Assembly (NCBI RefSeq): GCF_000725805.1
Contig: NZ_JOFT01000043.1
Coordinates: forward strand, 1-50,458
DNA length: 50,458 bases
Origin: Streptomyces xanthophaeus
Lineage (GTDB): Bacteria > Actinomycetota > Actinomycetes > Streptomycetales > Streptomycetaceae
Direction: 5' to 3'
How positions within the stretch are numbered: the first letter of the stretch is position 1; the number at the start of each line of letters is the position of its first letter. The translations under genes and the position numbers were made by a program. The notes under the pieces are model-generated. The model made no database searches and had not been told where the DNA came from. It was given only the letters and a program-made list of their open reading frames with translations. This document shows positions 1 through 50,458 of the stretch, piece after piece.

Positions 1-2
1 AC

Positions 3-98
3 GACCCGGCCGACGAGCGCGTGGTCTCGCACATCTCCTCCACCGCCATCGAAGGCGGCACCGCACACCCCGAACTGAAGCTCATCGCGACGAACTGA
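3..98 (+). CDS. C-terminal end of an unidentified protein (partial)
   Basis: The window opens inside a reading frame that runs for 31 codons to a TGA at 96-98. The tail is acidic to neutral, ends in ELKLIATN and contains a Ser/Thr-rich turn (SHISSTAIEGG). It carries no motif I recognise, so no function is proposed. Codon use is typical of the neighbouring genes, which supports real coding sequence. Confidence 0.6.
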   Translation, partial: DPADERVVSHISSTAIEGGTAHPELKLIATN

Positions 99-124
99 CG
101 CCGGGGGTGCGTACCCTCGTACCC

Positions 125-316
125 ATGGACCAGCCGGACGAGACCCCGTCGTACTGCCCCGCCCCGGCCGCACCGGCCGGGCAGGTGGCGGGGCCGCCGT
201 ACGCCGACTGCCTGGAGTGCGGCAAGCCCACCGAGTACGGCGTCGCGACCCCGGGCGTGGTGCTGTGCCCGGTGTGCGAGTGGCAGGACGCGCAGCGCAC
301 GGCCTGCTCCGGCTGA
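125..316 (+). CDS. Small zinc-ribbon-like hypothetical protein
   Basis: A 63-residue protein. Two CxxC knuckles (CLECG and CPVCEW) about 20 residues apart suggest a single zinc-ribbon fold. The N-terminal third is Pro/Ala-rich and probably disordered. The ATG at 125 is preferred; an in-frame GTG at 107 would add six residues and neither has a strong ribosome site. It lies 26 nt after the preceding partial gene on the same strand and could be co-transcribed. The Cys pairs are seen directly; zinc binding is inferred, and no role is known to me. Confidence 0.6.
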   Translation: MDQPDETPSYCPAPAAPAGQVAGPPYADCLECGKPTEYGVATPGVVLCPVCEWQDAQRTACSG

Positions 317-327
317 GCTGGGACGGC

Positions 328-1230
328 TCAGGTGCCCATCAGCTCGGAGACCTTCACGAAGCGGTAGCCGCGCTTGCGCAGCTCGGGGACGATCTTCTGG
401 ATGGCCTCCTCGGTGACCGGGGCCGCGCTGCGCGTGCAGTGCATGACCACCACCGAGCCGGGCTTCACCCCGGCGAGCACCTGCTCGGCCACCGCGTCCG
501 GGTCCTTCGCGAAGGCGTCGCCGCTGACCACGTCCCACTGGACGGCCGTGACCTTGGCCGCGGACAGGGCCCGCAGCGCCTGGTCGTCGTAGCAGCCGCC
601 GGGGAAGCGGAAGTACGGGACGGTGTTCACCGCGCCCGCCTTCCGGAAGGCGGCGAAGGCCCGGTCCACGTCGGCCCGGGCGGCCTCGCCGTCGAGCGCG
701 GGCAGTCCGTAGCAGGGGGACTTGAAGGCGTGGTGGCTGTAGGAGTGGTTCGCGATCTCGAAGTTCGGGTCGGTGCCGATGGCCTTGGCCTGGTCCGGGT
801 ACTCCTCGGCCCAGCGGCCCGTCATGAACACCGTCGAGGGCACCTTCAGCGTCCGCAGGGTCGCGATCAGCTGGGGGTTGTCGAACCGCTCCCCGCCCGC
901 GGCGCGCGGTCCCTGATCGGCCGTCATGTCGGCGTCGAAGGTCAGCGCCACGGTCTTGTCGCCGCTCTGCTTCGCCCGTTCGAAGACCGGGGTGAGGCCG
1001 TTCGGGCCGGGAGCCATCGTCGGTGCCTTGCCGGGCGCACCGGGCTGCGGGCTCACCGCGGCCTTCGACGGCGGGGCAGCGGCGGCTGAGGGGGAGGCCG
1101 AGGGCGAGCCCAGACGGGCTTCAGGGCCTGCTTCCGAGGGGCCGGCGCCGCCCCCGCATCCGGCGAGGACGGCGCCGAGGGCAGCACTGAGAGCGGCAGC
1201 GGCCGCTACTTTGCGCACAGAGATGGTCAC
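328..1230 (-). CDS. Polysaccharide deacetylase lipoprotein (NodB/CE4 family)
   Basis: A 300-residue exported protein. Residues 1-25 form a lipoprotein signal with lipobox LAGC (lipidated Cys about 25), followed by a Ser/Ala/Pro-rich linker to about residue 80 and then a NodB homology domain. Carbohydrate esterase family 4 signatures are visible: motif 1 TFDAD (D99, D101), motif 2 HSYSHH (H162, H166, metal ligands) and motif 3 RFPGG. The family removes N- or O-acetyl groups from peptidoglycan, chitin-like or other polysaccharides; the substrate here is unknown. GTG at 1230 is the most upstream start that leaves the signal peptide intact; GTG at 1218 is an alternative. An AT-rich stretch just upstream (around 1235-1250) is the likely promoter. 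Confidence 0.9.
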   Translation of the reverse strand: MTISVRKVAAAAALSAALGAVLAGCGGGAGPSEAGPEARLGSPSASPSAAAAPPSKAAVSPQPGAPGKAPTMAPGPNGLTPVFERAKQSGDKTVALTFDADMTADQGPRAAGGERFDNPQLIATLRTLKVPSTVFMTGRWAEEYPDQAKAIGTDPNFEIANHSYSHHAFKSPCYGLPALDGEAARADVDRAFAAFRKAGAVNTVPYFRFPGGCYDDQALRALSAAKVTAVQWDVVSGDAFAKDPDAVAEQVLAGVKPGSVVVMHCTRSAAPVTEEAIQKIVPELRKRGYRFVKVSELMGT

Positions 1231-1247
1231 GTACGCAAAATATATGA

Positions 1248-2522
1248 CTATGTGGAAAGAAGACGGATGCGGCACTCCTCCACGTCGAAGTCCGCCTCCG
1301 GATAGCGCGGAGCGAGGTCCTCCAGGTGCTCCAGCAGCAGCTGGGCGATGGCCCAGTTGCGGTACCACTTGCGGTCGGCGGGGACGACGTACCAGGGTGC
1401 GGCCTCGGTGGAGCAGCGCTCCAGGGCCAGTTCGTACGCGTGCCGGTAGTCGGGCCACAGGGCGCGGTCGTCGATGTCGGCGGGGCTGAACTTCCAGTGC
1501 TTGTCGGGGTTGTCGAGCCGCTCCAGCAGCCGTTTGCGCTGTTCCTCGTAGCTGATGTGGAGGAAGACCTTCACCACCGTCACGCCGTCGTCCGCGAGCG
1601 CCTGTTCGAACCGGTTGATCTGGGCGTACCTGCGGCCCAGCACACTGCGCGGGACGAGCTCGCGGACCCGCGCGATCAGGACGTCCTCGTAGTGCGAACG
1701 GTCGAAGATGCCGATCTCGCCCGGCCGGGGGAGCGCCTGCGTGACGCGCCAGAGGAAGGGGTGCTCCTGTTCCTCGGTGGTGGGTGCCTTGAAGGCCCTG
1801 ACCCGGCATCCGGACGGGTTGAACGCGCCGATCACGTGCTTGACCGTGCCGCCCTTGCCGCTGGTGTCCATGCCCTGGAGGACCAGCAGGAGGCGGCGGC
1901 GGTCGCCCGCGGTGCTCGCCGCGTAGAGCCGGTCCTGGAGGGAGGCGAGCCGCTCTCCCGCCGGGCCGGCCGCGGCGAGGGCGGCCGCCTTGTCCGGGGG
2001 CCCGGAGGGGATCGCGCGGGGGTCGAAGCGGCGCAGGTCCAGACGCCCGCCCGCCGGGGCGCGCAGCAGCTGCCGCAGGCCGCCCTCCGGAAGGGGCCCG
2101 GCCGCGGCGGCGGCCGCCGGGGGCTGGCCGGCGGCCTTCGTCCCGGCCTCGGCCCGGTCTCCGGTCTTGGCCCGGTCTTTGGCCCGGCCCTTGGCCTCGG
2201 CCCGGCCCTTGGCCTCGGCACGGTCTTCGGCCTCGGCACGGTCTTCGGCCTTGGCCTGGCCCTTGGGCGTGGCCCGGCCCTCGGTCTCGGTCCGGTCTTT
2301 GGCCTTGGCCTGGCCCTTGCCCTTGCCCTCGGCCTGGCCCTTGCCCTCGGCCTTGGCTTGGCCCTTGGGCTTGCCCTTGGCCTCGGCACGGTCTTCGGCC
2401 TGGCCTTTGCCCTTGGCCTCGGCCCCGTCCTTCGGCTGGCCCTTCGCCGGCCGCTTCGGCTGCTCCTTCTCCTTCTCCTTGCCCTTGGACCCGGTCCGCT
2501 TGCCGCTCGGTTTCCTCGCCAC
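1248..2522 (-). CDS. ppk2: PPK2-family polyphosphate kinase with long low-complexity N-terminal tail
   Basis: A 424-residue protein. Residues about 160-424 form a PPK2 kinase domain: Walker A GMDTSGKGGT (217-226), Walker B region IFDRSHYED (272-280), the Arg-rich lid around KRLLERLDNPDKHWKFS and the C-terminal RKWYRNWAI block. PPK2 enzymes move phosphate between polyphosphate and nucleotides; which nucleotide is used here cannot be read from sequence. Residues 1 to about 135 are almost entirely Lys, Ala, Glu/Asp, Gly, Gln and Arg in imperfect KGQAKAE / DRAEAKG repeats, not part of the normal fold (members are usually near 270-310 residues). GTG 2522 has a GGGGTGG ribosome site six bases upstream; a TTG at 2537 is possible but less likely. 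Confidence 0.92.
   Translation of the reverse strand: MARKPSGKRTGSKGKEKEKEQPKRPAKGQPKDGAEAKGKGQAEDRAEAKGKPKGQAKAEGKGQAEGKGKGQAKAKDRTETEGRATPKGQAKAEDRAEAEDRAEAKGRAEAKGRAKDRAKTGDRAEAGTKAAGQPPAAAAAAGPLPEGGLRQLLRAPAGGRLDLRRFDPRAIPSGPPDKAAALAAAGPAGERLASLQDRLYAASTAGDRRRLLLVLQGMDTSGKGGTVKHVIGAFNPSGCRVRAFKAPTTEEQEHPFLWRVTQALPRPGEIGIFDRSHYEDVLIARVRELVPRSVLGRRYAQINRFEQALADDGVTVVKVFLHISYEEQRKRLLERLDNPDKHWKFSPADIDDRALWPDYRHAYELALERCSTEAAPWYVVPADRKWYRNWAIAQLLLEHLEDLAPRYPEADFDVEECRIRLLST
2128..2465 (-). repeat. Imperfect tandem repeats encoding the Lys/Ala/Glu tail of PPK2
   Basis: Short 12-18 bp units built from GGCCTCGGC, CGGTCTTCGG and GGCCCTTGGC recur more than a dozen times in this stretch. They encode the repetitive tail of the polyphosphate kinase. 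Codon repetition matches the peptide repetition, which suggests growth by slippage or unequal exchange. Confidence 0.8.
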
Positions 2523-2595
2523 CGCTGGCCACCCCAATCGCGTCGGTTCCGTCCGATCCTCCAGGAGTTCGAACGGAGCCGCGACGCGACCGGGG

Positions 2596-3939
2596 TCAGT
2601 GCCAGGGCCCGGTCACCGCGAAGGTGGTCCCGGGGGAGTACGCGTTGACGTACATGGTCCGTCCGTCGGGGGAGAAGGTGACCCCGGCGAACTCCCCCCA
2701 CTCCGGGGCTCCCGGCTGCCCGATGTCCTGCGCGTTGCGGGCCACCGGGTAGACCTCGCCGCCGGGCGTCACCCCGAAGACGTACTGGGCGCCCCCGCCG
2801 TCCTCACAGACCATCAGCCCGCCGTCCGGGGCCAGGCAGATGTTGTCGGGGGAGTCCCCGGGGAGCTGGACGTCGGCGGCCGGGCCGAAGAGCACGTCCA
2901 GCCGGAGCCGGCCGGTGCGCGGGTCGTAGCGCCACACCTGCCCGTGATGGTCGCCCGCCGCACCCTCGGGGCTCCGGGCGAAGCTGGACACGAAGTGCAC
3001 GGCGCCCCCGCCCCAGTAGCAGCCCTCCAGTTTCTGCGCGTGGGTGACCCCGCGCGGCCCGAAGTCCTGCAGCCGCACCGGGGTCCCGGCCGCCGAGGGG
3101 TCCGGTACGCGCACCCACTCGGCCGGGAATTCGGCTCCGGGCTCGTCCACCGACGCCAGGTCCGCGACCCCCGGCACGCGCAGGGCCTCCAGGGTGCCGC
3201 CCGCCCGCAGCGAGCCGGGCCCCCCGAGCGGGCGGTGCGGCAGGAAGCGGTAGAACAGCCCGAAGGGCGCGACGAAGGCGTCCTCGGTCTCGTAGACGGT
3301 CCCGCGGTACGGGTCGACGGCGACGGCCTCGTGGGCGAAGCGGCCCAGCGCCGTGAGCGGGACGGCGCCGGAGCGGTGCGGATCGGCCGGGTCCACCTCG
3401 AAGACGTACCCGTGGTCCAGCGTGTAGCCGGAGGTGCCCGCGCGGTCCTCGGTCTCCTCGCAGCTCAGCCAGGTGTTCCAGGGGGTCCGGCCGCCCGCGC
3501 AGTTGACGGCCGTACCGGCGAGGCCGACGCGCTCGCCGGTGACCCGGCCCTCCGGGCCGAGGTCGAGGACGGTGCAGCCGCCGAGGGCCTGGGGGTCGTA
3601 GGTCAGCCCCGGCACGGCGGGGACGCGCAGTGCGGCGGTGGTGCGGTTCTCGTGGTTGCGGACGAGCCGTACCCGGCCCGCGCCCGCGTCGAAGGCGGCC
3701 ATGCCGTCGCAGTTGGACGGTACGGCGCCCTCGCCGGAGCGGAGCGGATCGCCCGAGCGCGAGAGGACCCGGTAGGAGAACCCCGCGGGCAGGTCGAGCA
3801 GTCCGCGCGGATCGGGGACGAGGGGCCCGAGGCCCCGGGCCGGCGGGGCGGCGCCGGTGCTGCCGGTGAAGAGGGCGCCGAGCGCCCCGCTGAAGGCGAT
3901 CGTGCCCGCGGCGAGCAGGCTGCGTCGGGGGACGGACAT
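2596..3939 (-). CDS. PhoX-family (DUF839) Tat-secreted phosphatase-like protein
   Basis: A 447-residue protein. The N-terminus (SVPRRSLLAAG with a hydrophobic stretch) is a twin-arginine export signal. The remainder is a beta-propeller-like DUF839/PhoX domain with the typical segments VRNHENR, WLSCEET, HEAVAVDP, TEDAF and DNICLAPDGGLMVCEDG. PhoX proteins are Ca/Fe-dependent alkaline phosphatases acting outside the membrane; many actinobacterial members are assigned only by similarity, so activity is inferred. ATG 3939 has GGGAG six bases upstream, preferred over TTG 3945. No PHO-box direct repeat was visible upstream. It sits beside polyphosphate kinase, so both neighbours deal with phosphate. 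Confidence 0.85.
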   Translation of the reverse strand: MSVPRRSLLAAGTIAFSGALGALFTGSTGAAPPARGLGPLVPDPRGLLDLPAGFSYRVLSRSGDPLRSGEGAVPSNCDGMAAFDAGAGRVRLVRNHENRTTAALRVPAVPGLTYDPQALGGCTVLDLGPEGRVTGERVGLAGTAVNCAGGRTPWNTWLSCEETEDRAGTSGYTLDHGYVFEVDPADPHRSGAVPLTALGRFAHEAVAVDPYRGTVYETEDAFVAPFGLFYRFLPHRPLGGPGSLRAGGTLEALRVPGVADLASVDEPGAEFPAEWVRVPDPSAAGTPVRLQDFGPRGVTHAQKLEGCYWGGGAVHFVSSFARSPEGAAGDHHGQVWRYDPRTGRLRLDVLFGPAADVQLPGDSPDNICLAPDGGLMVCEDGGGAQYVFGVTPGGEVYPVARNAQDIGQPGAPEWGEFAGVTFSPDGRTMYVNAYSPGTTFAVTGPWH

Positions 3940-4113
3940 CGGCAACTCCCGGCGGCGGAAGCGGGGACGGGACGCGCCCGTCGTACCACGCCGGTCCGTC
4001 CGTCCCGCGGCGACGCGGGCGGGCCGGCCGCGGTGTCACACCACCGGGTCGTGGCGGCGGCCTCACGGGGTGTCCCGGAGGTGTCCCGGGGCGCCGCGAC
4101 GCGGCCCTGCCCG

Positions 4114-4135
4114 GGCCGGTCCTCACGGACCGGCC
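4114..4135 (-). terminator. Hairpin downstream of the OsmC-family gene
   Basis: A perfect 9-bp stem (GGCCGGTCC / GGACCGGCC) with a TCAC loop lies about 38 nt beyond the stop of the minus-strand OsmC-family gene. There is no U-tract, which is common for streptomycete terminators. The rest of the 233-bp gap (3940-4172) holds no gene I can support. Confidence 0.45.
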
Positions 4136-4172
4136 GGATGGGCCGGACGCGGCGCACTCGGCGCCCGGCCGG

Positions 4173-4601
4173 TCAGACGAGCTTGGCGCTCAGGGTGATC
4201 GTCGTGCCGGTCAGGGCCTGGCTGACGGGGCAGTTCGCCTTGGCGTCCTCGGCCGCGGCGACGAAGGCGTCGCTGTCCAGGCCGGGTACCTCGCCCTCGG
4301 TGGTGAGGTGGATGCCGGTGATGCCCTTGCCGGGCACGAAGGTGACCGCGGCCGAGGTGGTCAGCTTGGCCGGCGGGTTGCCCGCCTTCGCCAGGACGTT
4401 CGAGAAGGCCATGTTGAAGCAGCTGGAGTGGGCCGCGGCGATCAGCTCCTCCGGGCTGGTCCGCCCGTTCGCCGCCTCGTCGGTCCGCGCGGGCCAGGAG
4501 ACGGGGTAACTGCCGAGACCGGACGAGTCGAGGGTGACGACGCCCTTGCCCTCGAGCAGATCGCCTTCCCAGACGGCATGTGCATTGCGTGTGGCAGCCA
4601 T
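4173..4601 (-). CDS. OsmC-family peroxiredoxin-like protein
   Basis: A 142-residue cytoplasmic protein of normal length for OsmC. The two redox cysteines of the family are in place (C61 in HSSCFN and C124 in NCPVSQ), along with the conserved Arg near 40 and Glu near 52. OsmC/Ohr proteins reduce organic hydroperoxides using these cysteines as a homodimer. The NCPVS context fits the OsmC branch better than Ohr, by inspection only. ATG 4601 is preceded by AAGGGA at good spacing. It is probably monocistronic, flanked by hairpins at 4114-4135 and 4627-4656. Confidence 0.9.
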   Translation of the reverse strand: MAATRNAHAVWEGDLLEGKGVVTLDSSGLGSYPVSWPARTDEAANGRTSPEELIAAAHSSCFNMAFSNVLAKAGNPPAKLTTSAAVTFVPGKGITGIHLTTEGEVPGLDSDAFVAAAEDAKANCPVSQALTGTTITLSAKLV

Positions 4602-4626
4602 GGTGGATCCCTTCGCAGAAGTGGGA

Positions 4627-4656
4627 ACGGCCGGACGCCGACAGGAGTCCGGCCGT
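4627..4656 (-). terminator. Hairpin terminator after zapE
   Basis: A perfect 10-bp stem (ACGGCCGGAC / GTCCGGCCGT) with a 10-nt loop begins eight bases past the zapE stop codon on the minus strand. Its position between zapE and the start of the OsmC-family gene suits it to ending zapE transcription. The run after the stem is only weakly U-rich. Confidence 0.55.
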
Positions 4657-4663
4657 GCCAAAC

Positions 4664-5773
4664 CTACTGGGAGACCAGGGGCTTCGCGTCGCGCGCCAGG
4701 GCGGTGAGCCGGGATATGGCGCGGAAGTACTTCTTCCGATAGCCGCCGTTCAGCATTTCCTCACTGAACAGCCTGTCGAAGGGGACCCCGGAGGCCAGGA
4801 CCGGGATCTCGCGGTCGTAGAGCCGGTCGGCCAGCACCACCAGCCGCAGCGCCGTGGACTGGTCCGGCACGGGGCCGACGTCGGTCAGGCAGACCGCCGT
4901 GATCCCGTCGGTCAGCGCGCCGTAGCGGCTCGGGTGCACCCGGGCCAGGTGTTCCAGCAGCGCGGGGAAGTCGTCGAGGCTGGCGCCCTCGGCCGCGTAG
5001 GCGGCCTTGGTGACCTGCTCCTCGGAGAAGGGGGCGGGTGCCTCCGGCAGGCCGCGGTGGCGGTAGTCCTGGCCGTCGATGCGCAGCGGCCGGAAGTGCG
5101 CCGAGAGCCCCTGGATCTCCCGCAGGAAGTCCGCGGCGGCGAAGCGGCCCTCGCCGAGCTTGCCGGGCAGGGTGTTGGAGGTGGCGGCCAGTGCCACGCC
5201 CTGTTCGACGAGGCGGCTGAGCAGGGAGGAGACCAGCACGGTGTCGCCCGGGTCGTCGAGCTCGAACTCGTCGATGCACAGCAGCCGGTGCCCGCCCAGG
5301 GTCTGGACGGTCTGCTGGAAGCCCAGCGCTCCGACCAGGTTGGTCAGCTCCACGAAGGTGCCGAAGGCCTTGAGCGCGGGCTCGGCCGGGGTGGCGTGCC
5401 ACAGCGAGGCCAGGAGGTGGGTCTTGCCGACGCCGTAGCCGCCGTCGAGGTAGACCCCGCGGGGTCCGGCGGGGGCCGTGTTCTTCGGGGCCCTGCCGAA
5501 CCAGCGCCGCTTGCCCGAGCCGCTGGCGTGGGCGCCGCCGAGCCCGGCGGCGAAGCCGCTCAGCACCGTCACGGCCTCGGCCTGGCTCGGCTGGGTCGGG
5601 TCGGGGTCGTACGTGTCGAAGCGCACCGAGTCGAACCGGGGCGGCGGCACCATCTCGGCCACCAGCCGTTCGGCCGGTACGCGCGGCTCGCGGGCGCACA
5701 GGGCCTGGGGCCCCGCGTCGGCTATCGGGGGCCGGCCGGAGGCGGCGCCGGGAGCGGAGAGTGAGGTGGACAC
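4664..5773 (-). CDS. zapE: Cell division protein ZapE / AFG1-like ATPase
   Basis: A 369-residue AAA-type P-loop ATPase. Walker A is GGYGVGKT (residues 111-118) and Walker B is LLCIDEF (164-170), followed by the AFG1 signatures DDPGD, ATSNTLP and the Arg-finger region around HFRPLRIDG. The C-terminal LFSEEMLNGGYRKKYFRAISRL is typical of actinobacterial members. In E. coli ZapE associates with the divisome; the mitochondrial relative Afg1 aids turnover of respiratory subunits; the actinobacterial role is inferred. GTG 5773 is the sensible start, only 36 bp from the divergent reductase gene, and the transcript may be leaderless (see -10 at 5782-5787). Confidence 0.9.
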   Translation of the reverse strand: MSTSLSAPGAASGRPPIADAGPQALCAREPRVPAERLVAEMVPPPRFDSVRFDTYDPDPTQPSQAEAVTVLSGFAAGLGGAHASGSGKRRWFGRAPKNTAPAGPRGVYLDGGYGVGKTHLLASLWHATPAEPALKAFGTFVELTNLVGALGFQQTVQTLGGHRLLCIDEFELDDPGDTVLVSSLLSRLVEQGVALAATSNTLPGKLGEGRFAAADFLREIQGLSAHFRPLRIDGQDYRHRGLPEAPAPFSEEQVTKAAYAAEGASLDDFPALLEHLARVHPSRYGALTDGITAVCLTDVGPVPDQSTALRLVVLADRLYDREIPVLASGVPFDRLFSEEMLNGGYRKKYFRAISRLTALARDAKPLVSQ

Positions 5774-5781
5774 AGCTCTTA

Positions 5782-5787
5782 ACTCTA
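5782..5787 (-). promoter_or_regulatory. Putative -10 element of leaderless zapE promoter
   Basis: On the minus strand the hexamer TAGAGT lies eight bases before the zapE GTG. That places transcription start at or next to the start codon. No convincing -35 is seen. The divergent reductase ATG is only 36 bp from the zapE start, so both promoters must share this gap. Confidence 0.4.
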
Positions 5788-5809
5788 CGGGGCGTGGCAC
5801 ACTGCACCG

Positions 5810-6583
5810 ATGCGACGCCTGTTCCCTGTGACCGATCAGACAGCAGCAGCCCAGGCCGGCCGGGAGTGGTCGCTGGACGAGCTCGCCGAGGCATACGCCT
5901 ATCCCGCGCTGGACGAGGGGGCCTCCTGGCTGCGGGCCAACATGGTCTCCACGCTGGACGGCGCGGCCCAGCACGACGGCCGTTCCCAGCCCATCTCCGG
6001 CGAGACGGACATGCGGATCTTCGGCACCCTGCGGGCGCTGGCCGATGTGGTGGTCGTCGGAGCGGAAACGGTTCGCCAGGAGGGGTACCGCCCGGCCCGG
6101 GCCCGCGAGGCCTTCGCGGCCCGCCGTGCGGCCTCCGGACAGGGTCCCGCCCCGGCGGTCGCGGTGGTCACCGCGAGCCTGGACCTGGACTTCACGCTTC
6201 CCCTGTTCACCTCCCCGCTCGTGCCCACCCTGGTGGTCACCGGAGCCGCCGCGCCCGCGGACCGGGTGGCCGAGGCCGTCAAGGCGGGGGCCGAGGTCGT
6301 GGTGGCGGGCGACGGCGCCGCGGTGGACCCGGCCCGGGCGGTACGGGAGCTGGCCGGGCGGGGGCTGCGCCGCCAGCTCACCGAGGGCGGACCCCGGCTG
6401 CTGGGCCAGCTCGTGGCCGCGGACGCACTGGACGAGCTGTGCCTGACGATCTCCCCGATGCTCACCGCGGGTGACGCCCAGCGCATCGCCGGCGGCCCCT
6501 CCGTCACGGTTCCGCACCGGCTCGTGCCCGCCTGCGTACTGGAAGAGGCCGGGTTCCTCTTCACGAGCTACCGTCGGATCTGA
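5810..6583 (+). CDS. RibD C-terminal-like pyrimidine reductase family protein
   Basis: A 257-residue protein made of one RibD C-terminal (dihydrofolate-reductase-like) domain. Family segments are visible: ANMVSTLDGAAQ near the N-terminus, GETDMRIFGTLRALADVVVVGAETVRQ for the NADPH pocket, and LTEGGPRLLGQL near the end. In riboflavin synthesis such domains reduce the ribosyl side chain of the aminouracil intermediate, but here there is no fused deaminase domain and no other rib gene nearby, so the substrate is unknown. The adjacency to zapE is, from memory, common in streptomycetes. The ATG lacks an upstream ribosome site and may be leaderless. Confidence 0.85.
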   Translation: MRRLFPVTDQTAAAQAGREWSLDELAEAYAYPALDEGASWLRANMVSTLDGAAQHDGRSQPISGETDMRIFGTLRALADVVVVGAETVRQEGYRPARAREAFAARRAASGQGPAPAVAVVTASLDLDFTLPLFTSPLVPTLVVTGAAAPADRVAEAVKAGAEVVVAGDGAAVDPARAVRELAGRGLRRQLTEGGPRLLGQLVAADALDELCLTISPMLTAGDAQRIAGGPSVTVPHRLVPACVLEEAGFLFTSYRRI

Positions 6584-6640
6584 CAAGGGGCGGAATTTGC
6601 CGTTCCGCTTAGCTTCCGCTGGGCACATATACCTGCGCAG

Positions 6641-6660
6641 GCCCCGTGCGACAGCGGGGC
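6641..6660 (+). terminator. Hairpin between the reductase and the Usp-like gene
   Basis: A 6-bp perfect stem (GCCCCG / CGGGGC) with an 8-nt loop sits 58 nt past the reductase stop. A palindrome CCTGCGCAGG (6632-6641) immediately precedes it. It may be a weak terminator or part of the leader of the next gene; the two cannot be told apart by eye. Confidence 0.3.
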
Positions 6661-6718
6661 AGGATGGTTTCCGCAGGGGCCGGCCAGCCGGCCTCGGCCC
6701 ATGAAGGAGAGGGCGTCC

Positions 6719-7186
6719 GTGTTCACGAGCGTATTGATGATCGAGCAGCCGTTGACCCCGGTGGACGTGGACTTCGTCACCACCCTGCACGGGGACGACG
6801 CGGTCTCCTTCGTCGTCCTCATGCAACCCCGGGGTGACCAGGACCGCCTGCTGCGCGCCATCGACGACGTAGCGCTCGGTGAGCTCCCCGAGGCCATCCA
6901 CGAGGGCCACGAACCCGAGGGCGAGGCCGCGCTCGGCCCCGCCGCACACGCTCTCGCGCACTCGCTGAACGCCCTGCGGAAGAAGGGGGCCAAGGCGACC
7001 GGCGAGATCATCGAGAACCATCCGCTCGACAAACTCAAGGCCGTCGTGGAGCAGACGGGGGCCGACGAGGTGATCGTCCTGACCGCCCCGCACTTCGTGG
7101 AGGAGTTCTTCCACCGGGACTGGGCCTCCCGCGCCCGGCACAAGGTCGGGGTTCCGGTGCTCAAGCTCTTCGCCCACAACGAATAG
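6719..7186 (+). CDS. Small universal-stress-like protein (often labelled indole-3-glycerol phosphate synthase)
   Basis: A 155-residue soluble protein. Alternating hydrophobic strands and helices, a middle segment ADEVIVLTAPHFVEEFF and a C-terminal strand VGVPVLKLF resemble the UspA alpha/beta fold. I recall relatives being labelled indole-3-glycerol phosphate synthase in streptomycete genomes, but at about 155 residues it is far too short for that TIM barrel (about 250) and I see none of its catalytic motifs. Start: GTG 6719 has AAGGAG nine bases upstream; the in-frame ATG at 6701 has no ribosome site. It precedes murC by 60 bp. Confidence 0.7.
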   Translation: MFTSVLMIEQPLTPVDVDFVTTLHGDDAVSFVVLMQPRGDQDRLLRAIDDVALGELPEAIHEGHEPEGEAALGPAAHALAHSLNALRKKGAKATGEIIENHPLDKLKAVVEQTGADEVIVLTAPHFVEEFFHRDWASRARHKVGVPVLKLFAHNE

Positions 7187-7246
7187 GCTGGGGCCGTCAG
7201 AGCTCGAAAGCGCACAAGCACAGCACTCGATCCTGGAGCGACCTGA

Positions 7247-8644
7247 ATGAAGCCCGGCCTGCCGACCGCGATGGAACGGCCCCACTTCATCGGCATCGGC
7301 GGAGCCGGCATGTCCGGCATCGCGAAGATCCTCGCCCAGCGCGGCGCGCAGGTGGCCGGCAGCGACAGCCGTGGTGACTCCGAGACCGCCGAGGCGCTGC
7401 GCGCCCACGGCGCAACGGTCCACGGCGGGCACGCCGCCGGCAACCTCGCCCCCGACACCACCTGCGTGGTCGTCTCCAGCGCCATCCGCGCGGACAACCC
7501 CGAGCTGGCCCGCGCGGCCGAGCTCGGCATCCCCGTCGTGCACCGCTCGGACGCCCTCGCCCGCCTGATGGACGGCCTGCGCCCCATCGCGGTCGCCGGT
7601 ACGCACGGCAAGACCACCACCACCTCGATGCTGGCGGTCTCCCTCTCGGCGCTGGGCCTGGACCCCTCGTACGCCATCGGCGGTGACCTGGACGCCCCCG
7701 GCTCCAACGCCCACCACGGCGCGGGCGACATCTTCGTGGCCGAGGCGGACGAGAGCGACCGCACCTTCCACAAGTACGCTCCGCAGGTCGCGATCATCCT
7801 CAACGCGGAGCTCGACCACCACGCGAACTACGCGTCCATCGAGGAGATCTACGAGTCCTTCGAGACCTTCGTCTCCAAGGTGGTCCCCGGCGGCACCCTC
7901 GTCGTCGCCCACGGCCAGGCGGGCGCGGCCGAGATCGCCGCCCGGGTCAGCGGCAACCCCGACCTCCAGATCGTCACGTACGGCGAGGAGGACACCGCCG
8001 ACGTCCAGATCGTCAAGATCGTCCCGCGCGGTCTGACCAGCGAGGTCACCGTCGTCATCGGCGGCCGGATGCTCACCTTCACCGTCTCCGTGCCCGGCCG
8101 CCACTACGCGCACAACGCCGTGGCCGCCCTCGCCGCCGGTGTCGCCCTCGGCATCCCGGCGCACAACCTGGCCTCCGCCCTCGGCAAGTACACCGGCGTC
8201 AAGCGCCGCCTCCAGCTCAAGGGCGAGGCGGCCGGAGTCCAGGTCATCGACTCCTACGCGCACCACCCCACCGAGATGACCGCCGACCTGGAGGCCATCC
8301 GCGGCGCCGCCGGGGACGCCCGCATCCTGGTCGTCTTCCAGCCGCACCTCTTCTCCCGCACCCAGGAGCTGGGCAAGGAGATGGGCCAGGCCCTGGCGCT
8401 CGCCGACGCCTCCGTGGTCCTGGACATCTACCCGGCCCGCGAGGACCCGATCCCCGGGATCACCAGCGAGCTGATCATCGAGGCCGCGCGGGCGGCCGGC
8501 GCTGACGTCACCGCCGAGCACTCCAAGGCGGCCGTCGCCGACGTCATCGCGGGAATGGCCAAGCCCGGTGATCTCGTTCTCACCATGGGCGCGGGAGACG
8601 TCACGGACCTCGGTCCGGCGATCCTGGCCCGTCTGGCGAACTGA
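7247..8644 (+). CDS. murC: UDP-N-acetylmuramate--L-alanine ligase
   Basis: A 465-residue Mur ligase that adds L-alanine to UDP-MurNAc using ATP in the cytoplasmic stage of peptidoglycan synthesis. The three Mur domains are clear: N-terminal Rossmann-like UDP-binding domain starting HFIGIGGAGMSGIA (about 13-26), central ATPase with P-loop AGTHGKTTTTSM (about 120-131), and the C-terminal domain with SYAHHPTE. Length is normal. ATG 7247 has GGAGCG seven bases upstream. It stands apart from any mur/fts cluster in this window, with msrB 15 bp downstream and probably co-transcribed. Confidence 0.97.
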   Translation: MKPGLPTAMERPHFIGIGGAGMSGIAKILAQRGAQVAGSDSRGDSETAEALRAHGATVHGGHAAGNLAPDTTCVVVSSAIRADNPELARAAELGIPVVHRSDALARLMDGLRPIAVAGTHGKTTTTSMLAVSLSALGLDPSYAIGGDLDAPGSNAHHGAGDIFVAEADESDRTFHKYAPQVAIILNAELDHHANYASIEEIYESFETFVSKVVPGGTLVVAHGQAGAAEIAARVSGNPDLQIVTYGEEDTADVQIVKIVPRGLTSEVTVVIGGRMLTFTVSVPGRHYAHNAVAALAAGVALGIPAHNLASALGKYTGVKRRLQLKGEAAGVQVIDSYAHHPTEMTADLEAIRGAAGDARILVVFQPHLFSRTQELGKEMGQALALADASVVLDIYPAREDPIPGITSELIIEAARAAGADVTAEHSKAAVADVIAGMAKPGDLVLTMGAGDVTDLGPAILARLAN

Positions 8645-8659
8645 GGGAGCGGGAGAGTC

Positions 8660-9067
8660 ATGTCGTACGAGGTCCAGAAGACGGACGAGCAGTGGCAGGC
8701 GGAGCTGACCCCGTCCGAGTACCAGGTGCTGCGCCTCGCGGGCACCGAACCTGCCTTCCGGGGCGAGTACACGGACACCAAGACGGAGGGCGTCTACTCC
8801 TGCCGGGCCTGCGGGTCCGAGCTGTTCCGCTCGTCGGAGAAGTTCGAGTCGCACTGCGGCTGGCCGTCCTTCTTCGACCCGAAGGACACCGAGGCCGTCG
8901 AGCTGATCGCCGACACCTCGCACGGCATGGTCCGCACCGAGGTCCGCTGCGCGAAGTGCGGCTCCCACCTGGGCCACGTCTTCGAGGGCGAGGGGTACCC
9001 CACGCCCACGGACCAGCGGTACTGCATCAACTCGATCTCGCTGCGGCTCAACCCCGCCGAGGGCTGA
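8660..9067 (+). CDS. msrB: Peptide-methionine (R)-S-oxide reductase
   Basis: A 135-residue MsrB. The structural zinc ligands are two CxxC pairs (C48/C51 and C97/C100), the catalytic Cys is C122 in RYCINS, and C66 in HCGWPSF is the probable resolving residue. The enzyme reduces methionine-R-sulfoxide in oxidised proteins through thioredoxin. ATG 8660 lies 15 nt after murC with a GGAG-type site, indicating co-transcription. Its stop codon sits inside an 18-bp perfect palindrome shared with the convergent gene. Confidence 0.96.
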   Translation: MSYEVQKTDEQWQAELTPSEYQVLRLAGTEPAFRGEYTDTKTEGVYSCRACGSELFRSSEKFESHCGWPSFFDPKDTEAVELIADTSHGMVRTEVRCAKCGSHLGHVFEGEGYPTPTDQRYCINSISLRLNPAEG

Positions 9068-9079
9068 GGGCCCTCAGCC
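9062..9079. terminator. 18-bp perfect palindrome holding both stop codons of a convergent pair
   Basis: GGCTGAGGG followed directly by its reverse complement CCCTCAGCC. The TGA of msrB (9065-9067) and the TGA of the convergent gene (9074-9076) are symmetry mates inside it. As RNA it could form a short hairpin on either strand, so it may be a minimal bidirectional terminator. Confidence 0.5.
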
Positions 9080-9586
9080 GATCCTCTTCCAGGACTGGCA
9101 CCCCTTGGTGTCGAAGGCCTTGTCGGCCGGGCCGACGGTGACGACGGCCGGGCCGTGGGCGATGCCGTTCGCGACGACCGCGGCCAGGTCGCCGGAGGTG
9201 TTGCTCAGCCGGGCCCAGTAGCACTCGGACAGGGCGCCGCGGTCCGCGGGCCCGGCGCTGCGGTAGGTGCCGGGCCGCAGGTCCTGCCCGACGAGGAAGG
9301 TGCCGTCCCCCGCGAACTGGTCGCGGGGGTCCCCGGACGAGGCCCGCTCCACGGGCGAGGCGGTCACCGCGGGCTGCCCCGACGTCTTCCCGTCCGGCTC
9401 GGGGCCCGCGGCGCCGATGCCGACCCCGAGCAGCAGCCCGACGACGGCCGCCGCGCCGTGCGTCAGCAGACCCTTCCACCGCCTGCGCCGCCGCGGCGGC
9501 GTCGTGGAAGGCTGCCCCCAGGGCGTGTTCCCGGCCGAGGGCAGCGGCCCCGAGGGCGGCCCTGCCGGAGGATCCCGTCGACTCAT
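9074..9586 (-). CDS. Membrane-anchored hypothetical protein
   Basis: A 170-residue protein with a Pro-rich cytoplasmic N-terminus (about 1-31), an Arg cluster RRRRR, one transmembrane helix at about residues 42-60 (HGAAAVVGLLLGVGIGAAG), then an extracytoplasmic domain. The outer part has GTFLVGQDLRPGTYRSAG and CYWARLSNTSG segments seen in many secreted actinobacterial proteins of unknown role; two cysteines (in ECYWA and GCQSWK) may form a disulfide. No enzyme motif is visible. The ATG start has no good ribosome site and may be leaderless. Confidence 0.7.
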   Translation of the reverse strand: MSRRDPPAGPPSGPLPSAGNTPWGQPSTTPPRRRRRWKGLLTHGAAAVVGLLLGVGIGAAGPEPDGKTSGQPAVTASPVERASSGDPRDQFAGDGTFLVGQDLRPGTYRSAGPADRGALSECYWARLSNTSGDLAAVVANGIAHGPAVVTVGPADKAFDTKGCQSWKRIG

Positions 9587-9670
9587 AGGTCGAGCGTGCG
9601 CCCGGCCCCCGCGCCCTGCCACCCGGACCCGGCGGAAAATCCGCCGCCCCCCGGAGCGCGGCCCGGCATC

Positions 9671-10033
9671 ATGAACCGCATGACGAAGCCGGACCCCGAA
9701 TGGATCACGATCGCCGCCTACGAGAACCTGCCGGGCCGCCTCACGCCCCCGGCGGCCGTACGCGCTTGACTGCGTGAGCGCGGCATCGACTGGATGCCGT
9801 TCGGCGAGGACTCGATCCAGTTCCAGCACGCCTGCGGCATCGGCGCCGACGGCCGCTGGCACGGCTGGTTCTGCGTCCAGGTCCGCGCCGCAGCCCTGAG
9901 GAGGCTCGGGCTGCACCCCGGCCAGCCCACCGCCGAGGTCGACGGCCCGTCCCCGCCGCGCTGGTGGCACGCCGAAGCGGAACGCACCGCGACGAGCCGC
10001 CGCTCCGCGCCCGGCCGCGCGGACACCCCCTGA
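9671..10033 (+). pseudogene. Small hypothetical gene interrupted by an in-frame TGA
   Basis: Two open segments in the same frame are separated only by a TGA at 9767-9769. The first (ATG 9671 or 9680) encodes a sequence ending AAYENLPGRLTPPAAVRA. The second resumes at once with LRERGIDWMPFGEDS and runs to a TGA at 10031-10033. The downstream part is Trp/Arg-rich (DGRWHGWFCVQVR, PRWWHAEAER) with good coding bias. Changing one base (TGG or CGA to TGA) would restore about 120 codons, so this looks like a recent nonsense mutation or a sequencing error. No family recognised. The downstream half might be translated alone from ATG 9794. Confidence 0.55.
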
Positions 10034-10064
10034 GGACCGTGCCCCCTGAGGACCGTGCGCCGCT

Positions 10065-11003
10065 TCACGGCCGCCCTCCTCGGCCCGCGCGCCCGGCCAC
10101 CGAGGCCAGGTAGTCCTCCAGGGTGCGGGCCGGGGCCCAGCCCTGGGCGCGGGCCCTGGCGGTGTCCAGCACCACCGGGTGCGCCAGCTGGTCCACCGCG
10201 TAGCGGCTGAGGGCAGGTTCGGTACCCGTGAGGCGGGCCAGGGCCTGAGCCGTGAGGGCGGCCGCGGCGGCCAGCGGCAGGGGCAGGTGGCGGACGCGGG
10301 CCCGGACCCCGTGGGCGCGCAGCACCTGCCCGACGGCCTCGTCGCGGCCGTACGGCTCGGCGTCCGCCACGTTGTACGCCCCCGGCGCCCAGCCGGCCGC
10401 CGCGAGGCAGGCGTCGGCGAGGTTCTCCACCGCCGTGAGGCTGAGCCGGACGTCCGGCCCCGGCAGCGCCAGCATCCCGGCCCGGACCCGGGACAGCAGC
10501 CGGGGCAGGAGCTGGGTGTCGCCCGGCCCGTAGACCGCGCGCGGCCGCAGCACCACCGCGCCCGCGGCCAGGGCCAGGGCCTCGCCCCCGGCCTTGGTCC
10601 GCCCGTAGGCGTTGAGGTGGCCGGCCCGCGGGTGGTCCTCGTCCACCAGGCTCCGGTCGAGCCGCGGATCGTAGACGCTCGCGCTGCTCACCCAGACCAC
10701 CGGCCGCCCGGCCGCCGCCGCGAGCAGCCGCCGGGTGCCGTCCACGTTGACCGCGTGCATCTGCGCCCCGGCCCGCGAGCCGGGTGCCGGGTCGCCCACC
10801 GCGGCCGCGCAGTGCACGACGAGGTCCACCCCCGTCAGGTCCGGCGAGCCGTGCGCCGCGTCCCAGGGGCGGTGTTCCCCCACCGGACCCGGCCTGCGGC
10901 CCACGCACACCACGCGGGCCCCCCGCGCGGCGGCCAGGGAGGCCACGTGGCCGCCGCAGAAGCCGCTGGCCCCCGTGACCGCGATGCGGACCCCGGCGCT
11001 CAT
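10065..11003 (-). CDS. NAD(P)-dependent epimerase/dehydratase, 3-beta-HSD type (OleD-like)
   Basis: A 312-residue extended short-chain dehydrogenase. The Rossmann motif TGASGFCGGHV is at 10-20, a Ser triad region at WVSSASVY (104-111) and YxxxK at Y133/K137 (YGRTK). The size and 3-beta-hydroxysteroid-dehydrogenase style resemble OleD, which reduces the beta-keto product of OleA to a beta-hydroxy acid. It is the last gene of the five-gene operon; its ATG overlaps the P450 stop as ATGA. Family membership is firm; the OleD-like role is inferred from the neighbouring OleA-like and OleC-like genes. Confidence 0.8.
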   Translation of the reverse strand: MSAGVRIAVTGASGFCGGHVASLAAARGARVVCVGRRPGPVGEHRPWDAAHGSPDLTGVDLVVHCAAAVGDPAPGSRAGAQMHAVNVDGTRRLLAAAAGRPVVWVSSASVYDPRLDRSLVDEDHPRAGHLNAYGRTKAGGEALALAAGAVVLRPRAVYGPGDTQLLPRLLSRVRAGMLALPGPDVRLSLTAVENLADACLAAAGWAPGAYNVADAEPYGRDEAVGQVLRAHGVRARVRHLPLPLAAAAALTAQALARLTGTEPALSRYAVDQLAHPVVLDTARARAQGWAPARTLEDYLASVAGRAGRGGRP

Positions 11004-12124
11004 GCCGCCGCCCGCACCGTCAGCGAACGCCAGCCGGGCAGGGCGGCCCCCCGGTCCACCCGGGCCCCCGTCACCACCGGCCGGTACGGGGCGAGGGCCG
11101 CCAGGACGTCGGCCAGCTGTACGCGGGCCAGCCGGGCCCCGGGACAGCTGTGCGGCCCCGTACCGAACACCAGGTGCGCCTGCTCCGCTCCGGCGGGCGC
11201 GCGGGCGTCCGGGTCCCGCAGGTGCGCCTCGGCAGCGTGCCGCGCCACCAGCAGCAGCCGGTCGCCGCCGCGCACCGGGCAGCCACCGACGCTCCCGTCC
11301 GCGGCGGCCACCCGGGGCAGCACCGGCGAGGCCGCGGTGACCCGCAGCAACTCCTCGGCCAGCAGCGGCCGCAGCGCCCCGTCGGCGGCCTGGTCCCACA
11401 GGTCCGCGTCGGCGCACCAGGCGACGGCCCGGGGCAGCGCGGCGACCGTCGTGTTCACGGCGGCCACCGCCACCATCGCGGACAGCGCGTCGGCGTCCTG
11501 CGCACCGCCGTCCCCGTCCGGGCCGCCGAGCAGCCGCCGCAGCCGGTCCGCGGCGCGGGCGGCGGCCGCCTCGGCGCGCGGGCGGCGCGGGCCGGGCAGA
11601 TGACTGCGTACGGAGGCGGCCGCGGCCTCGGCGGCCGCCTCCGCGACGGCCCGCGGATCGGCGGGCCGGTCCAGCAGCGCGCACACCACCGACCCGGCGA
11701 GGGTGCGGGCGAGCTCCACCAGGTCCACCTCGGCTCCCCGGTCCAGCGGCGCGAGGCCGCGTACCAGCAACGGCTGCCACACCGCGCGGAGTTCCTCCAC
11801 CCCGGCCGCGCCGAGCCCGCCGGCGAGGGTGCGCCGGTCCGCCCGGTGCCCGGCTCCTTCCTGGTCGAACAGCACCCCGGCCGGTCCCGACAGCGCGGCG
11901 CGCGCGGCGCCGCCCGTCGTGCCGGCCGCCGTACGGTCCAGCGGCAGCCGGGTCAGTGCCTCGCGGTAGGCCTCCGCCCCGTGCACCAGCACGGTCCGGC
12001 CCACCCTGCGTACGGGCCGCCCGCGCGTCGCGGCCAGCAGGGCGAACAGCAGCGGATGGCTGCGCAGGTAGACCCGGCGGTCCCGGCGGCGGGCCCGGTC
12101 CTGCCCGGTGGCGGCGGCGGTCAC
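11000..12124 (-). CDS. Cytochrome P450 of the Ole-like operon
   Basis: A 374-residue, rather short P450. The haem loop FGTGPHSCPG carries the ligand Cys at 327, the K-helix ExxR is E258/R261, and the C-helix HRADR is at 93-97. The I-helix reads AAVNTT (221-226): the usual acidic residue before the Thr pair is Asn224, which may alter oxygen activation. It probably oxidises the operon's lipid product; substrate unknown. The GTG start overlaps the stop of the adenylate-forming enzyme gene (GTGA) and its stop overlaps the reductase start, so it is translationally coupled on both sides. Confidence 0.88.
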   Translation of the reverse strand: MTAAATGQDRARRRDRRVYLRSHPLLFALLAATRGRPVRRVGRTVLVHGAEAYREALTRLPLDRTAAGTTGGAARAALSGPAGVLFDQEGAGHRADRRTLAGGLGAAGVEELRAVWQPLLVRGLAPLDRGAEVDLVELARTLAGSVVCALLDRPADPRAVAEAAAEAAAASVRSHLPGPRRPRAEAAAARAADRLRRLLGGPDGDGGAQDADALSAMVAVAAVNTTVAALPRAVAWCADADLWDQAADGALRPLLAEELLRVTAASPVLPRVAAADGSVGGCPVRGGDRLLLVARHAAEAHLRDPDARAPAGAEQAHLVFGTGPHSCPGARLARVQLADVLAALAPYRPVVTGARVDRGAALPGWRSLTVRAAA

Positions 12125-13602
12125 GGGGTGCCCCCCGGGGCCAGGCGCCGCGCGGCGAGGGCGGCCGTCGCCGCCCGGTCCGGTTTGCGGGAGCGCCCCG
12201 ACAGCGGGATGTCCGCGAACAGCAGTGCGTCGGGACGGGCGGTGCCCATCCTCCGGACGGGCTCCGACAGGGCGGCGCGCAGGGCGCCCTCGGCCTGGCC
12301 GCGGCGCGGCTGCACCACGGCCACCAGCCGTTCGTCGCCCCCGCCCGCCGGGACCCCGACGAGCAGGGCCAGTTCCACGCCCGGTACGTGCAGGGCGGGT
12401 TCGTACAGGCCCGGGTAGATGTTCTCGGCCCGGCGCAGCACCATGTCCTTGCACCGGCCCTCCAGGACGATCCGGCCCGCCGGGTCCAGGCGCGCCCGGT
12501 CGCCCGTACGCACCCACGGGTCGGGGTCCTCCCCGAGGTAGCGGTCGCGGGCGGCGTCCCCGGCGAGCAGCAGCTGGCCGTCCGCGTCGGGCTTGGCGAG
12601 GACGCCCGGCAGCGGGGCTCCGACCAGGTCGCCGGGGCCCTCGAAGGCGGCCTTCTCGCGGGCCTCGACGGCGGCGGCGGGGAACAGTTCGGTGAGCGCG
12701 TACACCCCCCACGCCTGGTCGGCGCCCGCGCTCCGGACCCGTTCCAGCAGGGCGGCGCCGGCCGGGGCGGAGCCCGTCCACACGCGCCCGTGGAAGCGGG
12801 CGCCCGCGCCGAGGGCGTCCCGTAGCTGCGGCGGGGTCAGGTACGTGTCCTGCGGGCGCAGCCGGTGCAGCTGCCGGGCCAGCAGCCGGGGGCTGCGGGC
12901 CGGGAGGGCGACGGGGGCGCCGCCGGTGAGGGCGGGGACGAGCACGAAGAAGGTGCCGCCGAGGACCGGGCGGTCCGGCCGCGCGTCGAACAGGGCGGCG
13001 ACGGTGCCCATCCCGGCGGCCAGGCTCGCCCGGGTGTGCACCACGGCGCGCGGCCGGGAGGTGGTCCCGGAGGTGAAGACGATCACGGCGTCCCCGTCGT
13101 GGTCCCCGTGCACGGGGACCCCCGCCCGGGGCGCCGTCAGGTCCAGGGCGGGCGCGCAGCCCGGCAGCCGGGGCCCGACCGTGGCCACCGGTCCCAGCTC
13201 CGCGAGGTCGGGCAGCGCGAGCCGGGCCCGCCGGGCCAGCGGCCGGGCCCAGCCCGCCACCGCCTGCGCGGCCGCGTCGGCCAGCACCAGCGCGGGCCGG
13301 GCCAGGGCGAGGCGGGCGCGCAGGACGTCGGGCCCCGCGCCCGGGTCGAGCACGGCCCCGCGCAGCCCGAGCCGCCACAGGGCGAGCAGCAGGGCCAGCG
13401 CCCGGGGGCCGGGGCGTACGGCGACGCCTACGGTGTCCCCGGCGCGCAGCCCGCGTGCGTGCAGGGCGGCGGCGAACGCGTCGGCGAGGTCGGTGAGTTC
13501 GCCGCGCGTGGCGCGTAGGCGGGGGGCGCCGCTGCGGGCGGCGGTGAGGACGGCGGGCTGCTCGGGGCGGCTGCGCAGCGCGTGGTCGAGACGGTCGAGC
13601 AT
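12121..13602 (-). CDS. Class I adenylate-forming enzyme (OleC-like ligase)
   Basis: A 493-residue ANL-superfamily enzyme. The phosphate-binding loop is FTSGTTSRPRAVVH (176-189, Arg instead of the usual Lys), the A5-like motif is VYALTE, the A7/A8 region includes DRARLDPAGRIVLEGRCKDMVLRRAENIYP, and the C-terminal catalytic Lys is at about 473 in GRSRKPDR. The KDMVLRRAENIYPG hinge resembles fatty acyl-AMP ligases and OleC beta-lactone synthetases. Possible reactions are activating a fatty acid or closing a beta-hydroxy acid to a beta-lactone; the companion ketosynthase and reductase make the second attractive. Start and stop both overlap neighbours (TGATG and GTGA). Confidence 0.82.
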   Translation of the reverse strand: MLDRLDHALRSRPEQPAVLTAARSGAPRLRATRGELTDLADAFAAALHARGLRAGDTVGVAVRPGPRALALLLALWRLGLRGAVLDPGAGPDVLRARLALARPALVLADAAAQAVAGWARPLARRARLALPDLAELGPVATVGPRLPGCAPALDLTAPRAGVPVHGDHDGDAVIVFTSGTTSRPRAVVHTRASLAAGMGTVAALFDARPDRPVLGGTFFVLVPALTGGAPVALPARSPRLLARQLHRLRPQDTYLTPPQLRDALGAGARFHGRVWTGSAPAGAALLERVRSAGADQAWGVYALTELFPAAAVEAREKAAFEGPGDLVGAPLPGVLAKPDADGQLLLAGDAARDRYLGEDPDPWVRTGDRARLDPAGRIVLEGRCKDMVLRRAENIYPGLYEPALHVPGVELALLVGVPAGGGDERLVAVVQPRRGQAEGALRAALSEPVRRMGTARPDALLFADIPLSGRSRKPDRAATAALAARRLAPGGTP

Positions 13603-14345
13603 CAGCGGGGGTCCGTTCCGTGGCGGCCGCTGCCCTGGTCCAGGTACCAGCGGGCGGTGCCCGCGATCCCGTAGGCCCGCAGGCGCCGCGTCGAGTTCTC
13701 CACGACCATCGCGCGGCAGTGCACGATCCGGTCGGTGTGGCGGCGTACGGCGTTGAGGAAGAGCCGGTCGGTGGGGGAGGGGCGCCGGGGCATGCCTCCG
13801 ACGGCCAGGTACAGCTCGGCGGTGATCGCCATGTTGTTCCCGGCGTGCATGCGGTACGGGGCCCGGTAGCCGTTGCGCCGGGCGTGCTGGGGCCGCAGCC
13901 GTCCGAAGAGCGCGGCGAGGGCGACGAGGGCGCCGAAGCCGGCCCGGCCGAGCGGGCCGTGCTCGTCGCGGCGGGCGGTGATCCGGCCGCAGACCAGCCC
14001 GGGGCGCCGGGTGAGGGCGCTGCGCGCGGCGCGGGTCCAGTCCGGCCGGGGCAGGCAGTCGGCGTCGGTGCGGGCCAGGAGGCCGGCGCCGCGCCCGATG
14101 GCATAGCGGAAGCCGGTGTCCACGGCGGATCCGACGCCCTTCTCGGGCTCCTCGATCACCTCCACGGGGAACGGGGCCTGCGCGGCGAACCGCCGGGCCA
14201 CCGCGCCCGTGCCGTCCCGGGAGGCGTTGTCGACGACCAGCAGGGTGAAGTCCCGGTCCCGCTGCGCGGCGAGGGCGCGCAGGGTGTCCGCGAGGCGGGC
14301 CTCCTCCTCGTGCGCGGGCACGACCACCCACATCCGCTCGCTCAT
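13602..14345 (-). CDS. Family 2 glycosyltransferase of the Ole-like operon
   Basis: A 247-residue GT-A fold enzyme. The N-terminus MWVVVPAHEEEARLADTL is the nucleotide-sugar binding start of GT2, VVDNASRDGTG is the D-containing strand, and ARTDADCLPRPDW gives the DxD metal site. There is no clear transmembrane helix, though the segment near residues 120-150 is hydrophobic. It presumably adds a sugar to the operon's product, an inference from position only. ATG 14345 overlaps the ketosynthase stop (ATGA), and its own stop overlaps the next ATG by one base. Confidence 0.85.
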   Translation of the reverse strand: MSERMWVVVPAHEEEARLADTLRALAAQRDRDFTLLVVDNASRDGTGAVARRFAAQAPFPVEVIEEPEKGVGSAVDTGFRYAIGRGAGLLARTDADCLPRPDWTRAARSALTRRPGLVCGRITARRDEHGPLGRAGFGALVALAALFGRLRPQHARRNGYRAPYRMHAGNNMAITAELYLAVGGMPRRPSPTDRLFLNAVRRHTDRIVHCRAMVVENSTRRLRAYGIAGTARWYLDQGSGRHGTDPR

Positions 14346-15364
14346 GACTTCTCCCAGACCATGGTCATGATGCTGATGCCGCCGCCGAGTCCGACGAACA
14401 GGACCCGTTCGCCCGGGGCCAGTTCCCCGTACACGCGGTCCAGCTGCACCCCGATGCTCGCGCTCGCGATGTTGCCGAGTTCGGGCACGGTCACCACGAG
14501 CTTCTCCTCGGGCACCCCGGTCAGCTCCGCGAACCGCTCCAGGTACGGCACGGTCACCTGGTGGACGAGCACCCTGGCGAAGCCGCCCCAGTCCAGGCCC
14601 GTGCGGTGCAGGGTCCGGTCGATGACGGCGGTGCCCACCTTCTCGAAGACGCCGCGCAGTTCGTGCCCGTCGCCGCGGAACCAGGTGTGCTCGTCCCCGC
14701 GCGGGTGCCGGGAACCGCCGCCCGGTATGCCGCCGACCTCCCAGTGCTCCGAGTGGGTCTCGGTGTCCACGTCGATGATCCCGCCGCGTCCCACTGCCTC
14801 CACGACGACGGCCGCCCCCGCGTCGCCGAAGGTGTAGCCCGCGAAGCCGCTCCGGAACTCGGCGAAGTCGGCCGGATCCTTGCGCACCGCCCGGCTCGGG
14901 GTCTCCCCGGTGACCACCAGGGCCCGGCGGGCGCGTCCGGCCAGGACCATGGAGCGGGCGAGGTCGATCCCGTTGACGAAGCTGTTGCAGGCGTTGGTGA
15001 CGTCCAGGGCGTGGGCCCGCGAACCCAGCTCCGCTTGCACGATGTGCGCGGTGGCGGGTTCGACCATGTCCCGGGAGGCCGAGGCGAAGACCAGCAGGTC
15101 GACGTCGAGCGGGCTCAGTCCGGCGGAGTCCAGGGCCCGGCGGGCCGCGCCCACGGCGAGCGTGGAGGCGTACACCCCCTCGGCCGCGACCCGGCGGGAG
15201 ACGATTCCGGTGGCCTGCTTCAGCAGCGTCGGCGGCAGGGTCAGGCCACTGGTGCGGGCCACCTCCTGCTGGAGGTCCGCGGAGGACAGGACCTGCTCGG
15301 GCAGCAGGCTGCCGACGGCGGTTATCCCGGCGCGCGCCGGCGGGTCACATGGCTGGAAAGGCAT
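14342..15364 (-). CDS. 3-oxoacyl-ACP synthase III-like thiolase (OleA-like)
   Basis: A 340-residue FabH/OleA-type condensing enzyme. The catalytic Cys is C126 in DVTNACNSF, the His is in VLVHQVT and the Asn in LGNIASAS; the C-terminal GLGGGISIM loop is typical. OleA joins two fatty acyl-CoAs head to head; FabH starts fatty acid synthesis. Linkage to an OleC-like ligase and OleD-like reductase, with no other fab genes near, favours the OleA reading. It is the first gene of the operon. ATG 15364 is taken; GTG 15370 is in frame. The upstream region has nested repeats suited to regulation. Confidence 0.82.
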   Translation of the reverse strand: MPFQPCDPPARAGITAVGSLLPEQVLSSADLQQEVARTSGLTLPPTLLKQATGIVSRRVAAEGVYASTLAVGAARRALDSAGLSPLDVDLLVFASASRDMVEPATAHIVQAELGSRAHALDVTNACNSFVNGIDLARSMVLAGRARRALVVTGETPSRAVRKDPADFAEFRSGFAGYTFGDAGAAVVVEAVGRGGIIDVDTETHSEHWEVGGIPGGGSRHPRGDEHTWFRGDGHELRGVFEKVGTAVIDRTLHRTGLDWGGFARVLVHQVTVPYLERFAELTGVPEEKLVVTVPELGNIASASIGVQLDRVYGELAPGERVLFVGLGGGISIMTMVWEKS

Positions 15365-15675
15365 GTCCACACGATGGCAAGCGCATCCGGACCGGGCCTG
15401 AGTACGGATGCTCAGATCGTGCTGCGGCGCGGCCTGAGTACCCGGGGCGGGACCGGTCCACCGTGCAAGGAGCCTGCTCCCGGGGCCTGTTGTGCACACG
15501 GGACTTGCCCTTACGCTCCCCCCAGCGGGCGACGGAGCAGGTCCGGGGCGCTGCGGAGGTCTTTCGTTCTCCTGCTGTACGGCGCGGTGTCACGAGCTGA
15601 TCCCCGTCCGGTACCCCGGGACCGCTGTCCTTGGGGCGCCCCCGACTCCCCCCTCACCCCCAGAGGTCGTCACCC
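15365..15675. promoter_or_regulatory. Divergent 311-bp intergenic region between the Ole-like operon and phospholipase C
   Basis: No gene is supported here. It must hold two divergent promoters. Next to the ketosynthase gene it has the direct repeat GGCCTGAGTAC at 15395-15405 and 15431-15441. An inverted repeat CTGAG-N8-CTCAG (15397-15414) overlaps the first copy, flanked by GCATCC (15383-15388) and GGATGC (15406-15411). Further right is a small palindrome GGAGC-CT-GCTCC near 15470. I found no PHO-box before the phospholipase. Confidence 0.5.
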
Positions 15676-17742
15676 ATGACAGAGCTGAACCGTCGCAGGT
15701 TCCTGCAGATCGCCGGCGGCACCGCGGCCGTCGCCATGCTGAACGAGAGCATCGCGCGGGCCGCCGCCATCCCGGCGGCGCAGGGCGGCACCGGAACGAT
15801 CCAGGACATCGAGCACGTCGTCGTCCTCATGCAGGAGAACCGTTCCTTCGACCACTACTTCGGGGCGATGAAGGGCGTGCGCGGCTTCGGTGACCCCCGG
15901 CCCGTGCTCCAGGACAACGGCAAGTCCGTCTTCCACCAGTCCAACGGGACGAAGGACATCCTCCCCTTCAACCCGCAGGTGGAAGACCTCGGGATGCAGT
16001 TCCTCACGGGCCTCAACCACGACTGGGCCGGCGGTCAGCAGGCCTACAACAAGGGCAAGTACGACAAGTGGGTGCCCGCCAAGACGGCCACGACCATGTC
16101 GTACATGACCCGGAACGACATCCCGTTCCACTACGCCCTCGCCGACGCCTTCACCGTGTGCGACGCCTACCACTGCTCCTTCATCGGAGCCACCGACCCC
16201 AACCGCTACTACATGTGGACGGGCTACACGGGCAACGACGGCACCGGTGGCGGCCCGGTCCTCGGCAACCAGGAGCTGGGCTACGGCTGGAAGACCTACC
16301 CGGAGCGGCTGGAATCGGCCGGGGTCTCCTGGAAGGTCTACCAGGACATCGGCGACGGCCTGAACGCGGCGGGCCACTGGGGCTGGATCAACGACGCCTT
16401 CCGCGGCAACTACGGCGACAACTCACTGCTGTACTTCAACACGTACCGCAACGCCCAGCCCGGCAGCCCCCTGTACGAGAAGGCCCGCACGGGCACGAAC
16501 GCCGCCGCGGGCGAGGGCTACTTCGACCGGCTGCGCGCCGACGTGGTGAACGGGACCCTCCCGCAGGTGTCCTGGATCACCGCCCCCGAGGCCTTCAGCG
16601 AGCACTCCAACTGGCCGACGAACTTCGGCGCCTGGTACATCTCTAAGGTCCTCGACGCGCTGACCGCGAACCCGGACGTGTGGGCGAAGACCGCCCTGTT
16701 CATCACCTACGACGAGAACGACGGCTTCTTCGACCACGTGGTCCCGCCGTACCCGCCCGCCTCCTCCGCCTGGGGCCTGTCCACGGCCGACGTCAAGGGC
16801 GACCTGTACGCGGGCGGCGTCTCCGGCTACGCGGCCGGCCCGTACGGCCTCGGCCCCCGCGTCCCCATGATCGTGGTCTCCCCGTGGAGCAAGGGCGGCT
16901 ACGTCTGCTCCGAGACCTTCGACCACACCTCGGTGATCCGCTTCATGGAGAAGCGCTTCGGGGTGCAGGAGCCCAACATCTCGCCGTGGCGCCGAGCCGT
17001 CTGCGGTGACCTGACCTCGGCCTTCGACTTCACCCGGGCCGACGCGGCGCCCGCCGCGCTGCCCTCCACGGCCGGATACGTGCCGCCGGACAAGAACCGC
17101 CACCCGTCCTACTATCCGACCGTGCCGGCCACGGGCACCCTCCCGAAGCAGGAGGCGGGCTCCAAGCCCACCCGGGCCCTGGGCTACCACCCGTACGTGG
17201 ACGGCAAGGCCACCGTCTCCACCGGCAAGTTCACCCTGACCTTCGCCAGCGGCCCCACCTTGGGCGCCCACTTCCACAGCACCTCCGGCAACCGCACGGA
17301 CGGTCCCTGGCCCTACACCGTCGAGGCGGGCAAGACCCTCTCGGACACCTGGAGCACCAGCAGCTCCACCGGCAACCAGATCGACCTCAGCGTCTGGGGC
17401 CCGAACGGGTTCCTGCGCACCTGGAAGGGCCCGGCGAAGAAGGCCGGCCCCGAGGTCACCGCCCGCCACGCGGCGGCCACCGGCAACCTGACGCTCAGCC
17501 TGACCAACTCCGGTGCGGCCGCGGTCAACCTCACGGTGACCAACGCCTACGGCGGCGCGGCCCAGACCTTCAAGGTCAACCCCGGCGCCACGGTGACCCA
17601 CACGGTCGACCTGCGCACGACAGGCCGCTGGTACGACGTCAAGGTCGTCTCCGACGCCGACGCCACCTTCCTGCGCCGCTTCGCCGGCCACGTGGAGACG
17701 GGCGCCCCGGGCGTCTCCGACCCCGCGATCAAGACCGTCTGA
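15676..17742 (+). CDS. Phosphocholine-specific phospholipase C, Tat-secreted
   Basis: A 688-residue exported enzyme. The N-terminus NRRRFLQIAGG is a twin-arginine signal ending near the AAA motif at about 35. The phosphoesterase domain (about 45-450) has the family signature HVVVLMQENRSFDHYFG and metal-site segments TYDENDGFFDHV and GPRVPMIVVSPWS. Residues about 500-688 form two beta-rich DUF756 repeats, the standard C-terminus of bacterial PLC (PlcH/PlcN group). It hydrolyses phosphatidylcholine or related lipids outside the cell, releasing phosphocholine and diacylglycerol. ATG 15676 keeps the Tat motif near the start; AGAGG lies about ten bases upstream. Confidence 0.93.
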   Translation: MTELNRRRFLQIAGGTAAVAMLNESIARAAAIPAAQGGTGTIQDIEHVVVLMQENRSFDHYFGAMKGVRGFGDPRPVLQDNGKSVFHQSNGTKDILPFNPQVEDLGMQFLTGLNHDWAGGQQAYNKGKYDKWVPAKTATTMSYMTRNDIPFHYALADAFTVCDAYHCSFIGATDPNRYYMWTGYTGNDGTGGGPVLGNQELGYGWKTYPERLESAGVSWKVYQDIGDGLNAAGHWGWINDAFRGNYGDNSLLYFNTYRNAQPGSPLYEKARTGTNAAAGEGYFDRLRADVVNGTLPQVSWITAPEAFSEHSNWPTNFGAWYISKVLDALTANPDVWAKTALFITYDENDGFFDHVVPPYPPASSAWGLSTADVKGDLYAGGVSGYAAGPYGLGPRVPMIVVSPWSKGGYVCSETFDHTSVIRFMEKRFGVQEPNISPWRRAVCGDLTSAFDFTRADAAPAALPSTAGYVPPDKNRHPSYYPTVPATGTLPKQEAGSKPTRALGYHPYVDGKATVSTGKFTLTFASGPTLGAHFHSTSGNRTDGPWPYTVEAGKTLSDTWSTSSSTGNQIDLSVWGPNGFLRTWKGPAKKAGPEVTARHAAATGNLTLSLTNSGAAAVNLTVTNAYGGAAQTFKVNPGATVTHTVDLRTTGRWYDVKVVSDADATFLRRFAGHVETGAPGVSDPAIKTV

Positions 17743-17784
17743 CCGCCCGAACGGGTGATCCCGCCCGCTTCTCCCGCCCGGGGG

Positions 17785-17802
17785 GTTAACGCTTGCGTTA
17801 AC
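17785..17802. promoter_or_regulatory. Palindromic operator of the HigBA toxin-antitoxin operon
   Basis: GTTAACGC-TT-GCGTTAAC is a perfect 8-bp inverted repeat with a 2-nt centre, ending nine bases before the toxin GTG. It overlaps a possible -10 (TAACTT, 17799-17804). Such symmetry fits the HTH antitoxin binding as a dimer to repress its own operon. Confidence 0.75.
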
Positions 17803-17811
17803 TTCCCGGGC

Positions 17812-18189
17812 GTGGCTCAATGGGAAGTAATCCTCGTGGGCGAGGTGGCGGAGTGGTTCGATGCGCTGGCCGAGACGGACTGGGACAGCGCCGAACAGGT
17901 GGAAGACGCGGTGGACGCGCTCGCGATGTTCGGGCCCACGCTCGGACGCCCGCTCGTCGACCGCATCAAGGGTGCGGAGCAGCACCACATGAAGGAACTC
18001 CGGCCGGGATCCTCGGGTGGCAGTGAGATCCGGATCCTGTTCGCATTCGATCCGGTTCGCCGCGCCGTGCTGCTCGTTGCGGGGGACAAGGCCGGGAACT
18101 GGCAGCGATGGTACGAAGTGAACATCCCGCTTGCCGAGAAGCGGTACGCGGCTCACGTCAGTGAGCTGGACACCAGGGAGTACGAATGA
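17812..18189 (+). CDS. higB: RelE/ParE-superfamily toxin (HigB-like)
   Basis: A 125-residue toxin of the HigB/Gp49 branch. Conserved features are the N-terminal WEVILV strand, the helix EWFDAL, GPTLGRPLVDRIKG, MKELRPGSSGGSEIRILFAFD and VLLVAGDKAGNW. These proteins are small ribonucleases that cut mRNA on the ribosome or inhibit replication. GTG 17812 matches the usual start of relatives and has no ribosome site, suggesting a leaderless message. The toxin precedes the antitoxin, the reverse of most TA systems but normal for HigBA. ATGA overlap couples it to higA. Confidence 0.9.
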   Translation: MAQWEVILVGEVAEWFDALAETDWDSAEQVEDAVDALAMFGPTLGRPLVDRIKGAEQHHMKELRPGSSGGSEIRILFAFDPVRRAVLLVAGDKAGNWQRWYEVNIPLAEKRYAAHVSELDTREYE

Positions 18190-18524
18190 GCGGTGTCGGT
18201 TGGGAGGAGGCCAAGCGTCAGGTGCGCGAGCGCCGGGTGGCTGCCGGGCTGCCGGTGCGGTCTCCGGCGGAGAAGCAGGCCGCGATGGACCGGCTCATGG
18301 CCGAGGTGCGGGCGTACAGGCTTGCCGAGATCCGGCAGGAACAGGCGCTCACCCAGAAGGACGTGGCCGACACGATGGGGGTGTCCGCCCCCCGGGTGTC
18401 GGCCATCGAGAACGGTGAGACCGACCGCACGGAGGTCGCGACCCTGCGCTCCTATGTGGAGGCGCTCGGCGGACGCCTGCGTGTGGTGGCCGACTTCGGC
18501 GACACCGAGTACACCGTGGCCTGA
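18186..18524 (+). CDS. higA: XRE-family antitoxin (HigA-like)
   Basis: A 112-residue protein. A helix-turn-helix is at about residues 55-78 (LTQKDVADTMGVSAPRVSAIENG). The C-terminal LGGRLRVVADFGD is typical of HigA-type antitoxins that shield the toxin and bind DNA. The ATG overlaps the toxin stop (ATGA). Together with the palindrome at 17785-17802 this forms a self-regulated TA module. The surroundings show no mobility genes. Confidence 0.92.
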   Translation: MSGVGWEEAKRQVRERRVAAGLPVRSPAEKQAAMDRLMAEVRAYRLAEIRQEQALTQKDVADTMGVSAPRVSAIENGETDRTEVATLRSYVEALGGRLRVVADFGDTEYTVA

Positions 18525-18622
18525 CGGTTGCGGCGGCTCGGTGTGATGGTAGGCCCGGTGGGCAGAACGTACGGCGGCGGAGCTTCCGCCACGCCACCGC
18601 CATCGCCACCGAGGGAGAACGT

Positions 18623-19378
18623 ATGGCCATCGCCCACCGCAGGATCGGTACCGGGCCCGTCCGTGTCATCGTGCTGCACGACTGGTTCGGGACCTCCGCC
18701 AATTGGGGTTCCGTGCTGGAGTACCTCGACCCCGAGGGCTTCTCCTACGCCTTCCTCGACTACCGCGGCTACGGCGGGCGCCGGGACGTCTCCGGCCGCT
18801 ACAGCGTTCCCGAGATCGCCGACGACGTCCTCGAACTCGCCGACGAGCTGGGCTGGGACACCTTCTCCCTGCTGGGCCACTCCATGGGCGGCAAGGCGGT
18901 GCAGCAGGTCCTCGTCCGGGCCCCCGAGCGCATCGAGAAGCTGATCGGGATCGCCCCCGTGCCGGCCGCGCCCTACGAGCTGGACGACGCGGCCCACGCC
19001 CTGTTCTACGGCGCCGCCGAGGACCCGGAGAAGCGCCGGACCATCCTCGACCTGGTCACCGGCAACCGCGCCAGCCGCCACTGGCTGGCCCGGATGGTCG
19101 CGCACTCCCTGGAGGTCTCCCGCCCCGAGGCCTTCGCCGCGTACCTCGCGAGCTGGCAGCCCCTCGACCTGTCCCAGGCCGTGAAGGGCAGCACCGTCCC
19201 GGTGCTGGTCCTGGTCGGCGAGCACGACCTCGCGCTCACCGCCGACGTGATGCGCGCCACCTGGCAGGCCTGGTACCCGAACTGTCGGGTCAAGACCCTC
19301 TCCGGCGCCGGCCACTACCTGCCGCACGAGGCCCCGGTCGCCTTCGCCACCGAGGTCGAGGCCTTCCTCCGGGCGTAG
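18623..19378 (+). CDS. Alpha/beta hydrolase
   Basis: A 251-residue single-domain hydrolase. The nucleophile elbow is GHSMGG (Ser87), the acid is in LVGEHDLAL and the His in GAGHYLPHE; HDWFGTSANWG supplies the oxyanion hole. Substrate unknown; it could be an esterase or lipase-like enzyme. The nucleophile is Ser, not the Asp of OleB-type haloalkane-dehalogenase-like enzymes, so it should not be taken as the missing OleB of the operon at 10-15 kb. ATG 18623 is preceded by GAGGGAG. It ends 13 nt before the hairpin shared with tRNA-His. Confidence 0.88.
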   Translation: MAIAHRRIGTGPVRVIVLHDWFGTSANWGSVLEYLDPEGFSYAFLDYRGYGGRRDVSGRYSVPEIADDVLELADELGWDTFSLLGHSMGGKAVQQVLVRAPERIEKLIGIAPVPAAPYELDDAAHALFYGAAEDPEKRRTILDLVTGNRASRHWLARMVAHSLEVSRPEAFAAYLASWQPLDLSQAVKGSTVPVLVLVGEHDLALTADVMRATWQAWYPNCRVKTLSGAGHYLPHEAPVAFATEVEAFLRA

Positions 19379-19384
19379 GGCACG

Positions 19385-19427
19385 AAAAAAGCCCCTGGGG
19401 CCGCGAGAGGACTCGCGGCCCCAGGGG
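19385..19427 (-). terminator. Strong intrinsic terminator after tRNA-His
   Basis: A perfect 16-bp stem at 19392-19407 and 19412-19427 (CCCCTGGGG...CCCCAGGGG) with an AGGA loop, followed on the minus strand by TTTTTT (19385-19390). This is a classic factor-independent terminator for the tRNA. On the plus strand the same stem could stop the hydrolase transcript, though without a U-tract. Confidence 0.9.
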
Positions 19428-19435
19428 ACCTACAG

Positions 19436-19508
19436 GGTGAGTGACGGGACTTGAACCCGCGGCCACCTGGACCACAACCAGGTGCTCTACCAACTGAGCT
19501 ACACCCAC
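19436..19508 (-). tRNA. tRNA-His (anticodon GTG)
   Basis: A full cloverleaf reads on the minus strand. The acceptor stem is GTGGGTG/CACTCAC with one G-T pair; the D-arm is GCTC...GAGC; the anticodon stem ACCTGG/CCAGGT holds loop TTGTGGT with anticodon GTG; the T-arm contains GGTTCAAGT. An encoded G at -1 (19509) faces C73, the hallmark of histidine tRNAs. CCA is not encoded. The strong terminator lies directly downstream. Confidence 0.97.
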
Positions 19509-19583
19509 CACGAAGGGCGGCGGACCACCCGTTCGATGTGCAAGCACAGCATAGCCGATCTGAGGGGTGGTCCCGCGACGCCT

Positions 19584-20429
19584 TTATCCGGCGGACCGGC
19601 TCCCGGCCAGGGCGGCGGCGAGCCGTGGGGTGACCCCGTCCGTACGGCGGGCGGCGCGTGCCACGGCCGCCGCGGCGAGGGCGCGGATCACGGGGTGCGG
19701 ACGGGTCCCGTCCCCGGACAGCTCCGGCTGGAACAGGGTGGCGAGGAAGAAGGGGTGGCCGGGCAGTTCCACGATGCGCACCTGCCCCTCCTCGTCGTGC
19801 CCCGACATCCGCAGCCCGCGAGCGGCGAGCGCCGGCAGGTGCCGGGGCGCGGGCCCGTAGGTGCAGTGGTAGTGCTCCACCGAGCGCTCCGCGCCGAGGG
19901 CGGACTCGGCGAGCGACCCGGCCTCGGCCCGGACGAGGCCCGAGTGCCCCACCAGCGAGCAGGCGAGCGGCGCGATCAGCAGGTCCTCGGCCCCCGGGTC
20001 CTGCTCGGCGTGCGCGGCCCCCGTCAGGCCGCAGACCGTGCGGGCGTACTCCAGCAGCGTGTGCTGGAAGCCGCCGCAGGTCCCGAGGAAGGGGATGCCC
20101 TCCTCCCGGGCCGTCCGGATCGCGGCCAGCGCCCCGGCCTCGCTGGCGTACGGGCTCCCGGGCAGCACCCACACCGCGTCGAAGCGGGCCAGGGCCCCGG
20201 AGGCGGCCTCGGCCGCGGCGTCGCCGGTCGGGATCCAGTACGCGTCGAGGACGAGTCCGTCGCGCGCGGCCAGGGCGTCGAGGAGCAGCGGGATCCGGGC
20301 GTGGGAGGTGACGTGCGGGGAGCGGTCGCCGACGAGGGCGATCCGCGCGATCGGTGCGGTGGGTGCGGTGGGTGCGGTGGGGGCGGTGGGGGCCGTGGAT
20401 GCGGCGCGTGCGGCGGGTGCGGTGGTCAT
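19584..20429 (-). CDS. CTP-synthase C-terminal-like class I amidotransferase-related protein
   Basis: A 281-residue protein related to the glutaminase half of CTP synthase; I recall it as CTP synthase C-terminal region-related (seleno)protein. The nucleophile elbow GTCGGFQHTLLEYAR (C118) is intact. The usual His-Pro-Glu of the triad reads FQPE (Q234, E236), so the catalytic His is replaced by Gln. There is no synthetase or ammonia-accepting domain, so its role is unknown. The N-terminus has five TAP repeats coded by a 9-bp tandem repeat (20353-20397). ATG 20429 has AGGA eight bases upstream. It diverges from the LysR gene. Confidence 0.78.
   Translation of the reverse strand: MTTAPAARAASTAPTAPTAPTAPTAPIARIALVGDRSPHVTSHARIPLLLDALAARDGLVLDAYWIPTGDAAAEAASGALARFDAVWVLPGSPYASEAGALAAIRTAREEGIPFLGTCGGFQHTLLEYARTVCGLTGAAHAEQDPGAEDLLIAPLACSLVGHSGLVRAEAGSLAESALGAERSVEHYHCTYGPAPRHLPALAARGLRMSGHDEEGQVRIVELPGHPFFLATLFQPELSGDGTRPHPVIRALAAAAVARAARRTDGVTPRLAAALAGSRSAG
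20353..20397. repeat. 9-bp tandem repeat (GGTGCGGTG, five copies)
   Basis: Three identical GGTGCGGTG units are followed by two variants (GGGGCGGTG and GGGGCCGTG). On the minus strand they encode Thr-Ala-Pro repeats at the N-terminus of the amidotransferase-like protein. Copy number is likely variable between strains. Confidence 0.8.
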
Positions 20430-20469
20430 GCGGATCATCCTGCGGCCGGGTCCCACTTCAGCACCAACG

Positions 20470-20496
20470 ATTGTTCCTGCATGATCCATAAGCAAT
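20470..20496. promoter_or_regulatory. Probable LysR-type binding region in the divergent promoter
   Basis: The 77-bp gap between the divergent genes contains ATTG-N19-CAAT, centred in the only AT-rich stretch. TTG..CAA inverted repeats of this kind are typical LysR-regulator boxes. It likely serves both autoregulation and control of the amidotransferase-like gene. Confidence 0.45.
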
Positions 20497-20506
20497 GCTG
20501 ATGGGC

Positions 20507-21403
20507 ATGGACCCGCACCTGCTCCGCACCTTCGTCGCCGTCGCCCGCCTGGCCTCCTTCTCCGGCGCGGCCCGGGAGCTCGGCTACACCCAGTCCGCGG
20601 TCTCCCAGCACATCGCCGCCCTGGAGGCGGACCTGCGGACCGAGCTGCTCACCCGGCGGCCGGTGACCCCGACCGCGGCCGGGGAGCGGCTGCTGGAACA
20701 CGCCGGGCCGCTGCTGCTGCGGCTCGACGCCGCGCGCGCCGACGTCCTGCGGCTGGCCGCCGCGCCGCCCGGCCGGGTCACGCTCGCGGTGTCCCCGCTC
20801 GCCGTCGGGCCCCGGCTGCTGGCGGCCCTCCCGGCGACCGGGGTCACGCTGCGGGTGCTGCCGCCCGCGCAGGTGCCCGCCGCCGTCGCCACCGGCGGCT
20901 GCGACCTCGGCCTGGCCGACGGTCCGGCCGCGCCCAGCGACCCGCTGAGGCTGCCCGACGTGGCCCCGCTCACCGTGACCGGCGTGGGTGAGCAGGAACT
21001 GGCCGTACTGCTGCCCGCCGGGCACCCCTTCGCCGGGCGGGCCGCCCTGCGGCTGGACGACCTCGCCGACGCGCGCTGGCTCGACGCCCCCGGAGTGGGC
21101 CTGCCGCTCGCCGGCCGCCCGTCGGCCCGTACCGCAGTGCGCTACGAAGGCACCGACGTGCACGGCCTGTGCGTTTTGGCCCTCGCCGGACACGGCCTCG
21201 TGCTGCTGCCGCGCCGCGTGGCCGAGTCCGCCGCCGCGGGGGCGGGGGCGGGGGCGGTCGGCGCGGCAGCAGCCGGGGTCGCCGTACCGCTGTCGGCGCC
21301 GCGCCTGGTGCACCGTACGGAACTGCTCGTGCCCGGCGCCCCGACCGGCGCGGCCACTGCCCTCGCCGCGCGCCTCACGGCAGGATCCCCGTATGACCAC
21401 TGA
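20507..21403 (+). CDS. LysR-family transcriptional regulator
   Basis: A 298-residue LTTR. The winged HTH is at about 2-60 (LLRTFVAVARLASFSGAARELGYTQSAVSQHIAALE), followed by a linker helix and a two-lobe periplasmic-binding-protein-like effector domain. The effector lobe has an Ala/Gly-rich low-complexity insert (AAAGAGAGAVGAAAAG). ATG 20507 (MDPHLL) fits the family; ATGs at 20495 and 20501 are in frame, but 20495 would fall inside the putative operator. Targets are probably the divergent amidotransferase-like gene and its own operon, which includes the overlapping M24 peptidase gene. The effector is unknown. Confidence 0.9.
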   Translation: MDPHLLRTFVAVARLASFSGAARELGYTQSAVSQHIAALEADLRTELLTRRPVTPTAAGERLLEHAGPLLLRLDAARADVLRLAAAPPGRVTLAVSPLAVGPRLLAALPATGVTLRVLPPAQVPAAVATGGCDLGLADGPAAPSDPLRLPDVAPLTVTGVGEQELAVLLPAGHPFAGRAALRLDDLADARWLDAPGVGLPLAGRPSARTAVRYEGTDVHGLCVLALAGHGLVLLPRRVAESAAAGAGAGAVGAAAAGVAVPLSAPRLVHRTELLVPGAPTGAATALAARLTAGSPYDH

Positions 21404-22517
21404 CCCCGCCCCCTTCACCGCGGCCGACTACGCCGCCCGGATGGCCGCCGCCGCCCGGAGCGCCGCCGACGCGGGACTGGCCGGCCTGCTCATCGCCCCA
21501 GGGCCCGACCTCACCCACCTCACCGGCTACCGGGTCACCGCCGACACCGAGCGGCTGACCCTGCTCGTGCTCGCCGCCGGGCAGGACCCCGTGCTCGTCG
21601 TGCCCGCGCTGGAGGCCCCCGACGCGGCCAAGGCCCCCGGCGCCGCCGCGCTCACCCTGCGGGACTGGGCCGACGGAGGGAACCCGTACGCGGCGGCCAC
21701 CCCCCTGCTCGACGCCGCCGGGCGCTTCGGGGTGAGCGACAACACCTGGGCCCTCCACCTCCTGGGCCTCCAGCGGGAGTTGCCCACCACCTCCTACGTG
21801 TCCCTGACCGACGCCCTGCCCATGCTGCGCGCCGTCAAGGACGAACGGGAGCTGGCCCGCCTCGCGGCGGCCGGGGAGGCGGCCGACGCCGCCTACGCGC
21901 AGGTCCTGCACCTGCCGTTCGCCGGACGCCGCGAGAGCGACGTCGCCGCCGACCTGGCCGCCCTGCTGCGCGCGCACGGCCACTCCCAGGTCGACTTCAC
22001 CGTCGTCGGCTCCGGGCCCAACGGCGCGAACCCGCACCACGAGGCCGGCGACCGGGTCATCGCGCACGGCGACATGGTGGTCCTCGACTTCGGCGGACTG
22101 TGGCACGGCTACGGCTCCGACATCTCCCGCACCGTGCACGTCGGGGAGCCGAGCGCCGAGGAACAGCGGGTCCACGACATCGTCCGCGAGGCCCAGCAGG
22201 CGGCGACCGCCGCGGTCCGGCCGGGCATCGCCTGCCAGGAGGTGGACCGGGTGGCCCGCGCGGTGATCACCGAGTTCGGCTACGGGGACCGCTTCATCCA
22301 CCGCACCGGCCACGGCATCGGCGTCACCACCCACGAGCCGCCGTACATGGTCGAGGGCGAGGAGCGGCCCCTGGTCCCCGGCATGTGCTTTTCCGTGGAG
22401 CCGGGCGTCTACCTGCCGGGCCGGTTCGGCGTCCGGATCGAGGACGTCGTGACCGTCACCGAGGACGGCGTGCGCCGCCTCAACAACGCCCCGAGGGAGC
22501 TGGCGGTCGTCGAGTAG
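21393..22517 (+). CDS. M24-family metallopeptidase (Xaa-Pro aminopeptidase-like)
   Basis: A 374-residue pita-bread-fold peptidase. The five metal ligands are visible: Asp in VVLDFGG, Asp in GYGSDISRT, His in HRTGHGIG, Glu in FSVEPGVY and Glu in RIEDVV. An N-terminal creatinase-like domain (about 1-140) precedes the catalytic domain, the usual two-domain arrangement. It probably removes N-terminal residues ahead of proline in cytoplasmic peptides. ATG 21393 overlaps the last 11 nt of the lysR gene and is preceded by AGGA, so the two are co-transcribed. Confidence 0.93.
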   Translation: MTTDPAPFTAADYAARMAAAARSAADAGLAGLLIAPGPDLTHLTGYRVTADTERLTLLVLAAGQDPVLVVPALEAPDAAKAPGAAALTLRDWADGGNPYAAATPLLDAAGRFGVSDNTWALHLLGLQRELPTTSYVSLTDALPMLRAVKDERELARLAAAGEAADAAYAQVLHLPFAGRRESDVAADLAALLRAHGHSQVDFTVVGSGPNGANPHHEAGDRVIAHGDMVVLDFGGLWHGYGSDISRTVHVGEPSAEEQRVHDIVREAQQAATAAVRPGIACQEVDRVARAVITEFGYGDRFIHRTGHGIGVTTHEPPYMVEGEERPLVPGMCFSVEPGVYLPGRFGVRIEDVVTVTEDGVRRLNNAPRELAVVE

Positions 22518-22536
22518 GCCCCCGGACGCGGCGCAC

Positions 22537-24297
22537 CTACGGGCCGAGGACCACCGCGGACTCGCCCGGCACGTGGATCCGCCCGTCCGGGCCCGGGTGG
22601 TGGACGGGCTCCCACGAGGCCAGCACCCGCACCCCGTTGCGGCCCAGCGCGATCGTGGCCGGCTGCGCGGAGAGGTTCACCACCACCCGTACGTCGCCCC
22701 GGCGGAAGGTCAGCCAGCGCCGCTCCTCGTCGTGGGCGACGCGGACCGCCGCGAGGTCCGGATCGCGCAGGTCCGGGTGCGAGCGGCGCAGCGCGACGAG
22801 GGTGCGGTACCAGGCCAGCAGGCGCGCGTGCCCGGGCTGCTCCGGTTCGGCCCAGTCCAGGCAGGAACGGTCGCGGGTGGCGGGGTCCTGCGGGTCGGGG
22901 ATCTCCTCGGCCTTCCAGCCGTGCGCCGCGAACTCCCGCCGCCGGCCGCTGCGTACCGCCTCGGCGAGTTCCGGGTCGGGATGGTCGGTGAAGTACTGCC
23001 ACGGGGTGCCCGCGCCCCACTCCTCGCCCATGAACAGCATCGGTACGAACGGGCCGGTCAGCGCCACGGTCGCGGCGCAGGCCAGCAGGCCGGGGGAGAG
23101 GGAGGCCGAGAGGCGGTCGCCGAGGGCCCGGTTGCCGATCTGGTCGTGGGTCTGGGTGTAGCCGAGGAATCGGTGGGCCGGGGTGCGGCGGTGGTCCAGG
23201 GGGCGGCCGTGGGTGCGGCCCCGGAAGGAGGACCAGGTCCCGTCGTGGAAGAAGGCCCTGGTCATCGTCTTGGCGAGGGCGGCCAGCGGGGCCTCGGCGA
23301 AGTCCGCGTAGTACGCCTGGGACTCACCGGTCAGCGCGCAGTGCAGGGCATGGTGGAAGTCGTCGTTCCACTGGGCGTGCAGGCCCAGGCCCCCGGCGGC
23401 CCGCGGGGTGGTGGTGCGCGGGTCGCACTGGTCGGACTCGGCGATCAGGAACAGCGGCCGGCCGGTCTCCGCCGCCAGTTCGTCGACCGCCGCGGCGAGT
23501 TCCTCCAGGAAGGTCAGCGCCCGCCCGTCGGCGAGCGCGTGCACGGCGTCCAGGCGCAGCCCGTCGATCCGGTAGTCGCGCAGCCAGGCCAGGGCGCTGC
23601 CGATGAAGTAGGCCCGGACCTCGTCGGAGCCGGGCGCGTCCAGGTTCACCGCCGCGCCCCACGGCGTGTGGTGGGTCTCGGTGAAGTACGGGCCGAAGGC
23701 GGGGAGATGGTTGCCGGAGGGCCCGAGGTGGTTGTGGACGACGTCCAGCACCACGCCGAGGCCCGCGGTGTGCGCGGCTTCCACGAACCGGGCGAGGCCG
23801 GCCGGGCCGCCGTACGGTTCGTGCACCGCCCAGGGCGCGACCCCGTCGTACCCCCAGCCGTTGCGGCCGGGGAAGGGGCAGACCGGCATCAGCTCCACGT
23901 GCGTGACGCCGAGCCCGGTGAGGTGCCCGAGCCGGGCGGCCGCGGCGTCGAAGGTGCCCTCGGGGGTGAACGTGCCGACGTGCAGCTCGTACAGGACCGC
24001 GTCCTGGAGCGGGGTGCGCGGCGCCGGGACCGGCTCCGCGACGAGGGCCGCGAAGTCGACCACGGCGGACGGCCCGTCCGGCCCGGTCGGCATCCGCCGC
24101 CCGCGCGGGTCGGGACGCACGACGGCCGCCGCGCCGGAGCCGCCGTCCAGCAGGAACCCGTAGCGGCTCCCGTCGGCGGCCGGGGCCTCGACGACCCACC
24201 AGCCGTCCCGGTCCGGATCGCGTGCCATCTCGTACGTCGTGTCGTCCAGTCGCATGGCGACATGACCTGTCAGCGGTGCCCACACCTCGAACTGCAC
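22537..24297 (-). CDS. treZ: Malto-oligosyltrehalose trehalohydrolase
   Basis: A 586-residue GH13 enzyme that releases trehalose from maltooligosyl-trehalose, the last step of the TreYZ route. An N-terminal carbohydrate-binding beta-sandwich (about 1-90) precedes the (beta/alpha)8 barrel with nucleophile Asp in GLRLDAVHAL, acid Glu in FLIAESDQ and the third Asp in THDQIGNR; a C-terminal beta domain follows. GTG 24297 has GAGGGGA seven bases upstream. It lies on the same strand as treY and glgX/treX but about 5 and 9 kb away from them, so the three are not one operon. Confidence 0.95.
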   Translation of the reverse strand: MQFEVWAPLTGHVAMRLDDTTYEMARDPDRDGWWVVEAPAADGSRYGFLLDGGSGAAAVVRPDPRGRRMPTGPDGPSAVVDFAALVAEPVPAPRTPLQDAVLYELHVGTFTPEGTFDAAAARLGHLTGLGVTHVELMPVCPFPGRNGWGYDGVAPWAVHEPYGGPAGLARFVEAAHTAGLGVVLDVVHNHLGPSGNHLPAFGPYFTETHHTPWGAAVNLDAPGSDEVRAYFIGSALAWLRDYRIDGLRLDAVHALADGRALTFLEELAAAVDELAAETGRPLFLIAESDQCDPRTTTPRAAGGLGLHAQWNDDFHHALHCALTGESQAYYADFAEAPLAALAKTMTRAFFHDGTWSSFRGRTHGRPLDHRRTPAHRFLGYTQTHDQIGNRALGDRLSASLSPGLLACAATVALTGPFVPMLFMGEEWGAGTPWQYFTDHPDPELAEAVRSGRRREFAAHGWKAEEIPDPQDPATRDRSCLDWAEPEQPGHARLLAWYRTLVALRRSHPDLRDPDLAAVRVAHDEERRWLTFRRGDVRVVVNLSAQPATIALGRNGVRVLASWEPVHHPGPDGRIHVPGESAVVLGP

Positions 24298-24371
24298 GGA
24301 CGGTCCCCTCGTCTCCGGCGGTGTCCAGCATGCGTATCGTGCCCATCATTCCGGGCGCGGCGGGGGAGTTC

Positions 24372-24401
24372 TGGACACTCCGGCCCCGACGGGCCGACAA
24401 T
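24372..24401 (+). promoter_or_regulatory. Promoter of the FHA/DUF1707 gene (leaderless)
   Basis: TGGACA (24372-24377) and GACAAT (24396-24401) are separated by 18 bp. The start codon GTG begins seven bases past the -10, so transcription should begin at the GTG itself. No ribosome site precedes it, which agrees with a leaderless message. Confidence 0.55.
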
Positions 24402-24407
24402 CACCCT

Positions 24408-24971
24408 GTGACGTCGAGTTTCGAATTTCCCGCCTTCCCCGCGCCGCGGCTCTCCGACGCCGAGCGCGACCGGGCGTTGGGCCAGCTCAGGGAGGGAGCC
24501 GCCCTGGGGCGGCTGTCCCACGACACGTTCCTGCGCCGGATGGAACTCGCCCTGGCGGCCCGCCGCTCCGAGGAGCTCGCGGTGCTCACCGCGGACCTGG
24601 AGAGCCGTGACGGGGACGAAAGCCCCTGGACCCGCCGGCTGTTCGGCTGGGTCGGCCGGGCCTCCGCCGTCACCGTCGGGGTCCGGCGCGCCTGGACCGC
24701 CGAGAAGCTGCCCAAGCTGCTCCTCCCGCACCCGAGCAGCGGGGCCCTGCGGATCGGCCGCGACCCCGGCAACGGGCTGCGCCTCACCCACGAGACCGTC
24801 TCCCGGGCGCACGCCGAGCTCCGGCTCCGGGACGGGGTGTGGGTGCTCAAGGACCTGGGCTCCACCAACGGGACCACGGTCAACGGCCGTCGGGTGACGG
24901 GCTCGGCCGTGGTCCGGGCCGGGGACCAGATCGGCTTCGGGAAGGTCACCTTCCGGCTCTCGGCGGACTGA
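24408..24971 (+). CDS. DUF1707 and FHA domain protein
   Basis: A 187-residue soluble protein. Residues about 11-65 match DUF1707 (LSDAERDRALGQLREGAALGRLSHDTFLRRMELALAAR), a short actinobacterial domain that often precedes membrane or signalling modules. Residues about 105-185 are an FHA domain with GRDPGN, SRAHAEL, LGSTNGT and NGRRV, which together make the phosphothreonine pocket. It likely binds a phosphoprotein made by a Ser/Thr kinase; no kinase gene is in this window. The GTG start follows the promoter at 24372-24401. Confidence 0.92.
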   Translation: MTSSFEFPAFPAPRLSDAERDRALGQLREGAALGRLSHDTFLRRMELALAARRSEELAVLTADLESRDGDESPWTRRLFGWVGRASAVTVGVRRAWTAEKLPKLLLPHPSSGALRIGRDPGNGLRLTHETVSRAHAELRLRDGVWVLKDLGSTNGTTVNGRRVTGSAVVRAGDQIGFGKVTFRLSAD

Positions 24972-25015
24972 CGCCGTACGGGGCCGCCGCGGCCCCTACG
25001 GAGCGGGGACGCAAG

Positions 25016-25498
25016 ATGGTGCCCATGGAACACACGCCTGCCGTGCGCCGCGCGCGCCCCGAGGACCTGCCCCGGCTCGTCGAACTGGTCCACGAGCACG
25101 TCGCGTACGAGAAGTCGGCACCGCGCCCGCCGGACCTCGCGCAGCGGCTGGGCCCGCAGCTCTTCGCCGAGGGGGCCCCGCTGTGGGTGCTGCTGGCGCG
25201 GACCCCGGACGGGACGGTGGCCGGGTACGCCGCCTGCTCCCGGGAGTTCGCCTTCTGGGACGCCCGCCACTACCTCCACATGGACTGCCTCTACCTCGCC
25301 GAGGACGCACGGGGGCACGGCCTCGGCGCCGCCCTGGTGGACGGCGTACGGGACCTCGCCCGGGAGCTCGGCCTCGCGGAGGTCCAGTGGCAGACCCCCG
25401 ACTGGAACGAGGGCGCGATCCGCTTCTACGACCGCCTCGGCGCCACCGGCAGCCCCAAGCGCCGCTACACCCTGCCCGTGGAGCCCGCCGGATCCTGA
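25016..25498 (+). CDS. GNAT-family N-acetyltransferase
   Basis: A 160-residue acetyltransferase. The acetyl-CoA loop is EDARGHGLGAALVDGV, preceded by the beta-4 strand MDCLYLAE; the C-terminal WNEGAIRFYDRLGA is the usual end. It resembles diamine/spermidine-type N-acetyltransferases in size and layout, but the acceptor cannot be named. ATG 25016 has GGGGAC a few bases upstream; ATG 25025 would remove three residues. It follows the FHA gene by 44 bp. Its 3' end overlaps the convergent M14 peptidase gene by 34 nt. Confidence 0.9.
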   Translation: MVPMEHTPAVRRARPEDLPRLVELVHEHVAYEKSAPRPPDLAQRLGPQLFAEGAPLWVLLARTPDGTVAGYAACSREFAFWDARHYLHMDCLYLAEDARGHGLGAALVDGVRDLARELGLAEVQWQTPDWNEGAIRFYDRLGATGSPKRRYTLPVEPAGS

Positions 25499-26850
25499 AC
25501 GGCCCGCGCGGGCGCGGCCGGGGCGGGCGGCGCCGACGGGTCCACGAGGCGTTCGTAGGCGGCCAGCACGGTGCGGGACTGGTGTTCCACCTGGGCGGCC
25601 ACCGGTACCCAGCGCGCCTGGAACCGGGCCGTGAACTCCTCGCACCAGCCGGTGACCAGCCGGTCCAGCCCGGGCGCGGCCGGGTGGCCCCGGGTGCGCA
25701 GCACCCGCAGCAGCATCGCGGCGGCGCGCAGCGACAGGCGGCGCCCGAAGGCGTCGATCCCCGCGATGTACGCGGCGGTGGCTTCCGGGGGCGCACCGCT
25801 GCCGGTCCACCCCTGGGCGATCCGGGGGATCAGGGCGAGGGTCCAGTCCACCGCGCGCAGCAGCGGCGCCGCGTCCGGGTCCCGGTAGGGGGACGGCGCT
25901 TCGGCGCCGAGCAGCGCCCGTACGCCGGCCACGAGCGCGGCGTCGTCGGTGAGGCGCGCCGCGAGGACGCGCAGGGCGCGGCGCGGATCGGGGTGCGGGG
26001 CCGGATCGTCCACCAGGTCCGAGGCCCACATGGGGACTTCGATGATGGCGGTGGTCCCGGCGTACCGGTGGGCGTGGTACCAGGTGCTGAGCCGGGTGTC
26101 CTCCGGGTGGAAGGCTCCGGCGGCCTCGCTGCCCGGCTCGGGGATCACGTAGATCCCGGGCCCGGGGGAGGGCCAGCCCGCCGCGTCGGAGGCGCCGGTC
26201 TCCACCGGGATGCGCAGTTCCGTGGCGGAGGTGGCGAAGGGTTCGGCGAGGCCGGGTATGTCGCGGGTCAGCTGTACCCAGCTGCCGCCGAGGTCCGTGG
26301 CGTGCAGGGAGACCTGGAGGACGGGCCGGAGTTCGTCGATGAGGGCGGTCAGGGCGAGGGTCTCGGGCGGCAGCCGGTCCGGGGGCAGTAAGGACGGCGC
26401 CCATTCGGGCTGTTCGGGGCCGGGGGGCCGGAAGAAGTGGCGGTGGTAGTCGAGCAGCGAGTACGGGCGGGGCGTGCGGTGCAGGGCAGCGCCGTCCGGG
26501 TCGGCGCAGAGCAGGAAGTGCCAGCCGCAGCCGCGCCGCGGCGCCGGTGCGCGCACGAGGCGGCGGGCCAGGGACAGCGCGGTCGCGCCGCCGACGGGTT
26601 CGTTCGCATGGGCCCCGGCGACGACCAGGACGTTGCGGCCGGGCGCGGCGGGAGCGCCCGTCCGGGCCCGGGTGCCGGGCCCGGTCGCGGTGACGGACAG
26701 CAGCCACAGGGGCTGCCCGGCCCGGGAGGTGCCGGCCTGGCGCAGCCGGACCTCCCCCGGGTGTTCGTCCGCCAGCGCCCGGGCGGCCAGCGCCAGCTCG
26801 CTCGGGGTGGGGTAGCACATGTCCAGGAGGAGAGTCACAAGGGATGCCAT
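25465..26850 (-). CDS. M14-family zinc carboxypeptidase-like protein (contains a TTA codon)
   Basis: A 461-residue peptidase. The first two zinc ligands are in GAHANEP (HxxE), the third is the His in SLHATD, and the catalytic Glu lies in AIIEVPM. No signal peptide is evident, so a cytoplasmic role is likely. The C-terminal 170 residues are helical and Arg/Ala-rich, beyond the minimal M14 fold. At 26389-26391 the gene carries a TTA leucine codon (in APSLLPPD), the only in-frame one I found in the window; in Streptomyces such codons need the bldA tRNA. Start uncertain: ATG 26850, GTG 26838 and ATG 26820 are all in frame without strong ribosome sites. Confidence 0.85.
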   Translation of the reverse strand: MASLVTLLLDMCYPTPSELALAARALADEHPGEVRLRQAGTSRAGQPLWLLSVTATGPGTRARTGAPAAPGRNVLVVAGAHANEPVGGATALSLARRLVRAPAPRRGCGWHFLLCADPDGAALHRTPRPYSLLDYHRHFFRPPGPEQPEWAPSLLPPDRLPPETLALTALIDELRPVLQVSLHATDLGGSWVQLTRDIPGLAEPFATSATELRIPVETGASDAAGWPSPGPGIYVIPEPGSEAAGAFHPEDTRLSTWYHAHRYAGTTAIIEVPMWASDLVDDPAPHPDPRRALRVLAARLTDDAALVAGVRALLGAEAPSPYRDPDAAPLLRAVDWTLALIPRIAQGWTGSGAPPEATAAYIAGIDAFGRRLSLRAAAMLLRVLRTRGHPAAPGLDRLVTGWCEEFTARFQARWVPVAAQVEHQSRTVLAAYERLVDPSAPPAPAAPARAVQDPAGSTGRV

Positions 26851-26939
26851 GCCCGCCGCACGCGCCCCCTACTGCTCCGCGCGCCCTGCAGTTCCCGTGA
26901 AACTGTGGCGAATGCCCTGGCCAAAGCCTCGGGAGGGGG

Positions 26940-26955
26940 CCGCTCGCCGGAGCGG
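26940..26955 (-). terminator. Hairpin after lpdA
   Basis: A 6-bp perfect stem (CCGCTC / GAGCGG, loop GCCG) starts 21 nt after the lpdA stop on the minus strand. It sits in the 126-bp gap that must also hold the promoter of the M14 peptidase gene, for which I see no clear hexamers. Confidence 0.35.
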
Positions 26956-26976
26956 GGCCGCAGCGGGCGGGCCGGG

Positions 26977-28425
26977 TCACTGCTGGTGCAGACCCCGGCC
27001 GGCCAGGCTCAGGAAGGCCTCCCCGACCGCCTCCGACAGGGTCGGGTGGGCGTGGACGTGGCGGGCCACGTCGGCCGGTTCGGCGTCCCAGCCCACGATC
27101 AGCTGGCTCTCGGCGATCATCTCCGACACGTGCGGCCCGACCAGGTGCACGCCCAGGACCCGCCCGCCCCGCTCCGCGACCACCTTCACGGCGCCGCCCT
27201 GCCCGTGCACCATGCCCTTGGCCACGGCGGTCAGCGGCATCGTGTTCACCACCACGTCGTACGCCGCCTCCCGCGCCTGCGCCTCGGTCAGTCCGACGGC
27301 GGCGGTCTGCGGGGCGGAGTAGGTCACCCGCGGCACGGCCGCGTAGTCCACCGGCGGGCTCGCCACCCCCGCCAGGGTCTCGGCCACGAGCAGCCCCTCC
27401 GCGAAGGAGGCGTGGGCCAGCCCCAGGGACGGCGGCGGCAGCAGGTCGCCCACCACGTGGATGCCCGGCACCGCGGTCTCCAGCCGGGACCAGTCGGCCG
27501 GCTCCACGAACCCCCGCGCGTCGGCGGCCAGTCCGGCCGCGGCCAGGTCCAGCCCGTCGGTGACCGGGACCCGGCCCACGGCCACGAGCAGTCGCTGCGC
27601 CGTGAGTTCGCGCACCTCGCCGCGGGCCGTCCGTACACGGGCCCGCACGGCGGAGTCCGTCACCGTCGCCCCTTCCAGCCGCGCGCCGGTCTGCACGTCG
27701 ATCCCGCGCTTCTTCAGGCCCCGGGACAGATGGCGCGACACGTCCGCGTCCTCCAGCGGGACCAGCCGGTCCGCGGCCTCCACGAGGGTCACCTCGGCGC
27801 CCATGGAGCGGTGGAACGAGGCGTACTCCACCCCGATCGCCCCGCCGCCGAGCACCAGCACCGAGGCCGGGAGCCCGGCGGCGAACAGGGCGTCGTCACT
27901 GGTCACCACCGTCTGCCCGTCCGGCTCCAGGCCGGGCAGGACGCGCGGCCGGGACCCGGTGGCCAGCACGATCCCGCGCCGGGCCGTGAACTCCCGCCCG
28001 TCCTCGGTCCGTACGGACCGGGGGCCCGTCAGCCGCGCGCCGCTGCGCACCACGCGTACCCCGGCATGCTCCAGATGTCCTTCCACACCACGGTGGTTGC
28101 GCGCCACGATGTCGTCGCGGGTGGCGGTCAGCGCGGACCAGTCCACCGAGTCCACGTGGGCCCGGACCCCCCAGCGCTCGCGCGCCTCGGCGATCCCGTC
28201 CACGAGTTCGGCGGCGTGGAGCATGGCCTTGCTGGGGATGCAGCCCCGGTGCAGGCAGGTCCCGCCCACCTTGTCGCGTTCCGCGAGGACCACGGTCAGG
28301 CCCAGGGCCGCGGCGCGCAGGGCGGTGCTGTAGCCGCCCGTCCCCCCGCCGATCACGATCACGTCCACGGGGCCGGCGCCGTCACGGCCGTCGTGGCTGC
28401 TGTCGTCGTAGCTGTGGTTTTCCAT
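26977..28425 (-). CDS. lpdA: Dihydrolipoyl dehydrogenase
   Basis: A 482-residue flavoprotein disulfide reductase. FAD motif VIVIGGGTGGYSTA, redox disulfide GGTCLHRGCIPSK, NAD motif VLVLGGGAIGVEYASF, second FAD motif VVGDLL and the C-terminal HAHPTLSE with the His-Glu pair are all intact. It reoxidises dihydrolipoamide in 2-oxo acid dehydrogenase complexes or the glycine cleavage system, using NAD+. No E1 or E2 gene is nearby, so this may be a stand-alone paralogue. It diverges from a LysR-type gene 83 bp away, which may control it. Confidence 0.95.
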   Translation of the reverse strand: MENHSYDDSSHDGRDGAGPVDVIVIGGGTGGYSTALRAAALGLTVVLAERDKVGGTCLHRGCIPSKAMLHAAELVDGIAEARERWGVRAHVDSVDWSALTATRDDIVARNHRGVEGHLEHAGVRVVRSGARLTGPRSVRTEDGREFTARRGIVLATGSRPRVLPGLEPDGQTVVTSDDALFAAGLPASVLVLGGGAIGVEYASFHRSMGAEVTLVEAADRLVPLEDADVSRHLSRGLKKRGIDVQTGARLEGATVTDSAVRARVRTARGEVRELTAQRLLVAVGRVPVTDGLDLAAAGLAADARGFVEPADWSRLETAVPGIHVVGDLLPPPSLGLAHASFAEGLLVAETLAGVASPPVDYAAVPRVTYSAPQTAAVGLTEAQAREAAYDVVVNTMPLTAVAKGMVHGQGGAVKVVAERGGRVLGVHLVGPHVSEMIAESQLIVGWDAEPADVARHVHAHPTLSEAVGEAFLSLAGRGLHQQ

Positions 28426-28508
28426 GTCCCCAGCGTGCGCGGCACGTTGTCATGAGTCCAAGGCAATGATCTTCTCGCTGCCATGCACGCTCTCTATGCT
28501 TCCTGATC

Positions 28509-29381
28509 ATGAGCCTGCGCCAGATGGAGTACTTCCTCGCCGTCCTGGAGGAGTCCTCCTTCACCCGGGCCGCCGAGGTCCTGCACGTGACCCAGCCCGC
28601 CCTCTCCCACCAGGTCAAGGCCCTGGAGCGGTCCGTGGGCGGGGAGTTGCTGGAACGGCTGCCGCGCGGGGTGCGGCTCACCCCGATGGGCCGCGCGTTC
28701 CTGCCGCATGCCCAGCTCGCCGTCCGCAGCGCCCGGCAGGCCGAGAGGGCCGCCCGCGCCGCCGCCGGGGCGGTCGGGGGGGAGCTGCACGTGGCCACCG
28801 TGCACGCCGTCGCCGTCGGCATGCTCCCCGCCGTGGCCGCCCGCTGGCGGGCCCTGCACCCGGGCGTGGCGCTGGTCCTGCGCGAGTACGGGTCCACCGA
28901 GGCCCTGGAGGAACAGCTGGAACGGGGCGTCGCGGACCTCGCCGTGGGGCCGGAGCCGAAGGAGTGGACCGGGCCCGTCCTGCCCGCCGGGCGGGAGGAG
29001 CTCGTGCTGGTCGTGCCCTTCGACGACCCGCTCTCCGGCCGCGGCTCCGTCCGGCTCGCCGAGCTCGCGGACCGGGACTGGATCCGCTGCGCGATGGAAC
29101 CCTCCGTCCAGGGCGAGCCGGTCATCGACCGGGCCTGCGGCACGGCCGGCTTCACCCCGCGCACGGTGATGCGTACGGAACACACCTCGACGGCCGTGCG
29201 GATGGCGGCCGCCGGGGTGGGGATCGTCGTCGCCCCGGCCCACATGGTCCGGGGCGCCGTCGGCGAGGACTGTGCGCTGCTCTCCCTCGACCCCCCGTGG
29301 CACCGGCCCCTGGCGGTGTTCTCCAGGGTGGCGCTGACCGGCGCCGCGGAGGCCTTCGCGGCGCTATTCCTCCCGGAGTAG
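28509..29381 (+). CDS. LysR-family transcriptional regulator divergent from lpdA
   Basis: A 290-residue LTTR. The HTH (MEYFLAVLEESSFTRAAEVLHVTQPALSHQVKALE) is at about 6-40, and the effector domain follows from about residue 90. The 83-bp divergent gap contains TCAT-N12-ATGA, a loose inverted repeat that could be its site, and lpdA is the obvious candidate target. No ligand can be inferred. Its stop lies inside the convergent treY gene (18-nt overlap). Confidence 0.92.
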   Translation: MSLRQMEYFLAVLEESSFTRAAEVLHVTQPALSHQVKALERSVGGELLERLPRGVRLTPMGRAFLPHAQLAVRSARQAERAARAAAGAVGGELHVATVHAVAVGMLPAVAARWRALHPGVALVLREYGSTEALEEQLERGVADLAVGPEPKEWTGPVLPAGREELVLVVPFDDPLSGRGSVRLAELADRDWIRCAMEPSVQGEPVIDRACGTAGFTPRTVMRTEHTSTAVRMAAAGVGIVVAPAHMVRGAVGEDCALLSLDPPWHRPLAVFSRVALTGAAEAFAALFLPE

Positions 29382-31640
29382 GACGGCCACGGGCAGGGCG
29401 TCCAGCAGGGCGCTCAGCGCCACCTCCCCCTCGTACGGGGCCCCGTCGGCCCCGTCCGCCCCGCCGGCCACCGCCAGCGGCGTCCACCGGCCGGGCGGCA
29501 GCGCCAGCACGGTGTCCCGCCAGCCCCCCGCTGCGGCCAGCCGGTGCGAGAGCCGGGTGGCCACCGCGACCAGCCCCGGCGGCCGGGCGAAGGCCAGGCA
29601 GTGCCCGGCGGCCGGGCCCCGGGCGGACAGCGGGGCGTAGCCGCTGAACAGCTCCGGCCTGTCCCGGCGCAGCCGCAGCAGTGCGCGGGTCAGGGCCAGC
29701 TTCTCCTCGGCCGCGTCCCCCGGCGCGGCCCCCGCGTCCAGCCGGGCCAGCGCCCCCTGCGGGAATTCGGCCGGGCGGCGGTTGTCGGGGTCGACCAGGG
29801 CCCGGTACTCGGTCTCCGCGCCCTGGTACACCTCGGGGACGCCCGGCATGGCCAGGTGCAGCAGGGTCATGCCGAGGAGGTTGGCCCGGGCGGCCGGCGC
29901 CAGCTCGGGCGGGAGGTCCAGCGGGGCCGGGGCGTATCCGGGCACGCTCGCCTCGTAGGCCTCGTCGCGGTCGGTCCAGCGGGTGTGCAGGGCGGCCTCG
30001 CGCACCGCCTTGAGCAGGGCCCCGGCCAGCCGGGGCGCGGCCTGCGGGACCGGTCCGAGGCCCAGTGCGGTCTGCCGGGCCACCCAGGCGAGCTGGGGAT
30101 CGGGGCCGGTGGCGCCGTCCATGAGGTGCGGGGCCTGGGAGAGCACCGAGATGCGGGCCCGGGCGTCCGCGCTGCGCTTGGTGTCGTGGGTGGACAGGAC
30201 CGTCCCGGAGGCCGGCCAGTCCCGTTCGAGGGCGGCGCAGTAGGCGTGGAACTCGGCCGGGGGCACCGCGGGACTCCCGGGGTCCCCGCCGACCTCGGTG
30301 GCCGACAGCAGGGGCGCGTACCGGTAGAAGGCCCGGTCCTCCAGGGACTTGGCGCGCAGGGCGGCCGAGGTCTGGGCGAAGCGGGCGGCGAAGGCGGGGT
30401 CGCGCAGCAGCAGTTCCCGTAGGCCCGCCGCCGCGGCCGGCCCGGCCGCGGCGGCGGCCCGTTCCAGGGCCTGCGGGTCGGGCTCCGGGTCGCCGGGGTA
30501 GGGCCGGTAGACGGGGTAGGCGATGAGCAGTTCCCGTACGGCGCCTGCGAGTTCCGGCCCGGCGCGGCGTTCCAGGGCGGCGAGTTCGGAGGCCAGGTCG
30601 CCGGTCAGCACCTCGCGGGCGCAGGCGTCGGCGGTGTGCTCCCACGCGGGGACTCCGGTCCTGGCGGTGTAGCTCAGGGCCAGTTCGGCGGCGCCGTCCG
30701 GGTCGGTGAACACCCCGTCCACCCGGTGCAGCGCGTCGTACCCGGTGGTGCCCGCCACGGGCCAGGCGGGCGGCAGCCGTTCCGGGCGGGCCAGGATCTT
30801 CTCCACGACCACCCAGCAGCCCTCGCCCGCCGCGGCCCGCAGCCGGCGCAGGTACTCCTCGGGGTCCGCGAGGCCGTCCACGTGGTCGATCCGCAGTCCT
30901 TCCACGACCCCGTCGCGGACCAGCTCCAGCACCTTCGCGTGGGTGGCGGTGAACACCTCCGGATCTTCCACCCGTACCCCGATGAGCTCCGAAATGGTGA
31001 AGAAGCGACGGTAGTTGAGCGAGGTGCCGGCCTCCCGCCACCAGGCCGGGCGGTACCACTGCGCGGCCAGCAGCGCGGGCAGGTCCAGGGCGCCGGTGCC
31101 CTCCCGCAGCGGGAATTCCTGCTCCCCGTAGCGCAGGACCTCCCCGTCGGGCTTCAGCTCGCAGGACTCCGCCGGGCCGGCCAGCACCGGCAGCAGCAGC
31201 TGTCCGCCGCCCGCCTCCCAGTCGACGTCGAACCAGCGGGCGTACGGGGAGTCCGGCCCGTCGCGGAGCACCTCCCACAGCGGCCGGTTCAGGCGCAGAG
31301 GGGTCGGCACCGCCATGTGGTTCGGCACGATGTCGAGGACCAGGCCGAGGCCGTGCGCCCGGGCCCGGCGGGCCAGCTCCCGCAGGCCCTCCTCGCCGCC
31401 GAGCTCGGCGCGCACCCGCGAGTGGTCGGTGACGTCGTACCCGTGCGCCGACCCGGGCACCGCCTCCAGCACGGGGGACAGGTGCAGGTGGGAGACGCCG
31501 AGGGAGGCCAGGTACGGAACGGCCGCCCCGGCCGCCGGGAAGGGGAAGTCGGGGCCGAGCTGGAGACGGTAGGTCGACGCCGGAATGACAGGTGTCGGAA
31601 CATCAGATTCCGATTGCGTGCGTGACAGCGACTGGCTCAT
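29364..31640 (-). CDS. treY: Malto-oligosyltrehalose synthase
   Basis: A 758-residue GH13 enzyme that rearranges the reducing-end bond of maltodextrins to alpha-1,1, giving the substrate of TreZ. Typical elements are STYRLQL at the N-terminus, SHLHLSPVLEA, HGYDVTDHSR, nucleophile Asp in GLRIDHVDGLADP, acid Glu in VVVEKILARPERLP and STHDTKRSADARARI. Length is normal. ATG 31640 is used; the first 25 residues are not conserved in the family, so a shorter start is possible. The 73-bp gap to the divergent MFS gene holds CCGGAT-N20-ATCCGG. Confidence 0.95.
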   Translation of the reverse strand: MSQSLSRTQSESDVPTPVIPASTYRLQLGPDFPFPAAGAAVPYLASLGVSHLHLSPVLEAVPGSAHGYDVTDHSRVRAELGGEEGLRELARRARAHGLGLVLDIVPNHMAVPTPLRLNRPLWEVLRDGPDSPYARWFDVDWEAGGGQLLLPVLAGPAESCELKPDGEVLRYGEQEFPLREGTGALDLPALLAAQWYRPAWWREAGTSLNYRRFFTISELIGVRVEDPEVFTATHAKVLELVRDGVVEGLRIDHVDGLADPEEYLRRLRAAAGEGCWVVVEKILARPERLPPAWPVAGTTGYDALHRVDGVFTDPDGAAELALSYTARTGVPAWEHTADACAREVLTGDLASELAALERRAGPELAGAVRELLIAYPVYRPYPGDPEPDPQALERAAAAAGPAAAAGLRELLLRDPAFAARFAQTSAALRAKSLEDRAFYRYAPLLSATEVGGDPGSPAVPPAEFHAYCAALERDWPASGTVLSTHDTKRSADARARISVLSQAPHLMDGATGPDPQLAWVARQTALGLGPVPQAAPRLAGALLKAVREAALHTRWTDRDEAYEASVPGYAPAPLDLPPELAPAARANLLGMTLLHLAMPGVPEVYQGAETEYRALVDPDNRRPAEFPQGALARLDAGAAPGDAAEEKLALTRALLRLRRDRPELFSGYAPLSARGPAAGHCLAFARPPGLVAVATRLSHRLAAAGGWRDTVLALPPGRWTPLAVAGGADGADGAPYEGEVALSALLDALPVAVLLREE

Positions 31641-31722
31641 GAGAACGTACGTACCCAGCCTGCCGGATTCCGTGCCATTACCCAATGCATCCGGGTGACT
31701 GCACCGGGTTAAGGTGCCTCAA

Positions 31723-33017
31723 GTGGTTGGAACCGTCAACACCTATCGAAGAGTCATCGCCCTGACCGGGCCCCTACTCCCCCTCATCTCGTTCTTCGCC
31801 CGACTGCCCGTCGCGATGTCCCAGTTCGGGAGCGTCCTGCTGGTCGCACAGACCAGCGGCTCCCTCGCCACCGCCGGCATAGTCGGTGGCACCCTCTCGG
31901 CCGGCCAGGTGGTCTTCGGACCGGTCCTGGGCCGGCTCGCCGACCGCAACGGGCAGCGGCCCGTCGTCCTGACCGCCGCCGCGGTCAACGCCGTCGCCAC
32001 CGCCGCCCTCGTCGCCGGGGCCCTCGGGGGCCTGGCCACCGTCCCGCTCGCCGCGATCGGCGCCGTCACCGGCGCCTCCGTACCGCTGATCGGCCCCCTC
32101 GCCCGGACCCGTTCCGTGGCGCTGGCGCACCGCGCCCGGGCCGACGAGAGCGTCGTCGGAGCCGTCCACTCGCTCGAAGGCACCCTCGACGAGGTCTCGT
32201 TCGTCCTCGGCCCCGCCCTCGTCGGACTCGCCGCGCTCGTCGCACACCCCGCCGTCGCCCTCGGCGGAGCCGCCGCCCTCGTCGCCGTCTTCGCCAGCGC
32301 CTACGCCCTGCACCCGACAGCCGCCGTCACGGCCGGGTCCCCGGCGGGCGGGCGCGGACGGCAGGGCCGGGGCGACGCGGGCCGCGCCGGCAAGGGCCGG
32401 GGCCGGCAGCCCGGCGTGGTGCACGCCGTGCGCGGCTCCCTCGCCCTCCAGGGCGCCATGTTCGGTGCCTGTCAGGCCGGCATCGCCGCCCTCACCGACC
32501 AGTTGGGCGTCCCCGGCCAGGCCGGGATCGTCTACGCCTCGATGGGAGTGGTCAGCGCTGCCGTCGGCCTCGCCCTCGGCGCGCTGCCCGAACGCTTCGG
32601 CCTGCGGCTGCGCTGGCGGGCCGCCACCGCGGCCGCGCTGGTGCTCTCGGTGCCGCTGCTGTTCACCGACAGCCTCTGGCCGCTGTACGCCGTCGTCACC
32701 GTCCTGGGGGCCGCCTACGCCCCGCACCTGATCACCGCCTTCGCCCTCACCGAACGCGCCGTGGAACCGGCCCGGCTCGCCGAGTCGATGGCCTTCGCCG
32801 CCAGTTCCCTGGTCGCCGGGCAGGCCCTCGCCCTCGCCGTCTCCGGACGCCTCGCCGAGTGGTACGGGCCCGCCGGGGCCTTCGCGGTGGCCGTCGGCGC
32901 CGCCGCGCTGAGCCTGACCCTCGCCCTGGTCACCCGGGTGCCCGCCACCCGTGCCCACGCCGCGGCACCCGTCCCCGCGCAGCCGCCCGCCGCACCGGCG
33001 GTGGGCGGCAGCACCGC

Positions 33018-33033
<16 letters not shown>
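31723..33033 (+). CDS. MFS transporter
   Basis: A 436-residue membrane protein with about 11-12 hydrophobic helices and a central charged loop (GRGRQGRGDAGRAGKGRGRQ). The signature between helices 2 and 3 (GRLADRNGQRP) is the MFS motif A. The YRRVIALTGPLLPLISFFARLP start and loop style resemble drug or metabolite exporters, but the substrate is unknown. GTG 31723 has AAGG at workable spacing; GTG 31714 is the alternative. It ends inside the convergent glgX/treX gene (16-nt overlap). Confidence 0.85.
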
Positions 33034-35132
<2,099 letters not shown>

Positions 35133-35274
35133 AGACAACGACTCTTCCCTCGGTGTCGGAGGATGGCCCGGCTGATCCGGCGTGGACCACGTCTTTGGCA
35201 GATCTTCCCCGAAAGAGGGGCCCCACGCGTGGACTTGCAATGCTCCTCCCGGGTGACCCGGAGAGCTGATAGGC

Positions 35275-35317
35275 GGGTCAGCGGACTGTGTGCGCATCGG
35301 ATAATGGGTCAACGGAC
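35275..35317 (+). promoter_or_regulatory. Direct repeats flanking a -10-like element upstream of the HEPN gene
   Basis: GGGTCAGCGGAC (35275-35286) and GGGTCAACGGAC (35306-35317) differ at one base and are 31 bp apart, three helical turns. GATAAT at 35300-35305 is the best -10 in the region. The first repeat would cover the -35 and the second the start site, the usual layout for a repressor. The 285-bp gap (35133-35417) also holds the divergent glgX promoter and a palindrome CCGGGT-G-ACCCGG near 35250. Confidence 0.4.
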
Positions 35318-35417
35318 AGCCGGTGTACGGGCCATCGGGCTGCACCAGGACGTGCGCGCGGAGTACCCTTCCGTGATCACTGGAGACGGGCGTCCAGACG
35401 CAGAAGGCGGTGCACGG

Positions 35418-36692
35418 GTGAGCTCGGGAGGTCTGGAGCTGCCCCCTGGTGACAGCGGTCACGAGGGCGGCCCGGCGGACGCCCCAGGAGGTGGCTCCGG
35501 GACGGTTCCGGCCGGAGCGGTCTCCCTGGCGGGCGGGCCGGCGACGGCCACAGGCGCCACGGGCGCACGGACCGGCGCCGAGCTGGACTGGGGAGCGGAC
35601 GCCTGGAGCGAGGTCCGCACCCGGGCGCAGCGGGCCGGACGGGCCTACATCTGGCTCAATCTGATCGAACAACGGCTGCGGTCGGTCGTCGGGGCGGTCC
35701 TGCGCCCGATCTACGAGCCGGTGCACGGCGGCGACGACTGGGTGGTCGCCGCCGCGGGACCCGCCGGGCAGGAATGGGTGCAGCGGGCCGTCGCCGTGCG
35801 CGAGGTCAGCCGCCGCAAGGGCTACCTGCTCGACTCGGCCGACGACAACGTGCTGAGCTTCCTGACGCTCCCGCAGCTGCGGGAGCTGATGGTCCAGCAC
35901 TGGCCCTGCTTCGAGCCGTACTTCGACGACCGGCGCGAGATCGAGCAGGCCCTCGACGAGCTGGAGGTCACCCGCAACGTCGTCTCCCGCAACCGGGCGC
36001 TGTCGCGCGCGGTGCTGGAGCAGGCGGAGCGTGCCTCGGCGCGGCTGCTGGAGGTACTGGGCGGGGGCGCGGGCAGCCCGTCGGCGGACCGGCTGCCGAT
36101 CGACGCCGTCGAGGACCTGGTGGGCGACCGGTACGCGGACGTCATCTCGGTCCACCCGGACCGGGTGCGGCTCCAGCGCCAGCTCCCGGCGGAGGACCTC
36201 TTCGGCGGTGCGCGCCGCCTCGACGCCATCGGCATAGGCCTCAACCTGCTGGTCCAGAACTTCTCGGGGCGAAGACTCGTCCGGCTCTCGGAAGCGGGCT
36301 GCCGGGTCCGGCTGCTGTTCCTGAACCCGGCGAGCAGTGCCGTCAAGCGGCGCGAGCGGGAGCTGGGACTGCGCAAGGGCGAGCTGAGCCGGTCCGTGGA
36401 GATGAACATCCTGCACGTGCGCCGGGTGCGGGCGGGGCTGCGCGACCCCTCGCGCTTCGACATCCACGTCTTCGACGAGACCCCGCGCTTCACCGCCTAC
36501 CTGGTGGAGGGCGAGTCCTCGGGCATCGCGGTGGTGCAGTCGTACCTGCGGCGAGCCCGGGGCATGGAGGCGCCGGTGCTCGTGCTGCGCGGCGGCGGGC
36601 GCGGCGTGCCCAAGGACGCGGACCACGGCCTGTTCACGACGTACCGCGAGGAGTTCGAGTCCGTGTGGGACGACTCCCGGCCGGTCTCCTGA
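35418..36692 (+). CDS. SAV2148-type HEPN domain protein with PLD-like C-terminus
   Basis: A 424-residue soluble protein. Residues 1-55 are Gly/Ala/Pro-rich. Residues about 60-215 are helical and match the streptomycete HEPN family I know as SAV2148 (RAGRAYIWLNLIEQRLRSVVGAVL); no RxxxxH ribonuclease motif is visible. Residues about 250-420 (DAIGIGLNLLVQNFSG, VRLLFLNPASSAVKRRE, FTAYLVEGESSGIAVVQSYL) resemble phospholipase-D-like sensor or effector domains. Function unknown. GTG 35418 has a GAAGG element upstream; GTG 35373 would add 15 residues. The pairing is unusual (see findings). Confidence 0.8.
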   Translation: MSSGGLELPPGDSGHEGGPADAPGGGSGTVPAGAVSLAGGPATATGATGARTGAELDWGADAWSEVRTRAQRAGRAYIWLNLIEQRLRSVVGAVLRPIYEPVHGGDDWVVAAAGPAGQEWVQRAVAVREVSRRKGYLLDSADDNVLSFLTLPQLRELMVQHWPCFEPYFDDRREIEQALDELEVTRNVVSRNRALSRAVLEQAERASARLLEVLGGGAGSPSADRLPIDAVEDLVGDRYADVISVHPDRVRLQRQLPAEDLFGGARRLDAIGIGLNLLVQNFSGRRLVRLSEAGCRVRLLFLNPASSAVKRRERELGLRKGELSRSVEMNILHVRRVRAGLRDPSRFDIHVFDETPRFTAYLVEGESSGIAVVQSYLRRARGMEAPVLVLRGGGRGVPKDADHGLFTTYREEFESVWDDSRPVS

Positions 36693-36753
36693 CCGTTCCC
36701 CCAGCAGGTCCCCAGCCGCTCCCCGGCGGCCCTGGAGGGGGGCGTCTTCCGGC

Positions 36754-36776
36754 TTGTCAGTGCCCCGTGGCAGGCT
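36754..36776 (+). promoter_or_regulatory. RecA-independent DNA-damage (PafBC-type) promoter
   Basis: TTGTCAGTG (36754-36762), eight bases, then CAGGCT (36771-36776). This matches the actinobacterial RecA-NDp/PafBC consensus TTGTCRGTG-N8-TANNNT at all nine upstream positions, with one change in the -10. It lies about 130 bp ahead of the DnaQ-like exonuclease. Confidence 0.7.
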
Positions 36777-36816
36777 GAAAGCCGTTGACCGAACGGTACG
36801 GGGGGAAGGGCGCGAC

Positions 36817-36909
36817 ATGGGGGACCTGCACGGCGGTGGGGCTTTCGGGGCCGAGGGCGGGGCGGCGCGGGCCGTGACCGGCCACGGGCGGCCGGGGGCC
36901 GTGCGATGA
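36817..36909 (+). CDS. Short leader ORF coupled to the exonuclease gene
   Basis: A 30-codon ORF starting ATG 36817 with a strong GGAAGGG ribosome site six bases upstream. It encodes a Gly/Ala/His-rich peptide (MGDLHGGGAFGAEGG...) with no motif, and its TGA overlaps the exonuclease ATG as ATGA. The better ribosome site belongs to this ORF, so the exonuclease may be translated mainly by coupling. No homologue is known to me, and the peptide itself may have no function. Confidence 0.5.
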   Translation: MGDLHGGGAFGAEGGAARAVTGHGRPGAVR

Positions 36910-37619
36910 GCTGGACCAGCGGCCCGCTGACCGCTTTCGACCTGGAGACCACGGGGACCGACGTCGAGACCGACCGGATCGTGACGGCGGCCGTCGTGCG
37001 GCTGGAACCGGACGGCAGCGTCGCCCAGGAGCGGACCTGGCTGCTCGACCCCGGGGTGGCGATACCCGAACAGGCTTCGGCGATCCACGGCATCTCCACG
37101 GAGCACGCCCGCGCGCACGGCGTCCCGGCCGCCGAGGCGGTCGAGGAGATCGCCCGGGCCATCGCCCAGGAGCTGGGTTCCGGGACGCCCCTGGTGGTGA
37201 TGAACGCCCGGTACGACCTGTCCCTGCTGGACCGCGAGTGCCGGCGCCACGGGGTGCCCTCGGTCAGCGAGCGGCTCGGCGGGGTACCCGCGCCCGTCAT
37301 CGATCCGCTGGTGATCGACAAGCACGTGGACAAGTACCGCAAGGGCAAGCGGGCCCTGTACGCGCTGTGCGCCCACTACGGGGTGCAGCTCGACGACGCG
37401 CACGACGCGCGGGCGGACGCCGTGGCCGCCGCCCGGGTGGTGCGCAGCCTCGCGGAGCGGCACCGGCCCGTCGGGGGGATGGCCCTGGCCGAACTGCAGG
37501 AGCTCCAGATACGGGCGGCCGCCGAGCAGTCGGTCTCGCTCCAGCGCTACCTGCGGCGCACCGCGGACCCGGCGGCCGTCGTCGAGCCCGCGTGGCCGCT
37601 CATTCCCCGCCCGCGCTGA
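36906..37619 (+). CDS. DnaQ-like 3'-5' exonuclease (DEDDh)
   Basis: A 237-residue stand-alone exonuclease. ExoI is FDLETTG (Asp11, Glu13), ExoII lies around VVMNARYDLSLLDRE, and ExoIII is HDARADAVAA with the His and Asp of the DEDDh type. The family trims DNA or RNA ends and includes the proofreading subunit epsilon; with no polymerase gene near, repair or nucleotide clean-up is more likely. The upstream RecA-NDp promoter supports a DNA-damage role. The last 20 nt overlap the convergent gene. Confidence 0.9.
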   Translation: MSWTSGPLTAFDLETTGTDVETDRIVTAAVVRLEPDGSVAQERTWLLDPGVAIPEQASAIHGISTEHARAHGVPAAEAVEEIARAIAQELGSGTPLVVMNARYDLSLLDRECRRHGVPSVSERLGGVPAPVIDPLVIDKHVDKYRKGKRALYALCAHYGVQLDDAHDARADAVAAARVVRSLAERHRPVGGMALAELQELQIRAAAEQSVSLQRYLRRTADPAAVVEPAWPLIPRPR

Positions 37620-38619
37620 CCGCGGGGCCGCGCCGGCGGGACCACTCCAGGTCGCTCGGCGTGGGGTCCGTCCGCCACCGGGCGCGCAGCACCCCGTCGG
37701 CGTCGGGCAGGACGGCGGTGAAGAGGGGGAGGCGTTCCTCCGCGTACATGGACAGCGCGGAGGCGGCGCGGGCCCCGGCCACCAGCGCGGCCAGCTCACC
37801 GTACTCGTCCGCGTCGGCTTCCGTGCTGGTGATCGTCCCGTCCTGTGCCTCCCAGACGAGCTCCACCAGGCCTTCCTCGGGCAGGCCGGCGAGGACAGCG
37901 GCGACGTCCGTGGACAGGTCGGGCCAGACGTGCAGCTGGGCACGCGGGGCCAGCCGGGTGCGCACCGCGCCGAGGGAGTCCTCGGTCACGCGGTGCCAGC
38001 GGGTGGCGTTGTGGACGTAGCCCTCTTCCAGGAGCACCGCCTGGCGCGCAGTGACGCTCTCGCGGACGAGTTCCCAGAACTCCTCGTCGGCGGGCCGCTG
38101 CTCGCCCGGTTCGTCGAAGTCGGGCGCGTAGGGCGAGGCCGACAGCGGTTCCGCGAACAGTCCGAGCTCCCGGGTGCGGGCCACCGCGTCCTCACAGGGC
38201 CCCTCGCTGCCCACGAACACGTACTGGTCCCAGCCGACGTGCACGGTGAACGCGTCCCCCGCCTCCAGCCGGCACCAGGCGCCGTTGTCGCGGAGCATGG
38301 CCCGGACCAGTTCGAGGGCGACGGGGAGGGACACCTCGGCCCCGTCGTGGTAGCCGTCGGGACCGGCCGGGAACAGCCCGGCGAGACCGTCGCCCTCGAT
38401 CGTGGGCTCCAGCCCGAAGTTGACGGGGCCGCAGACCGCGGGCTCGCGGATCTCCAGCCGCTCGATGCCCGTGGCCCCGGCGAAGGCGGCGATCGCCGCC
38501 AGGTACGCGGCCTCGACCGGCCCGTGGTCGCAGGTCGTGTCCTCGGGGCCGTTGTAGTGGCCGCGCTCGTCGCGGTCGGCGGGATCGTACTTGGTGATGC
38601 GGTGGACGAAGGACGGCAC
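37600..38619 (-). CDS. Uncharacterised streptomycete protein
   Basis: A 339-residue acidic soluble protein without a signal peptide or membrane segment. It begins with PSFVHRITKYDPADRDERG and has conserved-looking segments GAWCRLEAGDAFTVHVGWDQYVFVGS, EEFWELVRESVTARQAVLLEEGY and RWHRV. I recall homologues only as hypothetical proteins in streptomycetes. The two halves look like distinct domains, the first with a DHGPVEAAYLAA helix. GTG 38619 has an excellent GGGAG site five bases upstream. Its 3' end overlaps the exonuclease gene by 20 nt. Confidence 0.8.
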   Translation of the reverse strand: MPSFVHRITKYDPADRDERGHYNGPEDTTCDHGPVEAAYLAAIAAFAGATGIERLEIREPAVCGPVNFGLEPTIEGDGLAGLFPAGPDGYHDGAEVSLPVALELVRAMLRDNGAWCRLEAGDAFTVHVGWDQYVFVGSEGPCEDAVARTRELGLFAEPLSASPYAPDFDEPGEQRPADEEFWELVRESVTARQAVLLEEGYVHNATRWHRVTEDSLGAVRTRLAPRAQLHVWPDLSTDVAAVLAGLPEEGLVELVWEAQDGTITSTEADADEYGELAALVAGARAASALSMYAEERLPLFTAVLPDADGVLRARWRTDPTPSDLEWSRRRGPAVSAGGE

Positions 38620-38689
38620 GCTGCTCCCTGGCTGGCCTTGCTCCGGCGCGGCTCGTGCGCGGCTCCGGCGAGCGGATGCTACGGGCCGG

Positions 38690-39553
38690 TCAGAAGGGGT
38701 GCCAGCGCATTTCGCGGTCCCCGTCCCGGAGGGACGCGACCCGGCGGCGGAATTCGGCCAGTGCATTCGGGTTGGCCGGGGCGTGCTGGGAGACCCAGGC
38801 GCAGCTGGCCGTCTCCCGGGCGCCGCGCAGGACCGCGCAGCCCTCCCAGTCCCGCACGTCCCAGCCGTACGCCGCGACGAAGGCCCCGTACTCCTCGGCG
38901 GGCAGGCCGTACCGGTCGCGGGACAGGGCCATCACCACCAGGTCGTGCTCGCGCAGGTCCGCCGACACGGTCTCCAGGTCGACCAGGACCGGACCGTCCG
39001 GTCCCACGTGCACGTTGCGCGGCAGGGCGTCGCCGTGGACGGCCCCCGGGGGCAGGTGCGGGGTCAGGGCGGCGACCTCGCCCGCGTAGGCGTCGCGCCG
39101 GGCCCGCAGGTACGCCGCGTCCGCCGGGTCGACGGCGTCCCCGGCCAGCCGCAGCCAGCGCTCGACCCCGCCCAGCAGATCGCGTGCCGGGAGCGCGAAC
39201 GGCGGGGCGGGCAGGGCGTGGAGGCGGCGGAGCAGCCCCGCGAGATCGGCGGGTCCCGCCGGACGGACCGCGTCCGGGAGCCGGTGCCACAGCGTCACCG
39301 GATGCCCGTCCACCAGCCGCGGGGCCGGTTCGGCCGCCCGGACGGCCGGGACGCCGGAATCCGCGAGCCAGCCCGCCACCGCCAGCTCCCGGTCGGCCCG
39401 CGCCAGCAGCTCCGCCTCCCGGCCCACCTTCACCACCAGCTCGCCGACGGCGAAGACGGCGTTCTCGCCGAAGGCGAGGAGCTCGGGCTCCCGTCCCGCC
39501 CCCGCGCCGAGGCCCGCTGCCGTCAGTACGTCCCTGGCCTGCGCCTCGTCCAT
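38690..39553 (-). CDS. Aminoglycoside-phosphotransferase-family kinase
   Basis: A 287-residue APH/choline-kinase-fold protein. The N-lobe has AVFAVGELVVKVGRE with the ATP-binding Lys. The catalytic loop is HGDALPRNVHV (HxDxxxxN) and the metal site is VLVDLETVS. Such proteins phosphorylate drugs or small metabolites; neither resistance nor substrate can be read from sequence, and many actinobacterial members act on metabolites. ATG 39553 is used. It is divergent from the sugar transporter operon, 141 bp away. Confidence 0.85.
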   Translation of the reverse strand: MDEAQARDVLTAAGLGAGAGREPELLAFGENAVFAVGELVVKVGREAELLARADRELAVAGWLADSGVPAVRAAEPAPRLVDGHPVTLWHRLPDAVRPAGPADLAGLLRRLHALPAPPFALPARDLLGGVERWLRLAGDAVDPADAAYLRARRDAYAGEVAALTPHLPPGAVHGDALPRNVHVGPDGPVLVDLETVSADLREHDLVVMALSRDRYGLPAEEYGAFVAAYGWDVRDWEGCAVLRGARETASCAWVSQHAPANPNALAEFRRRVASLRDGDREMRWHPF

Positions 39554-39621
39554 GCCGTTCGTCTCGTCCTTCGCCGGATCGTCGTGAATCCGCCAAGTCT
39601 CGCACCCCGGTGCGCAGTGCC

Positions 39622-39650
39622 TTGACGCGCCATCAGGGCCTCCGCACGAT
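39622..39650 (+). promoter_or_regulatory. Possible promoter of the sugar ABC transporter operon
   Basis: TTGACG (39622-39627) and CACGAT (39645-39650) are separated by 17 bp, about 45 bases ahead of the first permease start. A small palindrome CGCACC-CC-GGTGCG (39601-39614) lies just upstream and could bind a regulator. The -35 is good, the -10 poor. Confidence 0.35.
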
Positions 39651-39694
39651 GGCCGGGGGCGGATCCGGACGATCCACCCGGAAGGCGGGTGCAC

Positions 39695-40597
39695 GTGACC
39701 TCGGCCGGTAAGGCCCCCGCGCGCCGCCGGGCCGATCACGGGGCCTGGTTCCTGGTCCTGCCCGCACTCCTGCCGATCCTGCTGCTCAGCGTCGGGCCGC
39801 TGCTCTACGGCCTCGCCCTCGCCTTCACCGACTCCCAGTCCGGCCGGACCTCGCCCACCCAGTGGGTGGGGCTCCTCAACTTCCAGGACCTGCTCCACGA
39901 CCGGCTGTTCTGGGAGTCCTTCCGGATCGGCCTGCTGTGGGCGGCCGGAGTCACCGTGCCGCAGTTCCTGCTGGCCCTCGGCCTCGCCCTGCTGCTCGAT
40001 CAGGAGCTCCGGTTCCGGTGGCTGGCCCGGACCCTGGCGATCATCCCCTGGGCGATGCCCGAGGTGGTCGTCGCCGTCATGTGGCGCCTGGTCTACCACC
40101 CCGACGCGGGCGTGCTGAACGAGACCCTGTCCGGCCTCGGCCTGGCAGGGGACACCGACTGGCTCAGCGGGCTGGCCACCGCCCTGCCCGCCGTGATCGT
40201 GGTCGGCGTGTGGGCGGGCATGCCGCAGACCACGGTCGCGCTGCTCGCCGGACTGCAGAACACCCCGCGCGAGCTCCACGAGGCCGCAGCGCTCGACGGC
40301 GCCGGGGCCTGGCGCCGGTTCAGGGCGGTGACCTGGCCCGCGCTCCGGCCGGTGGCGCTGGCGATCACCGCCTTGAACTTCATCTGGAACTTCAATTCCT
40401 TCGCCCTGGTCTACGTGCTGACCAACGGCGGGCCGGGCGGCCGCACCCGGCTGCCGATGCTCTTCGCGTACGAGGAGGCCTTCCGGTACGGCCAGTTCGG
40501 GTACGCCGCCGCCATGGGCTGTGTGATGGTCGCGGTGATCTCGGTCCTGCTCGCCGTGTTCCTGGCCGGACGGCTCAGGGGAGGGGAGGACCGATGA
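39695..40597 (+). CDS. Carbohydrate ABC transporter permease (MalF/UgpA type)
   Basis: A 300-residue inner-membrane protein with six predicted helices. The ATPase-coupling EAA loop is EAAALDGAGAWRRFRAVTWPALRP; the N-terminal helix starts at about residue 15 (WFLVLPALLPILLLSVGPLLYG). It forms one half of a CUT1 sugar-uptake channel with the next gene. GTG 39695 has GAAGG nine bases upstream; GTG 39689 is in frame. The stop overlaps the next ATG (ATGA). Confidence 0.92.
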   Translation: MTSAGKAPARRRADHGAWFLVLPALLPILLLSVGPLLYGLALAFTDSQSGRTSPTQWVGLLNFQDLLHDRLFWESFRIGLLWAAGVTVPQFLLALGLALLLDQELRFRWLARTLAIIPWAMPEVVVAVMWRLVYHPDAGVLNETLSGLGLAGDTDWLSGLATALPAVIVVGVWAGMPQTTVALLAGLQNTPRELHEAAALDGAGAWRRFRAVTWPALRPVALAITALNFIWNFNSFALVYVLTNGGPGGRTRLPMLFAYEEAFRYGQFGYAAAMGCVMVAVISVLLAVFLAGRLRGGEDR

Positions 40598-41490
40598 ACG
40601 CCAGCCGCAGCCGCAGCCGCAGCCGCAGCCGCAGCCGCAACCACAGCCGCAGCCGCAACCGGACCCGGCGCGCCGTGCGGACCGGGCAGTACGCCGCGCT
40701 CGCCGGCTACCTCGTCTTCCTCGGTTTCCCCTTCCTGTGGCTGCTGTCCACCGCCTTCAAGCCCCCGCGCGAGCTCGGCAGCCTGCACCCCACCTGGATC
40801 CCCGAGGACCCGACCCTCGGCAACTTCCGCCAGGCCTTCGCCGAACAGCCCCTGCTGCACGCCGCGTTCAACAGCCTCGTGGCGGCCCTGTGCGCCGCCG
40901 TGATCGCGGTCGTCCTCGCCACCCCGATGGCCTTCGTCCTGGCCCGCCGCCGGGGGAGGCTGTCCACCGCCGTGAGCGGCTGGGTCGTGATCAGCCAGGC
41001 CTTCCCCTTCGTGCTGGTGATCATCCCGTTGTTCCTGGTGCTGAAGAACCTGCACCTGGTCAATTCGGTGCCGGGCCTGGTCCTGGTCTACGCCGTATGG
41101 TCGCTGCCCTTCGCCCTGTGGATGCTGACCGGCTACGTACGGGCCGTGCCGCCCGAGCTGGAGGAGGCGGCGGCCGTGGACGGGGCCGGGCGGCTGCGCA
41201 CCCTCGTCTCGGTGGTCGCGCCCCTGCTGGCGCCGGGCATCGTGGCCACCGCGCTCTTCGCGTTCGTCACCGCCTGGAACGAGTTCTTCTTCGCCCTGGT
41301 CCTCCTCAAGACTCCGGAGCAGCAGACCTTGCCGGTCGTCCTGACCCATTTCCTGGGAGCGGAGGGCGCCGCCGACCTCGGCCCGCTGGCCGCCGCCGCC
41401 TTCCTCGCGACCCTCCCGTCCCTGGTCGTCTTCTCCGTCATACAGAAGCGGATCACCGGCGGCATGCTGGCCGGGGCGGTGAAGAACTGA
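40594..41490 (+). CDS. Carbohydrate ABC transporter permease (MalG type) with Ser-Arg repeat N-terminus
   Basis: A 298-residue membrane protein with about six helices and the EAA loop [25 protein letters not shown]. It pairs with the upstream permease. Residues 4-25 are an Arg/Ser repeat ([12 protein letters not shown] then variants), encoded by AGCCGC hexamers, placed in the cytoplasm before helix 1; MalG proteins normally have no such segment. GAGGGGAGG precedes ATG 40594. No ATPase gene follows; streptomycetes commonly use a shared one (MsiK). The TGATG overlap couples it to the binding protein. Confidence 0.92.
40603..40662 (+). repeat. AGCCGC hexanucleotide microsatellite in the MalG-type permease
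   Basis: Six perfect AGCCGC units (40603-40638), one AACCAC, two more AGCCGC and AACCGG. Each unit codes for Ser-Arg or a close variant. Hexamer steps keep the frame, so length can vary without loss of the gene. Confidence 0.9.
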
Positions 41491-42818
41491 TGGCGGCGAG
41501 GCGGTCCGCCCGCGTACGGGCCTGCGCGCGCGCCGCCACCGTGCTCGCCCTGCTGGCGGGGCTGCTGGCCGCCTGCTCCGCGCCGCGCGGCGGTGCCCCG
41601 GACGGAGTCGTGCGGCTCCGCTTCCAGTCCCTCGCCTGGCAGAAGGAGTCCGTCGACGCCACCAAGGCCCTCGTCGCCGAGTGGAACGCCGCCCACCCCG
41701 GCGTCCAGGTGCAGTACGTCCAGGGCTCCTGGGGCAGCGTCCACGACCAGCTGCTGACCTCCTTCGAGGGCGGCGAGGCCCCCGACGTCATCCACGACGC
41801 CTCCGACGACCTCGCCGACTTCGCGTACGGCGGCTTCCTCGCCGACCTGCGGCCGCTGCTCTCCGACCGGCTCCGGGCCGACATCCCGGCCCGGAGCTGG
41901 GAGAGCACCACCTTCGGGCCGGACGGCGGCGTGTACGGCGTCCCCTTCCTCCAGGAACCCCGGGTGCTGATGGCCAACACGGCCCTCCTGCGCGCCTCCG
42001 GGGTCCGCGTGCCCACGCCCGAAGCCCCCTGGAGCTGGCCCGAGTTCCGCACCGCGGCCCAGCGGCTCACCGCCGACGGCCGGTTCGGGGTGGCCTGGCC
42101 GCTCAAGGACCCCGTCTCCGCGACCCTCAACCTCGGTCTGTCCGCGGGCGGCCGGCTCTTCCACCGCGCGGCCGACGGCAAGGCCGTGATCCGCTGGGAC
42201 CAGGGGGACTCCGTCGTCCCCGCCACCGTGCGGGCCCAGATCCACACCGACCGCAGCGCCTCCCCGGCCACGCTCGGGACGGGCGGTTCGGACACCCTGC
42301 CCGGCTTCTTCGGCGGCAAGTACGCGATGGTCCCGCTCGGGTTCTCCTACCGCCAGCAGATCGTGCAGCAGGCACCGCCCGGCTTCGACTGGCAGGTGCT
42401 GCCGCCACCGGCCGGGGCGGACGGGCCCGATGGGCTGCTCCAGGGGGTGAGCCCGCAGACCCTGTCGATCGCGCGGGACAGCCCGTACCCGAAGGAGGCC
42501 GCGGCCTTCCTGGAGTTCCTGCTGCAACCGGCCAACACCGTCCGCCTCGCCCTCGGGGACTGGATGCTGCCGACGGGGACGCAGGCCCTGGCCGATCCCG
42601 CGCTGCGCACCGCCGAGCACGGCTGGGCCACCGGCGCGGCGCTCGCGCAGGGGCTGCGCCCGGCGCCCGCGCAGGCGGTGCGGGGCTACCCGGAGTGGAA
42701 GGACAAGGTGGCGACCCCGGCACTCCAGGAGTTCTACAGCGGTGCGATCGGGCTCGCGGAGCTGGAGGAACGCCTGGTCAGGGACGGGAACCGGGTCCTG
42801 GCCCGGTACCAGCGCTGA
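41490..42818 (+). CDS. Extracellular sugar-binding lipoprotein of the ABC transporter
   Basis: A 442-residue solute-binding protein. The signal ([18 protein letters not shown]) has lipobox LAAC with Cys at about 29. The mature part is a type 1 sugar-binding fold ([45 protein letters not shown]). It captures an unknown sugar or glycoside outside the membrane and delivers it to the two permeases upstream. The order permease-permease-binding protein differs from the common binding-protein-first layout. ATG 41490 overlaps the permease stop (TGATG). Confidence 0.92.
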
Positions 42819-42839
42819 GGGAGGGGGCGAGGTATTGGT

Positions 42840-42868
42840 TTGCACGAGACGTATCGTCTCGTTATGGT
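42840..42868 (+). promoter_or_regulatory. Leaderless promoter of the macrolide-type glycosyltransferase gene
   Basis: TTGCAC (42840-42845), a 17-bp spacer and TATGGT (42863-42868); the ATG begins six bases after the -10. There is no ribosome site, so a leaderless transcript is expected. The whole spacer is occupied by the operator at 42844-42862. Confidence 0.75.
42844..42862. promoter_or_regulatory. TetR-like palindromic operator inside the promoter spacer
   Basis: ACGAGACG-TAT-CGTCTCGT has two perfect 8-bp arms around a 3-nt centre. It lies exactly between the -35 and -10, where bound repressor would block polymerase. Length and symmetry suit a TetR-family dimer. No regulator gene is adjacent, so the repressor must act from elsewhere. 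Confidence 0.75.
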
Positions 42869-42874
42869 CGTGGC

Positions 42875-44074
42875 ATGACCTCAGCCAAGCCCGCGCACAT
42901 CGCCATGTTCTCCATCGCCGCCCACGGGCACGTGAATCCGAGCATCGAAGTGATCCGGGAACTCGTCGCCCGCGGCCACCGGGTGAGCTACGCCATCCCC
43001 GCCGCCTTCGCCGAGAAGGTCGCGCAGACCGGCGCCACCCCGGTGATCTACACCTCGACCCTGCCCACCGACGACGAGCCCGAGGCCTGGGGCACCGAAC
43101 TCATCGACCACCTCGAACCCTTCCTGAACGACGCCGTCCAGGCCCTGCCCCAGCTCGCGGCCGCCTTCGACGGGGACGAGCCGGCCCTCGTCCTGCACGA
43201 CATCACCTCCTACCCGGCGCCCGTCCTCGCCCACCGCTGGGGGGTCCCGGCCGTCTCCCTCTCCCCGAACCTGGTCGCCTGGGAGGGGTACGAGGAAGAG
43301 GTCGCCGAGCCCATGTTCGCCGGACTGAAGGCCTCCGAGCGCGGGCAGGCGTACTACGCGAAGTTCGCCGCGTGGCTCACCGAGAACGGCCTCGGCGACC
43401 AGGTCGACCGCTTCCAGGGCCGCCCGCGCCGCAGCCTCGTCCTGATCCCCAGGGCCCTCCAGCCCCAGGCCGACCGGGTCGACCCGTCCGTGTACACCTT
43501 CGTCGGGGCCTGCCAGGGCGAGCGGGCGGAGCAGGGCGGCTGGCAGCGGCCCGCGGCCGCCGCGGGCAAGCGGGTCCTGCTGGTCTCGCTCGGCTCGGCC
43601 TTCACCAAGCAGCCCGCCTTCTACCGGGCCTGCACGGACGCCTTCGGCGACCTCCCCGACTGGCACGTCGTGCTCCAGATCGGCAAGTTCACCGACGAGG
43701 CCGCACTGGGCGCCGTCCCCGCCAACGTCGAGGTCCACCGCTGGGTCCCGCAGCTGGACATCCTGCGCCAGGCCGACGCCTTCATCACCCACGCGGGCGC
43801 CGGCGGCAGCCAGGAGGGCCTCGCCACCGGCACGCCGATGGTCGCCGTCCCCCAGGCCGTCGACCAGTTCGGCAACGCCGACATGCTGGTCTCCCTCGGC
43901 GTAGCCCGGCACGTCCCGATGGAGCAGGCCGATGCCGGGACCCTCCGCGAGGCCGTCCTCGCGCTCGTCGCCGACCCCGAGGTGGCCGCCCGCGGCCGGG
44001 CCCTGCGCGCCCAGATGGCTGCCGAGGGGGGCACGCGGCGGGCCGCCGACCTCATCGAGGCCGAACTGTCATAG
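42875..44074 (+). CDS. MGT-family macrolide-type glycosyltransferase
   Basis: A 399-residue GT-B enzyme of family GT1. The N-terminus [30 protein letters not shown] contains the catalytic His (AHGH), and the C-terminal sugar-nucleotide site has [45 protein letters not shown]. It closely resembles the macrolide-inactivating Mgt/OleI/OleD proteins of streptomycetes, which glucosylate a macrolide hydroxyl using UDP-glucose; the acceptor here is unproven. (This OleD is unrelated to the OleABCD olefin system.) Expression is probably held off by the repressor site in its promoter. Confidence 0.92.
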
Positions 44075-44094
44075 GCAGCCCCTAAGGTGCCGCC

Positions 44095-44658
44095 ATGACG
44101 AAGAAGGCAGCGACCAAGAAGTACGCCGCGCTGCTGCGCGGGATCAATGTCGGCGGGAACAAGAAGGTCCCCATGGCGGAGCTGCGGAGCGTGCTGGAGG
44201 GGCTCGGCCACGGCGAGGTGCAGACGTACCTGCAGAGCGGCAACGCCGTCTTCAGCAGCGCGGCCGCGGATCCGACGGCCCTGGCCCGGGAGCTGGAGGC
44301 GGCCATCGAGGACCACTTCGGTTTCCGCGTGCCCTGCCTGGTGGTGGACGGGGAGTACCTGAGCGCGGTCGTGCGGGCCTGCCCCTTCCCGGCCGCCGAA
44401 CTGGAGGGCAAGCAGCTCCACGCCACGTTCTTCTCGCAGCAGCCGGGCGCGGAACGCTTCGCCGCGCTCGACGCCGCCGCGTTCCTCCCGGAGGAGTACC
44501 GGGTCGGCGACCGGGTCCTCTACCTGTACGCACCGGACGGCCTGGGCCGCTCCAAGCTGGGCGAGGCCCTGGCCAGGCCCGCCGTGGTCAAGGGCATCGA
44601 CGTGACCACCCGGAACTGGAACACCGTCGTCAAGCTCGTCGAGCTCACCGGGAGCTGA
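44095..44658 (+). CDS. DUF1697 family protein
   Basis: A 187-residue soluble protein that matches DUF1697: YAALLRGINVGGNKKVPMAELRSVLEGLG at the N-terminus, VQTYLQSGNAVFSS and the C-terminal TTRNWNTVVKLVELT. No activity is established for the family. ATG 44095 has AAGG at reasonable spacing, 20 nt after the glycosyltransferase stop, so the two may share a transcript. It converges on the SAP-like gene, 16 nt apart. Confidence 0.92.
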   Translation: MTKKAATKKYAALLRGINVGGNKKVPMAELRSVLEGLGHGEVQTYLQSGNAVFSSAAADPTALARELEAAIEDHFGFRVPCLVVDGEYLSAVVRACPFPAAELEGKQLHATFFSQQPGAERFAALDAAAFLPEEYRVGDRVLYLYAPDGLGRSKLGEALARPAVVKGIDVTTRNWNTVVKLVELTGS

Positions 44659-44674
44659 CCGCGGACGGCCGGCT

Positions 44675-45247
44675 TCAGTCGCGCCGGTCCTTGGGGCGGG
44701 CGCGGTGGGCCCGCCAGGCGGCCAGGGCCTCGGTACGGGTGGCGTCCGGGTGGCGGGCGTGCCATTCGCGCAGGAAGCGGTTGAACTCGAACTGGGCGCC
44801 GACCTCCTGCGGTTCGGCGGCCCGCTCCCGGGTGGCGTGCCAGTGGGTGACGGCCTGCGCGAGGGTGCGCCCCGCGCCCTGGGCGACGTAGTCCCGCATG
44901 AAGGCGTCGAAGTGGAAGGCGGGCCCGATCTCCTGCGTGAAGTACGCCCGGAGCACCTGGCTGCACCGCTGGCCCTCGGGGATGACGGTGGCACCGTCCA
45001 CCGGCGCCGCCAGCTGCCTTCCGCCGCGCCGGGCGGTGCGGACCGGCCGCGGCTCGGGGCGCCCGTCGAGCACGGCGGCGAGGCGGTCCGTGAGGGCGGC
45101 CTTGCCGCCCGCGGGGGAGAGGCCGAGCTGCCGGGCGAACGCGGTCAGTTCGGCCAGTGTCCAGTACCAGCGCACCAGCTCGGTCCCGCTCAGTTCGCGG
45201 GTCAGTGCGGGGCGGGGGGCGCCGGGATCGCCGTCATTCGTACGCAT
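44675..45247 (-). CDS. SAP-like / DUF6434 protein
   Basis: A 190-residue protein. Residues about 20-65 read like a SAP-type helix-extended-loop-helix (LTRELSGTELVRWYWTLAELTAFARQLGLSPAGGKAALTDRL). Residues about 95-185 contain SQVLRAYFTQEIGPAFHFDAFMRDYV, VTHWHATR and FEFNRFLREWHARHPDATR, which I associate with DUF6434. SAP motifs often bind DNA or RNA, so a nucleic-acid role is possible but unproven. The start may be leaderless, with TACTAT (45254-45259, minus strand) six bases before the ATG. Confidence 0.75.
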   Translation of the reverse strand: MRTNDGDPGAPRPALTRELSGTELVRWYWTLAELTAFARQLGLSPAGGKAALTDRLAAVLDGRPEPRPVRTARRGGRQLAAPVDGATVIPEGQRCSQVLRAYFTQEIGPAFHFDAFMRDYVAQGAGRTLAQAVTHWHATRERAAEPQEVGAQFEFNRFLREWHARHPDATRTEALAAWRAHRARPKDRRD

Positions 45248-45253
45248 GTTCCC

Positions 45254-45259
45254 ATAGTA
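45254..45259 (-). promoter_or_regulatory. Putative -10 of the SAP/DUF6434 gene
   Basis: TACTAT on the minus strand, six bases upstream of the ATG, would start the transcript at the start codon. No clear -35 is visible. This is the only AT-rich stretch in the gap to the aldo/keto reductase stop. Confidence 0.4.
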
Positions 45260-45276
45260 GGCCTGCCTGGCCCCGG

Positions 45277-46122
45277 TCAGGCGAGCGCGTCCAGCAGGGC
45301 CAGCTCGGCAGCGGTCAGGTGCACGCTGGCCGCGTCCAGGTTCTCCGCCAGGTGCGTGAGGGAACCCGTACCCGGGGCGGGACACAGCACCGGGGAGTGG
45401 TGCAGCAGCCACGCCAGGGCGATCTGACCCGCCCCCGCACGATGGGCCGCGGCCACCGCCGTGACCGCCGCCGCGCTCTCCCGGGTCAGGGAACCGCTGC
45501 CCAGCGGGTAGTACGGGAGGAAGGCGATCCCGTGCGCCTCGCACAGCGCGAGCACCTCCGCCGAGCTCCGGTCCAGCAGGTTGAACGGGTTCTGCACCGA
45601 GGCCACCGGAACCGACTCCCGCGCCAGGCGCAGCTGTTGCGCCGTGACCGTGTCCAGCCCGATGTGCCGGATCTTGCCCTCCGCCCGCAACTCGGCCAGC
45701 GCGCCCAGCTGTTCCGCCATCGGGACCGAGGGGTCGAACCGGTGCAGCTGGTACAGGCCGATCCGCTCCACCCGCAGCCTGCGCAGGCTCGCCTCGCACA
45801 TCTGCCGCAACTGCTCCGGACGGCCCGCGAGGTGCCACCGGTCCGGCCCGGTGCGCACCACCCCGCCCTTGGTGGCGACGACCAGGTGCTCCCCGTACGG
45901 ATGGAGGGCTTCTGAGATCAGCTCCTCCGCCAGGTCGGGGCCGTAGTTGTCGGCGGTGTCGATGAGGGTGACCCCGCGCTCCACCGCCGTGCGCAGCAGC
46001 GCCCGGGCCTCGGCGCGCCCGCCGCGCGGACCCCAGTAGCCGGGGCCGACCAGACCCCCCGTACCGAGGCCGAGGCGCCGTACGGGAAGGTCCCCACCGA
46101 GAGCGAACGTCGTGTGCACCAT
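45277..46122 (-). CDS. Aldo/keto reductase
   Basis: A 281-residue NADPH-dependent reductase. The catalytic set is present: Asp and Tyr in LIDTADNYGPD, Lys in VVATKGGV and His in LYQLHRFDPS. The PGTGSLTHLAENLDAA segment near the C-terminus contacts the cofactor phosphate. Family members reduce aldehydes and ketones; substrate unknown. ATG 46122 is used, with a weak GGGGC element. It diverges from the ketopantoate-reductase-like gene 44 bp away. Confidence 0.93.
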   Translation of the reverse strand: MVHTTFALGGDLPVRRLGLGTGGLVGPGYWGPRGGRAEARALLRTAVERGVTLIDTADNYGPDLAEELISEALHPYGEHLVVATKGGVVRTGPDRWHLAGRPEQLRQMCEASLRRLRVERIGLYQLHRFDPSVPMAEQLGALAELRAEGKIRHIGLDTVTAQQLRLARESVPVASVQNPFNLLDRSSAEVLALCEAHGIAFLPYYPLGSGSLTRESAAAVTAVAAAHRAGAGQIALAWLLHHSPVLCPAPGTGSLTHLAENLDAASVHLTAAELALLDALA

Positions 46123-46166
46123 GCCCCGACGGTAACGCAGGCCCCCGCGTGTGCCAGGCTCGTGGC

Positions 46167-47174
46167 ATGCGGTACATCATCATCGGCGCGGGCGCGGTAG
46201 GCGCCACCATCGGCGGACGGCTCGCGGAGGCGGGCGGCGAGGTCGTCCTCGTCGCCCGCGGCGCGCACGCGGACGCCCTGCGGGCCGACGGCCTGAAGCT
46301 CACCACGGCCGACGGGACCCGGGTGCACCGGCTGCCCGTCGTGTCCGCACCGGCCGAACTGGGCGAACTGCGCCCCGACGACGTGCTCCTCCTCGCGGTC
46401 AAGACGCAGGACGCCATCGCGGCGCTCGACGCGTGGGGCGACGCGGAGGTCGCGGGCGGCGGTACGGCGGCCCAGCGGCTGCCGCTGCTGTGCGCGCAGA
46501 ACGGCGTGGAGAGCGAACGGCTGGCGCTGCGCCGCTTCGCCCGCGTGTACGGGGTGTGCGTGTGGCTGCCCGCGACCTTCCTGGAACCGGGCGCGGTCTC
46601 GGCGCTGTGCGCGCCGCTCACCGGCATCCTGCACCTGGGCCGGGCGGCGGGCGGCGCGGACGACCGGATCCGGCGGATCGCGGCCGACCTGGAGAAGGCC
46701 GGCTTCGGCGCGCCGGTCGTCGAGGACGTGATGCGCTGGAAGTACGCGAAGCTGCTGGGGAACCTCGGCAACGCCGTCCAGGCCACCACCGGCCCGGAGC
46801 CTGACCCGGCGAAGGCGGCGCTGCTGCTGCGGGCCGTGCGCGAGGCGAAGGCCGCGTTCGCCGCCGCGGGCATCGACTGCGCCACCGAGGCCGAGCAGGC
46901 CGCCGCGCGCGACGGCAGGGTCGAGCAGCCGGCGGGCGTCCGGGGCGGCTCCTCGTGGCAGAGCCTGGCCCGGGGCACGGGGTCGGTGGAGGCGGACTAC
47001 CTGAACGGGGAGGTCTGCCTGCTGGGCCGCCTGCACGGGGTACCGACCCCGGTCAACGACGTCCTGCGGCACGTGGCGAACATCTTCGCCCGCGAATCCC
47101 TCCCGCCGGGCGCGATGCCGGTCGCGGACCTGACGGCCCTGGCCGACGAGGCCGCGGCCCGCAGCCAGAAATAA
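46167..47174 (+). CDS. Ketopantoate reductase family protein (PanE/ApbA-like)
   Basis: A 335-residue two-domain dehydrogenase. The N-terminal Rossmann motif is YIIIGAGAVGATIGGRLAEAG, the middle has LLLAVKTQDA and CAQNGVESE, and the C-terminal helical domain has the conserved Lys in RWKYAKLLGNLGNAVQA and a Glu-containing tail SVEADYLNGEV. PanE makes pantoate for coenzyme A; many family members act on other 2-oxo acids, and no other pantothenate gene is here. ATG 46167 has AGG-type complementarity ahead. Confidence 0.85.
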   Translation: MRYIIIGAGAVGATIGGRLAEAGGEVVLVARGAHADALRADGLKLTTADGTRVHRLPVVSAPAELGELRPDDVLLLAVKTQDAIAALDAWGDAEVAGGGTAAQRLPLLCAQNGVESERLALRRFARVYGVCVWLPATFLEPGAVSALCAPLTGILHLGRAAGGADDRIRRIAADLEKAGFGAPVVEDVMRWKYAKLLGNLGNAVQATTGPEPDPAKAALLLRAVREAKAAFAAAGIDCATEAEQAAARDGRVEQPAGVRGGSSWQSLARGTGSVEADYLNGEVCLLGRLHGVPTPVNDVLRHVANIFARESLPPGAMPVADLTALADEAAARSQK

Positions 47175-47213
47175 GGGGGACGGCCGGCGCGCGGCTGTGC
47201 CAGGGTCGGCGCC

Positions 47214-47825
47214 ATGTCCAACAGCATTGCCTACCCCGTCTTCCGCACGCCCGACCCGGACGCAGCCCTGAGCGTGGCCCGTCAGCTGGTGGAGTTCGGC
47301 GTCCGGCCGTACTCCGAGGTGTCGGTGGAGGCCGAGGTGCCCACCCTGGCCGAGGTGGGGCGGCTGCGTGACGCCCTGCCCGAGGCCTGGTTCAGGAGCG
47401 ACACCGCGCCGTTCGGGACCGGCGTCGAGCCGGACCTGGCCAGGTCGGTCCGTGCCGGTGAGCTTCCCGACGACCTCGCCGGCGTGGCGGAGCACCTGCC
47501 CTTCAGCGTGTCCATGCTGGACCAGCCCGTGGGGAGCGTCGAAGCCCACTTCGCGGCAGCGGTCGGCCCGCACCCCGCCGAGATCCACTGGTCCGCACTG
47601 GAATGGCCGCCGGCGCCCGAACGCGACCTCCGCGGCGAGTACAAACACGCCGAGGTGACGCTCCTGCTCAACTGCGACTCCCGGGAGCTCGGCGAACGCG
47701 CCGCCACGCACCTGGTCCTCGTCCACGTCCGGCGCCGCAACCGGGACGGCTACGAGGAGCGCTACGCGCAGTGGCTGGCCGAGCAGTTCGGACAGCAGGT
47801 CATCGGGCCCCCGCAGGAGGACTGA
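47214..47825 (+). CDS. Uncharacterised protein, possibly two repeats of one fold
   Basis: A 203-residue acidic soluble protein with no motif I recognise. Segments YPVFRTPDPDAALSVARQLVEFGVRPYSEV and LEWPPAPERDLRGEYKHAEVTLLLNCDSRELGERAATHLVLVHVRRR suggest an alpha/beta fold; the C-terminus YEERYAQWLAEQFGQQV is amphipathic. It follows the PanE-like gene by 39 bp and could be co-transcribed. No ribosome site stands out. Function unknown. Confidence 0.65.
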   Translation: MSNSIAYPVFRTPDPDAALSVARQLVEFGVRPYSEVSVEAEVPTLAEVGRLRDALPEAWFRSDTAPFGTGVEPDLARSVRAGELPDDLAGVAEHLPFSVSMLDQPVGSVEAHFAAAVGPHPAEIHWSALEWPPAPERDLRGEYKHAEVTLLLNCDSRELGERAATHLVLVHVRRRNRDGYEERYAQWLAEQFGQQVIGPPQED

Positions 47826-47876
47826 CGCGGGCCGCAGCCAGGGATAAGGAGGCCGTCGCCCGCGCCCGGGCGGTCC

Positions 47877-48638
47877 CTAAGCAGTCAGGGCCGTCAGGCG
47901 GGCAGGGGCCTCGGCCGCCGTGTCGTAGCGGCGCAGGAGCAGGGTGGCCAGTTCCGGGGCCGGGCCCAGGACGTCCGCCACGACGTCCGCGCCCGCGGCG
48001 TGCGCGCCGGCCGCGATGCGGTCCGGGAGGCGTCCGGGGGCGATGACGTACGGGGCCACGGCCACCCGCTCGAAGCCCTCGGCGCGCAGGGCCCGTACGG
48101 CGTCCTCGGTACGGGGCAGAGCAGCGGAGGCGAACGCAGGCCGCACGGCGCACCAACCGGTGTGCCGCCACTCCCGCGCGGTTTCAGCGATCACTGCGAT
48201 CGCCTCCGGGTCGGTGGATCCGGCGGACGCGAGCACCACCGCGGTGGTGGAGCGGTCCGCCGGGGAGAGCCCGGCTTCGGCGAGCCGGCGCTCAAGGGCC
48301 GAGAGGAGGAGCGGGGACGGGCCGAGCACGTCCGCCACCCGCACCGAAAGGCCCGGCAGCCGCGAGGCCGACTCGGCCAGGGCGGCCGGGATGTCGGACT
48401 TCGCGTGGAAGGCGCGGGTCAGCAGCAGCGGCAGCGCCACGACCTCCCGTACGCCGGAGAGGTACAGGGAGGACAGCGCCTGTCCCACCGTCGGGGTGTT
48501 GAAGTCCAGGAAGGCCGTCTCCACCCGCAGCCCGGGCCGCAGCGACCGGGCACGCCGGGTGAGGGCGTGCACGGTCGCCGCGTGCCGCGGGTCGCGGCTG
48601 CCGTGGGCGATGACCAGCAGGGCAGGTGTGCTGTACAC
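47877..48638 (-). CDS. Sirohydrochlorin chelatase (CbiX/SirB-like)
   Basis: A 253-residue two-repeat chelatase. The metal-site His residues are in VIAHGSRDPRH and LTRAFHAKSDIP; the second half (AVVLASAGSTDPEAI, VRPAFASAALP, VAVAPYVIAPGRL) repeats the fold but has lost the first His. It inserts Fe2+ into sirohydrochlorin to make sirohaem for sulfite reductase, or Co2+ on the cobalamin path. Sitting five bases past the sulfonate permease stop favours the sirohaem role. GTG 48638 is the start. Confidence 0.88.
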   Translation of the reverse strand: MYSTPALLVIAHGSRDPRHAATVHALTRRARSLRPGLRVETAFLDFNTPTVGQALSSLYLSGVREVVALPLLLTRAFHAKSDIPAALAESASRLPGLSVRVADVLGPSPLLLSALERRLAEAGLSPADRSTTAVVLASAGSTDPEAIAVIAETAREWRHTGWCAVRPAFASAALPRTEDAVRALRAEGFERVAVAPYVIAPGRLPDRIAAGAHAAGADVVADVLGPAPELATLLLRRYDTAAEAPARLTALTA

Positions 48639-48643
48639 GGGAC

Positions 48644-49546
48644 TCAGCTCTTGACCAGCAGACCGCGGGTGCGCAGCACCCACCGCTCGACCGGGCTGAA
48701 GATCAGCAGGTCGATGGCGATGCCGACCACCAGGATCAGGATGATGGCGAGGAACACGCCCGGCAGGTCGATGTTGTTGCGGCCGTTCTCCAGCAACTGG
48801 CCCAGGCCCAGTCCGAGGTCGGGGGAGCTGGCGATGATCTCGGCGGCCATCAGGGAGCGCCAGGAGAAGGCCCAGCCCTGCTTCAGGCCGGCCAGGTAGC
48901 CCGGCAGCGCGGCCGGCATGACGATGTGGCGGGCGCCGCGCAGGCCGGTGGCGCCCAGGGTGCGTCCGGCCCGCAGGAACAGCGGCGGGATCTGGTCGAT
49001 GCCGGAGACCAGCCCGTTGGCGATGGACGGCACCGCGCCGAGCAGGATGACCGTGAACATCATGGCGTCGTTGAGGCCGAACCAGAGCACGGCCGGCGGC
49101 ACCCAGGCCACCGACGGCAGGGACTGCAGACCCTGGAGGATCGGGCCGATCGCGGCGCGCACGAACTTCACCCGGGCGACCAGCAGGCCGAGCGGGGTGC
49201 CGATGGCCAGGGCCAGCAGGAAGCCGAGCATGCCGCGCGACACGCTGGTCCAGATGACCTCCAGCAGGGTGCCCTTGGCCCACATGTCGGCCAGGCTGTC
49301 CCACACCGCGGACAGGGCGGGCAGCTTGGTCTCGTCGACGACCTTCGCCGTGACGAGACCCTGCCACACCAGGAGCACCAGGCCGACGGCCAGGAGCGGG
49401 GGCAGGACCTTCTTGACGAGGACCTCGCGGACCGGGGTGCGGTGGGTCTGGACCGCGTCGAGCGCGTCCAGGCCCGCCTCCAGGCCGGCCAGGTCGTCCT
49501 GCTTGCCCGTGGCCGCGACCTTCGGGGTGGTGTCAGTGCTGGCCAT
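48644..49546 (-). CDS. ssuC: Sulfonate/nitrate-type ABC transporter permease
   Basis: A 300-residue membrane protein with about six helices. The EAA-like coupling loop is LFLRAGRTLGATGLRGARHIVMPAALPGYLAGLKQG, as in SsuC/TauC. The N-terminal 50 residues are charged and cytoplasmic. With the ATPase and binding protein upstream it imports aliphatic sulfonates or a related organosulfur compound. ATG 49546 overlaps the last 14 nt of the ATPase gene. The assignment to sulfonates rests on the neighbouring sirohydrochlorin chelatase. Confidence 0.88.
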   Translation of the reverse strand: MASTDTTPKVAATGKQDDLAGLEAGLDALDAVQTHRTPVREVLVKKVLPPLLAVGLVLLVWQGLVTAKVVDETKLPALSAVWDSLADMWAKGTLLEVIWTSVSRGMLGFLLALAIGTPLGLLVARVKFVRAAIGPILQGLQSLPSVAWVPPAVLWFGLNDAMMFTVILLGAVPSIANGLVSGIDQIPPLFLRAGRTLGATGLRGARHIVMPAALPGYLAGLKQGWAFSWRSLMAAEIIASSPDLGLGLGQLLENGRNNIDLPGVFLAIILILVVGIAIDLLIFSPVERWVLRTRGLLVKS

Positions 49547-50330
49547 GGCGGCGGATCTCCCCACGCAGGTGTTCAGTGATCTCGAGGGACAGCTCGGCGA
49601 CGTCCGCGTCCTCGATGCGGCGCGGCTGCGGGATGCCCACGGTCCATTCCTTCGCGACCCGGCCGGGCCGCGAGGAGAGCAGGACCACGCGCTGGGCGAG
49701 GCGGACGGCCTCGCGCACGTTGTGGGTGACGAAGAGGACCGACAGGTTCGTCTCGGCCCAGATGCGGGTGAGTTCGCCGTGCAGCACGTCCCGCGTGATG
49801 GCGTCGAGCGCCGCGAACGGCTCGTCCATCAGCAGCAGCTGGCTGTCCTGGGCGAGCGCCCGGGCCAGCGCCACGCGCTGGCGCATGCCGCCCGACAGCT
49901 CGTGGACGCGCTTGCCGTAGGCGCCGCCGAGCCGGACGAGGTCCAGCAGACGTTCGGCTTCCGGGCGGCGCTCGGCCTTGGGCACCCCGCGCATGCGCAG
50001 GGCGAGTTCGATGTTCTTGCCCGCGGTCAGCCACGGGAAGAGGGCGTGCTCCTGGAACATGAGCGCCGGACGGCCGCCGGGGGTCGCGATGGACCCCGCG
50101 GACGGCTTGTCCAGGCCGGCGACCAGGTTCAGCAGCGTGGACTTGCCACACCCCGAGGCCCCCAGGATGGTGACGAACTCTCCGGGAGCGACATCGAGGC
50201 TGATGTCGTCCAGGACGAGCTGCGATCCGGCCGGGCCGGAGAAGGACTTCGAGACGTGCTCGATGCGCGCGGCGTACGCGTGCTGCTCCGCTACGGTGCC
50301 CTCGGCAGCCTTGGCAAGCGTCGTGGCCAT
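49533..50330 (-). CDS. ssuB: Sulfonate/nitrate-type ABC transporter ATP-binding protein
   Basis: A 265-residue ATPase. Walker A GASGCGKS, Q-loop FQEHALFPWLT, signature LSGGMRQR, Walker B LLLMDEP, D-loop ALDAIT and switch His in FVTHNVREA are all intact. The FPWLT after the Q-loop is typical of SsuB/TauB. ATG 50330 has an excellent AGGAGGT seven bases upstream, preferred over GTG 50339, which lies against it. It powers the permease encoded next. Confidence 0.93.
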   Translation of the reverse strand: MATTLAKAAEGTVAEQHAYAARIEHVSKSFSGPAGSQLVLDDISLDVAPGEFVTILGASGCGKSTLLNLVAGLDKPSAGSIATPGGRPALMFQEHALFPWLTAGKNIELALRMRGVPKAERRPEAERLLDLVRLGGAYGKRVHELSGGMRQRVALARALAQDSQLLLMDEPFAALDAITRDVLHGELTRIWAETNLSVLFVTHNVREAVRLAQRVVLLSSRPGRVAKEWTVGIPQPRRIEDADVAELSLEITEHLRGEIRRHGQH

Positions 50331-50363
50331 GGTCGTCACCTCCTGGGTTGCTGGACTTGGGGA

Positions 50364-50458
50364 TTACTTGGCGCCGAGGCCGGCGTCGGAGACCTCGGGC
50401 TTGCCGGCGGCCTTGAGGACCTTGTTCAGGAGCGTCAGGTCGTAGATGCCGGTGAGGT
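50364..50458 (-). CDS. ssuA: C-terminal end of the sulfonate ABC substrate-binding protein (partial)
   Basis: The frame enters from the right edge and ends at a TAA (50364-50366). The visible 31 codons end ...VLKAAGKPEVSDAGLGAK, a Lys-rich tail common in SsuA/TauA-like binding proteins. The gap to the ATPase start is 33 bp, so it is the upstream gene of the same operon. Assignment relies mainly on context because the ligand-binding part is outside the window. Confidence 0.65.
   Translation of the reverse strand, partial: LTGIYDLTLLNKVLKAAGKPEVSDAGLGAK

Follow-up and report, generated by a model that had tools for sequence, protein, structure and literature searches.

An operon of OleA- and OleD-like genes with AMP-forming ligase, glycosyltransferase and cytochrome P450 genes in Streptomyces xanthophaeus

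OleA-type pathways lead to olefins or to drug-like beta-lactones such as lipstatin. In Streptomyces xanthophaeus, genes for OleA-like, partly OleC-like and OleD-like enzymes are interleaved with genes for sugar transfer and oxidation. The locus lies in a window of 50,458 nucleotides (contig NZ_JOFT01000043.1), a term used here for the whole stretch of DNA analyzed. The reading favored here, with a probability of about 0.6 for the scheme as a whole, is that of a stand-alone lipid-biosynthesis operon of Streptomycetaceae and Micromonosporaceae that makes an oxidized, glycosylated alpha-alkyl beta-hydroxy acyl lipid.

Organization and conservation of the operon

The genes occupy the minus strand from 15364 to 10065, listed here in the order of transcription:

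14342..15364, minus strand: putative OleA-type ketosynthase (KS), 340 aa; ATG at 15364; Glu102, Cys126, His268, Asn298; Pfam ACP_syn_III(_C)
13602..14345, minus strand: glycosyltransferase GT2a, 247 aa; Pfam Glycos_transf_2; DAD 94-96, PSPTDR with TD 192-193
12121..13602, minus strand: AMP-forming ligase, 493 aa; Pfam AMP-binding; GRCKDM hinge, GRSRKPDR
11000..12124, minus strand: cytochrome P450, 374 aa; GTG start; Pfam p450; heme Cys327, ExxR 258-261, I-helix AAVNTT
10065..11003, minus strand: OleD-like extended short-chain dehydrogenase/reductase (SDR), 312 aa; Pfam Epimerase; GASGFCG, SSAS, YGRTK

As the initial annotation of this DNA had described, each gene overlaps the next by 1 to 4 nt (4, 1, 4 and 4 nt from KS to SDR), and these overlaps suggest that the operon is translationally coupled. 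The Pfam matches to Glycos_transf_2 and p450 likewise bear out its genes for sugar transfer and oxidation. The KS, GT2, P450 and SDR frames have a GC content of 0.93-0.97 at third codon positions.

A genome search for the five-gene order found tblastn matches to every gene, in the same order, in 66 of 80 fetched relatives, a count defined by matches and order and not by intact reading frames. The junctions are conserved as well: of 79 KS/GT2 junctions in the relatives, 75 show an overlap of exactly 4 nt, while GT2 and ligase overlap by 1 nt at 57 of 78 and P450 and SDR by 4 nt at 47 of 66. Because both the order and the overlaps are kept, the arrangement is not a chance one. The ligase/P450 junction is variable (4-nt overlap at 9 of 31 direct junctions), and in 35 of the 66 complete loci an additional glycosyltransferase gene, GT2b, lies between these two genes; the window has no GT2b. 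This second GT2 is a frequent feature that the initial annotation missed. One divergent locus retains the KS-GT2 pair. Further carriers of the five-gene set are Streptomyces and Actinoplanes relatives, and the operon is present in 15 of 150 sampled Streptomyces genomes, the source genome included.

With five anchor loci tested, no flanking gene was common to more than 8 of the 58 other loci with full flanks; the conserved unit is therefore the five to six genes, and a larger cluster around the operon was rejected. Antisense frames over the P450 gene scored in 18 and 24 of the 58 loci and were taken as shadows of that gene. Within the same flank comparison, no sugar-donor, acyl carrier protein (ACP), polyketide synthase (PKS) or transporter gene was conserved with the operon; the missing sugar-donor, ACP and transporter genes count against the favored lipid scheme.

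Condensing enzyme, reductase and tailoring enzymes

The residues of the KS support an OleA-type condensing enzyme, as initially annotated. Cys, His and Asn, together with the OleA-type Glu (EPxT), are present in all 80 KS of the family; at the aligned position, this Glu occurs in 9/9 OleA/LstA references and in 0/34 other KSIII enzymes. In OleA, the catalytic Glu is supplied by the dimer partner. A NAC motif has the same distribution (family 18/18, OleA/LstA 9/9, other KSIII 0/34). A GET motif was dropped as an OleA marker, with a GE-type triplet found in 15 of the 34 other KSIII. The KS tree, which the initial annotation had proposed as a check, gives a divided picture. The family is not nested among the 34 KSIII (branch 99/95) in an unrooted tree of three groups, which places it outside the sampled FabH set and does not name its sister group; however, the AU test did not reject (p 0.19) an alternative topology in which the family groups with most FabH-type rows. 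That result, and a marginally better score of the window KS with the FabH model (176.4 bits) than with the OleA model NF006720 (166.8 bits, cut-off 285), would suit a starter enzyme of the FabH kind, in an operon whose product is short and polyketide-like or some other acyl compound. This is improbable given the OleA Glu and NAC motif, absent from all 34 other KSIII, and a conserved unit without an ACP or PKS gene. With NF006720 itself, a presumed LstA also falls under the cut-off (123.5 bits), whereas an OleA (L129) passes (423.7 bits).

The SDR agrees with the annotated OleD-like reductase. Its best NCBIfam match is OleD (NF042422; 88.6 bits against a cut-off of 580, scored for the window SDR alone), and the motifs SSAS(V/I)Y (58/59), YxxxK (59/59) and GxxGxxG are kept; in the SDR tree, separation from other SDRs is weak (73/84). 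The operon contains no OleB, as had been noted. In the whole genome, the best OleB match reaches only 91.7 bits (35%) and lies on another contig; in three genomes that have ole operons, the OleB encoded in the operon scores 142-300 bits.

The P450 appears equipped for oxidation. All 60 P450s compared keep the heme Cys and ExxR, Thr225 of the I-helix and the H..R pair of the C-helix, and the structure model has a pLDDT of 87. P450-derived glycosyltransferase activators usually lack the heme Cys and serve GT1 enzymes. A role as such a helper, in place of an oxidase, would fit the NCBIfam model that the window P450 matches best, the activator model TIGR04515 (37 bits, under its cut-off of 343), and the I-helix acid position, which is Asn in 52/60 and acidic in 0/60; it is quite unlikely in view of the intact heme site, and the P450 of another locus, L061, does not match TIGR04515 at E 0.001.

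The DAD aspartates of GT2a are kept in 75 of 75 family rows. GT2a has an invariant TD where GT2b has ED; the missing ED was counted as a point against the glycosylated-lipid scheme. Since GT2b is optional, the loci offer natural pairs with and without it for assigning sugars to genes.

A ligase of mixed affinities

The sequence of the ligase supports the initial OleC-like annotation in part and points to a hybrid, with an OleC-like adenylation N-domain and a C-terminal domain resembling that of acyl-CoA synthetases. The first half of this description upholds the annotation: an HMM of the family N-domain gives a median of 41.7 bits for 12 OleC/LstC and 17.6 for 31 other ligases, and OleC/LstC are the best full-length BLAST matches of 11 of 16 family ligases (other ligases for 5/16), a split that leaves the full-length comparison undecided. 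The second half departs from it. The C-domain HMM scores higher with other ligases (median 19.5 vs 13.2 for OleC/LstC), and all 67 family ligases carry a GRxKDM hinge and a C-terminal GRSxKPDR. A Lys-Asp hinge occurs in 0/12 OleC/LstC references, and 19 of 31 other ligases have a [GD]RxKD hinge. Conversely, RHN[AS]K is found in 10 of the 12 references, in 0/67 family ligases and in 0/31 other ligases; the two exceptions among the references are the presumed LstC, which has no such motif, and L124, which reads RHQSK.

Model and structure matches are similarly divided. The NCBIfam OleC model matches only residues 5-328, far below its cut-off, and PRK09274 gives the window ligase 100.3 bits, under a cut-off of 478 that an OleC (L117) passes with 563.6. 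Two further OleC models, with cut-offs of 850-900, were not used because L117 itself falls under them. The best PDB matches are acyl-CoA synthetases, e.g. FadD13.

Neither simple label fits the enzyme well. A plain FadD was rejected: the family is not nested among 28 other ligases, in unrooted three-group trees that put it outside the sampled FadD set without giving a sister group, and its N-domain is nearer OleC. The C-subdomain comes near the plain fatty acyl-CoA ligases named in the initial annotation as grounds for refutation. The motifs also count against an OleC, defined here, from the reference loci fetched, by RHN[AS]K and a hinge without Lys-Asp, although the presumed LstC also has no RHN[AS]K and the motif is therefore not essential for a lactone. 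From these motifs, it follows that naming the ligase OleC, and the product a beta-lactone, is not safe; they also frame a clear alternative, lactone or acyl transfer.

Predicted product and relation to known systems

We infer the chemical steps, their substrates and order, and the fate of the acyl-adenylate as follows. The OleA-type enzyme would condense two acyl-CoAs, with no decarboxylation, to a 2-alkyl-3-keto acid, which the SDR would reduce to the 2-alkyl-3-hydroxy acid. The ligase would adenylate the carboxylate of this hydroxy acid, the P450 may oxidize a chain, and GT2a, with GT2b where present, would attach sugar. The product would be an oxidized, glycosylated alpha-alkyl beta-hydroxy acyl lipid in the form of a beta-lactone, free acid or ester. 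The initial suggestion of a hydroxylated, glycosylated product holds up insofar as oxidation and sugar-transfer genes are present; its beta-lactone is not implied, because the C-subdomain of the ligase is acyl-CoA-synthetase-like. An alpha-alkyl beta-hydroxy acyl glycolipid is as fair a product as a beta-lactone.

Two versions of the ligase step are each tentatively entertained. In one, the ligase is a true OleC-like beta-lactone synthetase and the product a hydroxylated, glycosylated lipstatin-type lactone, as in PMC7064751. The missing OleB, the N-domain and BLAST affinities, the presumed LstC without RHN[AS]K and the published analogy speak for it, but the RHN[AS]K and hinge counts, the C-domain HMM and the partial OleC model match speak against it. 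In the other, the ligase works as a synthetase for acyl-CoA or for acyl transfer. It would either load an acyl substrate for the KS or activate the completed hydroxy acid so that a sugar or another nucleophile can receive it, giving a mycolate-like alpha-alkyl beta-hydroxy acyl glycolipid without a lactone. The hinge, GRSxKPDR and FadD13-type matches favor this possibility; the OleC-leaning N-domain does not, nor does the altered P-loop, which is SGT(T/A)xxPRAVVH in 67/67 family ligases in place of the SGTTGxPKG usual in most comparison rows. More speculatively, and rather doubtful as a whole, the operon may represent a non-lactone OleA branch in which the hybrid ligase activates an alpha-alkyl beta-hydroxy acid made by OleA and OleD for transfer and not for ring closure. 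Actinomycetes without mycolates would then produce mycolate-like glycolipids, bearing one or two sugars, through a pathway that is not related to Pks13.

The initial annotation knew of no described pathway with this gene set, but the set has been described. PMC7064751 (2020, mBio) lists OleA, GT, OleC, P450 and OleD without oleB in Actinoplanes atraurantiacus, with a hydroxylated, glycosylated beta-lactone as predicted product. By description, and with the order taken from that paper's domain list, the region matches the operon in gene types, order and general product idea; it is a prediction in which the ligase is named OleC, and the passages on the region mention neither an optional second GT2 nor C-terminal motifs of the ligase. 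According to the same paper, its OleA, presumably a relative of the KS studied here, is active on p-nitrophenyl hexanoate in cells, an activity that came without Claisen product, and the purified enzyme, of which little soluble protein was available, was unreactive with the acyl-CoAs tested. The activity in cells speaks for the scheme proposed here, the unreactive purified enzyme against it. In PMC7158056, a search finds no mention of Streptomyces, Actinoplanes or glycosyl. PMC7064751 was the only description of the gene set found, and the literature search returned no product for this operon family. The operon is thus a further member of a described gene set, to which the hybrid ligase with its C-terminal motifs and the optional second GT are refinements. 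We know of no product of the family, a widespread OleA-pathway relative in Streptomyces.

The olefin oleABCD operons (actinobacterial loci L128-L135) share with it OleA- and OleD-type enzymes and the A-C-D order, which is the same in 9 ole or lst-like reference loci (the ligase of L131 placed by separate search). Unlike them, the operon has no OleB, carries GT2 between A and C and P450 between C and D, and encodes a ligase whose C-terminal part does not carry the motifs seen in the OleC references. Among these loci, L130 encodes an LstA-like KS, and its stretch contains no OleB match. The Streptomyces toxytricini locus L116, which we take from its layout to be the lipstatin-type lst cluster, has the same KS, ligase, SDR order; however, it gives no GT2 or P450 query match over 40 bits, and its ligase groups with OleC, apart from the family described here. 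The lst cluster also includes a second KS-like gene and a nonribosomal peptide synthetase (NRPS), and frames matching both were seen in L116.

The five-gene operon and its distribution

Five minus-strand genes, each overlapping the next by 1–4 nt, had been recognized in the initial annotation, and both the coordinates and the Pfam type of each gene bear this out. From ketosynthase to reductase, the junction overlaps are 4, 1, 4 and 4 nt.

Genes of the operon; each type agrees with Pfam
15364..14342, minus strand, ketosynthase (KS), 340 aa
14345..13602, minus strand, GT2 glycosyltransferase (GT2a), 247 aa
13602..12121, minus strand, AMP-forming ligase, 493 aa
12124..11000, minus strand, P450, 374 aa
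11003..10065, minus strand, reductase (SDR), 312 aa

A KS scan of genome contigs gave 162 matches, and the best 80, from Streptomycetaceae and Micromonosporaceae (one protein entry is named Saccharothrix), were retained as relatives. The identical five-gene order, which the initial annotation had proposed seeking elsewhere, was found by tblastn mapping in 66 of these 80 loci. Thirteen of the 14 loci lacking the complete set reach a contig end inside or just beside the operon; in the remaining one, L017, the middle genes have been lost within a longer contig. Among the fetched loci, the 4-nt overlap of KS and GT2 recurs in 75 of 79 cases, the 1-nt overlap of GT2 and ligase in 57 of 78, and the 4-nt overlap of P450 and SDR in 47 of 66, while no flanking gene recurs in more than 8 of the 58 other full-flank loci (five anchor loci tested). 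The five-gene set is thus a real unit. KS was detected at E ≤ 1e-90 in 15 of 150 sampled genomes of the genus, its own genome counted, and at E ≤ 1e-60 in 24 of 147 genomes of the order. At L017:10001-13237, KS and a split SDR are left, with no tblastn match for GT2, ligase or P450.

The operon architecture is an ordinary one, both published and common. A 2020 mBio paper (PMC7064751) describes in Actinoplanes atraurantiacus a gene set of OleA, glycosyltransferase, OleC, P450 and OleD in a genome without oleB, for which it predicts a route of condensation, reduction, hydroxylation and glycosylation with closure of a lactone. The gene set and the hydroxylated, glycosylated product put forward in the initial annotation, which knew of no such pathway, were therefore already in print there, as a prediction. 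In the same study, A. atraurantiacus OleA acted in cells on p-nitrophenyl hexanoate, and the purified enzyme, of which little was available, did not react with the acyl-CoAs tested (PMC7064751). No product of this gene set was found in searches of an open-access library.

Ketosynthase and ligase assignments

The KS, initially called OleA-like, is taken to be OleA-type, mainly because of two sequence motifs. Cys126, His268, Asn298 and Glu102 are invariant in all 80 family rows; the Glu, within an EP motif, is present in 9/9 OleA or LstA references and at the aligned place in 0/34 other ketosynthase III (KSIII) proteins. Likewise, NAC surrounds the Cys in 18/18 family members, 9/9 OleA/LstA proteins and 0/34 KSIII proteins. 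In a tree of this set, the family forms a clade (support 100/99) that, together with OleA/LstA, is split from the 34 KSIII proteins with 99/95 support. Against this, an AU test did not reject an alternative tree in which the family joins all KSIII rows but L006 and L007 (p 0.19), and with the NCBIfam OleA model the window KS stays below cut-off at 166.8 bits, slightly under its FabH score (176.4). Presumed LstA, from a lipstatin-type cluster, also falls below the OleA cut-off (123.5 bits), yet ahead of FabH (114.7).

The OleC label for the ligase is doubtful on sequence grounds, and the earlier OleC-like assignment holds only for the N-terminal part of the protein. In NCBIfam, the window ligase matches best to PRK09274, a model that includes OleC, with 100 bits against a cut-off of 478; the OleC model itself covers residues 5–328 only. 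In two relatives, a fatty-acid-CoA ligase model ranks first with PRK09274 seventh (L061) or level with it (L041). Family HMMs of the N-domain reach a median of 41.7 bits on 12 OleC/LstC proteins versus 17.6 on 31 other ligases; for the C-domain, the medians are 13.2 versus 19.5. All 67 family ligases carry SGT(T/A)xxPRAVVH as the P-loop, GRxKDM at the hinge and a near-C-terminal GRSxKPDR. A Lys-Asp hinge occurs in 0/12 OleC/LstC references, and [GD]RxKD in 19/31 other ligases. Conversely, RHN[AS]K is found in 10/12 OleC/LstC references versus 0/67 family and 0/31 other ligases. The OleC-nearer N-domain, the Lys-Asp hinge and the missing RHN[AS]K make the ligase either a branch beside OleC that retained an ordinary hinge or a hybrid. 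Presumed LstC is among the two references lacking RHN[AS]K, so this motif proves neither lactone nor non-lactone formation. Beta-lactone-forming ligases exist outside the OleC clade, and whether this ligase forms a beta-lactone cannot be read from its sequence.

P450, reductase and OleB

The P450 (structure model pLDDT 87) keeps the heme Cys, ExxR, the C-helix H..R and I-helix Thr225 in 60/60 rows. The position before the I-helix Thr is acidic in most P450s; here, it is Asn in 52 rows, Thr in six, Ser in one and Ala in one. Among NCBIfam models, OleD fits the SDR best (88.6 bits against a cut-off of 580), and in a tree the SDR and OleD/LstD are weakly set apart from seven further SDRs encoded in the genome (73/84).

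The reported absence of OleB from the operon is upheld. When the window genome was searched with OleB of L129, an actinobacterial ole reference locus, the top hit had 91.7 bits and 35% identity and lay on a different contig, versus matches of 300, 154 and 142 bits beside OleC in three ole-operon genomes (G273, G055 and G012). In genome G239, the best match (113 bits) is also on a different contig. G239 carries a KS-ligase-SDR operon (L119/L130) whose KS and ligase group with presumed LstA/LstC, a possible lipstatin- or nocardiolactone-type cluster.

Second glycosyltransferase, related loci and neighboring features

A second GT2 gene, GT2b, lies between ligase and P450 in 35 of 66 complete loci. 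Its 4-nt overlap with the ligase is found in 24 of 36 cases, that with the P450 in 31 of 36. The window operon is without GT2b, its ligase and P450 overlapping directly. Identity between GT2b and GT2a is mostly 45–56%; an ED motif is present in 28/28 GT2b proteins, and GT2a retains the DAD aspartates in 75/75, with an invariant TD replacing ED. On a KS tree of 66 loci plus the window, GT2b presence or absence requires 14 changes, at least six of them on well-supported branches. GT2b-like remnants of 19–46 aa in 3 of 25 plainly five-gene loci make repeated loss likely.

In L179, from another family of the same order, the KS is 42% identical to the window KS and overlaps its GT2 by 4 nt (L179:7836-10921), the pair lying at a contig end. 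This GT2 is nearer GT2b (50% identity, 216 bits) than GT2a (51%, 182 bits). A P450 of 30% identity, with I-helix AGTETA, adjoins the pair on the opposite strand. To judge from this one locus, the pairing of KS with GT2 appears to be an ancient core, and the sugar is therefore unlikely to be a late addition to the pathway; with its divergently oriented P450, the pair may represent an earlier version of the system.

The Streptomyces toxytricini JCM 4421 genome contains both a cluster of lipstatin-type layout (L116) and this operon (L068), so that the two pathways can be compared side by side in one strain.

Other features of the window
13501-13581, plus strand, ARAGORN tRNA-Arg call antisense within the ligase gene; no Rfam tRNA, probably spurious
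15676-17742, phospholipase C gene, adjoining the putative toxin-antitoxin pair
17755-18524, plus strand, Gp49-like protein overlapping a small helix-turn-helix-like protein (18186-18524, assigned by eye); likely a toxin-antitoxin pair
19435-19508, minus strand, tRNA-His, confirmed
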